A model generated the notes under the pieces. The model ran no database searches and had not been told where the DNA came from. It was given only the letters and a program-made list of their open reading frames with translations. Position numbers and translations under genes: made by a program. From contig NC_081545.1 of assembly GCF_901000735.1 (NCBI RefSeq), forward strand, positions 3,454,583 through 3,518,582: a stretch of 64,000 bases of DNA, given 5' to 3'. This stretch comes from Corylus avellana (lineage: Eukaryota; Streptophyta; Magnoliopsida; Fagales; Betulaceae). Of this stretch, positions 1 to 64,000 are shown piece by piece. Every line of letters starts with the position of its first letter. Position 1 is the stretch's first letter.

Positions 1-1400
1 CTTTTTGCTAACTTACATTTTCTGACGTGTCAGGTGATCTGGCATGTCAGAAAATCCTCTTGATGGGTCGGTTTTGACGTGTTACAGGCGTTAAAATTAT
101 GAGTGTCAGAAACGAAAAATTTTTGACGTGTTAAATTTAACATGTCAGAAATTTTCTGACGTGTTAGATGTAACACGTCATAATTTTCTGACATGTCAAA
201 ATTGGCACATCAAAAAATTTTTTTGAAGTGTCACTTTCTGATACTTCAAAAAATTTTCTGACGTGTCAAATTTTGACACGTCAGTAAATGCTTTTAATTG
301 AAAAAAAAAATCCAAAAAAAATTTAAAAAAAGAAAAATTATGTTTTTTAATAATTTTAAATTTCCTAACGTGTCAAAATTGACATGTCATTAATTTAAAA
401 ATAATAATTTTTCTTTTTTTAAATTTTCTCTGGATTTTTTTTTTTCAATTAAAAATATTTTTTTAATTTTGGAATACGACCGTACGTTTCTTCTCCCCCC
501 AGCTCTCTCCTTGATCTCTTCCTTCCTCCATTTTCACTCTCTCTCTCTCTCTCTTCTTTCCTCCTTTTTCAAAAACTCAAACCCAAAAAATCTTCAAAAA
601 ATCAAAAACCCAAATCAAAAAATAAACCTTATCCTTCTTCGATCTTCTTCTCTTCAAATCAAAAATAAAAAATCTCTCAAATCAAATCAAAATAAACCAA
701 ATCAGAGCTTCTTCTAATAAAAAATCTCTGTTCTTCTATCTTCTTCTTTTTTTTCTTTTTTTTTCTTTTTTTTTTTTCCTTCTTCTGCTTCTCTTCTTCG
801 ATCTTCTCTTCTCCTGTTGTTTTTCTTCTTCTTGATCTGCTTTTCTTCTAGCTCTGCTGCCGTGCAGAGAGATTGAGAGAGAAGAGGGAGATTGAGAGAG
901 GGAAAGAAGATTTGGAATTAAATAAGAAAAGTAAATCTGGGGAAAGAATAAATAATAAAAGAGGGAAAGAAGAGGGAAAATTAAGTTGAATGACCCGCTA
1001 TTTTTTTCCAGATGTGTTAGTTTTAGCACGTCAGAAATTGTTTTAGCATGTTAGAAATTTCTGACGTGTTAGTTTTGACACGTCAGAAAATTCTGAGGTG
1101 CTAAATTAGCACGTCAAAATATATATATAAACCTGATATAAAAAAAAAATAAATAAATAAATACTGACGTGCTAAATTAGCACGTCAGAAATATATATAT
1201 AATAGAAGACATGGGCGATGGGCCAGCTAGCCTTCACAAGGCACATTCCTGACGTGCCTATTTGGCACGTCAGGAATTTACATATATATTTAAAATAAAC
1301 ATTATATAAAAAAAATTAAAAAATAAAAGAAATTATGATGTGCCAATTATGACACGTCAGAAAGTTCTGACGTGCCATATGTGGCATGTCAGAATTTGTA
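1..1400. repeat. Array of TGACGTGNCA inverted-repeat units
   Basis: Dozens of copies of a ten-base unit TGACGTG(T/C/G)(C/T)A and its reverse complement, often paired as short palindromes (for example 1165-1187 and the 27-base palindrome 1248-1274). An AT-rich and CT-rich low-complexity stretch lies between about 300 and 960. The same unit recurs at 2405-2432, 4050-4200 and 5030-5200, where the array ends in GTAGTG, the 3' terminus expected of a CACTA transposon. I read this as the subterminal repeat region of a CACTA-like element that starts before the window. Short ORF-like stretches here are low-complexity and not genes. Confidence 0.6.
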
Positions 1401-1556
1401 TTAACTAATTTTTTTTTGTTTTGGGCAAATTCAAACTAAATAATAAGGTGATGGTGAAAAATTATTAACAAGAGTAAATAAGATGAAGAAAAATATTAAT
1501 TCACTCAATAAGTAAGATGTGGTTACCCACACTGATCTAATACTAAATAAAAATTT

Positions 1557-2072
1557 GGGTTAATAACTTTTTTGGTACCTGAGTTTTCACTTTTTTATTT
1601 TTTCCGTTTTAAAACATGACAAATCTAGTACCCAACCTATGGGAAAAGACAAAATTAATACCTCCATTAGTTCCGTCAGTCCTACTTAACAGAATTTTCA
1701 AGTGTCACTCCCATAATACGCCACGTGTCCTAAAAAGTAAAAATAATTAAAAAAAAAAAAAAAAAAACGAGCTGCCTTTGTTTGGTTGCCGAGAAAACAA
1801 GGGAAATAATGTGTTGCCGAGTTGACAATAATTTATTTCTATTTCAAACACTATTACATGTCCAAGAGTTCTTTCGGGTAATTTCAGAGACTAGTTCCAA
1901 GTTTTCCTTGTTGATTTTCCTACTAAACCCGTTAAGTAGGACTGACTGAACTAACGGAGGTATTGATTTTGTCTTTTCCCATAGGTTAGGTACTAGATTT
2001 GTCATGTTTTAAAACTCAGGGGGAAAAAAATAAAAAAGTGAAAACTCAGGTACCAAAAAAGTTATTGACCCT
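1557..2072. mobile_element. 516-bp MULE-type MITE with 9-bp TSD
   Basis: Terminal inverted repeats of about 140 bases start GGGTTAATAACTTTTTTGG at the left and GGGTCAATAACTTTTTTGG when the right end is reverse-complemented. The element is flanked by a perfect 9-base direct repeat TAAAAATTT at 1548-1556 and 2073-2081. Long TIRs with a 9-bp duplication are the hallmark of Mutator-like elements. There is no coding capacity. A related half element lies near 47280. Confidence 0.88.
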
Positions 2073-2082
2073 AAAAATTTAT

Positions 2083-2366
2083 TAACGTGCATGGTTCAAA
2101 CCTAAAGGATATATAACATTTTCCTCGTTCGTTTGGAATCTGATTAAAATAATTAAATTAACATTATTCATATTGAAGTTTTCACACACACACACACATA
2201 TATATATATATAGGAAAATATCAAATTGTTATCGTGCCCGTATTATATATATAACTGTTTATTATACACAAACAGCTTTGTAAAATGGTTCGATTGATTG
2301 ACAAGAAAAGAAGAAGAAGAAGAAGACGAGGAAGAAAGAATTCATGAAGAAGAAAAAAAATGATAT

Positions 2367-2400
<34 letters not shown>

Positions 2401-2625
2401 AAATTCTAGCGTGCTAAATATGGCACGTCAGGATTTCTTTTATCTTTTATTTTTTTATTTTTTTTAAATTTTTTTATATCATGTTTATTATATATATATA
2501 TGTCAAAACTTCAATAAGGCTAACGTTACTTTAGTTATTTTAATGAGATTCTAAATTAAAACACGTTAATTTAATGCGGAAAATGTTATATATCTTTTAG
2601 GTTTGAACCATGCACGTTAAAATGT
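2083..2625. repeat. Inverted repeat with TA microsatellite core
   Basis: The arm at about 2083-2180 (starting TAACGTGCATGGTTCAAACC) is matched in inverted orientation by about 2505-2625. Between them lie CA and TA microsatellites, a GAA-rich tract and one TGACGTG-type palindrome at 2405-2432. This is probably a further non-autonomous TIR element, but its exact ends and target duplication were not resolved. Confidence 0.6.
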
Positions 2626-2674
2626 GATCTATCCTTTTGGTTTTGCTATATATATATGCTATCCCAAATTTTTT

Positions 2675-3830
2675 TTTTTTGAACAAATACTCAAATAATC
2701 TTATTGATAATGAGCAGAATGTGGAGTTAAGGCCCCAGCAAACAGTCAAGAGAAAGAGCTAAATGCGCCTTCATTACAATGTCCCTGATACAATTTGGAG
2801 TTTGATTCCTCCAAATTCTATCACCAACACCTGTTATGGTTGCCTTTGCCAACCTGTGAAATGCCTCATTAGCTTCCTTGGGAACATGAACACAAGACCA
2901 CCAAGGGAATGTCTATAGCAGATTTTTGGTATCGTCCACCAGATGTCCGAACTGGCTCCACGTGTTCTGTGGAGAATTAATAGCTTCCACTATTTGCTTT
3001 GCATCTCCCTCCAGGTTTACGGATTGCAGTCCCAGCTCCCTCATAAAACGAACGGCGTGAAAGGTTCCTAGAGCTTCCCCTGTTGTCGGCTCAAGGGTAC
3101 CCATTCTCATTTTACTCATTGCCGCAACAACCTACCCTCTCTCTTCCCTTATGACGACACCAATTCCCATTATATTTTGGATTTTGTCAAAAGCCACGTC
3201 CCAATTGGCTTTGAATCTTCCTTTCTCCAGAGCTTGCCATGATTTCCCCCTTTCGGCAGGACTCACCTTCACACTTTGGGATATCTGGTCTTGTTGTTGT
3301 TTAAACCCCTGTAAGCTCTCAACGGATTTTTGGACGACCACATCTGGGCTAGAAAATCTACCTTCATGGATCTAGATATTGCGCCTGAACCATAGCTGTC
3401 GGGCAAGAGTCACGAACAGCATAACATCGTCCATATTACATTTACAAAAAATATTTTCAGCTAGCTGCAGGAAATCGGTTTCCTCTTGTCTCCATTTTTG
3501 AAATATCCGACTACTATTTCCCTAAGCATCCGAAGCTGCTACACATCCCCATAAGGCGTGCAAAATCGTTTCCGGTTCCCTTTCGCATATTGGGCACATC
3601 GGATCCCTTACTACTTGTCTTTTTAGTAGATTTTCAATGGTTGGAAGCAGATTATGGCAAGCTCTCCAGAGAAACGTCTTGGCAGCATTTGGTATGAGCA
3701 ACTTCCATATTTGCTTCCATAAAAAACTCTGCTCCTTCGGATTTGAACTTCCCGGACACTTTCTTTTCTTCAATTCATTGGCTAGATGATAGGCACTTTT
3801 CCCGAACACTTTAAAGCATGCACGCTTTCT
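2675..3830 (-). pseudogene. 5'-truncated LINE: zf-RVT and RNase H remnant
   Basis: Reading the minus strand from about 3809, the sequence encodes a zf-RVT-like zinc-binding segment (FLWRACHNLLPT, then CPICEREPETILHALWGC). It is followed by an RNase H-like region with FKANWDVAFD, GEALGTFHAVRFM and LEGDAKQIVEAI. This is the C-terminal order of plant L1-type non-LTR retrotransposons. The frame is interrupted by several stops and shifts, no reverse transcriptase core is present, and a T-tract at about 2670-2683 is the poly(A) tail of a minus-strand insertion. It is a dead fragment truncated at its 5' end. No target duplication was found. Confidence 0.8.
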
Positions 3831-4039
3831 TGTTATGCATGGCTAACAGTCAAAAATTGTCTTGTATTTTTGAATATTGAAATGAGGTTATAAAGGGGAA
3901 GTAAAGTGTTTGTTTTGTAGAAAACTATCATTGTCTTACTGACGTGTCAATAAACTATCATTTATATTATATTTATAAATAATATATAATATGAATTGAA
4001 TTCAAATAATTATTAAGTTATTTAAATAAAAAGTTTTAA

Positions 4040-4234
4040 AATTAAATTGAATTCAAATTTACTGACGTGTCAAATATTGACACGTCAGTAAATCCTAACT
4101 TGTTATATTCGACACGTCAGTAAATATTGTGGCACGTCAAAAAAAAATTTGTTAATTGGCACGTCAACATTTACTGACGTGGCAAAAAGTAGATACTGTT
4201 TGCCACGTCAAAAGATTGTCTTTTTTTTGTAGTG
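4040..4234. mobile_element. CACTA-like 3' terminus, copy 1
   Basis: A cluster of TGACGTGTCA/TGACGTGGCA units runs up to TTTTTTTTGTAGTG at 4221-4234, the reverse complement of a CACTACAAAAAA terminus. The matching 5' terminus was not located, so the extent of the element is unknown; the array at 1-1400 may belong to it. Confidence 0.55.
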
Positions 4235-5024
4235 TTATGGGTATCATCAAATTTGCAATTTTGGTTCAATCTTTTGTTTTATGTTTTTTTTTTTTTGGTT
4301 TTGTTTTGTTTTTTATTTATTTTTGCATGGGTGTTATTAAATTCTTTAATAACAAATTCAATAAATGGTAATATATATATATATGACCATTTAGGAAAAT
4401 AAATTTTTTAAAAATATAATCGTTAGTGAAAGACAAATTTAGAAAAATATGACTAATGACAAATTTTTAAAAATATGATTGTTGGAGAAATAATAGAAAA
4501 TTAATATTTAATAAAAAATTGAAAGAGAATAATTAAAAATGCTGAGCTCGATGTAGATACCTTAAAATAGTAGGTAGCTAAAATAGAACAATGCGGTCTT
4601 TTAGCTAAATATTTGTTGAGTCGGATGTGAATTCTCTTATCTAGCTATTACTTTCTACTCTCTTTAAATATTATTTTTTTTAATTTTTTTTTTTAATTTA
4701 TGTTTTTTTAACTCTTAGTTTTAATACCTTCTCTCTCTACTCCAATCCTGTGTTTTATGGTGGCTATTACCGAAAAAAGAAACCAATAATTTTGGCAATT
4801 GAGTATATTATTAAAATTTTACTCTCTTGAATTTTCAAATTACGTAATTTAGGCTTGAAAAATGTCACATATTAAAAAGATAGCATGCTACAGTTGATAA
4901 TTGAGTATATTTTTATTAGATTCTTACTTTTTATGTTGTAAAAAAGCTTTGAGCTAGAAGGGTGGAAAAATTTTATGCATGCCTCAATAAATAAAAGGTT
5001 TTAAAATTAAATTGAATTCAAATT

Positions 5025-5214
5025 TACTGACGTGTCAAATATTGACATGTCAATAAATCCTGACGTGTTATATTCAACACATGTTGACGTGCCACTTTTG
5101 GCACGTCAAAAAAAAAAAATTGTTAACGTGCCAATTTTAGCATGTCAACATTTACTGACGTAGCAAAAAATAGATACTATTTGCCACGTCAAAAGGTTGC
5201 CGTTTTATTGTAGT
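5025..5214. mobile_element. CACTA-like 3' terminus, copy 2
   Basis: This is a tandem-duplicate copy of 4040-4234. It has the same TGACGTG units and ends TTGTAGTG at 5214, followed by the same TTATGGG flank. It arose by duplication of the surrounding DNA, not by independent transposition. Confidence 0.55.
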
Positions 5215-5422
5215 GTTATGGGTGTCATCAAATTTGCAATTTTGGTTCAATCTTTTTTTTTTTGTTTTTTTTTTTTGGTTTTGTTTTGTTTTGTTTTTTT
5301 TTTTTTTGCATGGGTGTTATTAAATTCTTTAATAACAAATTCAATAAATGGTAATATATACTATTAAATTTTTTTTTTTAAAAAAATGTCCATTAGGAAA
5401 ATAAAATTTTAAAAAATATAAT

Positions 5423-6212
5423 TAGAGGTGGGCAGATTAACCAGTTACCGATTACCGGCCGTGTACTAGTTTTGACCGAACCGATATTAACCGTAACCGA
5501 TATACCGATATCTTTATTGGTTAAATTTTTTATACCGGTATGCTTATCTGTTCGGTTCGGTCCAGTTAGAAATTTCATATTGGTCAACCGTTTAACCGAT
5601 ATAAACCGTTAAGTATGGATGCCAAAACCACATAGTTTTGGGATTATATATATACCTATGTAATCTTATCTTAATTTGAGTTTGGGTAGGTTTGATTTGT
5701 TTTTTAGTAATGACATTGGATGAGATTTCTTTGCCTTTGGTGAAAGCATTTTTCATTAATTAGTTTTGTTAGTCTAATTAGCATTCATTATGTTAATTGG
5801 TCCATTTGCTTTGGAAAAATGTATTTTATAATATAAGAAAAAGTTGTGGTGGATCAATATAAAAAAGCTTCAATTTTTAGCTCAAAAAACAAATATTTGG
5901 GTCACAACAAAAAGTATTTGGGCCCTAAAACAACTCATTTTTAATAAGTTATTTTAGCCCACAAAAAGTATTTGGGCTCTCAAAAGTAAAAAACACTCAT
6001 TTTTGACCCAACAAAATAAATCAATATAAAGCCCATGGTTAAATCGGTTAACCAGTTTAACCGAACCGTTTAACCGTATACCGTTATAACCGATAATTTC
6101 GGTTAAAATTCTTATTGGTTCGGTATCGGTTAATAAACCGTTTAACTGAAAATTATCAGTTAATAACCAATAAGAGCCAAAACCGGACCGTTTTGACCGA
6201 TACTCAGGCCTA
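5423..6212. mobile_element. 790-bp non-autonomous hAT-like element
   Basis: The left end is TAGAGGTGGGCAG and the right end, reverse-complemented, is TAGGCCTGAGTATCGG. An exact 8-base duplication AATATAAT flanks it at 5415-5422 and 6213-6220. Eight-base duplications and TAGRG-type ends fit hAT transposons. Both ends are packed with ACCGATAACCG/CGGTTAACCG-type subterminal motifs. The tandem-duplicate copy near 4410 reads straight through AATATAATCGTTAG, giving a clean empty site. There is no transposase. Confidence 0.88.
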
Positions 6213-6799
6213 AATATAATCGTTAGTGAAAGACAAATTTAGAAAAATATGACTAATGACAAATTTTTAAAAATATGATTGTTGGAGAAATAATTGAAAA
6301 TTAATATTTTAATAAAAAATTGAAAGAGAATAATTAAAATACTGAGCCCGATGTAGATACCTTAAAATAATAGGTAGCTAAAATAGAACAATGTGGTCTT
6401 TTAGCTAAAATTTAGCTAAATATTTGTTGAGTTGGATGTGGATTCTCTTATCTAGCTATTACTTTCTACTCTCTTTAAATATTAATTTTTTAAATTTTTT
6501 TTATTTATGTTTTTTTAACTCTTAGTTTTGTTACCTTCTCTTTCTACTCCAATCCTGTGTTTTATGGTGGCTATTACCGAAAAAGAAACCAATAATTTTG
6601 GCAATTGAGTATATTATTAAAATTTTACTCTCTTTAAATTTTCAAATTACGGAATTTAGGCTTGAAAAATGTCACATATTAAAAAGATAGCATGCTACAG
6701 TTGATAATTGAGTATATTTTTATCAGATTTTTATTTTTTATGTTGTAAAAAAGCTTTGAGCCAAAATGGTGGAAAAATTTTATGCATGCCTCAATAAAT

Positions 6800-7716
6800 A
6801 ACATGCTATATCTTTTAAACCTGTGTCATTTTTTCTAGAGTTTCGATGTTTACAAGTGGCCTAAATTATATAAGTTGAGAATTTAAATTTTTTTTGAAAT
6901 TGTGAGAAATCCTAATCCCAGGGCTAGGAGGATTAGAGCATTTTTCATTTTAGCTAATCAGAAAACATAATTTAAGGAATGTAAGTCAGAAGTTCTTCAT
7001 GGATGAATTTAAGGCCAATGAAAAAATTAAGAAATATTTTTATTTTTTTTAAAGGAAAAAATCCAGAAAGTTATTGTCTCATAAATGAGTAGTCGGGTCC
7101 ACTTTCTAGTCAAGACAGCCTACCCATTCAATTCTCAAATCTGCTAATTCAATTTTTTCGTGAACCTAAAATGAGCTTCAAAATTAGGCTTAAGGTTATT
7201 TATTAACATAAATAAAAGAATAGAGACCAATATTGGGTTAACAGGAAGTTCCAGGCGCCCTTGGTGTTGAGCCTGCATGTGCAAAACGATGTAGCGGAGT
7301 GGTGGAATGAGGCGGAGGTGGGGGGAGATGGTGGTGCTGCGGTGAAAAAAACAAAAAAAAAAACGAGAGAATGGTAAAGTTAAGGTTTCGAAACTAATAA
7401 AATAGTAATAAATAATTATTAAAAATATTTTTTTAAAAAAAGAAAATATGTGAATCTAACATAATTATGGAGCCTAAGTCCTGTCGGATCCTAAGTCCTG
7501 CTATTTGATAAGAGGAATTAAAGAAAAATTAAAAATAAAAGGGCAGGAAACGTCGGAGGTGTTTCGTAGTGATCAATTTGCTAATTGACTAGGAACCACC
7601 TAGGACGTTTCCCAACCTGCTTTTTGAAAATATGAAAGACAACTCAAAACCAACCACATTATTGTGGGCCTTCATAAAATATCTCTTTAATAACAAATCT
7701 TCATTATTATTGCTTA
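6800..7716. repeat. Duplicated GRP-gene upstream segment, gene lost
   Basis: This segment is homologous to about 23840-24660 and, in its distal part, 43850-44560, the DNA upstream of the two GRP-type genes. The shared stretch includes a GGCAGGAAACGTCGGAGGTGTTT motif and a CAACCACATTATTGTGGGCC motif. In this copy the homology stops just before the position of the TATA box and exon 1, where block X begins, so no gene follows. I see no coding sequence. Confidence 0.7.
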
Positions 7717-9161
7717 GATCTGTCATTACCTTTAGGAGTTTAATCCATCAACTAAAAACCCTGATTTTTATTGTTTAATCCACCAACTATAAAAAGTGAG
7801 CCCTTTAGTCAAAATGGCGTAGAAGATAATCTTCTTTTGCCAAAAAGTCTAATTAACTATGTTGTCTTGTTTTGTCGGTTGCAAAAAAGACTATGATCGG
7901 TCATCTTCAGTCATATTTAATGCTACGAAGTAATTATAAGAAGTAAGATCTAGCACGAGAAAGTTCCCTCTCTTGCATGTGATTTTTGCACTCTTCAAGC
8001 GAAACCAACTTTTTTTTTTTTTTTTTAAGGGGTAAAATTATTATTTTATTTTAGATAATTTTGTCCCTTTAAAAGTAATGATCGAGTGGATCTTCTCCAT
8101 TTCAAATTCTTATCCTTTAATCTATATATACTTGATTTTTTATAATCTAAAAGGCGAAACTCAAAAGTCAAAAAGGCTATATCTAGGATGTCTTCTTGTC
8201 GTACCCTCAAATTTTTTACAAAATTCCAACCGTCACCAGTGAAATGAGAGGGATCCGGATCCCCTCCCATTAGTAGGAAAATTAAAGATTCTCTAATTGT
8301 ACATCTTGGCCGTCCATTTTCATCCAACAGCCCACACCACGCCACGTGTCCCACTCAAATTTAAATAATAAAATACTAATTAACTTTTAAAAAGAAAATA
8401 AAAATAAAAATAATAAAAAATTAAAATCAAATAATTAAAAAACTGGTGGCCGACCACTCCCTAAGGCCAAACCCAAAAAATATAATTTATGGATTTGGCC
8501 TTAGGAAGTGGCCAATCCACCCCCCTGAGGCCATGGGCGAAGCCACCCCCCGAGGCCATGGGGGTGGCTCATGGCTCAAATTTGATATTAACTTTTTTTT
8601 CTATTTGATTTTAATTTTTTATTATTTTTATTTTTATTTTCTGTTTAAAAGTTAATTAATAGTTTATTATTTAAATTTGAGTGGAACACATGGCATGGTG
8701 TGAGCTGTTTGATGAAAATGGACGGCCAAGATGTACAATTGAAGAATCTCCAATTTTCCCACTAATAAGAGGGGATCCAGATCGATGAGAAGAGAGAAAT
8801 ATTTTATATTAGAATAATGAATAAGAAATTTAAAGTGCTACCCAATGCATGTGCTATCACTATTTGAAAATGTTTTATAATTTTCTTTAAATTTAGGGAA
8901 GAGAAGAGGCTTTAGGGAAGTTTCTGAGAGTTATCTAATCAGCTTTATTCAAAAGGCTATAGTTAACTTTACTCATATTTACCACTATTAACTTCTAGGA
9001 GAAAGTCCCTTGTCTTATAGGTTGTGTTTGCCAAAGGACTACCAAAAAAAAAAAAAGTCTCTACTATACCTCTAAAAAACAACCCTAATATCCGCACTTT
9101 TTATTACTATTCAAATAAAAAAATCAATAAAAAACATTTTTTTTTATTACTTTTTCATATT
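7717..9161. repeat. Repeat block X, copy 1
   Basis: This begins GATCTGTCATTACCTTTAGG. The same block occurs at 37658-39340 and, lacking its first about 130 bases, at 45324-46647; shorter copies without the internal MITE lie at 10569-11340 and 40729-41450. It is noncoding and AT-rich. It contains the MITE 8251-8784 and, at its distal end, the left half of a GTGTTTGCCAAAGGACT MITE that is cut by the Copia LTR. Confidence 0.75.
8251..8784. mobile_element. MITE with GGATCCGGATCC ends, copy in X1
   Basis: Long inverted repeats of about 130 bases start GGATCCGGATCCCCTCCC and surround a GC-rich core with GGGTGGC motifs. It sits in block X; the shorter X copies near 11250 and 41355 read AAATGAGAGAGAAGAGAG without it, which is the empty site. 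The target duplication is short and ambiguous because the target is a GA repeat. Confidence 0.8.
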
Positions 9162-9459
9162 TGTTGGAACAAGTAACTCATATTTTACTACCGGCCCATT
9201 TGGTGTAATTAGTTTATATGGGCCTGAGGACAAATAAGTTGTGGAGGGAATATTAGGGTTTTCCAAAATACATAGAATTAGGGTTTTCCTATAAATATGT
9301 TATGTTGTAACCCTAAATCATTGAATAATAAAATATAGCCGCACTCTCTCTTGTGGACATAGGCACATTGCCGAACCACGTAAATCTATGTCTCAACTCT
9401 CTCTTGATCTCTCTCTTTTCGATTCCATATATCCATCATTGTTGTGCATGGTAACAACA
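9162..9459 (+). mobile_element. Copia (Tork/Tnt1-like) 5' LTR, copy 1
   Basis: This starts TGTTGGAACAAGTAAC and ends GGTAACAACA. It is followed directly by ATTAGTATCAAAGCC, a slightly mutated form of the TGGTATCAGAGCC primer-binding site complementary to initiator tRNA-Met. It contains CCTATAAATATG, a plausible TATA box. It is inserted in the left half of a MITE in block X. No matching 3' LTR is present. Confidence 0.8.
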
Positions 9460-9484
9460 ATTAGTATCAAAGCCTAATTATACG

Positions 9485-10568
9485 ATGGCTGGGATTGGCA
9501 CATCTTCTGCGAAATTCGACGTGATGAAGTTCGATGAATCCGGTAATTTCGGGTTATGGCAGAGATGTGTCAAAGATTTGTTAGTGTAACAAGGGATGGT
9601 GAATGCGTTATATGGAATGAAACCAGAAGGTATGACGGACAAAGATTGGAAGGAATTTGAGGCGAAAGCGGTGGCTACTATTCGGCTTTGTCTGAGAGAT
9701 GATGTGATGTATCATGTCATGGATGAAGAATCTCCAGCAGCAGTTTGGTTAAAACTGGAAAGTCGGTATATGTCAAAGTCGTTGATGAACAAGCTCTATC
9801 TAAAGCAACGGTTGTACGGCTTGAAGATGGCAAAGGGCTCGGATCTAAGCCAACACATCAATGCGTTCAATCAGATTATCGAAGATCTGAATAGAGTTGA
9901 TGTGAAATTCGAAGACGAATACAAGGCGTTGATGCTATTGAATTCACTCCCAATTAACTTCTCTTACGTATGAGAATTTGGTTACAACTCTAACATTGGG
10001 GATAGAATCCTTGGAGTTAGAGGACGTTACATGATTCTTGTTGGCTTTTCATCAAAGGAAGAAAATCAATGATGAAAATGCTCAAGGAGAAGGGCTAGTT
10101 GTAAAGGGTAACCAAGAGCGTAAAAGAAGCATTAACAATGGTGGTTTGAATGACAAGAATTTTCGGTCAAAGTCCAAGAAGAGGAAGGACATCATCTGTT
10201 ATAAGTGCGGAAAGAAATGGCACATGAAGTAGGATTGTCCAGACTAAAAGAAGAAAAAAAGACAACGAAAATTAAGGTTCCTCAAAATCTGCGAACGTAG
10301 TGGAAGACAATTCAGACGATACTGATGGTGATATGCTTTTCTATTGCATCAAATTTAGAGCCTCTTGTGGATTCTTGGATTCTGGACTCAACATGTTCGT
10401 TTCACGTGACGTCCAACAAATATTGGTTTGACACCTACAGGTCAATTAATTGTAGTATAGTTGCTATGAATAATGGTGCACATTGAAAAATTACTGGCAT
10501 AAGTAATATCAGGATTAAGATGTTTGATGGTGTGGTTAGAACGTTATGTGATGTTAGACATGTACCAG
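9485..10568 (+). pseudogene. Copia gag-protease fragment, copy 1
   Basis: From ATG at 9485 the sequence encodes a Tnt1/Tork-type Gag with an AKFDVMKFDESGNFGLWQ start, an LKLESRYMSKSLMNKLYLKQ core and a CCHC-type knuckle CYKCGKKWHMK followed by a stop where the conserved RDC should be. The start of the protease region follows. Damage includes an in-frame TAA after KDLLV, a frameshift near LPINFSYV, a stop in the knuckle and later shifts. The Copia sequence ends abruptly at GATCTG (10568), where block X starts again; integrase, reverse transcriptase, RNase H and the 3' LTR are missing. Not functional. Confidence 0.85.
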
Positions 10569-10882
10569 ATCTGTCATTACCTTTAAGAGTTTAATCGATC
10601 AACTAAAAACCCTAATTTGTTATTGTTTAATCCATCAACTATAAAAAGTGAGCCCTTTAGTCAAAAAGGCATAGAAGAAAATCTCCTTTCGCCAAAAAGT
10701 CTAACTATGTTGTCTTGTTTAGCAATTTTTAGTCCGTTGCCAAAAAGACTGTGGTCATCTTTAGTCATATTTAATGCTAAGAAGTAAGATCTAGCACGAG
10801 AAAGTTCATTGTCTTGTGATTTTGGAACTCTTCAAGCGAAACAGAAGTTTTTGTTTAAGGGGTAAAATTATTATTATTATTA

Positions 10883-10928
<46 letters not shown>

Positions 10929-11340
10929 CTGTCCCTCTAAAGTATTGAGCGAGATCCTTTCCATTTCAAATCTTTATCCTTTCTATAATTTTTTTTTTTT
11001 TTTTTTGGTTAATCTAAATAAAAACTAAAAGGAGAAACTCAAATGTCAAAAAGGCTATCTAGGCAGTCTTCTTTTTAGTCCTTATTTGCAATCATTAGCT
11101 ACTTTTCTATTTTTCTTACAAAATTACTTTTTACATCTTTGTTCTAATACATTCCGCTATAATTTCTTTATCTTTTTTTATATTATTACAATATAATTTT
11201 TTTACAAAATCAAAGTTTTTTACGAAATTCCAACCTTCGCCAATAAAATAAGAGAGAAGAGAGAAATATTTTATATTAGATTAATAATGAATAATAAATC
11301 TAAAGTGCTACCCAATACATGTACTATCACTATAGCTTAA
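10569..11340. repeat. Repeat block X, copy 1' (no MITE)
   Basis: This is a direct repeat of the first part of 7717-9161, starting TCATTACCTTTAAGAG right after the Copia break. It lacks the GGATCC MITE and so gives its empty site near 11250. It contains an AT microsatellite at about 10886-10924. Noncoding. Confidence 0.75.
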
Positions 11341-12875
11341 TAAATGTTTAGAAAATGTATAGGCAGAGACGGAGCTGGGGTGGCCAGTGTAGGCCAAGGC
11401 CTCCCAAATTTGTTAAAAATTTCTTTTAGAAGGTATAATATTACTTCCAGGGGGTTGGCCACTACCCATTACAAGTTTTGGCCCCTACCCATACCCTTTT
11501 CAATCTAAAAGATTTGCCCTAATTGTAGAAGACAAACTAAATTCGTAAGCCCTACCACAAGCAAACCTATTTGCAGTCTAATCGAGAGAGAGATGAAGAA
11601 GGAAGAAGAGATTAACGTTTAGGTTTCTCGATCAATGGCGTGAATGTGTGACATGTGGCTGCTTGTCTGACCAAATTGATAGGGCTTCTTCAGTTACGTA
11701 CCAAGGCAGTGCTGTACAATTGGAAGTTTTTGCTTCTCTGTTTTTTATTTGAATTTCTGCATTTAATTTCCTAAAACGATTTCGTTTCAATCCTAGAATA
11801 TTCTAGAGGAAAGGAACGTGGCTACGCATGGTGACTCGTGGGTTAGTAGCAAAAAATATGTATATATAATGTATGTATTAGTTCTTGGCAAAGACATAAT
11901 AAACATTATTATAAACATATGTTGCATATAGAACATAAATCTGAAATAATTTATGTAATATAAGTGCTGGTTAAAAAGTATCGGTTATCGTATTTACTCA
12001 TGGTTCAAAAAAACTAGAAAAAAATGAAATTATCATTCATCATTAAGTTGAGTACTCTAAGTTAGTGTTTATATAAATTAGAGTAGATAAAATAAAAAAT
12101 AATATAAACCAAATTACTTCAATATATAGTTGATTTAGATCTCAAGATCAAAGAAACTGTGAATGAATTAATTAATAAAATAGAAAATATCGATGAAATG
12201 AATAACCCTAGTAATAACAAAGTCCTATAAGGCTACAACCGACATTTCCACTCGTGAAACTTATTCCTTGATCTTGGTCTTGGTCTTTTCAGCCTATTTT
12301 ATATATGGAGAGAGTAGCTAGCTTGAAACCTTTACTTTAACTTCTTTACTTCAATTCGTTGAGTTAAACCTATGATCAATTAAATTCTTGTAAGAGAACT
12401 AGCATTAGGCTATAATATATATAAAGGTGAAGATAGGAAAAATCGGGAGGGGTTGGCTAAAAGTGATGGAAGGCCTGCCTAAGGTTCAAATTTTTTAGAG
12501 TGCAAATAATTCTTTTAGTTTTATCTAATTCATGTGGGGTGCTTAATTAATTTCCACTGGTCAGAAATTTAGAGTTAATTGTATTAAGAATATGAAATTT
12601 CCACGTCACATAATTCAAGCATATATATATATATATACACGAAACTAAAAATCATAGAACATTTTCTTCAAGTTCACATGCATGCGAACAACTTACAGAC
12701 TTAATTCACAATCTTAAATATTAATAAATTGCGGACAGTTCAACGTAATTCCATTGTCGTTTTGTTCCATTGAATTACCATTTCGACGGCTTTTCAATAT
12801 TGTAGGCCAGGCTTAGCTCCCTACTAGTAGATGCAACAGTAGTTTTGGCAAGTGAAAGCTCACAGATGGAGATGG
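11341..12875. other. Intergenic: MITE debris, ankyrin 3' flank
   Basis: The part 11345-11710 is shared with 41460-41825 and contains a GAGACGGAGCTGGGGTGGCC-type non-autonomous element. From about 11980 to 12875 the sequence is the 3' flank of the ankyrin gene and is homologous to about 47580-48580. I see no coding region. Confidence 0.6.
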
Positions 12876-14874
12876 TTAGATTCGTCTACTTCTGTTTCTA
12901 ATTTCTTTGGACCATCTCCTGACTAGCCAGTAGGCAAAGCGAACGAAGTCCAAGAAAACCATTATTCCTATTATTGTCATCGCCAAGCGTGAAGCATTTA
13001 TGCTCGTAGGTCCAATCAACAAAAATCCGCAAACATAACTTGCAGCCATGCAACGCACAGCAATCCCCAACAATGCTTTGAGTGGAAATCCATCCATAAC
13101 TAAAATAATCACTGCAAGCGATGCGAAAAATCCAATAGTGTTGGGAACCATGAATGAAAGAAATTCTTGTAAATCTTCTGATATATTAGCAGCGACGTGA
13201 TCTTCGCCGTAATAAACGCCATTGGGAGGATCTAGTATGGCTTGGTAGGTTATAGTTGCGATAAGAACAGCCACAACAAGCAAAGCATTTTGAGTTTGTG
13301 ATGGTGACTTTTTCACTTCATTTGCTAACATTTTCCAAACTCTCCAAGGGTTCAGATATGAAATTTCATGTAATAAGAGCTGTCGGAGAGTCTGGGGAGG
13401 CGGTGCCTCCCTCACCGAGATTTGCCTGTGATGAACTTCAGCAGTATCAATGTCTTCAATTTCATACACTCTTAAGGCTCCTGCGCGCAGAAGCAAATCT
13501 CTGAGCATGAAATCAGTGGGTTCACCCACCATTTGTTGTATCACGTCGGACACATCCAAAGCAGTTAAGCCACTCTTGTTGGTCATATTCACACCGACTG
13601 CTTCACGATAGCTACCGTCACCACTAAGTAGCAATTTCACTGTCTGTAACACGTATTAAAGAATATAATGAGGCATGAATTAATTAGTTTCTCATGCATT
13701 CTCTGTAACTAAAGCCTGCAGAAAGGCAAACCATTTGACTAGGAAAACATTTTCAGACATATCCTAGGGGCTAAACAATCTTCTATTGGCATAATTAGAC
13801 GAAGGAATTGAATCACATTGGATCCTACTTTTACCCGCAAATAGTATCGAAGATAAATTGACTTCAACAATTATATGATTCAAATTTGAACAGTTCACAT
13901 CTTCTCCTAATTGTCTTTTCTCCTATATATACTAGATTGTAACTAAACACGTATACTGGTAGAGATATATATTCATCTAACTAACGGTTAATGAAGTCTA
14001 TATAAATAACACTAAACATTAACAGCTTATGAATAAGCTGCCAAACATTTTAATTAATCCGGCAAATAATTCACAAATTTATGTTCCTTTGCTAATGAAG
14101 CTGTTCGAGGTGATGAGGTAGTTTGAGTTGAGTTATCTGAAACTGTTAAAGATCAGAATCTGAAGTTTCTGTCGTTTCCTGATCCTATGCTGTCGGTCCA
14201 TTTGTCTTATTATCTATTTCTACCGTCGTTATTTAAAAGGCGAAAATGTGGAAAAACATCGTGGATATGTTTATTAAAAAGATGGCATTAGTTACCTGAC
14301 TCTGCTTCCTAGCAACTGCAAGGTGTAAGACAGTGTTGCCATCTTCATCCCCAGCACTCATAATTTCAAGCATGTTAAATTGCTTGAGTATGTCAACCAT
14401 GGCTTTGAAGGCCTCCAATTGGTTATACTTCACAGCGTGGTGAAATGCAGTCTCGCCTTTTAGAGTCACGTCACCTATACTGTCAGGACAGAAGTCATGC
14501 AATTCCTTAATGACTTGAACCTGCCCAGTTATAGCAGCACAATGAAGAGAAGTCCTTCCATCCCTGCTCTTAAGACGGGCAAGTTCCCTGTTAAATATCA
14601 GTAGCTCTCTCACTATTTCAACAAACCCTTTTGCGGAGGCTATGTGTATTGCGCTAAAACCATCCTTGTCAAGTCTAGTGGCAAAATCTGGTCTAATTAG
14701 CTTCAGTAGCTCCCTCACAAACTCGGTTTGCCCACTCATGGCTGCAATGTGTAGGATAGTCTCAGGGTACACGGCCAGTGAATCTCTCTCCAGTAAGAGG
14801 GAGTCCGCTCCATGTAATCTTTGCAGTTCCATGGAGTTTCCATTAAGCGCTGCATCCACCAACCTGGAATCCAT
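12876..14874 (-). CDS. Ankyrin-repeat PGG-domain membrane protein, BDA1-like
   Basis: Two exons: 14874-14296 (193 codons, donor GTAACT) and 13643-12876 (255 codons plus stop, acceptor TTACAG), phase 0, giving 448 residues. Residues 1-200 hold about five ankyrin repeats, with motifs such as ETILHIAAMSGQTEFV, DGRTSLHCAAITGQV and DGNTVLHLAVARKQSQ. A linker is followed by a PGG domain with QNALLVVAVLIATITYQAIL at about 311-330, and three further hydrophobic segments at about 357-376, 384-403 and 412-434. This order matches plant BDA1/ACD6/ITN1-like proteins, which sit in membranes and act in defence or stress signalling; the role of this copy is inferred only from the family. The start is the first ATG in frame with the conserved MDxRLVxAALxGN opening. 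No stop or shift was seen, so it is the only intact member of the local cluster. Confidence 0.9.
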
Positions 14875-15210
14875 CCCTCTAATGGAATCAACAGCTTCAA
14901 AAGTAGAAACAAAAAATAATTAAAGCACATGAATGAGGAACAGAATAGATCTCCATATATATATATATATACCTACATGACCTTGACTTTGAAGTCAAGG
15001 GAACAATGTATTGCTTGATCGTGTCTTATGTTTAGCCTATAGGTAAGCTAACACATTTCTGCAAAAAGTTCAAAAAAAAAAGAAAAAAGAAAAAAAAGCG
15101 CTAACACATCCTCTTGACATTTTATTATAATTATGAAGGCGTCGATCAGTTATGTGATGCAGCGTGGTATAATGAAGCTTCTATATAGAGAACCTAAATT
15201 AAAAAAACCC

Positions 15211-15248
<38 letters not shown>

Positions 15249-15860
15249 TGAAATAAAAATGCCACTTGGCAAACATAATACAAAACATCTTTCACGTACG
15301 TTTGAGTTAATTGTTTTTTGTAAAATACAAAATTATAGCCCTCTTCATAAGCCCTACCAAGTTTGTCTCAACGTGACGTTCAAATCAAAAATACAAACCG
15401 CTCTTGCATCATTATGTCTCATGTAATATTACACGATATATACATGCACAGACGCCGTAAGACTTGGGTTACCTACATATATATTATTTTATTTTTGGAA
15501 AAAAAAAATCAAAATTAGTCCATAATTTTTCTTTTTGAAATTTGTCTTTTTAATTTTTTTTTTTAATATATATGGCCTAGTTTTGTTTTCGGTGGAAAAG
15601 TTGGGTTGTGTTTCCGGAGCAGGCATCATAAAAAGTGTGCGTGTTTTTCTCGGTCTAGGCATGCTAAAAGTAAAAGGTATGCTTTTTTTTCTTTGACAAT
15701 TTCTCATAATAATGATAATACTTAAATAAATAAATAAAAATCTGTTCGAAGAGACTTCGATCAAAAAAGCCTCAAAATTGTCAAAATGCAGTTTTAACAA
15801 AAACTTAAATATGAAGATTTTACCAAAAAACATTTTTTTTGACTTAAAAACTTTATTTCT
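14875..15860. other. Ankyrin gene upstream region, conserved block P
   Basis: This is the presumed promoter side of the minus-strand ankyrin gene, with TA microsatellites near 14956-14972 and an AAT tract near 15209-15245. A block at about 15118-15500 (TTATTATAATTATGAAGG, ATGTGATGCAGCGTGGTATA) is repeated at about 18225-18780, 41842-42400 and 62205-62700. Short ORFs in this block are broken differently in each copy, so I treat it as noncoding duplicated flank. Confidence 0.6.
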
Positions 15861-15977
15861 CAAAAGAGTATGTTTGAGATTGTGTGTGATAAATATAGTT
15901 TTTAAGTCAAAAATCTTTTTTTAGCAAAAGCTTAAATTAAGCTTTTGCCAAATACGTTTGGGCTATTTTTAGAGAAT

Positions 15978-16193
15978 GGAAAATGTTAAGGTCACAACTT
16001 AACATAAATTCAACTTATGGCCAACTTCTCTCCTACGTGTCATTTAAATAAAAAAATTGATAGGGAGGATTTTGAGATTCCCAAAATTTGGGAAAAAAAA
16101 ACAATTTGTTTGGTTTAAATTTCAAATTTTTTTTTACACATAGGAGAGAAGTTGGCCATGAGTTGGGTTTGTGTTGTGTCCGTATCAAACCTC
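15978..16193. mobile_element. 216-bp MULE-type MITE, same family as the Pack-MULE
   Basis: The left end is GGAAAATGTTAAGGTCACAA and the right end, reverse-complemented, is GAGGTTTGATACGGACACAA; both continue into CAACTTCTCTCCTA. These are the same two distinct termini found on the 25635-37353 element. The paralogous copy at 42905-42935 lacks it. The target duplication is degraded (TTTTA is shared). Confidence 0.75.
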
Positions 16194-16203
16194 TTTTAAA
16201 TTT

Positions 16204-17790
16204 GGGTAAAGTCCACTTAATCCCCTCAAACTACTACCCCATTGACAATCTACCCCCCAAACTATCAATTTGGACAATTTACCCCCAAACTACCAAAACA
16301 ATAACAATGTACCCCCCAATGCTCACTACAAAAATTATGGTCATTAGCGGCGACTCCAAGTTGCCGCTAATAAGGAAAAAGTTGCCGCTATTCACAAATA
16401 CCGGCGACCCGTGGCTGCTATTTGGTGGTTGGTAGTAAGTGGACGGTGAAGCTAAATACCGGCGACTCTCAAAGTTGCCGCTATTTGTATGTCAATAGCG
16501 GCAACATAGAGTTGCCGCTAATACCTTTTTTTTGGTCGGAAAAAATGGTTCAAAATGGTTCGAAGGTTGCCGCTATTGTATATCATTAGCGGCGACCTAC
16601 AAGTTGCCGCTATTTGTATGTCATTAGCGGCGACATAGAGTTGCCGCTAATGATAAAAGAAAATTGAAAAAATAAAAATAAAAAAAGTCAATAGCGGCAA
16701 TGTCTTGACGATTAGCGGCAACTACTAAAGTCGCCGCTATTTATCCTCTAATAGCGGCAACTGTCAACATTGCCGCTATTAGGCCCTCAATAGCGGCCAC
16801 TTTATGTTGCCGCTATTAGGCCAAGTATTTTTTATTTTCTTTTTGTCTTGACGATTAGCGGCAACTGCTAAAGTTGCCGCTATTGATCCTCTAATAGCGG
16901 CAATGTCTAAAGTTGCCGCTATTAGGCCCTCAATAGCGGCAACTTTATGTTGCCGCTATTAGGCCAAGTATTTTTTTATTTGTTTTTTGTCTTAACGATT
17001 AGCGGCAACTACTAAAGTCGCCGCTATTTATCCTCTAATAGCGGCAACTGTCAACATTGCCGCTATTAGGCCCTCAATAGCGGCCACTTTATGTTGCCGC
17101 TATTAGGCCAAGTATTTTTTATTTTCTTTTTGTCTTGACGATTAGCGGCAACTACTAAAGTTGCCGCTATTGATCCTCTAATAGCGGCAACTTTTAAAGT
17201 TGCCGCTGTTCCGCTCCTAATAGCGGCAATAGATTGTTGCCACTAATTGTGTTTAAATAGCGGCAACTAAAATGGCCGCTATTGAGTGCCTAACAGCGGC
17301 AACTTGCTAATGTTGCCGCTGATGGGTAGTAAATAGCGGCAAGATGAGTCGCCGCTATTAGTGTTGCTGCTAAATATCGTAATTTTTGGTATTTAGCGTC
17401 CGCGATTAGCGGCGACAATAAAGTCGCCGCTAATGGCCTCTCATTAGCGGCAACTTTTAGTAGTTGCCGCTAATAACCCCTCATTAGCGGCAACTTTTGG
17501 GTCGCCGCTAATAATTTGGTTGCTAATGACCAAATTTCTTGTAGTGGCTAGTAAAGTGACGAAATTACACTTACAGAATTTTCAGTAAGACAAAAATACT
17601 CTTAAAAATTTGAAAGAAAATTAAATTTTAGTATTTTTGTTTTTTAGTAAGGGTAATTTCGGCATTTTTAAAAAATTAGGGATACATTGTCATTGTTTTG
17701 GTAGTTTTGGGGGTAAATTGTCGCAATTGATAGTTTAGGGAGTAGATTGTTATTGGGTGGTAATTTAAGGGGGTTAAGTAGACTTTACCC
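16204..17790. mobile_element. GGGTAAAGTCCACTTAA MITE interrupted by CACTA
   Basis: Inverted repeats GGGTAAAGTCCACTTAA and GGGTAAAGTCTACTTAA mark the ends, flanked by TTTAAATTT and TTTAAACTT (8 of 9 bases equal), which suggests a MULE-type duplication. It is split by the CACTA element 16324-17546. The uninterrupted paralogue at 42927-43265 is 339 bp. Confidence 0.8.
16324..17546. mobile_element. 1,223-bp non-autonomous CACTA element
   Basis: It starts CACTACAAAAATTATGGTCA and ends GACCAAATTTCTTGTAGTG. A 3-bp duplication GCT lies at 16321-16323 and 17547-17549, as expected for CACTA/EnSpm. It is filled with subterminal motifs TAGCGGCAAC and GTTGCCGCTA in both orientations and contains four tandem units of about 143 bp starting at 16701, 16844, 16988 and 17131. 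There is no transposase. The paralogous locus (about 43013-43025) reads CGATGCTAGTAAAATG, the precise empty site. Confidence 0.95.
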
Positions 17791-17929
17791 TTTAAACTTT
17801 TTGTACACTTTAAAGCTATTTCAATTTTTTTTTTTTTATCAAACATGTATTTTTTTTTTTTAAACAAATTTTTTGAGTGTTAAACGCACTTTTAGACCTT
17901 TCAAACGCATACACAAACATGCCCTAAAG

Positions 17930-19640
17930 GTCAAGAACATTTTCTTCAGGCTCATCATACATGCATGCTCGTGGGTTTCCTTCACGACCAGTAGATTCAT
18001 GCACAACTAGGGGCGGAAGCATGTAGAGGCTAGGGGAGGGGGGGCGAATGTCCCCCCAAACATTTTGAATATTTTATTAAAATATGTTTTTTTATTATTA
18101 TTATTATAAATTTACTCCCACAAAATTATATTTTTGCCCCCTTCTAAAATTTTCTTTAGGTTTTGTCCCCTGTTTTAGTTTGAAAAAATTGAAGATGCCT
18201 CATTTAATTAGTGACTTTTGGTTCGCAACATTATATTATAATTATGAAGGGCCATAATAATCGATCAGTTATGTGATATCGATGCAGCGTGGTATAATTA
18301 GTTTACAAAGACAAAAGAAATACAAAAGTTACAATTCTTCTCAAAATTAAGAGACAATTATGAAATTGAGGCAAAATAGGAGAAAACTCCTTGAAAAACT
18401 CATAATCTGACTGCAAAGGCCATCTTATTAATTAAGCTTATATAAAACCTAAATTCAAAACCCTAAAAATAATAATAATAAAATGAAATAAAAATACTAT
18501 GTGGCAAACAGATTACGAAACATCTTTCACGTAGTAAACGTACGTTGGAATTAAATTTTTTTCCAAAAATACAAAATTGTAGCCCTCTTCATTAAGCTTC
18601 ACCAAGTTTGTCTCAATCTGATGTCAATCAAAAGATATGATTTTTTTTAACGCGTTTGATAAAAATGGGTAAAACCAATCTTGCATCATGCATGATACAT
18701 GCACAGACCGTAAGGCTTGGGTTAAATACATATATATTATTTTATTTTTGGAAAAAAAAAAATCAAAATTAGTCCACAATTTTTTGCAATTTAAATTTAA
18801 TTCTCAAGTTTCTAATTGGTGTTAATGATCATCCTGTTTGAAATTTGTCCTTTTAAAATTTTTTAATATGGCCTAGTTTTGTTTTCGGTGGAAAAGTTGG
18901 GCAATGTTTTCGGTGTAGGGCATCATATAAAGTGTGTGTTTTTCTCGGTCTAGGCGTGCTAAAAGGTATGTTTTCTTTTCTTTTCTTTTTTTGACAATTT
19001 CCTGATATATATTAAAAACGGATACTTTTTTCTTCAAAAAATCTTTTTAAGTGTTAAACGCATTTTTAAGCCCCTTAAACGCACACCCAAACATGTCCTA
19101 AAAGTCAAGGACCATTTTTTTCAAGTTCATCATACATGCTCGCGGCTTTCCGGCGCTACCGGTAGATGCATATATGCACTACTATTGGCAATTAGGTGAA
19201 AGCACACAAAAGGTTCTATGCATTTAGATTCTTCTATAGTTTATTTTTAGTTTCTTTGCACCATCTGATCTTGACGAGAACACTTTATATAAGGATCGAT
19301 GTTGCACAAATTCAACCATTTGAGCCCTCCAATAAATGTAAGATACCTCAGCATGCATGGAACAACAGCAAAAATAAGATCAAAATACTAGATTTTTCTT
19401 ACAACTCAATTAAAAATGTCATTTTTCTTCAACAACTCAAAATTCCTATTCTCTAAAGCCACCGTCCTCTCCGAACACCCTCTTGGTGCTCTTTATGTTA
19501 AAACAACTTTTAGAGAAAGCCCTTGAACCGCTAGGGCTAGGGCATAGCGGTTCAAGGGCTTGGTGCTAGGGCTTGGTGGTTACGTTAATTAGGACAAAGG
19601 AGATGGAAAACTAGGATAGCTTGGTTTATATATGGTTGAA
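17930..19640. other. Duplicated flank with relic of an ankyrin 3' end
   Basis: This contains an AGGGGCGGAAGC-type non-autonomous element (about 18009-18170), a second copy of block P (18225-18780) and DNA shared with 62205-63720. Around 19100-19300, sequence resembling the 3' end and downstream region of the ankyrin gene (TCTATAG..TTTCTTTGCACCATCTGATC) remains without an ORF. No gene is supported. Confidence 0.5.
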
Positions 19641-20256
19641 GTAGATCAACGAGCCTCGTCCGCAGGCTGTCCGGACGGTCCTCAACCCGAGAGCCTTGTC
19701 TGAAGTCCTCGTTCGAAGACCATTCTGACGCCTATTATTTACTGTTTTTATGAGTTATGTGAATTACCGTCCAGACGGCGTTATGTTCCGTCTAGACGGA
19801 TATCGTAGCTTCTTTATGTTTTAGGTTTTAGGGTGCCGTAGAGTTTGGTTTCACATTTTATGTACATGGCCGTCGAGACGACCTTAAGTGCCGTCCAGAT
19901 GCGCTCCGTAGAATGGCAATCCAAGTTAGTTTCATATTATATTCAGGGTTAGGATTTGGGGACCTATAAATACATGCTTATAGCCTCCAGAAACGTAGTG
20001 CTTGATTATATATGATTGAGTTTTGTTCAATACGATTACTCAGAGTTCAGTTTCGTCATGATGTTTCTTCAAAACCTAGAGAGTATCTAGTTTTTAGAGA
20101 ACATTTCCTAGATCCATTGATAGTCTCAAGATCTAGAAATACATATATGTTCATTACTGTTGTTATTCGCTGCAGTCCACTAAGTCACGTTGCATCAGTT
20201 GGTCTCAAAGCCAAAGCTATTTTCCATTACAGGGGAGGGGCAACCATTGTGCAAAC
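19640..20256 (+). mobile_element. Probable LTR of a decayed LTR retrotransposon
   Basis: This region contains CCTATAAATACATGC (TATA-like, about 19961) and CCGTCC(G/A)GACGG motifs. It leads into GCATCAGTTGGTCTCAAAGCC near 20188-20210, which resembles the TGGTATCAGAGCC primer-binding site. The first part is repeated at about 63690-63999. The exact LTR boundaries and a partner LTR were not found. Confidence 0.45.
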
Positions 20257-20985
20257 ATGAACAAAGTGAACGAGCGCACGGAGGCGGCACGTAAGGAGCA
20301 ACCAGCGATTCGTTTACGACACATGGATGAGAGGTTTGGTGGTGTAGCCATGCAGAAGAGGGAGCGTGAGCGTACCCAACATGGGGTCCTTACTGATCAC
20401 TTGGCCGACATGGATGGTCCAAACATTCGTCGTCGTCAACCAAGACCATGGTACGCAGGGGCGGAAGACAAATTTATTGTTGAAAGTGAGCCTGTCAATC
20501 CTTTTGCGGGGCGCGGAGTGCGGAGGAAATTTTCTATGATACAAGCTCATGCTATTTCACGGGAAGCAAGTGTCAAGCTCGGCACCCCCGGCTTCCAAGG
20601 TTGCTTGCAAACCAAAGAAACCCCGGTTAAAGAAAAGAGAGAAAAGTCCGACAAAAAGAAGGTGCCTAGGCGCGGTAGAGAGGCCGAATCAATCGGAGAA
20701 ATTTTTGGCAACGCATGGAGGATCAGATGGAGACCCTATGGGAACAACTAAAGACCCTCACGACCCAATTTGGCAACATGGGTGGTCCTAACGTTTATCA
20801 CCGTCAACCAACACCACATTTTGTGGATGAGGATGACGTGGTTGTCGTTAGTTGGGAGAGCGATCTCAGCGAGATCCCGGGCGGGTCCCGGGGAGATCCC
20901 GATTGGGTCCCGGTCAAGTTCTGGACGGGTCCTGGGCAAGTCCCGAGCGGGTCTTGGCATGGTCCGCCAATTCTAGAATGAGATG
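20257..20985 (+). pseudogene. LTR-retrotransposon gag-like fragment
   Basis: An ORF opens at ATG 20257, just after the primer-binding-site-like sequence, and runs 164 codons to 20751; it is rich in charged residues. A phrase DMDGPNIRRRQPRPW near 20410-20450 recurs as NMGGPNVYHRQPTPHF in another frame near 20776-20820, so part of the region is internally duplicated and shifted. From about 20870 to 20960 there is a GGGTCCCGG-type tandem repeat. It resembles the start of a gypsy-type Gag, but no protease or polymerase follows. The family assignment is tentative. Confidence 0.45.
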
Positions 20986-20992
20986 CTCAAAG

Positions 20993-21350
20993 TCGGAAAA
21001 TAGTTTACGGTTTTGAAAACCGTAAACCATTTTTCTAAAATTAAAGAAGAATTTTCGGTCAAAGGGAAAATATTTTCTGTTGACTATTATTTTACGTCGC
21101 GCCAAACACCCGTAAATACGTAAAACATTTTCCGTAAATTATTTTACAGCGAAACAAACATAGCCTTTTAATCAGAATTTTCACATTGAGTTTCACCTAT
21201 GACCAAATTCACCTTATATGACCAAATTGAGAAATAGCTTTGACTATAAACTATAAAGGTGAAAATAGGAAGCAATATTATTAGAATTACATGCCACAGT
21301 TTAGAGTTTCTTCAAGTTCCAATACTCCCAAAAAGCTAACAACCTTAATT
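20993..21350. other. Short inverted-repeat element and spacer
   Basis: About 20993-21168 carries GGAAAATAGTTTACGG and related CCGTAAA(T/C)-containing inverted motifs, consistent with a small non-autonomous DNA element; its ends were not resolved. The rest is ankyrin 3' flank. Noncoding. Confidence 0.4.
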
Positions 21351-21374
21351 CATGCATGCTCATGGCTTTTCCGA

Positions 21375-21611
21375 CAAGTAGATATGCAACACTAGACTAC
21401 TATATTTGGCAAGGAAAACCACTAAAAAAGGTTGTTCTCTGTCATTAGATTTTCTGTTTCTAATTTCATTGGACCATCTCTTGACTAACCAGAAGCCGAA
21501 GCGAGCTATGTCGATGAAGACCATTGTTCCTATTATTGTCAGCGCCAATCGTGAACCATTTATATCAGTAGGTCCAATCAACAAAATCCCGCAAAGATAA
21601 CTTGCAGCCAA
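21375..21611 (-). pseudogene. Ankyrin/PGG gene fragment: 3' end of exon 2
   Basis: The minus strand encodes LCGILLIGPTDINGSRLALT and VFIDIARFGFWLVKRWSNEI, matching residues about 397-441 of the intact ankyrin protein. Homology stops at 21611 (ACTTGCAGCCA), where unrelated sequence begins. The rest of exon 2 is missing. Confidence 0.85.
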
Positions 21612-22425
21612 TAAGTTCGATCACGTGAAATTATGAGTTTAGTAATTGGTGTGATTAATGTGACTTTTTATTTTTCTCTTGCTTTATCTCTAAGGTCTTA
21701 CGCCTTGATTAGTTAGCATAATAGGTATTCCGTTAAGAAAATAAATAACTATTATTAAGAATAGACGAAAGTGGAATAGAATAGTTATTCATATTACTTA
21801 TTTTGGCAACAACATATATATTTTAATAGGAGTTGAACCAAAATTACCTAAAACTCCACATTTCTCTTTTAAAATAAAAAAAATAATAAATAAATAAATA
21901 AAATTGGAAAACCCTTGAGTTGCAGGGGCTGGTCGGCCACCCGCTGCAGGGGGTGGTCGCACCACCCCTGGAGCACCTTGGGGTGGACCCGCGAGGCTCA
22001 TCGAGGGTGGCCTGGCCACTCCCTAAACATCATTGGGGGTGGCCCATATTTTAACATGGAATGTCGAGAACAATTAGGGCCAGTTGGATATACGGAATAA
22101 ACCTCTAGAATAGAATGGCTATTCCTATGAAATAGCCATTCTTTTGTTTAGTAAGAGTCTATTCCTAAAAATAGTTATTCTCATGAGAATCACTAATCCC
22201 TTACACACAAGTGAAAGGAAACCGAATCCGAAACTCAAAACTGAAGCAAGATAATTATCTAAATTATGGTTTTCAATTCCGTTGTAATATTATAAATAAG
22301 GGTTAAATACATAGCTGGACCAGTACTTTTGGTATTTAGGAAATTAGTAAGTGGACTTTCTAATTAGGGCTGTATCATAGCCGAGTATTGAATGTTTAAG
22401 TTTCTAATTAGGGCTGTATTCGACA
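21612..22425. other. Spacer with GC-rich repeat elements
   Basis: This replaces the middle of the broken ankyrin copy. It contains GGAATAG/CTATTCC inverted motifs at about 21775 and 22100-22190, a GC-rich GGGTGGCC-type core near 21925-22040, and near 22302 the start of a GGGTTAAATAC element. No gene is supported. Confidence 0.45.
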
Positions 22426-22427
22426 AA

Positions 22428-22673
22428 CCCATTTCCGGAGGCTGTGTGTAATGCGCTAAACCCGTCCTTGTCAAGTATGGTGGCAAAACCTGGTTTAAGC
22501 TTCAGTAGCTCCCTAACAAACTCTGTTTGCCCACGCATGGCTGCAATGTGTAGGGCAGTTTCAGGGTACACGGCTAACAAATTTCTATCCAGTAAGAGGG
22601 AGTCCTCTTGAAGTAATCTTTATAGCTCAATGACATTTCCATTAAGCGCTGCCTCCACGAACCTGGGATCCAT
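22428..22673 (-). pseudogene. Ankyrin gene fragment: N-terminal part of exon 1
   Basis: From ATG at 22673 the minus strand gives MDPRFVEAALNGNVIEL and then a stop (22622-22620). It continues in frame with RLLQEDSLLLDRNLLAVYPE and an ankyrin repeat, matching the first about 80 residues of the intact gene. It then ends in unrelated sequence. Together with 21375-21611 it is one decayed ankyrin copy. Confidence 0.85.
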
Positions 22674-22729
22674 TTTTTTGATGGAAACAAGAAGCTCGAA
22701 AATAAGCTCATTCAGAAATAGCAACATTG

Positions 22730-22985
22730 CCATCTCATGAGTCAGTTCTGTCAGCAACACTAGAAGCATCAATGGAAGCTCAGTCAGTCTGGATGTTGGA
22801 ATTTCAGTCGGTTTAGTCCGCAACATCAGCAGGATCATTGGAAACTCAGTCAGTTCAGTCAGCATCATTGGTAGCTCAGTCAGTTCAGATGTTGGATGTT
22901 CAGTCAGTTTACTCAGCACGATCAGCAGCATTACTGGAAGCTCAGTCAGCAATAACGTCTTCAGTTCCACATCTGCAATATCCAC
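22730..22985 (-). repeat. Degenerate CAGTCAGTT tandem repeat
   Basis: Repeats built on AGCTCAGTCAGTTCAG and GCATCATTGG run for about 250 bases directly upstream of the ankyrin start at 22673, and are open in the same frame. The conceptual product is a leucine- and threonine-rich repeat (TELPMMLTELTEFPM). Other ankyrin copies lack it, so it is probably a local minisatellite rather than part of a gene. Confidence 0.6.
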
Positions 22986-24782
22986 ATCAACAGGGAACTT
23001 GACAACTGCAATGTTAGAGCATCTTCAATAGTAATGGCTTTTTTAACTGCTCAAAATTTATAATTTTTCTATTTTAACTATTAGTTTCTCATTAAAAATG
23101 CAAAAACATTAAGATCATTCACATTCGGCTCAACAACATAGCCAAGTAACTAAAAAACACCTCCCAACCGGCTCAACAAAGTAGCCGATGCTGAACAATC
23201 TATATCTTATATAATAAAAAATTCGTTCTTTTCTCTCCTCTAATAAAAAATGATTTTATCATCCCTCTACTATAAAATAAAAAATCAGCCTCACAATACC
23301 TAATACGTTTGTGAAGGGTATTATTTATCTTGAAATCAAATTTGCAATTTTGGTTCAATCTTTTGTTTTTTGTTTTGTTTTGTTTTGTTTTTTTGTTTTT
23401 TTGCATGGGTGTTATTAAATTCTTTAATAACATGTTCAATAAATGGTAATATATACTATTAAATTTTTTTTTAAAAAAATATGACCATTAGGAAAATAAA
23501 ATTTTAAAATATATAATCGTTAGTGAAAGGCAAATTTAGAAAAATATGACTGTTAGGAAATAACAAATTTTAAAAAATATGATTGTTGGAGAAATAATAG
23601 AAAATTAATATTTAAATGAAAAATTGAAAGAGAATAACTAAAATGCTGAGCCGGATGTAGATACCTTAAAAAAGTAGGTACCTAAAATAGAACAATGTGA
23701 TCTTTTAGCTAAAATTTTGCTAAATATTAGTTGAGCCGGATGTGAATGCTCTTATCTACTACTTTCTACTCTCTTTAAAAATTATTTTTTTTATTTTTTA
23801 TTTATTTATGTTTTTTTAACTCTCAGTTTTCTTACCCTCTCATGCTATCTTTTTAACATGCATCATTTTTTCCGGAGTTTTGATGTTTACAAATGGCCTA
23901 AATTTTGTAAATTGAGAATTTAAAATTTCTTTGAAATTGTGAGAAATCCTAATCATAGGGCTAAGAGGATTAGAGCATTTTTCATTTTAACTAATTAGAG
24001 AACATAATTTAAGGAATGAAAGTCAGAAGTTCTTAATGGATGAATTTAAGTCAAGACAGCCTGCCGATTCAATTCTCAAATCTGCTAATTCAGTTTTTTC
24101 GCGAATCTAAAATGACCTTCAAAATTAGGCTTAAGGTTAGTTATTAACATAAATAAAAGAATAGAGACCGATATTGGGTTAACTGGAAGTTCTAGGCGCC
24201 CTTGGTGTTGAGCCTGCATGTGCAAAACGATGTAGCGGAGCGGTGGAAGAGGCGGAGGCAGGGGGAGATGGTGGTGCAGCGGTGAAAAAAAAAAAGAAAA
24301 ACAAACAAACAGATGAGAGAATGGTAAAGTTAAAGGTTTTTTTTCTTTTTTTCTTTTTTTTGAAACAAGTAAAGTTAAAGTTTCGAAACTAGTAAAACAG
24401 TAATAAATAATTATTAAAAATATTTTTTTAAAAAGAAAACATGTGAATCTAACACAATTGTGGAGCCTAAGTCGTGTCGGATCCTAAGTCCTGTTATTTG
24501 ATAAGAGGAATTAAACAAAAATTAAAAATAAACAAATAAAAAAAATAAAGGGGGCAGGAAACGTCGGAGGTGTTTCCTAATTAACTAGGAACCACCTAGA
24601 ACATTTCCCAGCCGGCTTTTTGAAAATATGAAACACAACTCAACCAACCACAATATTGTGGGCCTTCATAATATATATCTTTAATAATATTGGCCTATAA
24701 ATAAAGACAAGAAAAACAGATTTGATCATCATTCTCTAATATTTTCTTTGTTGATATATGAACACTTGTGTTTGCTAAGAAA
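22986..24782. repeat. Duplicated upstream region of GRP gene, copy C
   Basis: About 23330-24660 is homologous to 5216-7690 without the hAT-like insertion, and its last part to 43850-44640. Motifs GAGCATCTTCAATAG and GATCATTCACATTCGGCTC near 23020-23130 suggest Tourist-type MITE debris. Near 24695, GGCCTATAAATAAAGAC is a good TATA box about 90 bases before the start codon of the following gene. Confidence 0.65.
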
Positions 24783-25341
24783 ATGGGTTCCAAGCAAGCT
24801 TTTCTTTCGTTGGCCATTGTTCTTCTCATCTCTTCGGAAGTGGCAGCAAGCTACCTGCCTGAGACTTTGTCCGACCAGAAAAACAGTGAGTTGGGATCTA
24901 CATTTTGCCCGCCTTAATTAGTAATCTTTGTTCCATGCTACAAAAATTCCTCGCTGTTTTTGTTTTGTATGAGTTAACGTAATTTTGCTGTCCGCGTTAC
25001 AATGATCAATGGTGTCATCGATCGTTAGCCCACGAGCTTAAATAACTGCGTTTGCTTTCAAATTAAAATATACTTGCAAGTTGCAATGTGAACACTAATT
25101 AATAACTTGTGTTTTTCATTATATGTGTGTTAAGATTGTCACAATAAGACAATTATATATCATACTAACATGTTTCTTGGCACGTGCAGTGGAGCCCACC
25201 AAAGAGGCCAACTACCGTGGATCTGGAGGAAATCCTGGTGGTGGACTAAGGAATACAATTATTCACGATTTATCACAAAGAATTTCTATCCTTATCAAGG
25301 AATACCCGGGTGACGGATATGGGAGATACCCAGAGGGTTGA
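24783..25341 (+). pseudogene. GRP-family small secreted protein, copy C (nonsense)
   Basis: Exon 1 is 24783-24885 (donor GTGAGT) and exon 2 begins at 25190 (acceptor GTGCAG). The product starts MGSKQAFLSLAIVLLISSEV, a secretion signal typical of the plant GRP family (PF07172). Exon 2 gives KEANYRGSGGNPGGG, then a stretch unlike normal glycine repeats (RNTIIHDLSQRISILI), then a TGA at 25339. The sister gene has CGA at that codon. Beyond the stop the frame still encodes CHKCCRISPIQGGGCKKCC, the expected cysteine motif, and ADAEIKAKPQ in a shifted frame up to about 25475. The TGA therefore most likely inactivated a once longer protein of about 125 residues. Confidence 0.75.
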
Positions 25342-25625
25342 GTACTTCAAGATCTATCTTCGACTGGACCTGGCGGCGAAAAGCCCTGCCATAAATGTTG
25401 TCGGATTTCGCCAATTCAGGGCGGAGGCTGCAAGAAATGTTGCGGCTGATGCAGAAATCAAAGCCAAGCCTCAATAATAAAGCAACATAATTATCTAAAG
25501 GATAATGCTAGCAACTATATTTTTAATCTAAATTTTGGTGCTCTTGGATTCCGTTATAATTAATGTTATATCAATGAAGCTAGCTAAATGGGGTGCAGAA
25601 ACAAATCTCGAGTGAATGTCTGACA
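25342..25625. other. 3' remains of GRP copy C and Pack-MULE left flank
   Basis: This holds the former cysteine-rich C-terminal coding sequence (25342-25475), a CAATAATAAAG poly(A)-like signal near 25475, and ordinary AT-rich DNA up to the 9-base target duplication that starts at 25626. Confidence 0.6.
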
Positions 25626-25799
25626 TTTTCGGAAGAGGTTTGATAAAGGCACAACATAAATCCAACTTAAAACCAACTTCTCTCCTACCTGGCCATTTTT
25701 TTTTTTTATTATATTTTTTTTAAAACCAAATCAAAGGTCTGTAAAAAAACAAATTTTCAGAAATCAAAAAACCCCCTCTCAGTCCTCCCGTGCTTACCC

Positions 25800-26044
25800 T
25801 CTCTCTCCTCCGGTGAGTTCTTTGGCCACCGGAAATCCTCTCTCACTCCATCGCTCTCCCTCCCGCGCTCACCCTCTCTCTCCTCCGGCGAGTTCTTCGG
25901 CCACCGGAAATCCTCTCTCACTCCATCGCTCTCCCTCCCGTGCTCCCCCTCTCTCTCCTCCGGCGACGTCTACAGCCACTGGCGAAGCTCCTGTCTCTCT
26001 CTCACTCCGGCGAAACCGAAGGCTCTCTCTCTCCTCCACCGGTG
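25800..26044 (+). other. TIR-derived leader-like sequence with splice donor
   Basis: CT-rich, CCGGCGAG-containing sequence inside the left TIR ends in GGTG followed by GTAAGT (26045-26050), a strong splice donor. It contains two near-identical units of about 81 bases (about 25800-25880 and 25881-25961). An 79-codon ORF spans it, but composition and repetition argue for an untranslated leader. A rearranged inverted copy lies at about 37080-37220. Confidence 0.4.
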
Positions 26045-26592
26045 GTAAGTAATCCCTCTTTCTCATCCACATTCAAAATCTAGGGCTTTTTGATTTATGT
26101 GTAGTGGGTGCTAGAATAGTGTATTAAATTTATGTGTATTTAGGGTTTAGATTTGCAGTAGATAGAATGATAGGTGGTTGTTTTCCTGCATTATGGCCGA
26201 ATATATATTACCAAACAAAAAGTTGTTTTTGGTACAACTACTACTCTCTCTGCAAGTGATATAAGAATGTAAGCTAGAATTTTCATTTTATCAAATATTG
26301 CGAATTGAACTCTTAGCACTGGCCTAATTTTAGGGAAATTTAAGTAGGCTATATATCCACCTTGATATATCAAAAAGCTCAATAATTTCTGTATAAACTA
26401 CTGTCTTTGTGAAGCCCACGGGTTTTTTATTTATTTTTTTTGTTGGTTGGGGGTGGGGGAATAAAAAAGCAAAGGTATATGATTGCACAATTAAGGAATC
26501 AATGATTCAAATTGTCAGAACTACAAGGACCACCCAAAGCCAAAGAACAAAAAATATGGCTTGAGATAGATATATGTGCGATATGTAACAAA

Positions 26593-26754
26593 CTAACAAA
26601 CAAATACAGCCCTAAGTTGAGCAGTAAGGCCTAAGATTATAATGTGCATTTTCCAGAGGCCACCAGCAGCCAAACCAAGTGCCAACCCAATGCATAACTC
26701 CTTGACAACACTTGGTCCTTTCAAGGTGGCATGAGCAACCCTAGAGCCAGCCAT
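26593..26754 (-). pseudogene. COX5C: Cytochrome c oxidase subunit 5C, C-terminally truncated copy
   Basis: The minus-strand ORF of 53 codons opens MAGSRVAHATLKGPSVVKEL and runs through GLALGLAAGGLWKMH. These are the N-terminal matrix-side segment and the transmembrane helix of plant COX5C, a small subunit of mitochondrial complex IV. After KMH, where the family continues HWNEQRKTR, the sequence changes to IIILGLTAQLRAVFVC and stops. The expected C-terminal about 27 residues are missing. Upstream, CTACTTGCAG (about 26791) looks like the acceptor of the leader intron typical of plant COX5C genes, so this is a genomic copy, not a retrocopy. It lies inside the Pack-MULE. It may be translated but is unlikely to be a normal subunit. 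Confidence 0.8.
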
Positions 26755-27010
26755 TGTGCTTCTTTAGTAGAAAGCTTGTAAAGTCTGCAAGTAGAGATGT
26801 CGGGCCATTTTCATTATTTTCTTTTTAAGAGGCACAAAAGTAAAATCAACAAGCCAATCAATTAAAATAACCAAACAATATTTCCAAAGGATAAGTAAAT
26901 GCCAGATTACAACTGTTATTACAAATTAATATTGTCATATCAGTTCAAACACCCAGTAAGTGAATTTGTTACAGATTATATTACAGATGGACACGAGTCT
27001 TACTGCAGCT

Positions 27011-27153
27011 AGGGGCGAAACTACATTGTGAAGCCCCCAAGCCTCAACGCGTTCCCCAAATATATATATAACCCTTTCAAAATCAAAATTTTACTGCCCA
27101 AAAAAGTTCTTTTTGGTTTTGTCCCCTGCACCTAAAATTGTAGTTCCTCCCTT
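27011..27153. mobile_element. Small hAT-like MITE
   Basis: The left end AGGGGCGAAACTACA and the right end, reverse-complemented AAGGGAGGAACTACA, form an inverted repeat around about 143 bases. The flanks CTGCAGCT and ATGCAGCC match at 6 of 8 positions, suggesting a decayed 8-bp duplication. Related fragments occur near 11347, 18009 and 41476. Confidence 0.6.
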
Positions 27154-27746
27154 GATATGCAGCCTATGAAAGAACAAGGACAAGCTAGTTATTGCAACTT
27201 CAATATTGTGAAAATCTTGATAATCATATGCTGCTAGAATCAAATATTAATTGCAACCTGACAGCTTCATATGCTACTACAATCAAATATTAATTGTAGT
27301 TCCACCCTTGATATATAATCATATGCTACTATGCTCTCTCTCTCTCGCTCGTGTTCTTTTCAATTTCTTCCTCTTATTTGTCAATTTTCTGTTCCAAATC
27401 TGCTGCCATTGGATCTGTGCAGTTGTGTAGTTGCTGATTTAGCAATTGTGTACCGGTTTTTTTTTCTGGAGTCTTGTAATGGTTTGAGTGTTTGATATAA
27501 AATCAGCTTATTCATCGAAAAGAAAAGGAATGGTTGAAAGTGCATACTTGATTGTTGTGTGTTCTGTTCTGGAAATTTATGGTTGTTGCAAAATGGGATA
27601 ATGTAGTCGAAAGGATTAGTATTTCTAGTTTTTCATTCTATAGTAGCTTAAGAAACCATCTATTTGCTTGCCGAGGCATATGAGTGTATGAACAATAGCT
27701 AGTGCAACTTGGTAGCAGACTAACCATTAATGCTTCTTTACTAGAC
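27154..27746. other. Noncoding Pack-MULE interior left of the LINE
   Basis: AT-rich DNA with a repeated ATGCT(G/A)CTA..TCAAATATTAATTG motif (27228-27295) and a CT microsatellite near 27336-27352. No ORF or splice structure that I can support. Confidence 0.5.
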
Positions 27747-27791
27747 AGTAACCTAGTTTTTTTTTTTTTTTTTTTTGTAACAAGACATCCA

Positions 27792-30700
27792 TTAACAAAC
27801 CAAGGGGCCAAAGGCCTTACAACAGGAGAAAGAAAGAGAGGGGGGTGGATCCTTTCCACTACATAAGGGGATTGATGGAGGGGGGGGAAAATAAGTGGGA
27901 ATGCAGCCCGAGAACACTCTTGCCGCGGCCCAATAAGCCACATGGTGGGCGCAGAAGTTTGCACTTCTGTGAATTTTCTTTGCCTCCCAAAGAGGGGAGG
28001 CTTTAAGGAGTAACAAAGAGTTGGCAATCACCGATTGTATATGCCAGTCAAAAGTGATGGAAGGGTTTTGCAAAGCATCTATAATCACCGATGAGTCACC
28101 TTCAAGAGAGAAACTTGAGAGCTTCAAAGAGGCTGCTAAGGAGGCAGCAAGCTGAGCTGCAAGAGCTTCACCATAGATGGGATCACATGGAGGATTTATT
28201 TGGGAAATAGCCTTAACAATGTGACCCTTTGAATCTCTGCAAACAGCAGCCTGCACTGAAAATTTTTCCCTTATAGCAGTGTCAAAATTGATCTTGTGTG
28301 AACCTGCTGGGGGAGGAGACCAGAATTCTTTTACAGTAATAGGGGAGGAATACTTCCAAGCTGCTGCATGATCCAGAGATGTTCTTTTGATGGAGCTAGC
28401 CAAAGAAATGATATCTGGAATAATGCCTTCATGCACTGCTTTATTTCTAGAAAACCAGAGGAGATCACATAAAACCGAAGCATAAATTTGAAACAAGTGA
28501 GAATCAGCTTTAGGAATACCAAAAGAGGAAAAAGGATAGATGATGCCTTTTATCCAGTCTGGGAGACTAAGAGAGGACCAAGCTAAGGAATCAAGAGGCC
28601 AAAAAGAGGATCTCCATGCAACTCTAGCAAAAATGCAACGAAAGAAGAGATGGGAAAGAGAATCCTCTTCTGAGCTGCAAAGAGGGCAAAGGGATTCTGA
28701 ATTAGGGATATTGAAGATAGCTTTCAGCCTGACTTTAGAGGGGAGAATGTCCCAAGCAATTTTCCAGAGAAACAAAATCAGCCTAGCATTAAGCTTTAGC
28801 TTCCATAAAGCCTTCCAAGAGCTAGACTCAAGAGGAGAAATGACAGTAGAGTTTCTAGAGTTGCTAATCAACCTAAAAGCTGAGCAGGTAGAAAAGTTGC
28901 CATTTGAGGAGGGGGTCCAAAGAAAAGAAGTGGAAATGTTAGGGCTGATTGGAATCTTTAGAATTTCTTTGACACAAGGGGAAGTGAACAAAGAGACCAG
29001 AAGAGGGAGATTCCAACAGCCATTTGGGGTAATGAGATCCGATATAATCAAGTCAGGATAAGAGGACCTACTCAGAAGCAGAGGAGTGGGGGTGAAAAAA
29101 GGCACAGTAGGAATCCAGGAGGAGTTCCAAACAGAAAGGGAGGAAAATCTATGAATCCTATGGCAAGCACCTTGAGAGATGATTGGCTTAGACTTTAAAA
29201 TGCCTTTCCACAGCCATGAAGAGGAAGAAAGGGAAGAGGGGGAGAGGAAAGATTCAGATTGGAGATACTTACCTGAGAGCTGGGACACCCAAAGAGAGTC
29301 TGAACCCGTGAGGAGCTTCCAACCAAGCTTTGATATGAGGGCTAGATTCACATCTTTCATCCTCCTAATGCCTAAGCCACCAAAAACTTTAGGGGTGCAG
29401 ATAGAGTTCCAAGACTTGAGAGAGAGATTCCTGGTTTTTGATGAGGGAAATCCCCACCAAAAATTTTTGAAAGCCTTGTCTAACTGGTTGCAGAGACTCT
29501 TTGGGAGCAGGAAAGTGCTCATGGCATAGGAAGGGATGGCTGCAGCCACAGAATTGATAAGCATCAACCTTCCAGCTTGAGAGAGGGACTTTGCACGCCA
29601 TCCATCCATCTTAGATTTAACTCTATCAAGGATATTGAGGAAAGCTGCTTTTTTGGAATTGCCTAAGAGGATAGGGAGACCAAGATAAATAGACTTTGAT
29701 GGGTTTTTTGAGTAGGGCAAGATATCAAGAATCATTGCAGCAGTGGTGAGGTTGGTGTTTTTTGAGAATCTTATAGAAGATTTTCCATTGTTAATGGATT
29801 GGCCAGACCAGAGACAGTATTTCTTAAGGCAAGAACAGATAGTATTGGCTTCTTTGAGGGTGGCTTTACCAAAGATCAAGAGATCATCAGCAAAAAGGAG
29901 GTGGTGGATGGCTGGGGTATTCCTGGAGATTTTCAGCCCTTTGATGTTTCCTAGAGTTTCTTCTCTAAACAGCAATCTAGAAAGGACTTCTGTTCCTAAG
30001 ATGAAAAGGAAAGGAGAGAGGGGATCACCTTGGCGAAGGCCTCTCGTGGGGGAAAACTGACCAAAGGGGCTTCCATTAATAAGAATGGAGAAAGAAGAAG
30101 AGGAGATGCAAAGTCTGATCCAGTTAATCCAAGATGAATGGAATCCCAACTTCTTCATAACAGATAAAATGAAATCCCATTCCATTTTGTCAAAAGCTTT
30201 CTCCATATCCATATGAAGAAACATGAAACCCCCTTTCCCTTTTTTGCTTTTGAAAGAATGCAGAAGCTCATGGGCCAGAATGGTATTGTCTTGGATATTT
30301 CTGGAAGGAACAAAAGCTGATTGCAGGGGAGATATGATCTTGGGGAGCAGAGTCTTCAATCTAGTAGCCAAAATTTTTGTAATAATTTTGTAGACAATGT
30401 TACACAAGCTGATAGGCCGAAAATGGTGCACTGAATGAGAACCCTGCTGCTTTGGAATCAAAGCAATGTGAGTGTGATTTTGCTCCTGCTGCAGATGATG
30501 ATTCTGGAAAAAATTTCTAATGCAGACAAGAACATCAGTTTTGACAATGGACCAGTATTTCTTATAAAAGAGAGCTGTGAACCCATCCGGACCAGGAGCT
30601 TTAGTTGATCCTAAACTGGAGAGGGCTTGAACCACCTCTTCTTCAGGAGGTAAGGCACATAAGAAAGAGTTGTCCTCTGCAGAGACAACCGGATCAAAAA

Positions 30701-31949
30701 GACTAAGCATATCTTCTTCAATAGGAGGAACCGAGGAGGAGAACAAATTGGAGAAATGGGACACAAAATTCCCTCCAATTTCAGCTCTATCAGAAATCCA
30801 TGCCCCTTCATTTGTCTTCAAAAAGTTTACTGCATTTGATCTTCTTCTAATCAGAGTAGAGGAGTGGAAAAATCTGGTGTTGAGATCCTTACACTGCAAC
30901 CAAGTTTCTCTGGATTTCGACCTCCAAAGAGATTCTTCTTTAATCAATAAACCATCAAGTTCTTTTTTCAGCAGAGATTCTTGCAAGCTAGCTTGGGAGC
31001 TGGGTGGGGAAATCTGGATCTGATCAATCTTAAACAGAGAGGACTTGATCTGTGCTTGAATGTTACCAAAAATAAGTTTGTTCCACCTTTTAAGGGCTGC
31101 TTTAGTCTGAGCCAGCTTCTTCACCAGAACAAGGCCTGGAGGGCCAGAAACCAAATGCTTCCAAGTAGCTGCAATGACCAGACCACAAGAGGGATCCAGA
31201 GTCCAGAATTCTTCAAATTTGAAAGGTCTAGGCAAAAAGGAGGAGGTATTATTAGTGTTTAGAGAGATGGGGTTATGATCTGAGATGGAGGCCGGGAGAT
31301 GGATAAGAGAGAAATCAGGGTGAAGATGAACCCACTCTAGGGAGGCTAGACCTCTATCAAGCCTTTCTTTAATAGTAGCAAAACCTTTTCTATTGTTACA
31401 CCATGTGAAGGGGTTTCCAACAAAGCCAAGGTCCACCATGCCATGCTGATCTATAAAGTTTCTGAAGGGACAGTGGGAGGAGCTAGCAACAGGTCTGCCT
31501 CCAAGTTTTTCAGATTGATCCAGCACAAAGTTGAAATCACCAATGCAGAGCCATGGACTAACAAAAGCCTCACCAGCAGCAGTGAGAGAGTCCCAGAAGG
31601 CTAGTTTGTTTTTCTTTTCTGGGGGGCCATATATACAAGATAGGATCCAGGGGCAGTTGGGAGGGTCAGAATAACACCAAGCAGTGATGTTGTTCTTATT
31701 TGTGAGAAAGCTTTCTAGTTCCACGCCTAACCTCCAGGCAAGAACAAGACCACCACTAGAACCAATAGAAGCAACTTGAGTCATCAAGTAGAAACCAAGA
31801 CGATTCAGAATAGAGGAGACTTGAGAAGGAGAAGTTTTTGTTTCAGAGAGAAAGAGAACATCAGGGCTATTGGCTCTGATCAAAGCCCTGAGACCACGAA
31901 CTGCAGCAGGGCGAGAAATCCCTCTGCAGTTCCAAGATAAAATCTTCAT
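27792..31949 (-). CDS. LINE ORF2: endonuclease, reverse transcriptase, RNase H
   Basis: A 1385-residue protein. Residues 1-230 form an exonuclease/endonuclease/phosphatase-type domain with WNCRG (N7), SETK (E36), GDFN (D138, N140) and SDHN (D224, H225) in place. This domain nicks the target DNA. Residues about 490-760 are reverse transcriptase, with MDMEKAFD (D581), GLRQGDPLSP and FADD (D688, D689). A zf-RVT segment with CPLC and H..C residues lies around 1100-1180. The C-terminal about 150 residues resemble an RNase H domain (NFDTAI, YGEALAAQLA, LEGDSS), as in many plant L1 lineages. The start codon overlaps the ORF1 stop as ATGA at 31949-31946. All catalytic motifs appear intact. Confidence 0.95.
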   Translation of the reverse strand: MKILSWNCRGISRPAAVRGLRALIRANSPDVLFLSETKTSPSQVSSILNRLGFYLMTQVASIGSSGGLVLAWRLGVELESFLTNKNNITAWCYSDPPNCPWILSCIYGPPEKKNKLAFWDSLTAAGEAFVSPWLCIGDFNFVLDQSEKLGGRPVASSSHCPFRNFIDQHGMVDLGFVGNPFTWCNNRKGFATIKERLDRGLASLEWVHLHPDFSLIHLPASISDHNPISLNTNNTSSFLPRPFKFEEFWTLDPSCGLVIAATWKHLVSGPPGLVLVKKLAQTKAALKRWNKLIFGNIQAQIKSSLFKIDQIQISPPSSQASLQESLLKKELDGLLIKEESLWRSKSRETWLQCKDLNTRFFHSSTLIRRRSNAVNFLKTNEGAWISDRAEIGGNFVSHFSNLFSSSVPPIEEDMLSLFDPVVSAEDNSFLCALPPEEEVVQALSSLGSTKAPGPDGFTALFYKKYWSIVKTDVLVCIRNFFQNHHLQQEQNHTHIALIPKQQGSHSVHHFRPISLCNIVYKIITKILATRLKTLLPKIISPLQSAFVPSRNIQDNTILAHELLHSFKSKKGKGGFMFLHMDMEKAFDKMEWDFILSVMKKLGFHSSWINWIRLCISSSSFSILINGSPFGQFSPTRGLRQGDPLSPFLFILGTEVLSRLLFREETLGNIKGLKISRNTPAIHHLLFADDLLIFGKATLKEANTICSCLKKYCLWSGQSINNGKSSIRFSKNTNLTTAAMILDILPYSKNPSKSIYLGLPILLGNSKKAAFLNILDRVKSKMDGWRAKSLSQAGRLMLINSVAAAIPSYAMSTFLLPKSLCNQLDKAFKNFWWGFPSSKTRNLSLKSWNSICTPKVFGGLGIRRMKDVNLALISKLGWKLLTGSDSLWVSQLSGKYLQSESFLSPSSLSSSSWLWKGILKSKPIISQGACHRIHRFSSLSVWNSSWIPTVPFFTPTPLLLSRSSYPDLIISDLITPNGCWNLPLLVSLFTSPCVKEILKIPISPNISTSFLWTPSSNGNFSTCSAFRLISNSRNSTVISPLESSSWKALWKLKLNARLILFLWKIAWDILPSKVRLKAIFNIPNSESLCPLCSSEEDSLSHLFFRCIFARVAWRSSFWPLDSLAWSSLSLPDWIKGIIYPFSSFGIPKADSHLFQIYASVLCDLLWFSRNKAVHEGIIPDIISLASSIKRTSLDHAAAWKYSSPITVKEFWSPPPAGSHKINFDTAIREKFSVQAAVCRDSKGHIVKAISQINPPCDPIYGEALAAQLAASLAASLKLSSFSLEGDSSVIIDALQNPSITFDWHIQSVIANSLLLLKASPLWEAKKIHRSANFCAHHVAYWAAARVFSGCIPTYFPPPPSIPLCSGKDPPPSLSFSCCKAFGPLVC

Positions 31950-33655
31950 ATGCTGCTGGGGGACACCACATGGTCCCCTAATTCAGTGGATACAATATTA
32001 ATTGGCACAACAGAGGCAGCAAGAGAGATAGAAGGTATAACCTTTTTCTTTTTTCTAGAAGCTTTGAAGAAAGACCTTGCTGGGAGCTGCAGAAGTTTGT
32101 TTGGAATGGAGTCCATAGGAGTGGGAGATTCCAACTCATCAGGTGTGGGAGCTATCAGAGGCGAGCTACAAGAGCCTTTCTTACATGGGAGAAGATCCCC
32201 AGTCAGCCTAGCTCTTTTCTTTTTTACCAGAGAAGGGTTATAACCTGGAGGGGAAGGCTTTACAGGTTTGTGTAGGCGTGGTGGGAAGAGGGAAGAACGA
32301 GTGTTTTTTGAGGGGCTAGCTTTTTTGGAATTGTTTGAAATTTTTTTCCCGGGTAGATTTGAAGGGTTAGTTAATACCGTTGGCTTGAAAGTGAAATCTG
32401 ATGTGGAGGGGAGAGGTAGAGTCATGTTTGGGCTTAATGGGAGACTAATGAATAGAGAAGGTTGGGCTTTAGAGGAGGGCCCAGGTAGATCTTGGTTCGA
32501 GACTAACGAGCAGTTGGAGTGAGAAGATAACTGATTAGGAGGTTGGGATATGGGATGGATAAGAGATTGATGTGGAGTTGGTGGTATGGCTGTGTTGTCC
32601 AGAGCAGTAGCAGTGGAGGGGATAAAGGTGATGGCATTTAATGAAGGAGTTGGTGGTATGGCTGTGTTGTCCAGAGCAGAAGCGGTGGAGGGGATAAAGG
32701 TGATGGCATTTAATGAAGGAGAGGTGGGGAGTGATGTCACAAAAGTTTGAGATATTTTCTGCTGCATGAGTCGTGTAGAGTCTAGCTGAGTTTGGGCATT
32801 GTGAACAGGAGTTTGGCTAGCTTCACTAGACTGAGTTAACTCAATTGGCCTATTTTGAGAAGATGAAGGTTGTGTTTGGGTTATGGTAATGGCAGGGCAG
32901 TTTTTTGTAATGGGGAAGTTTGACAGCATGTTAGAGAAGATGTTAACTTGGAGAGAAACAGCATACTTCTCAGGAAATCTATCTTCGGGTGGAGCAGTGC
33001 AATGGAAGAGTTTATGACCAATCCTTCCACAAGAAGAGCAGTATATATCCAATCTCTCATATTTCAGAAAAATCCAGAGAGACTCACCTCCATCTCTACG
33101 AAAAGTGAACCCAGGCTTCAGAGGGTTCCCCACTTCAATATCCACAAGAAGCCTTAGAAAGCTTCTGAACGTTTTTTTTTCACCACTTAAAGCATCTACC
33201 TTGATAAGCTTTCCCAAGCCTTTCCCAATAGAAATGGCAATCTTTGTAGTCATATTGATTAGAGGAAGCCCGTGAACTTGGATCCAAAAGGGGGCTTTGT
33301 TGAAAGGTAATTCCCCTAAAGTAGCTTGAGGATGCCATTGCTGGAGAATGATGAGGAAGCCATTGACATTCCAAGTGACTTGTTTCTGAATTCTTGCTAG
33401 GTGTTCAGGCTTGGAAAGTTTGAACAAAAATTTGTTAGGACCTAAAACAGCATGGGAGAAGGGGACAGCAAATTCCCAAGCTTTTGAAAGGGCTGCAAAG
33501 ACAGCCTGGTTGTTTAGAGTTTTATGAGAGATGACATGTCCTACCAAAGGTAGGCATTCATCCGTGGCTGTTTCAGCTGTTAAGGACTCAATCTGGGATG
33601 AAGGATCATCCCAAGAGAGAGCCTCTGTCTGGGCAATAAGACTCTCAATATCCAT
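31946..33655 (-). CDS. LINE ORF1: DUF4283 and zinc-knuckle RNA-binding protein
   Basis: A 569-residue protein. The N-terminal about 30-190 matches the DUF4283 type found in plant LINE ORF1 and in gag-like proteins. It is followed by a CX2CX4HX4C zinc knuckle, C206-C209-H214-C219 (YCSSCGRIGHKLFHC). The remainder is a serine/proline-rich tail with basic patches, consistent with a nucleic-acid chaperone that packages the LINE transcript. The tail contains an in-frame direct duplication of 72 bp (32577-32648 and 32649-32720; unit SLNAITFIPSTA..PPTP). The start is the first ATG and lies about 165 bases inside the element's 5' end. Confidence 0.92.
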   Translation of the reverse strand: MDIESLIAQTEALSWDDPSSQIESLTAETATDECLPLVGHVISHKTLNNQAVFAALSKAWEFAVPFSHAVLGPNKFLFKLSKPEHLARIQKQVTWNVNGFLIILQQWHPQATLGELPFNKAPFWIQVHGLPLINMTTKIAISIGKGLGKLIKVDALSGEKKTFRSFLRLLVDIEVGNPLKPGFTFRRDGGESLWIFLKYERLDIYCSSCGRIGHKLFHCTAPPEDRFPEKYAVSLQVNIFSNMLSNFPITKNCPAITITQTQPSSSQNRPIELTQSSEASQTPVHNAQTQLDSTRLMQQKISQTFVTSLPTSPSLNAITFIPSTASALDNTAIPPTPSLNAITFIPSTATALDNTAIPPTPHQSLIHPISQPPNQLSSHSNCSLVSNQDLPGPSSKAQPSLFISLPLSPNMTLPLPSTSDFTFKPTVLTNPSNLPGKKISNNSKKASPSKNTRSSLFPPRLHKPVKPSPPGYNPSLVKKKRARLTGDLLPCKKGSCSSPLIAPTPDELESPTPMDSIPNKLLQLPARSFFKASRKKKKVIPSISLAASVVPINIVSTELGDHVVSPSSI

Positions 33656-33836
33656 AGGGGAGAAAGGTAGTGAGGAAAAGGATGAGAAGGGAGTAAAAAG
33701 GAGAGAAAGGAGTAAAGATTTCAGGTTGACTGGGGGAGGAAGAAAAGTTTAGTTTAGGGGAAAACTTTCTTCAAGGGGAGCTCTTTCAGAGAGAGAGCGA
33801 GAAACAAAAAAAAAAAAATAGTAACCTAGTTTTAGT

Positions 33837-34087
33837 ATAGGTACAAACTAGCGCAATTTGGTTGCTCTACTTTATCAAAATATATAAAAGTTTTTGTATA
33901 TGATATCAAACAATTAAACTTCTCTAATTGTATGTTTGTACCTATAATAAAAACTCCTTATAAGTGTTTTATAGTTTTAACGGTAATGTATTTCTGGGAT
34001 GATGGCCAATGTTTCATCTTTTGTTTGGGTAATAATTTTGCTTTGACACACCATGATGGCTTTTAACTTTGTATCCCTTTTTTATAG
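33837..34087. other. Pack-MULE interior, putative intron end
   Basis: AT-rich DNA that resumes the sequence interrupted by the LINE. It ends in a pyrimidine-rich CCCTTTTTTATAG acceptor at 34087 in front of the acidic exon. No ORF. Confidence 0.4.
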
Positions 34088-34236
34088 ATGTGGATGAAGA
34101 AGTTGAAGAACCAAATGTCTTAAGGATCACTTGTTCGGATGAAGAGTTGGATGGGGATAAAAGTTCGAATGAAGAGTTGGATGGAGATGAAAAATTTGAA
34201 GAAACAGAGATAGTGAAAGTGTTTGTTAATTTGTAG
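34088..34236 (+). pseudogene. Acidic C-terminal exon of an unidentified gene
   Basis: After an acceptor-like TTTTTTATAG, one frame is open for 49 codons to TAG at 34234-34236. It encodes a very acidic tail with the internal repeat SDEELDGDKSSNEELDGDEK. Its first codon needs one base from an upstream exon. The only plus-strand donor I can point to is GTAAGT at 26045. I do not recognise the protein. It could be the last exon of a captured gene or of an element-encoded transcript. Confidence 0.4.
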
Positions 34237-35287
34237 TTATAACGTGCAAATGATGGTAGCTTTAGGAAAAATAGTGAATTTGGGGCAGTGGGTTTTAGTA
34301 GGGTTATGTTTTAGTGTCTATATTTTTTTCCTCTTCACAATTATTGTGTATCTTAATGTGACATCTAATGTATCTATTATTTCTAGTTCTCTATTTTATG
34401 TTTGTTTTGCATATGTGGGAAATGTTAGAGTTGTCTTAACTATTAAGTTAAATTTTATCTTGCTAAAAAACAGCGTGTATGTCCTTGAGAATTAGGTTGT
34501 AACAAAATGGCGTATTTTATAAGAAAATGTAGATGGACGCATTTGCAGGTCCTAGGCGATCGCCTCTATATGTTTTTCCAACAAAAACCAACTTCAAGTT
34601 AAAAAAAACTAAGATTGAAAGTAGGCAATATAACTTGACAGTATGACGTATTAGAAGTTCAGATATGCTGCAAACTGGTTCTTTTAACCAAAAGGCAATA
34701 AGTGGTTAAGATGACAACATCTCATGTTGAATTGCAACTTTCCAATTTGTACCGATACTTGGCTGATTATTAAACCCAAAAAAAACAAAAAACAATCAGG
34801 CCACTCAAGCTTAGATGCCTTTCAACATGATGTAGCAATAAGTTAAAAGGCAATAACCATTTTTCCTAGCTATGCTAAATATCACCTCATATTCTCTTTG
34901 TCTCCAAAATTGATTTAGCTTTTAAGACATGTATATATTTATTTATGTTTACCGAGGAATCTATCAATGAAATGTGATTAGGTGACAATCTTGTTGCAAA
35001 GCCAGAAGTGGATAAAAAACATTTCATGCATAATTATCAAATATCCCTCTCCAGCAACTAAAAAGTGAATAGCTTAAATAGGAAATACAAATGTGATTAA
35101 TTCCCACGAATTCAACAAAACAAATAAGCACCATGAAAACATCATGTGCAACAAAATATCAAGTCATGTTTCCTACAACAACAGTTTCTTTATGTTATTT
35201 GCACCAGCAACAGTTCATGGATGAGTGCTCTTGGAGTAATCATCAAACTTCTGTTTACCATGAAGATGTTGATCTCTCACTTCCCCA
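34237..35287. other. AT-rich interval, no gene seen
   Basis: This lies between the acidic exon and the end of the CMC2-like gene. A 90-codon ORF at 34223-34495 is hydrophobic and AT-driven, without recognisable motifs. The 3' UTR of the CMC2-like gene probably extends into about 35100-35287. Confidence 0.4.
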
Positions 35288-36121
35288 TTAACTTTGAACA
35301 AGGTTGTTCTCTTCAGCAGTTTCCTTCCTAAAAGCTTGTAGTCTTTCCTTCAATTTCTTACTCTGCTCAAAATTTGCTTTCCGCTTCAGAGCTTTCTGTC
35401 AAAAAAAGTTGAAGATCTTGTTATGAGAATAATAAAATAAAGATCCCAACCAGAAAAAAAAAACCAAGACCCATATAATGAAAACTCACCTCCTCCCTGA
35501 AACAACGATCAAGCTTTATTTTGAGATCTGTACATTCACCAAAGAATTTCCCAATGGGATGGTCTATATGACACTTTTGGAACTCCTCAATAATCTGCAC
35601 AAAATCAGATAGAACAATCATACCAACATCTATCCACTTATTCGCCATCTTCCAACATTTGATTTGAAGAAAAAAAAAAAAAGAATGAAATGCTTCCACT
35701 GAACTGGACATAAGAATCAAAATTATGACATGGACATTTATAGTTTGTGAAGCAAAACACAGTTCACTTTACATTGATTGCCATAAAACTATTCCAACTT
35801 CTCTTGCTCATAGATGATAGGAGGGTTACCATGCCAAAATCACCTTTCCTCTTACTTATTGCTACTCAATCTAGACATATCCCAACTACTCGGATTTGGC
35901 TCAAAATCCTAGGACCATGTATCTCATAATATGAACCAAGAAAATTAATAGATATATCCTGTCAAAGCTATCCATTTAAAGTCAGCCTCCACAAAATAAA
36001 AAGAAGAGATTTATAAGCCTAAAGAAATTGTGGATAGTAAATCATGAAAAAAGCTAGAAGATGAAGATGGACTCACTTCGGCGCACATCGGGTGCTTGTG
36101 TAGTGTTAAAGGATGATGCAT
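35288..36121 (-). CDS. CMC2: CMC2-like twin CX9C protein for complex IV assembly
   Basis: Three coding exons on the minus strand: 36121-36077, 35594-35490 and 35395-35288. All introns are phase 0 with GTGAGT donors and GCAG or ACAG acceptors, giving 85 residues. The protein starts MHHPLTLHKHPMCAE, continues IIEEFQKCHIDHPIGKFFGE and ends in a basic helix (KRKANFEQSKKLKERLQAFR). It has the twin CX9C motif C13-X9-C23 and C36-X9-C46 that forms two disulphides in the intermembrane space. This matches plant homologues of COX assembly mitochondrial protein 2, which acts in copper handling and assembly of cytochrome c oxidase. No stop or shift was found. The gene lies wholly inside the Pack-MULE, with its 5' side toward the right TIR. 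Whether it is expressed, or duplicates an ancestral gene elsewhere, cannot be told here. Confidence 0.9.
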
Positions 36122-37019
36122 TTTCCTTTCTTTCCTATTTCTTTTCTATTTTTTCTAACAAAATCGCTTCAAGCTGTAGCAATCTGCAACAACCACCACC
36201 AGCAAAGTTTTACCCTAAAAATGCAATTTTTCCCAAATGAAAGACAAAGCATGAATCTGACTGAGATTGTGCGTCCAATTGGTTCCTAAGCAAATTAAAG
36301 CAAAAGGGATCAAAAAATTAAAAACTAAAGATCTTTCATTTTTTCACATAACAATATTTGACAATAGAAAGAACCAATTTTACCCCTAAAAGCAACAATC
36401 AAAAATCCGGAAGTACACGAATCAAGAAACAAGAAGCTCCATCACTGATCAAAACCCAGCAAGAACACACAAATATATACAAATTAACAATACAAAGAAA
36501 CAAATATACCCATAAGCAACAATAGAAAATCTAGAAATACATGAATCAAGAAATGTAAAGCTCCATCATTCATCAAAACCCAATAAGAACAAACACGCAC
36601 AAATATAAGCAATACCCAGATTAAAAAAAAAAAAAAATGAAAGCAAAAAATCAAATTGACAAAAAAAATGGAGGAAAGCAAAATCAAATAACATATAATT
36701 AATCAGATATTTGACAGCGCGTAAATATATGTATGCATCAAAAACAAAAACAAAAACAAAATTCGCAAGAATTGAACAAAAGCCCAGATGAAAAGAAGGC
36801 AATATGTGATTGTCTGAATCAACAAACGCGTGTTACATGTAATTGAACAAAGATTCCACAGTAATCGCATCCAATATAATGGCTGCTGGGTACGCAAAGA
36901 ATAAGAAGAATGAAGACCACAGTTAAGATAGGATCGAAACGCACTGTTTAGTTGGTGGGCTCTTCCTCTTCCTGCTCCTCTTCCCGTGCAAGAAGCCTGT
37001 AAATGCAACAATAGAGATA
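36122..37019 (-). other. Putative 5' UTR and leader intron of the CMC2-like gene
   Basis: On the minus strand, GTTGTTGCAG at about 36190 and ATTTACAG at about 37000 look like splice acceptors upstream of the start codon. The exon-like stretch below 37000 is not obviously coding. Transcription probably starts in or near the right TIR (about 37020-37220), a CT-rich CCGGCGAG region typical of plant leaders. This is an inference from sequence style, not from a recognised promoter motif. Confidence 0.4.
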
Positions 37020-37362
37020 GTAAAAGATATCATTGTAATCTTTTCTTGGCAACAAAATTGTAAATTCAAGTGAGAGAGACAGGAGTTTCGCTGGTGGCCT
37101 TAGACGTCGCCGGAGTGAGAGAGACAGGAGCGACGTACGGACAGCTTCGCCGGTGGCCGAAGAACTCGCCGGAGGAAGAGGATGAGTGCAGGAGGGGGAG
37201 CGAGAGATTGAGAGAGGATTTTTGGATCTAAAAGGTGAGAGATAGACTATGTGTATGGTTTAAAATTCAAACTTTTATTTTTTAAAAGAAAAATGCCATG
37301 TAGGAGAGAAGTTGGTCCTGAGTTGGGTTTGTGTTGTGCCTTTAACATTTTCCTTTTCGGAA

Positions 37363-37657
37363 TGCAATGCATGGGAGGAACTAAAATTAATGTTACCAAA
37401 AAAAAAAAGGGACAAAATTTTAAAAAATAAAATAACATATTTGAAGGTAAAAATTAATTTTGGGGTCTAACTTAAATTTTTATTAAAAATTAAGCTTTTA
37501 TGACATTTTTTAAAATTTTGAAATGACCTAAAACTCTCCAAAGTTAGGGATTGTTCCATCTATCTGTAAATACATGGATGGTTACCCACCTGCTTTGTAT
37601 AATGGATGGTTCTTCCTGCATGCGGCGCGCATAACATATCTTCATTATTGTTGCTTA
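37363..37657. other. Pack-MULE right flank
   Basis: AT-rich DNA with poly(A)-like runs. From about 37636 (CATATCTTCATTATTG) it becomes homologous to the bases before block X at 7690. No gene. Confidence 0.5.
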
Positions 37658-39340
37658 GATCTGTCATTACCTTTAGGAGTTTAATCCATCAACTAAAAAC
37701 CCTGATTTTTATTGTTTAATCCATCAACTAAAAACCCTGATTTTTATTGTTTAATCCACCAAATATAAAAAGTGAGACCTTTCGTCAAAAAGGCATAGAA
37801 GATAATCTTCTATCGCCAAAAAGTCTAACTATGGTGTCTTGTTTTGTCGGTTTCAAAAAAGAATATGGTCATCTCTAGTCATATTTAATGCTAAGAAGTA
37901 ATTATAAGAAGTAAGATCTAGCACGAGAAAGCTCTTTGTCTTGCATGTGATTTTCGCACTCTTCAACGATTTTTTTTTTTTTTTTTTTTTTTAAGGGGTA
38001 AAATTATTATTTTATTTTATTTTATTTTTGACAATTTTGTCCCTCTAAATGTAATGAACGGATCCTCTCCATTTCAAATCATTATCCTTTAAAGTATAGA
38101 AACTTTTTTTTTTTTAATCTAAAAGGCGAAACTCAAAAGTCAAAAAGACTATATCTAGGATGTCTTCTTTTTAGTCCTTAATTACTCTCATTAGCTACTT
38201 TTTTATTTTTTCTACAAAATTACTTTTTACTTCTTTATTATAATACATTCCACAACAATTTCTTTATCTTTTTTTTTTAATATATTATTAAAATATAATT
38301 TTTTTTTTACAAAATCAAAGTTTCTTGTCGTACCCTCGAATTTTTAATGAAATTCCAAGTGTCACCAATGAAATGAGAGGGATCCGGATCCCCTCCCATT
38401 AGTGGAAAAATTAGAGATTCTCCAATTGTGCATCCTAGCCGTCCATTTTCATCCAACAGCCCACACCACGCCATGTGTCCCTCTCAAATTTAAATAATAC
38501 AATATTAAATAACTTTAAAAAGAAAATAAAAATAGAAATAATAAAAAATTAAAATCAAACAATTAAAAAACTGGGGTGGTATCTGAGCCATGGGGGTGGC
38601 CGAAGCCACCTCCATGGCCCCAGGGGGTGGTCCAACCATCCCCTAAGGCCAAACCCAAAAAATATAATTGATGGGTTTGGCCTTAGAAGGTGGCCGAACC
38701 ACCCCTCTGAGGCCATGCATGGGGGTGGCTTCATGGCTCAAATTTGATATTAACTCTTTTTTATTTATTTTAATTTTTTATTATTTCTATTTTTATTTTC
38801 TTTCTAAAAGATAATTAATAGTTTATCATTCAAATTTGAGTGGGACACGTGGCATAGTGTAGTTTGTTGGATGAAAATGGACGGCCAAGATGCACAATTG
38901 GAGAATCTCCAATTTTTCCACTAATAAGAGGGGATCCGGATCCGAGAGAAGAGAGAAATATTTTATATTAGAATAATGAATAAGAAATTTAAAGTGCTAC
39001 CTAATGTATGTGCTATCACGATTTGAAAATGTTTTATAATTTTCGTTATATTTAGGGAAGAGAAGAGGCTTTGGAGAAGTTTCTGAGAGTGATCTAATTA
39101 GCTTTATTCAAAAGGCTATAGTTAACTTTACTCATATTTACCACTATTTACTTCTAGGAGAAAGTCGCTTGTTTTATAGACTGTGTTTGCCAAAGGATTA
39201 CCAAAAAAAAAAAAAAAAAAAGTCTCTACTATTCCTCTAAAAACCAACCCTAATATCCGTACTTTTTATTACTATTCAAATAAAAAAATCACTACAAAAC
39301 AATATATATATATTTTTTTTCACTTTTCCATACTTGGAAC
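37658..39340. repeat. Repeat block X, copy 2
   Basis: This is homologous to 7717-9161, with the phrase AACTAAAAACCCTGATTTTT duplicated near the start. It contains the GGATCC-ended MITE (38380-38943) and ends at the second Copia fragment, in the same relative order as copy 1. Confidence 0.8.
38380..38943. mobile_element. MITE with GGATCCGGATCC ends, copy in X2
   Basis: Same element and same insertion point as 8251-8784. Both ends are the perfect GGATCCGGATCC palindrome, flanked by GAGAG on each side. Confidence 0.85.
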
Positions 39341-39630
39341 ATTTGTCTCATATTCTAGTACTGGCCCATTTGGTGTAATTAATTTATGTGGGCCTGGGGA
39401 CAAATAAGTTGTGGGGGGTATTTTGGGGTTTTTCAAAATACTTAGAAATTAGGGTTTTCCTATAAATATGTTATGTTATAACCCAAAATCATTGAATAGT
39501 AAAATATAGCCGCACTCTCTCCTGTGAACATAGGCACATTGCCGAACCACGTAAATCTGTTTCTCAACTCTCTCTTGATCTCTCTCTTTTTGATTCCATA
39601 TATTTATCATTGTTGTGCATGATAACAACA
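39341..39630 (+). mobile_element. Copia (Tork/Tnt1-like) 5' LTR, copy 2
   Basis: Homologous to 9162-9459, starting near TTGGAACATTTGTCTC and ending GATAACAACA. It is followed by ATTGGTATCAAAACC, a good tRNA-Met primer-binding site. Confidence 0.8.
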
Positions 39631-39655
39631 ATTGGTATCAAAACCTAATTATACG

Positions 39656-40730
39656 ATGGCTGAGATTGGCACATCTTTTGCGAAATTCGATGTGAGGAAG
39701 TTTGATGGATCCGGTAATTTCGGGTTATGGCAGAGATGTGTCAAAGATTTGTTGTTGCAACTAGGGATGGTGAATGCGTTATATGTGATGAAACCATAAG
39801 GTATGGCGGACATAGATTGGAAGGAACTTGAGGCGAAAGTGGTGGCTACTATTTGGCTTTGTCTGGGAGATGACGTGATGTATCATGTCACGGACGAAGA
39901 ATCTCCGGCGGTAGTTTAGTTGAAATTGGAAAGTCGGTATATATCAATGTCGTTGACGAACAAGCTCTATCTAAAGCAGCAGTTGTACGGCTTGAAGATG
40001 ACAAAGCTCTATCTCAATGCATTCAATCAGATAATCGAAGATTTGAAGAGGGTTGATGTGAAGTTCGACGACGAAGACAATGAGTTGATGCTATTAAATT
40101 CACTCCCAACTTCTCCTACGTATGAGAATTTGGTTACAACTCTAACATGGGGGAAAGAGTCCTCGGAGTTAGAGGACGTTACAAGAGCCCTGTTGACTTT
40201 TCATCAAAGGAAGAAAATCAATGATGAAAGTTCTCAAGGAGAATGGCTAGTTGTAAAGGGTAACTAAGAGCGTGGAAGAAGCATTAACAATGGTGGTCTG
40301 AATGACAAGAATTCTCGGTCAAAGTCCAGGAAAATGAAGGACATCATCTGTTATAAGTGCGGAAAGAAATGGCATATGAAGCGGGATTGTCCAGACTGAA
40401 AGAAGAAAAAAAGACGACGAGAATGAAAGTTCTTCAAAATCTGTGAACGTAATGGAAGACAATTTAGACGATACTGATGGTGATATACTTTCTGTTGCAT
40501 CAAATTCAGAGCATCCTTTTGATTCTTGGATTCTGGACTCGGCATGTTCGTTTCATGTGACGTCCAAAAGAGATTGGTTTGACACCTACAGGTCAGTTAA
40601 TTCTGGTATAGATACTATGGGTAATTGTGCACATTGTAAAATTACTGGCATTGGTAATATCAGGATTAAGATGTTTGATGGTGTAGTTAGAACGTTATGT
40701 GATGTTATACATGTACTAGATCTGTCATTA
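39656..40730 (+). pseudogene. Copia gag-protease fragment, copy 2
   Basis: Same Gag as at 9485-10568. Here the CCHC knuckle is intact (CYKCGKKWHMKRDC, followed by PD and a stop), and the aspartic protease start with WILDSACSFHVTS is readable at about 40530. Stops interrupt the N-terminal Gag (after MKP and in AVVxLK) and a deletion removes part of KGSDLSQHI. The Copia sequence ends at the same GATCTG junction as in copy 1, proving shared ancestry by segmental duplication. Not functional. Confidence 0.85.
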
Positions 40731-41017
40731 CCTTTAGGAGTTTAATCCATCAACTAAAAACCCTAATTTTTTATTGTTTAATCCATCAACTATAAAAAGT
40801 GAGCCCTTTAGTCAAAAAGGCGTAGAAGAAAATCTCCTTTCGCCAAAAAGTCTAACTATGTTGTCTTGTTTAGCTGTTTTTAGTCTGTTGCCAAAAAGAC
40901 TATGGTCATCTTTAGTCATATTTAATGCTAAGAAGTAAGATCTAGCACGAGAAAGTTCAATGTCTTGTGATTTTGGCACTCTTCAAGCGAAACAGAATTT
41001 TTTGTTTAAGGGGTAAA

Positions 41018-41048
<31 letters not shown>

Positions 41049-41455
41049 TTGTCCCTCTAAAGTAATAAGTGAGATCCTTTCCATTTCAAATCTTTATCCT
41101 TTCTATAATTTTTTTTTTTTAATATAAATAAAACCTAAAAGGAGAAACTCAAAAGTCAAAGAGGCTATCTAGGGGGTCTTCTTTTTAGTCCTTATTTACA
41201 CTCATTAGGTACTTTTTTATTTTTCCTACAAAATTACTTTTTACTTCTTTATCCTAATACATTTTGCTATAATTAATTTCTTTATCTTTTTTTTATACTA
41301 TTAAAATATAATTTTTTTACAAAATCAAAGTTTTTTTACGAAATTCCAACCTTTTCGCCAATGAAATGAGAGAGAAGAGAGAAATATTTTATATTAGAAT
41401 AATAAATAATAAATCTAAAGTGCTACCCAATACATGTATTATTACTATAGCTTAA
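40731..41455. repeat. Repeat block X, copy 2' (no MITE)
   Basis: Homologous to 10569-11340. It lacks the GGATCC MITE (empty site near 41360, AAATGAGAGAGAAGAGAG) and carries an ATT microsatellite near 41020-41045. Confidence 0.75.
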
Positions 41456-42816
41456 TAAATGTTTAGAAAATGTATAGGAGAGACGGAGCTAGGGTGGCCG
41501 GTGTAGGCTAAGGCCCCCCAAATTTGTTAAAAATTTCTTTTAGGAGGTATAATATTACTTCCAGCGGATTAGCCTCTACCCGTTACAAGTTTTGGCCCCT
41601 ACCCATACCCTTTTCAACCTAAAAGATTTGCCAGAATTGTGGAAGACAAACTAAATTCGTAAGCCCTACCACAAGCAAACCGATTTGCAGTCTAATAGAG
41701 AGAGAGATGAAGAAGGAAGAAGAGATTAACGTTTAGGTTTCTCGATCAATGGCGTGAATGTGTGACATGTGCCGCTTGTCTGACCAAATTGATAGGGCTT
41801 CTTCAGTTACGTACCAAGGCAGTTTTTTAACTTTTTTACCATCCTCTTGACATTTTATTATAATTATGAAGGCCATAATAGTCGATCAGTTATGTGATGC
41901 AGCGTGGTATAATGCGTTTACAAAGACAAAAAAACACAAAAGTTACAATTCTTCTCAAAATCAAGAGTTGAAATTGAGGCAAAATAGGAGAAAAGTCTTT
42001 GATAAACTCATCAAAATACATCATTTGACCGCTAAAAGCCTAAGACCATCTTATATATTAATGAAGCTTCTATATATAGAACCTAAATTAAAAAAACCCT
42101 AATAATAATAATAATAATAATAAAATGAAATAAAAATGCCACCTGGCAAACATAATACAAAACATCTTTCACGTGCGTTTGAATTAATTGTTTTTTGTAA
42201 AATACAAAATTGTAGCCCTCTTCATAAGCCCTACCAAGTTTGTCTCAACGTGACGTTCAAATCAAAAATACAAAACCGCTCTTGCATCATTATGTCTCAT
42301 GTAATATTACATGATACATGCACAGACGGCCGTAAGACTTGGCTTACCTACATATATATTATTTTATTTTTGGAAAAAAAAAAATCAAAATTAGTCCATA
42401 ATTTTTCTTCCAATTTACATTTAATTAATCTCAAGTTTCCAATTTTGATAATTTGGGTTAATGATCACCCTGTTTGAAATTTGTCTTTTTAATTTTTTTT
42501 TAATATATATGGCCTAGTTTTGTTTTCGGTGGAAAAGTTGTGTATTGTTTTGGGTGCAGGCATCATAAAAAGTGTGCGTGTTTTTCTCGGTCTAGCCATG
42601 CTAAAAGTAAAAGGTATGCTTTTTTTCTTTGACAATTTTTCATAATAGTGATCATACTTAAAAAATAAAAAAAATAAAAATCTGTTGGAAAAGACTTTGA
42701 TCCAAAAAGCCTCAAAATTGTCAAAATGTATTTTTAACAAAAAATTAAATATGAAGATTTTACCAAAAAAACGTTTTTTTTTTTTTTTTTTACTTAAAAA
42801 CTTTATTTCTCAAAAG
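41456..42816. other. Duplicated flank, ankyrin gene absent
   Basis: Up to GTACCAAGGCAGT (about 41823) this follows 11345-11708. It then jumps to the equivalent of 15110 (CATCCTCTTGACATTTTATT), skipping the whole ankyrin gene region. Block P (41842-42400) follows. A 78-codon ORF in block P is not conserved in the sister copies. Noncoding. Confidence 0.7.
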
Positions 42817-43395
42817 AGTATATTTGAGATTGTGTGTGATAAATATAATTTTTAAGTCAAAAATCTTTTTTTAGCAAAAGCTTAAATTAAGCTTTTGCCA
42901 AATACGTTTGGGCTATTTTTAAATTTGGGTAAAGTCCACTTAACCCCATCAAACTACCACTCGAATGACAATCTACCCCTCAAACTACCAAAACAATAAC
43001 AATGTACCCTCCGATGCTAGTAAAATGATGAAATTACCCTTATAGAATTTTCAATAAGACAAAAATACTCTTAAAAATTTGAAAGAAAATTAAATTTTAT
43101 TATTTTTGTTTTTTAGTAAGGGTAATTTTGTCATTTTTTAAAAATTGGGGGTACATTGTCATTGTTTTGGTAGTTTTTGGGGTAAATTGTCGCAATTGAT
43201 AGTTTAGGATGTAGATTGTCATTGTGGTAGTTGTTTGAGGCTAGGGGGTTAAGTAGACTTTACCCTATAAACTTTTTGTACCCTTAAAAACTCTTTCAAT
43301 TTTTTTTTTACCAAACATGTACTTTTTTTTTTTTTTTTAAACAAAGTTTTTGAGTATTAAATGCAATTTTAAACATTTCAAACGTATACACAAAG
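42817..43395. mobile_element. Paralogue of the nested MITE stack
   Basis: The outer MITE (from about 42817) contains only the GGGTAAAGTCCACTTAA MITE at 42927-43265 (339 bp). The 216-bp MULE-type MITE and the CACTA element found at 15978-17546 are both absent, leaving exact empty sites near 42920 and 43018. Confidence 0.85.
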
Positions 43396-43850
43396 GTGGG
43401 TTATAGGGGTTCAGAGAGAGAAATATAGACGAGGGTTTGGAGTTCACGACTACAAAAATCATGACCGAGTAATGCTATTTATAGAGAGAGAGATTAGGGT
43501 TCTTGGACGACTGAGAGAGAGAGAGAATTGACCCTCAATTTGGCTGAGAAAAAAAATTGAGAAGAGAAGTTATGCTTTTTTCAGGGGGGGAAACCTTGGA
43601 TTTGAATGGGACAAGCCATGGCATGCGACAGCACTGGCAGGGGAAACCTTGGTTTCACCCACGCGTGCTACAGGGAAACCAAGGGGTTTCCCCTGCCCAT
43701 GCCCCTCCACATGGCATGTGCAGGCCTGCCCCCTGCACAGCTACACTTGCTGTTTTTTTTTTTTTTTTTTTTTTTTTAAAGAATTCTTTTTTCTTTAATT
43801 CAATCTTTTTTACTTCTTTTAATTAATTAATTTACTTTTTTATGTTTATT
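43396..43850. other. GC-rich inverted-repeat spacer
   Basis: GA-rich repeats are followed by CAGGGGAAACCTTGG and CCAAGGGGTTTCCCC in inverted orientation (about 43580-43700), then a T-tract. This is probably the remains of a TIR element whose ends are not clear. The 89-codon ORF across it has no recognisable features. Confidence 0.45.
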
Positions 43851-43973
43851 TTATGTAAAGTTAAAGTTTCGAAACTAGTAACATAGTAATAAATAATTAT
43901 TAAAAATATTTTTTAAAAAAGAAAACTTGTGAATCTAACACAATTGTGGAGCCTAAGTCCTGTCGGATCCTAA

Positions 43974-44379
43974 GAGCATTCCCAGCAGCTTCTTCGTCAT
44001 TTTCTCTACATTTAAGGATCCAAATTACTTTTTGCTTCCCTATGTCAAAATACACCCTAATAGCTTCTCTTAATCATTCCTTATATCATTAAAATATTTG
44101 TTTTTTTAATTATATTATATATAAATGAGAAGAGAGAGGAGAGAGAATCGTAAGAGGAGAGAGGAGAGTGTAGAGAAGAGAGAGAAACGTTTTTTTATTT
44201 ATTTTAATAATTGTAAGGATCGCAATAGTGGAACCCTATACTTTGGGTTCCACTGTAGCGATCCTCATGGTTGAGGCTCATTTAGGAAGTCTGCTGTAGG
44301 ACGGTTTTTGTGATTTTTTGGGTATATTCCCTATACATAGGGAACAGACTCCCTTATAGGGAGTCTGCTGGGAATGTTC
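43974..44379. mobile_element. 406-bp Tourist-like MITE (PIF/Harbinger)
   Basis: The left end is GAGCATTCCCAGCAG and the right end, reverse-complemented, is GAACATTCCCAGCAGACTCC. It is flanked by TAA at 43971-43973 and 44380-44382, the TWA duplication of PIF/Harbinger elements. The paralogues near 7492 and 24483 read GGATCCTAAGTCCTG without it, a precise empty site. Confidence 0.92.
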
Positions 44380-44673
44380 TAAGTCCTGTTATTTGATAAG
44401 AGGGAAAAAAAAAAAAAAAAAAAAGGCAGGAAACGTCGGAGGTGTTTCCTAATCGACTAGGAACCACCTAGGACGTTTCCCAGCCTGCTTTTTGAAAATA
44501 TGAGACACAACTCAAAACCAACCACATTATTGTACGTGGGCCTTCCAAATTAATGGTTTAGCGTGCTCGATCCTTTAATAATATTGGCCTATAAATAAAG
44601 ACAAGAAAAACAGATTTGATCATCATTCTCTACTATTTTCTTTGTTGATGAACACTTGTGTTTGCTAAGAAAA

Positions 44674-45326
44674 ATGGGTTCCAAGGCTTTTCTTTCGTTG
44701 GCCATTGTTCTTCTCATCCCTTTGGAGGTGGCAGCAAGTTACCTGCCTGAGACTTTGTCCGACCAAAAAAAGGGTGAGCTGGGATCTACATTTTGCCCGC
44801 CTTAATTAGTAACCTTTGTTCCATGCTACAAAAATTTCCACGCTGTCTTTGTTTTGCATGAGTTAACGTAATTTTGCTGTACGTGTTACAATGATTAGTG
44901 GTGTCATCGATCGTTAGCCCATGAGCTTAAATAACTGCGTTTGCTTTCAAATTAAAATATACTTGCAAGTTGTAATGTGAACACTAATAACTTGTGTTTT
45001 TCATTATATGTGTGTTAATATTGTCACAATAAGACAAATATATCATACTACCATGTTTCTTGGCACGTGCAGTGAAGGCCACCAAAGAGGCCAACTACGG
45101 TGGATCTGGGGGAAATCTTGGTGGTGGACTAAGGAATACAATTATTCACGATTTATCACAAAGAATTTCTATCCTTATCAAGGAATACCCGGGTGACGGA
45201 TATGGGAGATACCCACAGGGTCGAGTACTTAAAGATCTATCTTCAAGTCGACCTGGCTCAAGGCCCTGCAATAGATGTTGTAAGGTTCCGGCAATATTTC
45301 GGAGCCCAGGCTGCAACAAAGTCTAA
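44674..45326 (+). CDS. GRP-family small secreted protein, copy D
   Basis: Exon 1 is 44674-44773 (donor GTGAGC) and exon 2 is 45073-45326 (acceptor GTGCAG), open for 117 residues. Residues 1-22 (MGSKAFLSLAIVLLIPLEV) are a signal peptide of the type found in plant GRP-family proteins (PF07172), so secretion to the cell wall is likely. The middle has KEANYGGSGGNLGGG, and the C-terminus has CNRCC followed by GCNK. The frame ends GTC TAA at the junction with block X, so the last residue and stop come from X, and the second half of the cysteine motif (CKKCC in copy C) is lost. A TATA box GGCCTATAAATAAAG lies about 85 bases upstream. Open but truncated; function unproven. Confidence 0.6.
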
Positions 45327-46646
45327 TTAACTATGATGTCTTGTTTTGTTGGTTGCAAAAAAGACTATGGTCAGTCATCTTTAGTCATATTTAATGCTAA
45401 GAAGTAATTATAAGAAGTAAGATCTAGCACGAGAAAGTTCCTTGTCTTGCATGTGATTTTTGCACTGTTCAACGACTTTTTTTTTTTTTTTTTTTAAAGG
45501 GGTAAAATTATTATTTTATTTTATTTTATTTTTGATAATTTTGTATCTCTAAATGTAATGAGCGGATCCTCTCCATTTCAAATCCTTATCCTTTAAACTA
45601 TAGATACTTTTTTTTTTTTTTTAATCTAAAAGGTGAAACTCAAAAGTCAAAAGGACTATATCTAGGCTTTCTTCTTTTTAGTCCTTAATTACTCTCATTA
45701 GCTATTTTTTTATTTTTTCAACAAAATTACTTTTTACTTCTTTATTCTAATACATTCCACAATAATTTCTTTATCCTTTTATTTTTTTATTATTAAAATA
45801 TAATGTTTTTTTTACAAAATCAAAGTTTCTTGTCGTACCCTATAAATTTTTTACGAAATTCCAACTGTCGCCAATGAAATGAGAGGGATCTGGATCCCTT
45901 CCCATTAGTGGGAAAATTAGAGATTCTCCAATTGTGCAACTTATCCGTCCATTTTCATCCAACAACCTACACCACGCCATGTGTCCCTCTCAAATTTAAA
46001 TAATAAAATATTAAATAACTTTTAAAAAGAAAATATAAATATAAATAATAAAAAATTCAAATCAAACAATTAAAAAACTGGGGTGACCGGACCCCACCTA
46101 GGGCCAAACCCAAAAAATATAATTTATGGGTTTGGCCTTAGAAGGTGGCCGAACCACCCCCATGAGGCCATGGGGGTGGCTTTCGCCCACCCCCATGGCT
46201 CAAATTTGATATTAAATTTTTTTTATTTGATTTTAACTTTTTATTATTTCTATTTCTATTTTCTTTTTAAAAGTTAATTAATAGTTTATTATTTAAATTT
46301 GAGTGGGATGCGTGGCGTGGTGTAGGCTGTTGGATGAAAATAGGCGGCCAAGTTGCACAATTAGAGAATCTCCAATTTTTTCACTAATGGGAGGGGATCC
46401 GGATCCGAGAGAAGAGAGAAATATTTTATATTAAAATAATGAATAAGAAATTTAAAGTGCTACCCGATGAATGTGCTATCACTATTTGAAAATGCTTGAT
46501 AATTTTCTTTAAATTTAGGGAAGAGAAGAGGCTTTAGGGAAGTTTCTGAGAGCGATCTAATCAGCTTTATTCAAAAGGTTATAGTTAACTTTACTAATAT
46601 TTACCACTATTAACTTCTAGGAGAAAGTCCCTTGTAGATCTTATAG
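45324..46646. repeat. Repeat block X, copy 3 (left-truncated)
   Basis: This starts at AGTCTAATTAACTATGATG, equivalent to position 7848, directly after GRP copy D. It contains the GGATCC-ended MITE but no Copia insertion. Confidence 0.75.
45886..46406. mobile_element. MITE with GGATCCGGATCC ends, copy in X3
   Basis: Same element and insertion point as 8251-8784 and 38380-38943. The left end has one change (GGATCTGGATCC). Confidence 0.82.
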
Positions 46647-46880
46647 GCTGTGTTTGCCAAAGGACTAAAAAAAAAAGGTCTCTATTATTCCTCTAAAAAC
46701 CCATCCTAAGATCCGTACTTTTTTATTACTATTCAAATAAAAAAATGACTACAAAATAATAATTTTTTTTTTTTTTTTTACTTTTCCATACATAACATTC
46801 TTACTTCTTTTTTTCGTATCAATCAAATCTGCTACAGTTCCAGATCATTTCATTTTTCAAGTCCTTTGGCAAACACACCC
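46647..46880. mobile_element. Intact GTGTTTGCCAAAGGACT MITE
   Basis: The left end GGCTGTGTTTGCCAAAGGAC and the right end, reverse-complemented TGGGTGTGTTTGCCAAAGGA, enclose about 234 bases. In blocks X1 and X2 only the left half remains, because the Copia LTR sits in its middle. The class is uncertain (hAT or Harbinger) because the target duplication is unclear. Confidence 0.7.
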
Positions 46881-48579
46881 ATATTTTTGTTTTTAATTAG
46901 GTTATTAGCGTCGACACAACGATTTTAACTCCTGGATATAGAAGTCTTAATTTCAAAAATTAAGACTAAATAACAATGCTTGGATTATTTAGTACTGATT
47001 TTGAATCCATCTAAAATGCTCATTTATATTTAAAGGTCTTAATTATATTTCTTGAAATTAGAAATTATTAGTTGAACAAAAGAAGGCTTCCGGCCGGGAA
47101 ACTAAATTGTAGATTGATGAAAGGATGTCACCTAAAGAGAAATTTAATATTCTAAAGATAAAAAAGTGTGACTTAGAAATTGAAAATTAATTCTGATGAA
47201 ATTTTCGACAAAAAATTACAATGTGATCTTTCATGTCAGGAACAAGTGATAAAAATTTAGAGTCAATCGGAACAGCTTTGGTGGTCCAATTAAATAAAGG
47301 GTTAAATACTTAATTTATTAGTACCTGGGTTTGCAGTTTTTCTTCTTTTTTTTTTTTCCACCTAAGGTTCCAAAACAATCACAAATGGTACCTGACTTTT
47401 TGGTAAAGACCAACTTAGTACCTCCGTTAGTCCAAACTAATAGAATGCCATGTGTTGTCATAGAGAAATGCCACATGTTTTAGAAAAATAATTAAAATAA
47501 TTAAAATAAAAAATTGAAAAATTAATAGGGTGGCTGGCCACCCCATTTTGGTCATTGGAGGTGGCTGAGCCACCCAGACCAACTTAGTGTCTATAAATTA
47601 AAGTAGATAAAATAAAAAATAATACAAACCAAATAGTATGTGAGTGTCGTCGGGGAGGGAAATAGGAAAAGCTGGAAGGAAATTAATTTTTGTGGGCTGA
47701 GATACAATGTTTTCATACATATAGTATGTGGTGTTTTTATATGAGCTGGCACCATCTTATTGGATGCTGTAAAACCCATGGTTTACACCTAATCCGAATA
47801 GAAGGTTTTCTCAAACCAAATTACTTCAATAGTTGATTTAGATCTCAAGATCAAAGAAACTGTGAATGCATTAATTAATAAAATAGAAAATATCGATGAA
47901 ATATTCAATAACCCTAGTAATAACAAAGTCCTATAAGGCTACAACCGACATTTCCACTTGTGATCAAACTTATTCCTTGATCTTGGTCTTTTCAGCCTCT
48001 TTTATATATGGAGAGAATAGCTAGCTTGAAACCTTTACTTTAACTTCTTTAGTACGTACTTCAATTCGTTGAGTTAAGCCTATGATCAAATATATTCTTG
48101 TAAGAGAACTAGCAGTTGGCTATATATATATATATATATATATATAAAGGTATATATATATAGGGGTTGGCTAAAAGTGATGAAGGCCTGCAGCCTAAGG
48201 TTCAAATTTTTTAGAGTGCAAATAATTCGTGTGGTGTGCTTAATTAAATTTCCACTGGTCAGAAATTTAGACTTAATTGTATTAAGAATATGAAATTTCC
48301 ACGTCACATAATTCAAGCATAAGAAACTAAAAATCACGGAACATTTTCTTCAAGTTCACTTACAACTTATTACAAACTTAATTCACACTCCTAAATATTA
48401 AATTGCGTACGTACAGTTCAACGAAATTCTGATCCATTGTCGTTTTGTTCCGATCCAAGGCAACAAAACGACAATGTTGTAGGCTTATTAGCTCCCTACT
48501 AGTAGATGCAACAGTAGTTTTGGCAAGTGAAATCACACAGATGGATCGGAGATCGTTAGATTCTTCTGCAGTTTCTAAT
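46881..48579. other. Spacer and ankyrin 3' flank, copy 4
   Basis: About 47279-47430 resembles one end of the 1557-2072 MULE-type MITE (GGGTTAAATAC, GTACCTGGGTTTGCAG). From about 47580 the DNA is homologous to 11980-12875. It carries an insertion of about 180 bases between two CAAACCAAAT repeats (47623-47632 and about 47815), and a TA microsatellite near 48122. No gene. Confidence 0.55.
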
Positions 48580-48759
48580 TTAGTAATTTCTTTGGACCAA
48601 TCTCCTGACTAGCCAGTAGGCAAAGCGAACAAAGTCCAAGAAGACCATTATTCCTATTATTGTCATCGTCAAGCGTGAAGCATTTATGCCAGTAGGTCCA
48701 ATCAACAAAAGTCCGCAAACATAACTTGCAGCCATGCAACGCACAGCAATCCCCAACAA
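48580..48759 (-). pseudogene. Ankyrin copy 4, piece 4: end of exon 2
   Basis: This encodes the last membrane segments (GIAVRCMAASYVCG, IIGIMVFLDFVRFAYWLVRR). An extra base then shifts the frame, ending VQRNY-stop instead of WSKEIRNRSRRI. It is separated from piece 3 by the solo LTR. Confidence 0.88.
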
Positions 48760-49307
48760 TGTTGTAATTGTGTGTTACAAACACTTGCTTTCAACTCATT
48801 ATTTTTTTTTGACTTTAAGATTAAATTTCTTATTGACCGTTTGCAATCTCTTAACTTTTTACCGTTTTGATCATGAGTTTTAATGAAGGAAAAATTAGCT
48901 TTATAGTTTTGACGGTTGGGATTAATTGTTAAGTATTTTGACATTTTATTAATAAGTTTTACGTTTCTACCTTTGGGTCATTAACAAGTTTTATTCTTCT
49001 TAGAGTATTTTGACTGTTTGATCATAAATCCCAGCAGATGACCGTTTGGAACATAAATTACATTCTCTGCTTTCAATGCTTTGGATATTATAATGGATTC
49101 TTCCTACTAAGCCAACTATCATGTCTATGGGTAGTGATATACTGCACGCCATGCACAAAAAAATTTTTTATTATTATTTTATTTTAAAAAAAAAAAAAAA
49201 ATTGTGCCTAGCGTGCATCACTATTGATGCACGACGGCGTGCAGTGATAACCGGCGTACAGTATATCACTACCCTCATGTGTATATAAGACACACCACGA
49301 GTACTTG

Positions 49308-49353
<46 letters not shown>

Positions 49354-49712
49354 TCTTTTTTTTTTTTTAATGATATTGCTCTAAAAAATAATGAGATTAT
49401 TTTCGCAAAGAAAGATTAAAAGGTTGTTCTATTAATCTTTGTTCTTGGAAGTGCTTCCTTAGCGAAGGTAGACGCTATAGTCTAATCCTGGGAGGTTGCG
49501 TGTCAAGAGATCCGATTGCACCGAGTTATATACTCCGGGAGGCACGAATCAACCTTTAAGGACAACGCCCTTGCGTGATTCTATAGTATTGTGAGATCTT
49601 TCCATATCCTTTTTTTCATCTCTTGTATTTTATTTATTTTATTATTAATTTTCATATTCTAATTATTTTATATCAATGAGAATTTGTACACCATCCAAAA
49701 TTATTTCCAACA
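48760..49712. mobile_element. Solo LTR, 953 bp, in ankyrin exon 2
   Basis: It starts TGTTGTAATTGTGTG and ends TTTCCAACA, with AACAA target duplications at 48755-48759 and 49713-49717. The intact gene reads CCCCAACAATGCTTTGAG across the site. There are no internal retroviral domains, so it is a solo LTR left by recombination. It contains a 146-bp MITE (49129-49274) and a TA microsatellite. Confidence 0.9.
49129..49274. mobile_element. 146-bp MITE inside the solo LTR
   Basis: Inverted ends GGGTAGTGATATACTGCACG and GGGTAGTGATATACTGTACG. Flanks TCATGTCTAT and TCATGTGTAT match at 9 of 10 positions, fitting a MULE-type duplication. The centre contains further inverted GCACGCC/GGCGTGC motifs. Confidence 0.85.
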
Positions 49713-49717
49713 AACAA

Positions 49718-49872
49718 TGCTTTGAGTGGAAATCCATCCATAACTAAAATAATCACTGCAAGTGATGCGAAAAATCCAATAGTGTTAGGAACCATAAATG
49801 GAAGGAATTCTTGTAAATTTTCTGATATATTAGTAGAGACGTGATCTTCGCCGTGATAAACGCCATTGGGAG
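49718..49872 (-). pseudogene. Ankyrin copy 4, piece 3
   Basis: This encodes NGVYHGEDHVSTNISENL and FMVPNTIGFFASLAVIILVM, between the gypsy element and the solo LTR. It is in frame with pieces 2 and 4 of the ancestral gene. Confidence 0.9.
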
Positions 49873-50581
49873 TGTTGATGCACAATTTTCTGGGATGGTG
49901 ACGTGGCACGCCTTGAGGTGGTGCGGACAGCTTCGTGGATGCTTCAGGCTACACACAAAAGAGAACAAATAGGATTAGAGCCCCCGGTGGTGTCCCGGCA
50001 GGGGAGCTCCGATGCCTAAGTTAGAAAATGAGGAAAGAGTGTTTAAGCAATCAAAGTTTTCAATGCCAAGATTGTGCTTACCTTTGATGGGAATCGAGAG
50101 CTATATTATAGGCATGGAGTACAATTTGTTTCCCGCACATCTTGGGATTCTTATCCCTAAATATCTGATTTGCAGTTATTTTGATAAGAAAGAAATCTTG
50201 GGACGAAGTGATAAGGCCTTTGTTTGAATTAGATTGCCTTTTGAATTTGAATAGCAACTCATCCCACTTGTGCAGGGATTGTTTGTGAAAGGCCTCTTTT
50301 GAATGTAGGATAATGTTTACTGGGTTGAATTTGAATATTTGCATATCCTTAGTTGCAAAAGGACAGTTTCACCCTTGGCACTTGATTTGTTTCATTCCGA
50401 GAAGAAGCGTCTTGGAATAGACATTTGATACTTACCGAGAAGGTCTCGGACTCGGACTCCGAGACTACTCAGTTTATGAAGCCTCTTTGGGGAAAGCTCG
50501 TCCGAGGCCTTGTCGGGTTCTGCTTAGCTTAGGTCGGGTATGGGGCCCATTGGGCTTTAACCGTAGATCCATGGACTAACA
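49873..50581 (-). repeat. Gypsy 3' LTR
   Basis: This has TGTTGATGCA at the plus-strand left and GGACTAACA at the right; on the element's own strand it runs TGTTAG...CATCAACA. It is the pair of 59730-60438. Confidence 0.95.
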
Positions 50582-50596
50582 GTTACCCCCCAATTT
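50582..50596 (-). other. Polypurine tract next to the 3' LTR
   Basis: On the minus strand the bases are AAATTGGGGGGTAAC directly before the LTR start TGTTAG. This is the expected site of plus-strand priming for an element transcribed on the minus strand. Confidence 0.75.
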
Positions 50597-50912
50597 CCTT
50601 ATCTGAAAAATTATGAAAATTTTTGCTTATGACTGGATCAGCGTTCTTAACATGCTCTTGAAAAAAAATCTGAGACCTTGGAGGCTGGAAATTTGAATTT
50701 CAAATTTTGGCGGGAAATTCGAATCCTTCTATTGCCGAGACGGTTGACCTAACCGAGGGCGTATCGGTCGCTCCACGTGTCAGTATCGGGTTAGACATCT
50801 CTTCAGATGGCTGACTGTCAGCTGTCACATGGAATTCACAGAGGCGCCTTTTCTGCCGCATTTATTGCGCGTCTTGGGGAAACTTTGGTATTTTACGCCC
50901 TTGTCCCTGCTT

Positions 50913-50919
50913 TATAAAA
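50913..50919 (+). promoter_or_regulatory. TATA-like box for the antisense ORF
   Basis: TATAAAA lies 117 bases before the ATG at 51036, followed by a CT-rich leader (TTCTTCTCTGTTCTGTTCTG). It is on the strand opposite to gag-pol, so it would drive the extra ORF independently of the LTR. Confidence 0.55.
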
Positions 50920-51035
50920 CCCTTCTCGTTTTTAGGGGTTTTCTCTTATTCGCACCAAGTCTGCACCGCTCACCCTTTCTGACCTGTTTTCTTCTCTGAA
51001 CTGCCTCTTCTTCTCTGTTCTGTTCTGTTCTAGCT

Positions 51036-53538
51036 ATGTCTCAAGCAGAGGGATCAAGGTCTGACGGTGGTTTAGGCAAAACTTACCCTGCCTTGTGGAA
51101 ACCCTCTCTAACCTCGGCTGATGAACGTTGAATTAGACTGGATTGTTACATCCCTAAAACTGTGAAGCTTAGTTTCGATGACGAGAAGAAAGGCGCCATT
51201 GTGGATGCCGGGACACACGAGGTCTGCCTTTATGAAGAAATGTTTCGGGCAGGCCTCAAGCTTCCTTTTCCCAAGATTGTTTGTGAACTTCTTGGCCGCT
51301 TAAATCTGGCTCCCCACCAGTTGGTCCCCAATGGCTGGAGGATGTTTTTCGCTTGTGTGGTTGTTTGACCCCTGGCCCTTGGAGAAGGAAAGAACCTGAC
51401 GGTTTCGGAGTTTCTCTGGGTGTACCGACTCTAGAAGAATCCCAACAGTGATGGGCTTTATAGCTTCCAATCAAGACGGGAAAAAATCTTCGTTATGGAT
51501 AAGACCTACACCAGCAACCATAACTAGAAAAACAAATATTTCTTCGCTCAGGAGCAGTGGGAATTTACTCCTTGAGAGAAGGCGAAGGGGCCTCGAGTGC
51601 CTCGGGAGACAACTACTCCCGATTTGGGCCTTCACAAGAATTTGTGTTTGTCGGAGGACGAAGCGGTCCGAGTTAACACGGTTCTGGCCTAGGTTCAGGG
51701 AATGAATCTTCTATGACCTTTAAGCAACTGGTTACGACCGGTGCACTGAACCGCTGTTTATATACCGACAGAGAGGGTGTCGGTGGGTCTCGGAAGAGAC
51801 CATCTCGTCCCGCTGTTTACTTGGGCCCTCCTGCAGCCAACACCCGAGGTGCTACCCCTCGGAAGCCTATGCTTGACAAAGGCAAAAAGAAGGTAGATGA
51901 CCCTGGGGTAAGGAAGGCCCTCCACTTGGTTGATGAGCCTAAGGAGCATGAGGCTCCTCCAATGAAAAAGAAGAGGTTAGTGAAGGGCAAGGGCATTGCT
52001 GTCAAGATTGAAAAGGGGAAATCCCTTTTTGCCGATCTCTTGGCCGCTCGGAGGAAGGCTAACCCAAAGCCTGATGTGGCCCCTGTATCGGCCTACCAGA
52101 ACATTCTCGCTAACCATCCAATTGTTGTCACTCCTTTGGCAACAACCCCCCTGGAACCTCCTAGAGCTGCTGCTACTACTGTTATTCCCGTGGCGTCGAT
52201 GTCACCGGTCCATTCTAGCCCTAACATTGAACACCTTTTGGTTGACCCATTTTCTGATAGCTCGGTGGGGATGGATGCGGAAGAGAATAGGCCGCATGCT
52301 GATATAGAAGTGAGGCCTCGGGTGATGTCCCCGATAGGCGAGGAGCAACCTCAGGTTCCGGCCTCTATGCCTGAGGCTTCGTCTCGGGCTCCGACACCGG
52401 CTCCTAAGCTCGAGGCTGGTGCCTATTCCGAGGCCTCAGGTTACTCCCTGGTGAAGCCTCGGAATGTAGAATGAACTGTGGGAGAGCCCTTGTCTCGGTT
52501 TGGTGGGCAATTACTTGGGAACCCATTTCAAGTGTTGATAGAGCTGGTTCCCCAGGAGAGCTTGACAGGCGAACGAGACCTTTCTGCCAGGGGGATAGCA
52601 GAGTCAATGTTATTCAATCAATTATGTGTAAGTATCACTCTTCAAACTTTCTTTTTACTTGAGTCATATTCCGTTCGATTAACTTTATCTATTGCAGGGA
52701 GTTATGAAGTCAGCAGTCACATACTGCTACTTGAGAAAGTTTCTCCAAGAGTCTGCCTCAGAATCCGAGAGCCTCCGAAGCAGGCTTGCAGCCTCTGAGG
52801 CTGAGAATGCTAAACTGAGGGATACTCTGGCTCAGCAAGACAAAGAACTGCTCCTTCTCGGTCAGCAGCAGTCGGCGACTCAAGCTGAGTTTGAGCAAGC
52901 CGAGTCCAAGGTCTCGGCTCTATCTTGTGAGTTGCAGACCCTCCGTGCTGATCACTCAAAGCTCCAAGAGGATCATTCCATCGTAAAGGAGGACCTGCAT
53001 CAACTTGAGGAGAAGCACGGGGAGATCTTGGAGTAGTTAAAGGCTTCTCAAGCAGAGGCTGCCGGCCAAAACACTAAAATTGAAGAAGTTATCAAAGGCC
53101 AGGCAGTTGCTGAGGAGAGACTTAAATTCTTCTGAGGAAAGCTGGAAGAGAAGAAGCTACGACTTAAAGAGGCTGAGGCCCGATCCTCCAACTACTTGCA
53201 GCAACTGTCGTATGCTTTTTGGACTTGGGATAGTGCCTGGGCTGATGGGATCATTCTTGGTTTTGAGACCTTTAGGTCTTGGGCCAAGGACCCTGCTCGC
53301 GCCATTGACCTTGACACAGTCCAACCTGAGACTATTCCCGTTTCTGATAATGCTTTGAAACAACTTATCAATCTCGGGTCGGATTTGATGCCCGATGCTG
53401 AAGGGATTGATAGATTTGCTCATCAACCATTTTTCGGGTTCTGAGGAGTCCTCAGGTGATGAAAAGACTGCTTCTGGTCATGGTGCCGAGACCCCTTCTG
53501 CTTCTAGGGCTCCATCTGTAGACCCTAAAGAGGGCTAA
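51036..53538 (+). pseudogene. Antisense extra ORF (aORF) of the gypsy element
   Basis: From ATG 51036 the plus strand is a decayed gene of about 800 codons. The N-terminal part has FRAGLKLPFPKIVCELLGRL and FLWVYR, resembling the 'putative gypsy type transposon' family PF04195. A basic proline-rich middle follows (51713-52474), then a coiled-coil part (ESESLRSRLAASEAENAKLR) and a C-terminal SGDEKTASGHGAETPSASRA tail. A 70-bp intron with GTAAGT and TTGCAG lies at 52628-52697 and joins IAESMLFNQLC to GVMKSAVTYCYLRKF in phase 0. At least nine in-frame stops and frameshifts near 51700 and 53390 show that it is dead. AATAAA at 53554 follows. Such antisense extra ORFs are known from some Tat-lineage elements; their function is not established. 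Confidence 0.75.
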
Positions 53539-53698
53539 ACTTCTTTTGCTTGTAATAAAGTAGTTAGTACTTTTGATTCTTTTGTAAATGACAGACTTGC
53601 GACTTTAATGAAGTATTTTATGTTCATTTCTCGAAATAACTTAGCAATGCTTTTTTGAACATGCTCTTGATAATTTACTTTTTCTGAAGTTTATTTAA

Positions 53699-53935
53699 CC
53701 TTCTTCGAGCACACCTCTTTTTAAGGATTTCTGCTCTTGACAGGCTACTCGTTTGACTTTCTTTGAACACACCTTTTTCCTAAGGTTTTACCTTCTTTAC
53801 AAGTCATTAGTTTAGCCTTCTTTGGACACACCTTGTTTGAAGGTTTTACGTCCATTACAGGTTGTTAGTTTTAACCTTCTTTGGACACACCTTGTTTAAA
53901 GGTTTTACGTCCTTTACAGGTTTTGTCTCGGGAAA
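53699..53935. repeat. 59-bp minisatellite between convergent ORFs
   Basis: Four tandem units start near 53699, 53757, 53816 and 53875, each with CCTTCTTTGGACACACCTTG or a variant followed by AAGGTTTTACGTCC. It lies in the gap between the end of the plus-strand aORF and the end of pol on the minus strand. Confidence 0.85.
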
Positions 53936-54118
53936 ATTATCAATTTTTTTGATGATCTTTCAGTTATTTACCGTGAGGGTAATTTTAATTTACTTTGCTT
54001 TGAAATGCTTAGAAGGTGATTGAAACTTCATGAGATTCTTTTATTTAAAACGTAATGAAAATTACAGGAAAATAAGAATCAAATGACAATTAAACAAGAA
54101 TCACCTTACTGAAATAAG

Positions 54119-55465
54119 CTAGATAAAGTACTTCTTGAGGTGCTCGGCATTCCACGGTCTGGGGAGTGCTTTTCCTTCCATGCTCTCGAGGTAGTAAGCT
54201 CCTGCCCTTCTACACTCAATCACTTTGTAAGGTCCTTCCCAGTTTGGAGCTAATTTTCCTTCCGTAGGATCTTTGGTGGCAATGGTGGTCTTGCGTAAAA
54301 CTAGGTCCCCGATCTTGAAGCTTCTGTGCTTGACTCCTTTATTAAAATACTGAGCCACTTTCTCCTGGTATGCCGACATGGTTACTTGGGCCTGGTCCCG
54401 CTTCTCTTGTAGTAGGTCCAAGTGTAGTTTGAGCCCTTCGTCATTCGCCTCGGAATGAAAAGACTCGACCCGGTAACTTCCCGAGCCTATCTCGGCTGGG
54501 ATGACCGCCTCGGTCCCAAAAGCCAAGGCATATAGAGTCTCCTCAGTGAGTATTCTTTTGGTTGTTCGATATGCCCACAAAACTTCTGGAAGATCATCTG
54601 CTCAATCTCCCTTCCGATCGCCAAGTTTTTTCAGAATTTTAAAAATTGTCTTGTTGGTGGCTTCTACTTGCCCATTTGCCTGGGGATGAGCTAGGGAGGA
54701 GTAATAGTTTCTTACATGAAGTTTTGCACACCATTCTCGAAATGACTCGTAGTCAAATTACTTCCCATTATCAGTTATAAACACATGTAGAATATCATAG
54801 CGGCATACGACGTTCTTCCACAAGAACCGTTCAGTGTTTTTGGCTGTAATATTCACTAGGGCCTCTACTTCTGCCCATTTCGTGAAATAATCCACTGCTA
54901 CAACCGCGAACTGAACACCCCCTTTTCCGCGAGGTAATGGTCCTACTATATCCACCCCCCATTGTGAGAAAAGCCATGGCGAAGAGATTGAACTCAGATC
55001 TTCTGGGGGTTGCTTTGCAACGTTGGCGAAGTGTTGGCATTTGTCACAATTTCTGACTATCTGTACAGAGTCCCAACTCATATTCGGCCAGTAGAAACCG
55101 GCCTTGATTGCTTTATGTGCCAACACTCTTGCTCCCGAGTGGCCGCCACAGATACCTTTATGAATCTCGCGAAGAACATAATCACCTTCTTCCTTGGAAA
55201 TACACTTGAGGAGTGGTAGCATGAAGCCTCGTTTGTATAGAGTCCCGTTAATGATAGTGAATCTGGCAGCTCTAGCTCTGACTTGCGTTGCTGACTTCTT
55301 ATCCGACAGGAGAACTCCTTGTTCGAAATACTCCCTTATGCTCTTCTGCCATTCCGGTATGGTCTCGGCAACTGAGACCGAGACCGTGTCGGTCACGGCA
55401 AGTCTTGCTAAAGTCTGGATTGGCCCTTCAGTCTCTTCAGTGGCGCTAGCTGGTGCTGACGCCAT
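54119..55465 (-). pseudogene. Gypsy integrase
   Basis: This runs from the N-terminal HHCC zinc domain (EIHKGICGGHSG, later CDKCQ) through the catalytic core with DIVGPLP, ITDNG and the glutamate in HPQANGQVE, to a C-terminal domain ending RPWNAEHLKKYFI. The core is interrupted by stops near 54750 and 54600, and the C-terminal part (54580-54119) is open. Integrase inserts the cDNA into the host genome; this copy cannot make it whole. Confidence 0.88.
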
Positions 55466-55474
55466 TCGGGCTAA

Positions 55475-56461
55475 CTAGTCAGCTCTTTCATTCTCTTCTC
55501 TTGGGATCTTCATAATATAGAATTTCTTGAATGCATTCTGTAACGTTTGTACTTTTGATAAGTATTGTTTCATTTTATCTCCTCTGGCTTCAAACTCTCC
55601 TCGGATGTGCCCGACAATCACCTGCGAGTCGCTCTGTAGTTCAACGAACTTGGCTCCCATCTCTCGGGCTAAAACGAGTCCTGCTAGAACTGCCTCATAC
55701 TCGGCCTCGTTATTGGTGGTCTTGAATTCTAACCTCAGGGAACTGCATAACTCTTCTCCATCTAGGGTGATTAATACCACACCAGCTCCACCATTCTTCC
55801 TTGTGGATGATCCATCTACATAGACCACCCATGTTTCATCTTTCTGCCATTCCATGTTGACAGGTAAGTTTGTGAATTCTGCTAAGAAATCGGCCAGTAC
55901 CTGCCCCTTGATAGCATTCCTTGGGAGGAATTCAATGTCAAACTCTCCGAGTTCAATCGCCCAGTTAGCTAATCTGCCAGACAGATCTAACTTCCTGAGC
56001 AGTTTCTTTAACGGATACTCGGTCAAGACTCTTATGGTGTGAGCTTGGAAATATGGGCGTGGATTTCTAGAAGCAATAGTTAATGCAAATGCCAACTTCT
56101 CCATCTGAGGATACCACTCTTCTGCTCCCCTCAATGCTCTGCTTATAAAATAGACTAGTTTCTGAACGCCGTCTTCTTCTCGGATAAAGGCAGCACTTAT
56201 AGCTATTGGGGAAACAGCCAAGTACAGATACAATGCTTCCCCGGGAACAGTTCTACTTAGCAGGGGTGTGCTTGCCAGGTACTTTTTCAGTTGTTCAAAA
56301 GCTTCTTCACATTCTGCAGACCACTCAAATGACTTCCTTAGGATTTTGAAGAATGGTAGGCATTTGTCAGTCGACCGAGAGATGAACCGATTTAATGCCG
56401 CAATTCTGCCCATCAATTGCTGAAGTTGCTTTGTATTTTTAGGCGATTGCATATCCAACAC
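55475..56461 (-). pseudogene. Gypsy dual RNase H region
   Basis: A 328-codon open stretch. The first half is the degraded gypsy RNase H that follows RT (FEWSAECEEAFEQLKKYL, YFISRALRGAE). The second half is a separate archaeal-type RNase H with VVYVDGSSTRKNGGAG, NNEAEYEA and QSDSQVIV, which supply the catalytic acidic residues. Two RNase H domains in tandem are diagnostic of the Tat lineage. The frame ends in TAG directly after NERAD and continues into integrase. Confidence 0.88.
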
Positions 56462-56527
56462 TGCTTGGATCTTCTCGAGATTAGCTTATATTCTTCGATT
56501 TGACACCATATAACCGAGAAAGTTACT

Positions 56528-57076
56528 CTAGGCCACTCCAAACGCACACTTCACGGGATTCAATTTCATCCCATACTTCTTCAAAGTTCTGAACGTCTCC
56601 TGCAGGTCTTCTACATGATCTTCTGATAACACGCTTTTCACCAACATGTCGTCGACATATACTTCCATATTACGGCCGATCTGGTCTCGGAACATTTTAT
56701 TGACCAGCCTCTGATACGTTGCTCCCGTGTTCTTCAGGCCGAAAAGCATAACCTTGTAACAATACAAGCCTCGGTCAGTAATAAATGTCGTCTTCTCTCG
56801 GTCTTCTGGATGCATGTAGATCTGGTTGTAGCAAAAAAAAGCGTCCATAAAGCTTAACAGGCCATATCCAGCTGTTGAGTCTACCAACGCATCAATGCGT
56901 GGCAGAGGAAAACTGTCTTTTCGGCATGCCTTGTTGAGGTCTGTAAAATTCACACACATTCTCCATTTCCCGTTGGACTTTTTGGCCAGCACCACATTAG
57001 CCAACCAATCGGGATAATATACCTCCTCTATAAACCGAGCCTTAAGCAGTTTCTCTACTTCCTCGGTGATAGCCAT
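56528..57076 (-). pseudogene. Gypsy reverse transcriptase
   Basis: A 182-codon stretch with WLANVVLAKKSNGKWRMCVN, FPLPRID and the YVDD catalytic box (MEVYVDDMLVKS). It is the palm and finger part of RT, which copies the element's RNA into DNA. The thumb continues toward 56470 across a stop. The segment itself is open, but flanking stops break the polyprotein. Confidence 0.9.
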
Positions 57077-57126
57077 ATTCCGCTCGGGAGCAAACTTCCT
57101 TCACTTCTGCCTTATTGGCTTTATAC

Positions 57127-57770
57127 TTAGGTCCACGTTGAGTTGGTGGAGGATGGGTTGATCCCCGGCATATCTTCATGAGTCCATGCAAATACTTCTA
57201 TATTTTCTTGGAGAAAAGTTACGAGAGAGTCTCGGATTCCTGAGGCGAGCTGTGTTCCTACCTTTACCACCTTTCCCTCCTCTAGCTTCATGTCCCCCAA
57301 GGACTCGGCAGGTTCTCCTTTTAGGGGATCTTTAGTTCGGCTACCCACTACGCCAACCGTTAAAGAAGCAGGCTCTAACTTCTTGAGGGAAATGTTATAA
57401 CATTTCCTTGCTGCAGCTTGATCTCCTCTCAACTCTCCGACTCCTTCCTCAGTAGGAAATTTCATAATCAAATGGTAAGTTGAGGTCATAGCCTTCAACT
57501 TATTAAGGGACGGTCAACCAATAATCGCATTGTATGCTGACGGTCGGTCAATCACCAAGAAGTCTACCATAGTTGTGAACTGCCTAGGAGTTGTTCCCAC
57601 TGTAACTGGGAAGGAGATGAGTCCCATCGGCTGGACTTGTTCCCCAGCAACCCTACTAACGGGGAGTCAAACGGTTGTATCCTATCTTGGTCAACGCCAA
57701 TCTGTTTGAAGACCGGCCAGTACAAAATATCCGCTGAACTACCATTGTCTACCAAGACTCAGTGGATTTT
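57127..57770 (-). pseudogene. Gypsy protease and linker
   Basis: VDNGSSADIL near 57755 is the aspartic protease active site (D-x-G-S-S form). A frameshift follows, then [20 protein letters not shown] and [16 protein letters not shown], the conserved linker leading into RT. The protease cuts the Gag-Pol precursor. It is broken here by at least one shift. Confidence 0.82.
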
Positions 57771-57797
57771 ATGGTTGGCAACCATTAAGGTAACTAC

Positions 57798-59657
57798 TCA
57801 TGCATCATCGTGGGGGAAGATTACCCCCCCAGCGTCCTCTTCAGAGAAGGATATAGCCATCACCTCTTTCTTTGCTACTTTTGAAGGTCTTCCTATCGAT
57901 AGTACTTCTTCATTAGCCTTTGTCTTCCTCGCGTAGGCTTTTCTAGATGAACTAGAAACTCCTCCACCTGCCAGTCCTCCCGAAATGGTGTGGATCTCCC
58001 TTACAACATCCTGATGGCGAGGCTGATGGACTTCCCAATCCCGTCTCGGTTCCGCTTGCTGATCGTGCATCAATTCAACATACCGATCTTCTCTCGGCTT
58101 CTCTTCTCGGTTTCTGGGAGCTTCTCGGTTTCGCTCTAGTAACTGAGGCTCTTCATGCCTTCGTGGATTCCTCTCGCCTGCTAGGAATTTCACCAACTTC
58201 CCATTTCTGATGTGATTCTTAATCTCCTACCTCAAGCTTATGCACTCCTCGGTTAGATGACCATGGTCGCGATAGTACTCGCAATATTTCTGAGGATCAC
58301 GTCTATTTGGGTCGCCTTTCAGCTTGCTTGGCCATTTGAAGGTCGGGTCCCTCCTTATCTCCATGAATACCTCAATCATACTAGTATTCAGTGGAGTGAA
58401 CTTCATGCTTTGCAATTTCCGAGGTCCATCCTTGGGTATGATGTGACCACCTTCTCCGACTTCTTCACATTCTTCTCTTCCTTCTTTCTGATACTGGCCG
58501 GTGCTACCTTCCCCATATCACTTTTGGCTTCGATTTCTTCCCTCTGGTTCTTCATGAGAGCCTTGACGGTTTCTTCTTGATTAATATACTCATCAACCTT
58601 TTTCATGAACTGACTAAGAGTTACTAACTTAGTACTTTTTGACAGCTCAGCCATCAATGACCCTTCAGCCCTTACCCCGGGCATCAAAGCATCAAGTACT
58701 GTTTGCTCATTGGGATTTTCAATCATCAACTTTTCCTGGTTGAATCTGAGCATGAATTCTTTCAACGTTTCTTCCTTTCCCTAAACAAGGGACAGCAAAT
58801 ATGCTGGATTCTTCTTCCTCTTTCGGGTGGCCAAAAACTGACTTAAGAAGAGGCGCCCAAGAGTCTTGAAATCATCTATTGAATTGGCCGGAAGTTTGCC
58901 GAACCAATTTTTAGCTACTCCAGCTAAAGTTAGGGGAAAAGCCCTACATGAAATTGCATCTGGGATCCCATGAAGAATGAAATGTGCACGAAGACTTTCC
59001 CATGTGGTCCGTTGGATCCTCGATGCCATCATAGAGATTAACTCGGGGCATTTTGAATTTGTCAGGGAGAGGAAAATTCATGACTTGAGGAGTGAAGGGA
59101 AGATTTGTGTTTTCCATGAGTTCCCCAGCATTGGATTGATCTCCGCCATCAGCTATTTGACGAGCCATTTCTTCGCATTTCTTCTTAAGCTCCTACAAGT
59201 CAGCATTAACGTTGCTCTCGTTGTACCCTTCAGTATGACGGTCTTCCTGGCGGACAGACTGCTCCCTTCTAGATCTAGCATGACGAGACCTTTTGGGGTT
59301 TGCTCGCTGGCTACCTCTTTCGTTCTGAACAGTATTGGGATGGTTGGCTTGGACTGAACTTGCATCGTCTTCTTCATCAAAACCTCTGGGCCTCTTCCCC
59401 CTACGGATTTTAGCGTGTCTCTCCTCCTCACGCCTTTCTTCGTGCCTTCTCGCCCTCATTTCCTCCCGCTCTTGATCCCTTCAGCTATTTCGTCCTTCGG
59501 CGACCGTGAGTCTCGTGACAAGGTCTTCGTTCTGCTTCTTCAAAGCCTTCAAAGATTCAGTCATCTCCTTCATGAAATCAACCAACTCAGGAGGAGCTCC
59601 AGCAGCCCCTTGAGGTATGCCGGGCTGTCGCACAAATTGGGAGTGTGTATTCACCAT
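57798..59657 (-). pseudogene. Gypsy gag
   Basis: The start ATG at 59657 lies 72 bases inside the 5' LTR boundary and opens MVNTHSQFVRQPGIPQG. A charged coiled region follows (RARRHEERREEERHA). The capsid-type retrotrans-gag domain comes next, with FPLPDKFKMPRVNLYDG, CRAFPLTLAGVAKNWFGKLP and EFMLRFNQEKL. A zinc-knuckle-like KYCEYYRDHGHLTEEC follows near 58270. Stops (one near 59484) and frameshifts split it into five pieces. Confidence 0.85.
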
Positions 59658-59709
59658 ACTGGAATAAATAAGAATTGATCAAATGAAACTTGAAGAATGA
59701 AATCAAGGT

Positions 59710-59727
59710 TCCCACAGACGGCGCCAA
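59710..59727 (-). other. Primer-binding site of the gypsy element
   Basis: On the minus strand TTGGCGCCGTCTGTGGGA starts two bases after the 5' LTR. TGGCGCCG-type sites are usual in Tat/Athila elements. I did not verify the exact tRNA partner. Confidence 0.7.
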
Positions 59728-59729
59728 AC

Positions 59730-60438
59730 TATTGATGCACAGTTTTCCGGGATGGTGACGTGGCACGCCTTGAGGTGGTGCGAACAGTTTCGTGGATGCT
59801 TCAGGCTACACACAAAAGAGAACAAATAGGATTAGAGCCCCCGGTAGTGTCCCGACGGGGGAGCTCCTATGCCTAAGTTAGAAAATGAGGAAAGAGTGTT
59901 TAAGCAATCAAAGTTTTCAAAGCCAAGATTGCGCTTACCTTTGATGGGAATCGAGAGCTGTATTTATAGGCATGGAGTACAATTTGTTTCCCGCACATCT
60001 TGGGATTCTTATCCCTAAATATCTGATATGCAGTTATTTTAATAAGAGAGGAATCGTGGGACGAAGTGATAAGGCCTTCGTTTGAATTAGATTGCCTTTT
60101 GAATTTGTATAGCAACTCATCCCACTTGTGCAGGGATGTTTGTGAAAGGCCTCTTTTGAATGTAGGATAATGTTTACTGGGATGAATTTGAATATTTGCA
60201 TATCCTTAGTTGCAAAAGGACAGTTTCACCCTTGGCACTTGATTTGTTTGATTCCGAGAAGAAGCGTCTCGGAATTGACATTTGATACTTACAGAGAAGG
60301 TCTCGGACTCGGACTCCGAGACAACTCAGTTTATGAAGCCTCCTCGGGGAAAGCTCGTTCGAGGCCTTGTCGGGTTCTGCTTAGCTTAGGTCAGGTTTGG
60401 GGCCCATTGGGCTTTGACCGCAGATCCATGGTCTAACA
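59730..60438 (-). repeat. Gypsy 5' LTR
   Basis: The same length (709 bp) as the 3' LTR. Its plus-strand left end has mutated from TG to TA. On the minus strand it is the promoter LTR for gag-pol. Confidence 0.95.
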
Positions 60439-60858
60439 GGGAGGATCTAGTATGGCCTGGTAGGTTATAGTTGCGATAAGAACAGACACAACAAGCAAAT
60501 CATTTTGAGTTTGTGATGGTGACTTTTTCACTTCATTTGCTAACATTTTCCAAACTCTCCAAGGGTTCAGATGTGAAATTTCATGTAATAAGAGCTGTCA
60601 GAGAGTCTGGGGAGGCGGTGCCTCCCTCGCCAAGATTTGCCTGTGATGAGCTTGAGCAGTGTCAATGTCTTCAACTTCATGCACTCTTAAGACTCCTGCG
60701 CGCAGAAGCAAATCTCTAAGCATGAAATCAGTGGGTTGACCCACCATTTGTTGTATCACATCGGACACATCCAAAGCAGTAAAACCACTCTTGTTGGTCA
60801 TATTCACACCGACTGCTTCACGATAGCTACCATCACCACCAAGTAGCAATTTCACGGT
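60439..60858 (-). pseudogene. Ankyrin copy 4, piece 2: start of exon 2
   Basis: From the acceptor GTTACAG this encodes TVKLLLGGDGSYREAVGVNM down to TYQAILDPP, where the gypsy element interrupts the gene. An in-frame TGA follows PPPQTL, where the intact gene has an arginine codon. Confidence 0.9.
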
Positions 60859-61522
60859 CTGTAACATTAAAGAATATAATGAGGCATGAATTAATTAATT
60901 TCTCATGCATTGTCTGCAACTAAAGCCTGCATAAAGCAACTACTCTAGAAAGGCAAACCATTTGATTAGGAAAACATTTTCAGACATATCCTAAGGGCTA
61001 AACAATCTTCTATTGGCATAATTAGACAAAGGAATTGAATCACATTGGATCCTACTTTTACCCGCAAATAGTATCAAAGATAAATTGACTTCAACAATTA
61101 TATGATTCAAATTTGAACAGTTCACATCTTCTCCTAATTGTCTTTTCTCCTATATATACTAGATTGTAACTAAACATGTATACTGGTAGAGATATATATT
61201 CATCTAACTAACGGTTAATGAAGTCTATATAAATAACACTAAACATTAACAGCTTATGAATAAGCTGCCAAACATTTTAATTAATCCGGCAAATAATTCA
61301 CAGATTTATGTTCCTTTGCTAATGAAGTTGTTCGAGGTGATGAGGTAGTTTGAGTTGAGTTATCTGAAACTGCTAAAGATCAGAATCTGAAGTTTCTGTT
61401 GTTTCTTGATCCTATGTTGTCGGTACCTTTGTCTTATTATCTTTTTCTACCGTCGTTATTTAAAAGGCGAAAAAATGGAAAAACATCGTGGATATGTTTA
61501 TTAAAAAGATGGCATTAGTTAC
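60859..61522 (-). other. Intron of ankyrin copy 4
   Basis: This is closely similar to the intron of the intact gene (14295-13644), with both splice signals preserved. No other feature. Confidence 0.8.
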
Positions 61523-61966
61523 CTGACTCTGCTTCCTAGCAACTGCAAGGTGTAAGACAGTGTTGCCATCTTCATCCCCAGGCACTCATAATTTCAAGCT
61601 TGTTAAATTGCTTGAGTATGTCAACCATGGCTTTGAAGGCCTCCAATTCGTTATACTTCACAGCGAGGTGAAATGCAGTCTCGCCTTTTAAAGTCACGTC
61701 ACCTATACTGTCAGGACAGAAGCCATGCAATTCCTTAATGACTTGAACCTGCCCAGTTATAGCAGCACAATGAAGAGAAGTCCTCTAATTAGCTTCAGTA
61801 GCTCCCTCACAAACTCTGTTTGCCCACCCATGGCTGCAATATGTAGGATAGTCTCAGGGTACACGGCCAGTGAATCTCTCTCCAGTAAGAGGGAGTCCGC
61901 CCCATGTAATCTTTGTAGCTCCATGGAGTTTCCATTAAGCGCTGCCGCCACCAACCTGGGATCCAT
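61523..61966 (-). pseudogene. Ankyrin copy 4, piece 1: exon 1
   Basis: It opens MDPRLVAAALNGNSMELQRL, very close to the intact gene. A deletion of about 137 bases (equivalent to 14556-14692) removes one and a half ankyrin repeats and shifts the frame (KLIRGLLFIVLL-stop). A one-base insertion near 61581 (CCCCAGGCACTC) adds another shift. Confidence 0.9.
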
Positions 61967-62064
61967 CCCTCTAATCGAATCCACAAGCTTCAAAGGAAGA
62001 AACAAAAAATAATTAAAGCACTTGAATGAGGAACATGAACTTGAATGAGGAACATGTAAGATCT

Positions 62065-62114
<50 letters not shown>

Positions 62115-62893
62115 GCGAAAACTGATACAGGACTTTGAAGTCAAGGGAACAATGTAACGTTCCTTTGACTTCTGCAAATACATTTCTGCAAAAAGTCTCT
62201 AGACATTTTATTATAATTATGAAGGCCATAATAGTCCATCAGTTATGTGATGCAGCGTGGTATAATTAGTTTACGAAGACCAAAAAAAAAAATACACAAA
62301 AGTTACAATTCTTCTCAAAATTAAGAGACAATTATGAAATTGAGGCAAAATAGGAGAAAACTCCTTGAAAAACTCATCAGCTGACTGCTAAGGCCATCTT
62401 ATTAATTAATTAAGCTTATATAAATTAAACCTAAATTCAAAACCCTAAAAATAATAATAATAAAATGAAATAAAAATACCATGCGGCCATAATAGTCCAT
62501 CAGTTATTAATTTTTTTTTTTCCAAAAATACAAAATTGTAGCCCTCTTCATTAAGCTTCACCAAGTTTGTCTCAATCTAATGTCAATCAAAAGATATCAT
62601 TTTTTTAACGGGTTTGATAAAACCACTCTTGCATCAGTACCTACATATATATTATTTTATTTTTGAAAAAAAAAAAATCAAAATTAGTCTATAATTTTTC
62701 TTGCAATTTAAATTTAATTCTCAAGTTTCCAATTTTGATCATTTGGGTTAATGATCATCCTGTTTGAAATTTGTCTTTTTAAAATTTTTTAATATGGCCT
62801 AGTTTTGTTTTCGGTGGAAAAGTTGGGCAATGTTTTCGGTGTAGAGCATCATATAAAGTGTGTTTTTCTTGGTCTAGGCATGCTAAAAGGTAT

Positions 62894-62927
<34 letters not shown>

Positions 62928-63999
62928 ACAATTTCTTGATATATATTAAAAAAACAAGGCAGAAATTTCTACATCACATTCAAGCAATATCATAGTATTA
63001 AGAGCATGTTTGGAAATGTGTTTGAGAAATAAAGCTTTTAAGTAAAAAAAAACGTTTTTTTTTTTGCAAAAACTTAAATTAAACTTTTACCGAAAGTACT
63101 GCATTTTGACATTTTTTAACTTTTTGGATCATTAAAAGTGTTTTCAATTTTTTTTTATCAAACGGATATTTTTTTTTCAAAAGATATTTTTACGTGTTAA
63201 ACGCACTTTTAAACTCCTTAAACGCACACCTAAACATACCCTAAAAGTCAAGGACCATTTTCTTCAAGTTCTTCATACATGCTCGCGGCTTTCCCGCACG
63301 ACCAGTAGATGCATGCACCACTATTGGCAATTAAGTGAAAGCACACAAAAGGTTCTATGCATTTAGATTCATCTATAGTTTTTAATTTCTTTTCACCATC
63401 TGATCTTGATGAGAATACTTTATATAAGGATCGATGTTGCACAAATTCAACCATTTGAGCCCTCCAAAAAATGTAAGATACCTCAGCATGGAACAACAAT
63501 AAAAATAAGATCAAAATACTACATTTTTCTTAAAACTCAGAGTTAGAAATGTCATTTTTCTTCAACAACTCAAAATTCCTATTCTTTAAAGCCACTGTCC
63601 TCTCCGAACACCCTCTTGGTGCTCTTTATGTTAAAACAACTTTTAGAGAACGCCCTTGAACCGCTAGGGCTAGGGCTTGGTGGTGACGTTATTGAGGAAA
63701 AAGGAGATGGAAAACAAGGATAACTTGGTTTATATATGGTTGAAGTAGATCGACGAGCCTTGTTTGCAGGTCGTCCGGACGGTCCTCAACCCAAAAGCCT
63801 CGTTTGAAGTCCTTGTCCGGAGACCATTCGAACGCCTATGTTTATTTACGGTTTTTATGCGCGATGTAAATGATCGTCCAGACAGCGTTATGTTCCGTCT
63901 GGACGAATATCGTAGCTTCTTTAAAAAGAAAACTCTATATTATGTAAGCGAAAGTTGCTACAAACTAAGTGACCATTTGTACTCCATATGTGGCTTTCA
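61967..63999. other. Duplicated flank up to the window end
   Basis: This holds a TA microsatellite (62067-62110), block P (62205-62700), a MITE-like element at about 63000-63245 with AGCATGTTTGGAAATGTG ends, a relic of an ankyrin 3' end (about 63250-63440), and the start of the LTR-like sequence also seen at 19640. It is collinear with about 18225-19830. No gene is supported. Confidence 0.6.
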
Positions 64000-64000
64000 T

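Follow-up and report, generated by a model that had tools for sequence, protein, structure and literature searches.

How did copies of COX5C and CMC2, two host genes that serve complex IV, come to lie within one transposon in the Corylus avellana genome? In the window (the whole stretch of DNA analysed, 64,000 nucleotides long), we found that 25635-37353 is one MULE insertion with terminal inverted repeats (TIRs) at its ends; a nested LINE accounts for ~6.07 kb of its length and the transposon proper for ~5.65 kb.

The insertion is flanked on the left (25626-25634) and on the right (37354-37362) by the target-site duplication (TSD) TTTTCGGAA, and the two copies match perfectly over 9 bp. The left TIR (25635-26046, + strand) holds about three repeats of a 75-bp unit, and the right TIR lies at 37060-37353 (– strand). 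The two arms show 84% complementarity across the outer 64 nt and have inner matches that reach ~26001/37072. At two paralogous sites on the window's own chromosome, C5:3449582-3449983 (96% to the joined flanks) and C5:3431635-3432070 (87%), TCTGACATTTTCGGAATGC is uninterrupted and TTTTCGGAA occurs once. The sequence-only reading had proposed a single element between long inverted repeats and a perfect 9-bp duplication, and the TSD, the TIRs and the two unoccupied sites bear this out. The empty site that it predicted is found at both paralogues, although its final bases differ (TGACATTTTCGGAATGC), and the MITE at 15978-16193 to which it pointed in support of the boundaries does carry the same terminal pair, but no TSD was seen there. 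The idea that an old host CMC2-COX5C locus lies here between two independent MITEs, for which this same-ended MITE would speak, is almost certainly wrong: it is refuted by the unoccupied paralogous sites, from which the entire block is missing, and the donor loci lie elsewhere in the genome.

The nested LINE (27757-33819, – strand) is bounded by AGTAACCTAG at 27747-27756 and 33820-33829 and is of the L1 type, with an endonuclease and a reverse transcriptase, a poly(A)/poly(T) end and a target-site duplication. Its ORF1 (31946-33655, – strand, 569 aa) has DUF4283 and a zinc knuckle, and its ORF2 (27792-31949, – strand, 1385 aa) has endonuclease, reverse transcriptase, zf-RVT and RNase H-like domains. 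A LINE-free relative of the stretch that it interrupts is present at C2:19394300. The sequence-only reading did not mention the LINE.

A genome search with the left TIR gave at least 75 matches (40 of 184 candidates scored), and the family sample that we compared consists of 20 stretches, three further CMC2-bearing ones and small pieces; short TIR rows were omitted from the mosaic map and from the comparisons of cargo copies. The terminal pair GAGGTTTGAT / G[G/A]AAAATGTT was found again on other family copies. Besides the window element we examined 17 two-ended copies, ten with a perfect 9-bp TSD, one with a TSD of 8 bp, one inside a TA repeat and five with none. Same-ended relatives encode the MULE transposase domain PF10551 (L016, L020 and L040), a FAR1 domain (L016, L019, L020, L040 and L041) and a SWIM finger (L019, L020, L040 and L041), the FAR1 and SWIM frames being interrupted; none of the family copies fetched showed a transposase frame free of interruptions. 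By its content of FAR1, MULE and SWIM domains, the family can be assigned to the FAR1/Jittery type of MULE.

The window element has lost the transposase core, and 246 bp of transposase-gene sequence is left at 34012-34257 (+ strand), made up of the first 200 bp of the N-terminal exon and a later 50-bp piece that overlap by 4 bp. The 3.1-3.2 kb absent between the two pieces is present in L020, L040 and L041; because the remnant is without this central part, the window element is a deletion derivative. Most of the transposase is also absent from L014 and L042, two fetched members of the cargo subfamilies. The exon at 34089 was considered as a captured acidic host gene and this was ruled out, as family comparison identifies it as the N-terminal transposase exon; Pfam gave no family for the 49-aa acidic frame, nor for several cargo-like frames. 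The earlier label of Pack-MULE fits in that the element carries host genes with donors elsewhere, but it is loose given the transposase remnant. In all four fetched transposase-bearing copies with either gene, the cargo gene lies past the transposase and antisense to it.

The part of the captured COX5C segment that remains in the window (26645-27271, – strand) is 97-98% identical to L014, L019 and L020 and 94% to the host locus. Only codons 1-37 of 64 are present (26644-26754, – strand) before the gene gives way to unrelated sequence at ~26637-26644; a solved COX5C chain is matched at residues 1-37 only, so this copy is not whole, and Pfam gave no family for its 53-aa frame. Across the genome, COX5C has 12 matches at the protein level (all 13 candidates scored). 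Six intact copies outside the window have all 64 codons and each adjoins a family right TIR, which at C1:0.25 Mb is seen over 28 bp only; the left ends of the copies at C4:25.78 and C1:24.93 Mb are outside the fetched sequence. The parental locus was located on C2 at 16.27 Mb (C2:16268410), where TIR ends are absent within the 4.6 kb read, and the capture breakpoints common to L014, L019 and L020 indicate that COX5C was taken up whole (2.35 kb) from this host locus. At two sites the window piece has host-like bases where the six intact copies differ, which suggests either an early departure of this piece from the COX5C lineage or a separate arrival.

The CMC2 cargo is a captured host segment at 34872-36980 (– strand), delimited by comparing breakpoints with the family and the host. 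As the sequence-only reading had it, the CMC2-like gene is intact: it encodes 85 aa in three exons (36077-36121, coding and carrying P3H; 35490-35594; and 35288-35395 including the stop codon; all – strand) with GT-AG introns, and Pfam recognises Cmc1 (3e-15). Genome-wide there are 11 CMC2 matches (11 of 11 candidates scored), which include four family loci, two host-like and four partial. The host-like copies at C4:834084 and 847539 are similar to each other beyond the captured part, which places the donor at 0.83-0.85 Mb on C4. The 3' breakpoint is common to the window, L041 and L042, and the 5' breakpoint to the window and L041; these comparisons indicate that CMC2, too, was taken up whole (~2.1 kb) from its host locus, and it is borne by the four family loci.

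The two genes are thus copies from mutually unlinked loci, as had been proposed, with donors on C4 and C2. The proposal that one element captured them jointly, with the single-gene subfamilies as later deletion products, would account for both genes lying within one element with one TSD; however, we consider it very unlikely and reject it. The fetched COX5C-bearing and CMC2-bearing copies hold one gene each, the single-gene copies have complete COX5C where the window has the truncated gene, and the window is without the transposase core that L019, L020, L040 and L041 keep, which marks the window copy as derived. Each gene's shared breakpoints mark a different family subset, and the structure of the window element is mosaic. 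Its segment at 26047-26636 (+ strand) is shared with L015 (96.8% over 26047-26480 and 99% over 26481-26636), and a further segment at 27336-27756, non-coding as far as read, matches C2:19393957-19394377 at 98% and resumes past the LINE at 33838-34018 (88%). No exact donor pair for recombination was identified among the 20 + 3 fetched copies; the left TIR of the window is only ~77-87% identical to other family copies, so its closest relatives may be absent from this sample.

Taken together, these data make it very likely that 25635-37353 represents a single insertion of a FAR1/Jittery-type MULE that is non-autonomous and mosaic, and whose cargoes were captured separately and then joined. The comparisons indicate that one ancestral member acquired the whole host CMC2 and another the whole host COX5C, and that each cargo then multiplied along with its elements. 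The window copy has no transposase core; it retains the complete CMC2 segment, but of COX5C only the 5' half, which adjoins L015-like sequence. Its insertion site has unoccupied paralogues, and the LINE entered it afterwards. The pieces were probably brought together when family members recombined, through template switching or gap repair, either while the element transposed or later, and movement would have relied on transposase supplied in trans. Since the window CMC2 has its own upstream sequence and its splice sites are intact, it may be open to transcription.

The simplest view of the shared link to complex IV is coincidence, and we judge two cargoes from one complex to be unremarkable after the fact. 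Preferential retention of complex-IV cargo, under which elements bearing whole mitochondrial genes that are essential and constitutively expressed would persist more often, either because silencing would hurt the donor gene (camouflage, already proposed in PMC13317346) or because the cargo's promoter or protein is useful, seems to us improbable. In its favour, two whole complex-IV genes were captured separately and both were amplified, and across three lineages element-borne CMC2 has 1 replacement and 5 silent changes where the expected replacement fraction is 0.78 (P=0.0025), and 6 changes were observed against 12.6 expected; this count excludes L042 (exon 1 lost), codon 58 (common to the window and L033b) and the sites that separate the host pair from all element copies. 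However, the signal is post hoc and tiny, becoming 3 replacements and 5 silent changes (P=0.016) when two tandem-duplicate singletons are included, and coding sequence differs between the window and L041 (6/258) no less than non-coding sequence does (39/1603); purifying selection on element-borne CMC2 is a weak, post-hoc hint. All six intact COX5C copies carry A61T and, at a near-invariant site, R46W, with no sign of constraint in the copies compared, and other cargoes of the family are PPR, WD40 and FAD-binding monooxygenase fragments, none of them complex IV. A broader proposal, which we hold to be unlikely, sees a cargo slot past the transposase, in antisense orientation, into which whole host genes can be exchanged together with their promoters. 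Complex-IV genes would be retained there since an element that expresses an indispensable respiratory gene, or shares sequence with one, is helped to persist, and the window copy would have arisen by recombination between two such cargo lines, its CMC2 being functional now or until recently.

Pack-MULEs (Jiang et al. 2004, as cited in PMC6446971, PMC13317346 and PMC9168764) have MULE ends, a 9-bp TSD and host sequence traceable to a donor, as this element does. In contrast, the cargo here is a complete gene of ~2.1 kb with introns and flanks, where PMC13317346 describes captured genes as mostly fragments missing the donor's full structure, and transposase sequence is retained by same-cargo relatives and, as a remnant, by the window element. 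The family resembles the Jittery group (group 36 in PMC6446971) in its N-terminal FAR1 domain, MULE core and SWIM zinc finger; that group is listed with a TSD 'not indicated/8 bp', TIRs of 39-292 bp and one ORF, whereas this family has a 9-bp TSD, TIRs of ~290-410 bp and cargo. Abermu MULEs with a reverse ORF, ORFR (PMC9168764), are likewise large and transposase-bearing with an additional gene antisense to the transposase; they are MuDR-related rather than FAR1-type, and the origin of ORFR is given there as unknown, with host capture raised as one possibility, whereas the antisense genes here are recognisable and their donors are present in the genome. KIU/Ulp1-carrying VANDAL MULEs also combine host-derived sequence with the MULE's own genes, but Ulp1 is, by the account in PMC13317346, an ancient, fused and conserved domain in non-TIR MULEs, whereas the CMC2 and COX5C cargoes are whole genes copied recently into MULEs with TIRs. 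A literature search for cytochrome c oxidase with Pack-MULE or transduplication found nothing related. Multiple genes within a single Pack-MULE (PMC9168764) and reverse ORFs in MULEs are thus already known; what is new is complete, donor-traceable complex-IV genes past the transposase and antisense to it.

For the Corylus avellana genome, the additional CMC2 and COX5C gene models are transposon cargo and should be annotated with caution. In this one genome, two complete genes can be followed from their donor loci and capture breakpoints to amplified descendants, a recombinant and the recombinant's unoccupied sites. With all these stages side by side, the origin and function of MULE reverse ORFs, a question left open for Abermu in PMC9168764, become directly testable.

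In the window (C5:3454583-3518582), we found that the block at 25635-37353 (11,719 bp) has TTTTCGGAA on either side, and when we searched the genome (370 Mb, 12 contigs), its joined flanks were uninterrupted at two paralogous sites about 30-50 kb off on the same contig, each with a single TTTTCGGAA. These uninterrupted sites indicate that the block arrived whole, as one insertion. The sequence-only reading had proposed one element with a 9-bp duplication and predicted an empty site, and both are borne out, the latter at two places on C5 and except for its final bases. The insertion came after duplication of the target locus, or went into one duplicate.

The left 266 bp of the element matches at least 75 places in the genome (40 of 184 candidates scored), and 20 fetched stretches served as the family sample. 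Family termini are constant but mutually dissimilar (left GAGGTTTGAT, right G[G/A]AAAATGTT). Excluding the window, 10 of 17 two-ended copies have a perfect 9-bp TSD and one has 8 bp; five lack a TSD, and the remaining copy sits in a TA repeat. Family relatives encode FAR1, MULE and SWIM domains, and none of the copies examined showed an uninterrupted transposase frame. The 216-bp MITE at 15978-16193, cited earlier as sharing these ends, does carry the terminal pair, but no TSD was seen. The left flank of L017 (at 163) and the right flank of L019 (at 9241), family stretches about 31 kb apart at C2:49.706 and 49.738 Mb, both carry GAAACAGAA, and the two flanks of L019 are unlike each other; this pair is a nested or composite mobile unit. 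Cargo lies between the transposase and the right TIR, antisense to the transposase, in L019 and L020 (COX5C), in L040 and L041 (CMC2) and in L016 (a WD40 fragment); a FAD-binding fragment in L025 has the same interval and orientation but adjoins a transposase remnant. These are four independent cargoes, too small a number for a test. Abermu MULEs have reverse ORFs of unknown origin in the same orientation (PMC9168764).

The window CMC2 region has 11 genome matches (all candidates scored). Family elements hold those in the window, at C4:11821222 (where tandem duplication has added another at 11823683), at C9:13831872 and at C2:22894983. Two further copies form a pair on C4 (C4:834084, C4:847539), and the last four matches, at C4:1.02-1.04 Mb, are partial. 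No TIR ends were found in the 4-kb stretches read around the C4 pair, and its members are alike across 3.8 kb, far beyond the captured part, so CMC2 moved from host to element, which places the sought parental locus at this pair. The captured segment is window 34872-36980; its 3' breakpoint is common to the window, L041 and L042 and its 5' breakpoint to the window and L041, pointing to a single capture. As first read, the window CMC2 is intact: frame and correct splice sites are found there, in L041, in the second C4:11.82 copy and in both host copies. The first copy in L040 has one acceptor AA in place of AG, and L042 has lost exon 1. The tandem duplication in L040/L051 (C4:11814631-11825374) comprises CMC2 and the right TIR at the element end, with TTTCAGCCC after both right ends. 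The closest CMC2 relatives among the matches listed are Quercus and Castanea, plus Carpinus over exons 2-3. Element-borne CMC2 keeps A52 and R55, matching Quercus-type proteins; the host pair has replaced these residues, by S and Q in each of its members. An annotated Carpinus fangiana CMC2 model (P0060, source contig 4.9 kb) starts with what reads as the end of intron 1 in the window; it may represent cargo, or else a gene that was annotated wrongly.

COX5C has 12 protein matches in the genome (all 13 candidates scored), and its parental locus was also found, at C2:16268410, with a captured part of 2,353 bp. Six family elements hold intact 64-aa frames (five identical, one 98%); both element ends are seen in three (L014, L019, L020) and right TIRs in the remaining three. 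The captured segment is complete in L020 and has internal gaps in L014 and L019, and the identical outer breakpoints of all three indicate a single capture. Element proteins differ from the host by R46W and A61T, and have H37 where the C2:16268410 copy has Y. The COX5C copy reported in the window element is present only in part, as host positions 2095-2740 (codons 1-37).

The window element begins, on the left, with L015-like sequence (25635-26636). Next come the COX5C piece (26645-27271) and a part resembling C2:19.39 Mb (27336-34018), followed by what is left of a transposase gene (34012-34257), which lacks 3.1-3.2 kb present in L020, L040 and L041. Family sequence leads on to the captured CMC2, and the right TIR closes the element. 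An L1-type LINE (27757-33819, minus strand; two open frames, 569 aa and 1385 aa long), flanked on both sides by AGTAACCTAG, splits the third part; a LINE-free version is present at C2:19394300, and the transposon measures about 5.65 kb once the LINE and one duplicate are subtracted. Also on the minus strand of the window are ankyrin-repeat and PGG-domain frames resembling plant ankyrin membrane proteins (12876-14874) and an LTR retrotransposon remnant with reverse transcriptase, RNase H and integrase frames (54119-57076). The claim that one element captured both genes gives way to separate single captures, since the mosaic make-up indicates that CMC2 and COX5C were joined afterwards, probably by recombination or template switching.

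Derived changes in element-borne CMC2 across three lineages number one replacement and five silent (P=0.0025, where replacements are expected to make up 0.78 of the changes), or three and five with two tandem-duplicate singletons added (P=0.016); total changes in the three lineages are 6 against 12.6 expected. These counts hint at possible purifying constraint on element-borne CMC2. Two observations count against constraint: the coding difference between the window and L041 (6/258) equals the non-coding one (39/1603), and the window copy carries P3H within the conserved N-terminus. For element-borne COX5C, constraint was looked for and none was shown. That the two cargoes share a pathway is best put down to coincidence, pending transcripts or selection. 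The block at 25635-37353 is a real, well-delimited element of an ordinary class, with an unusually complete history.
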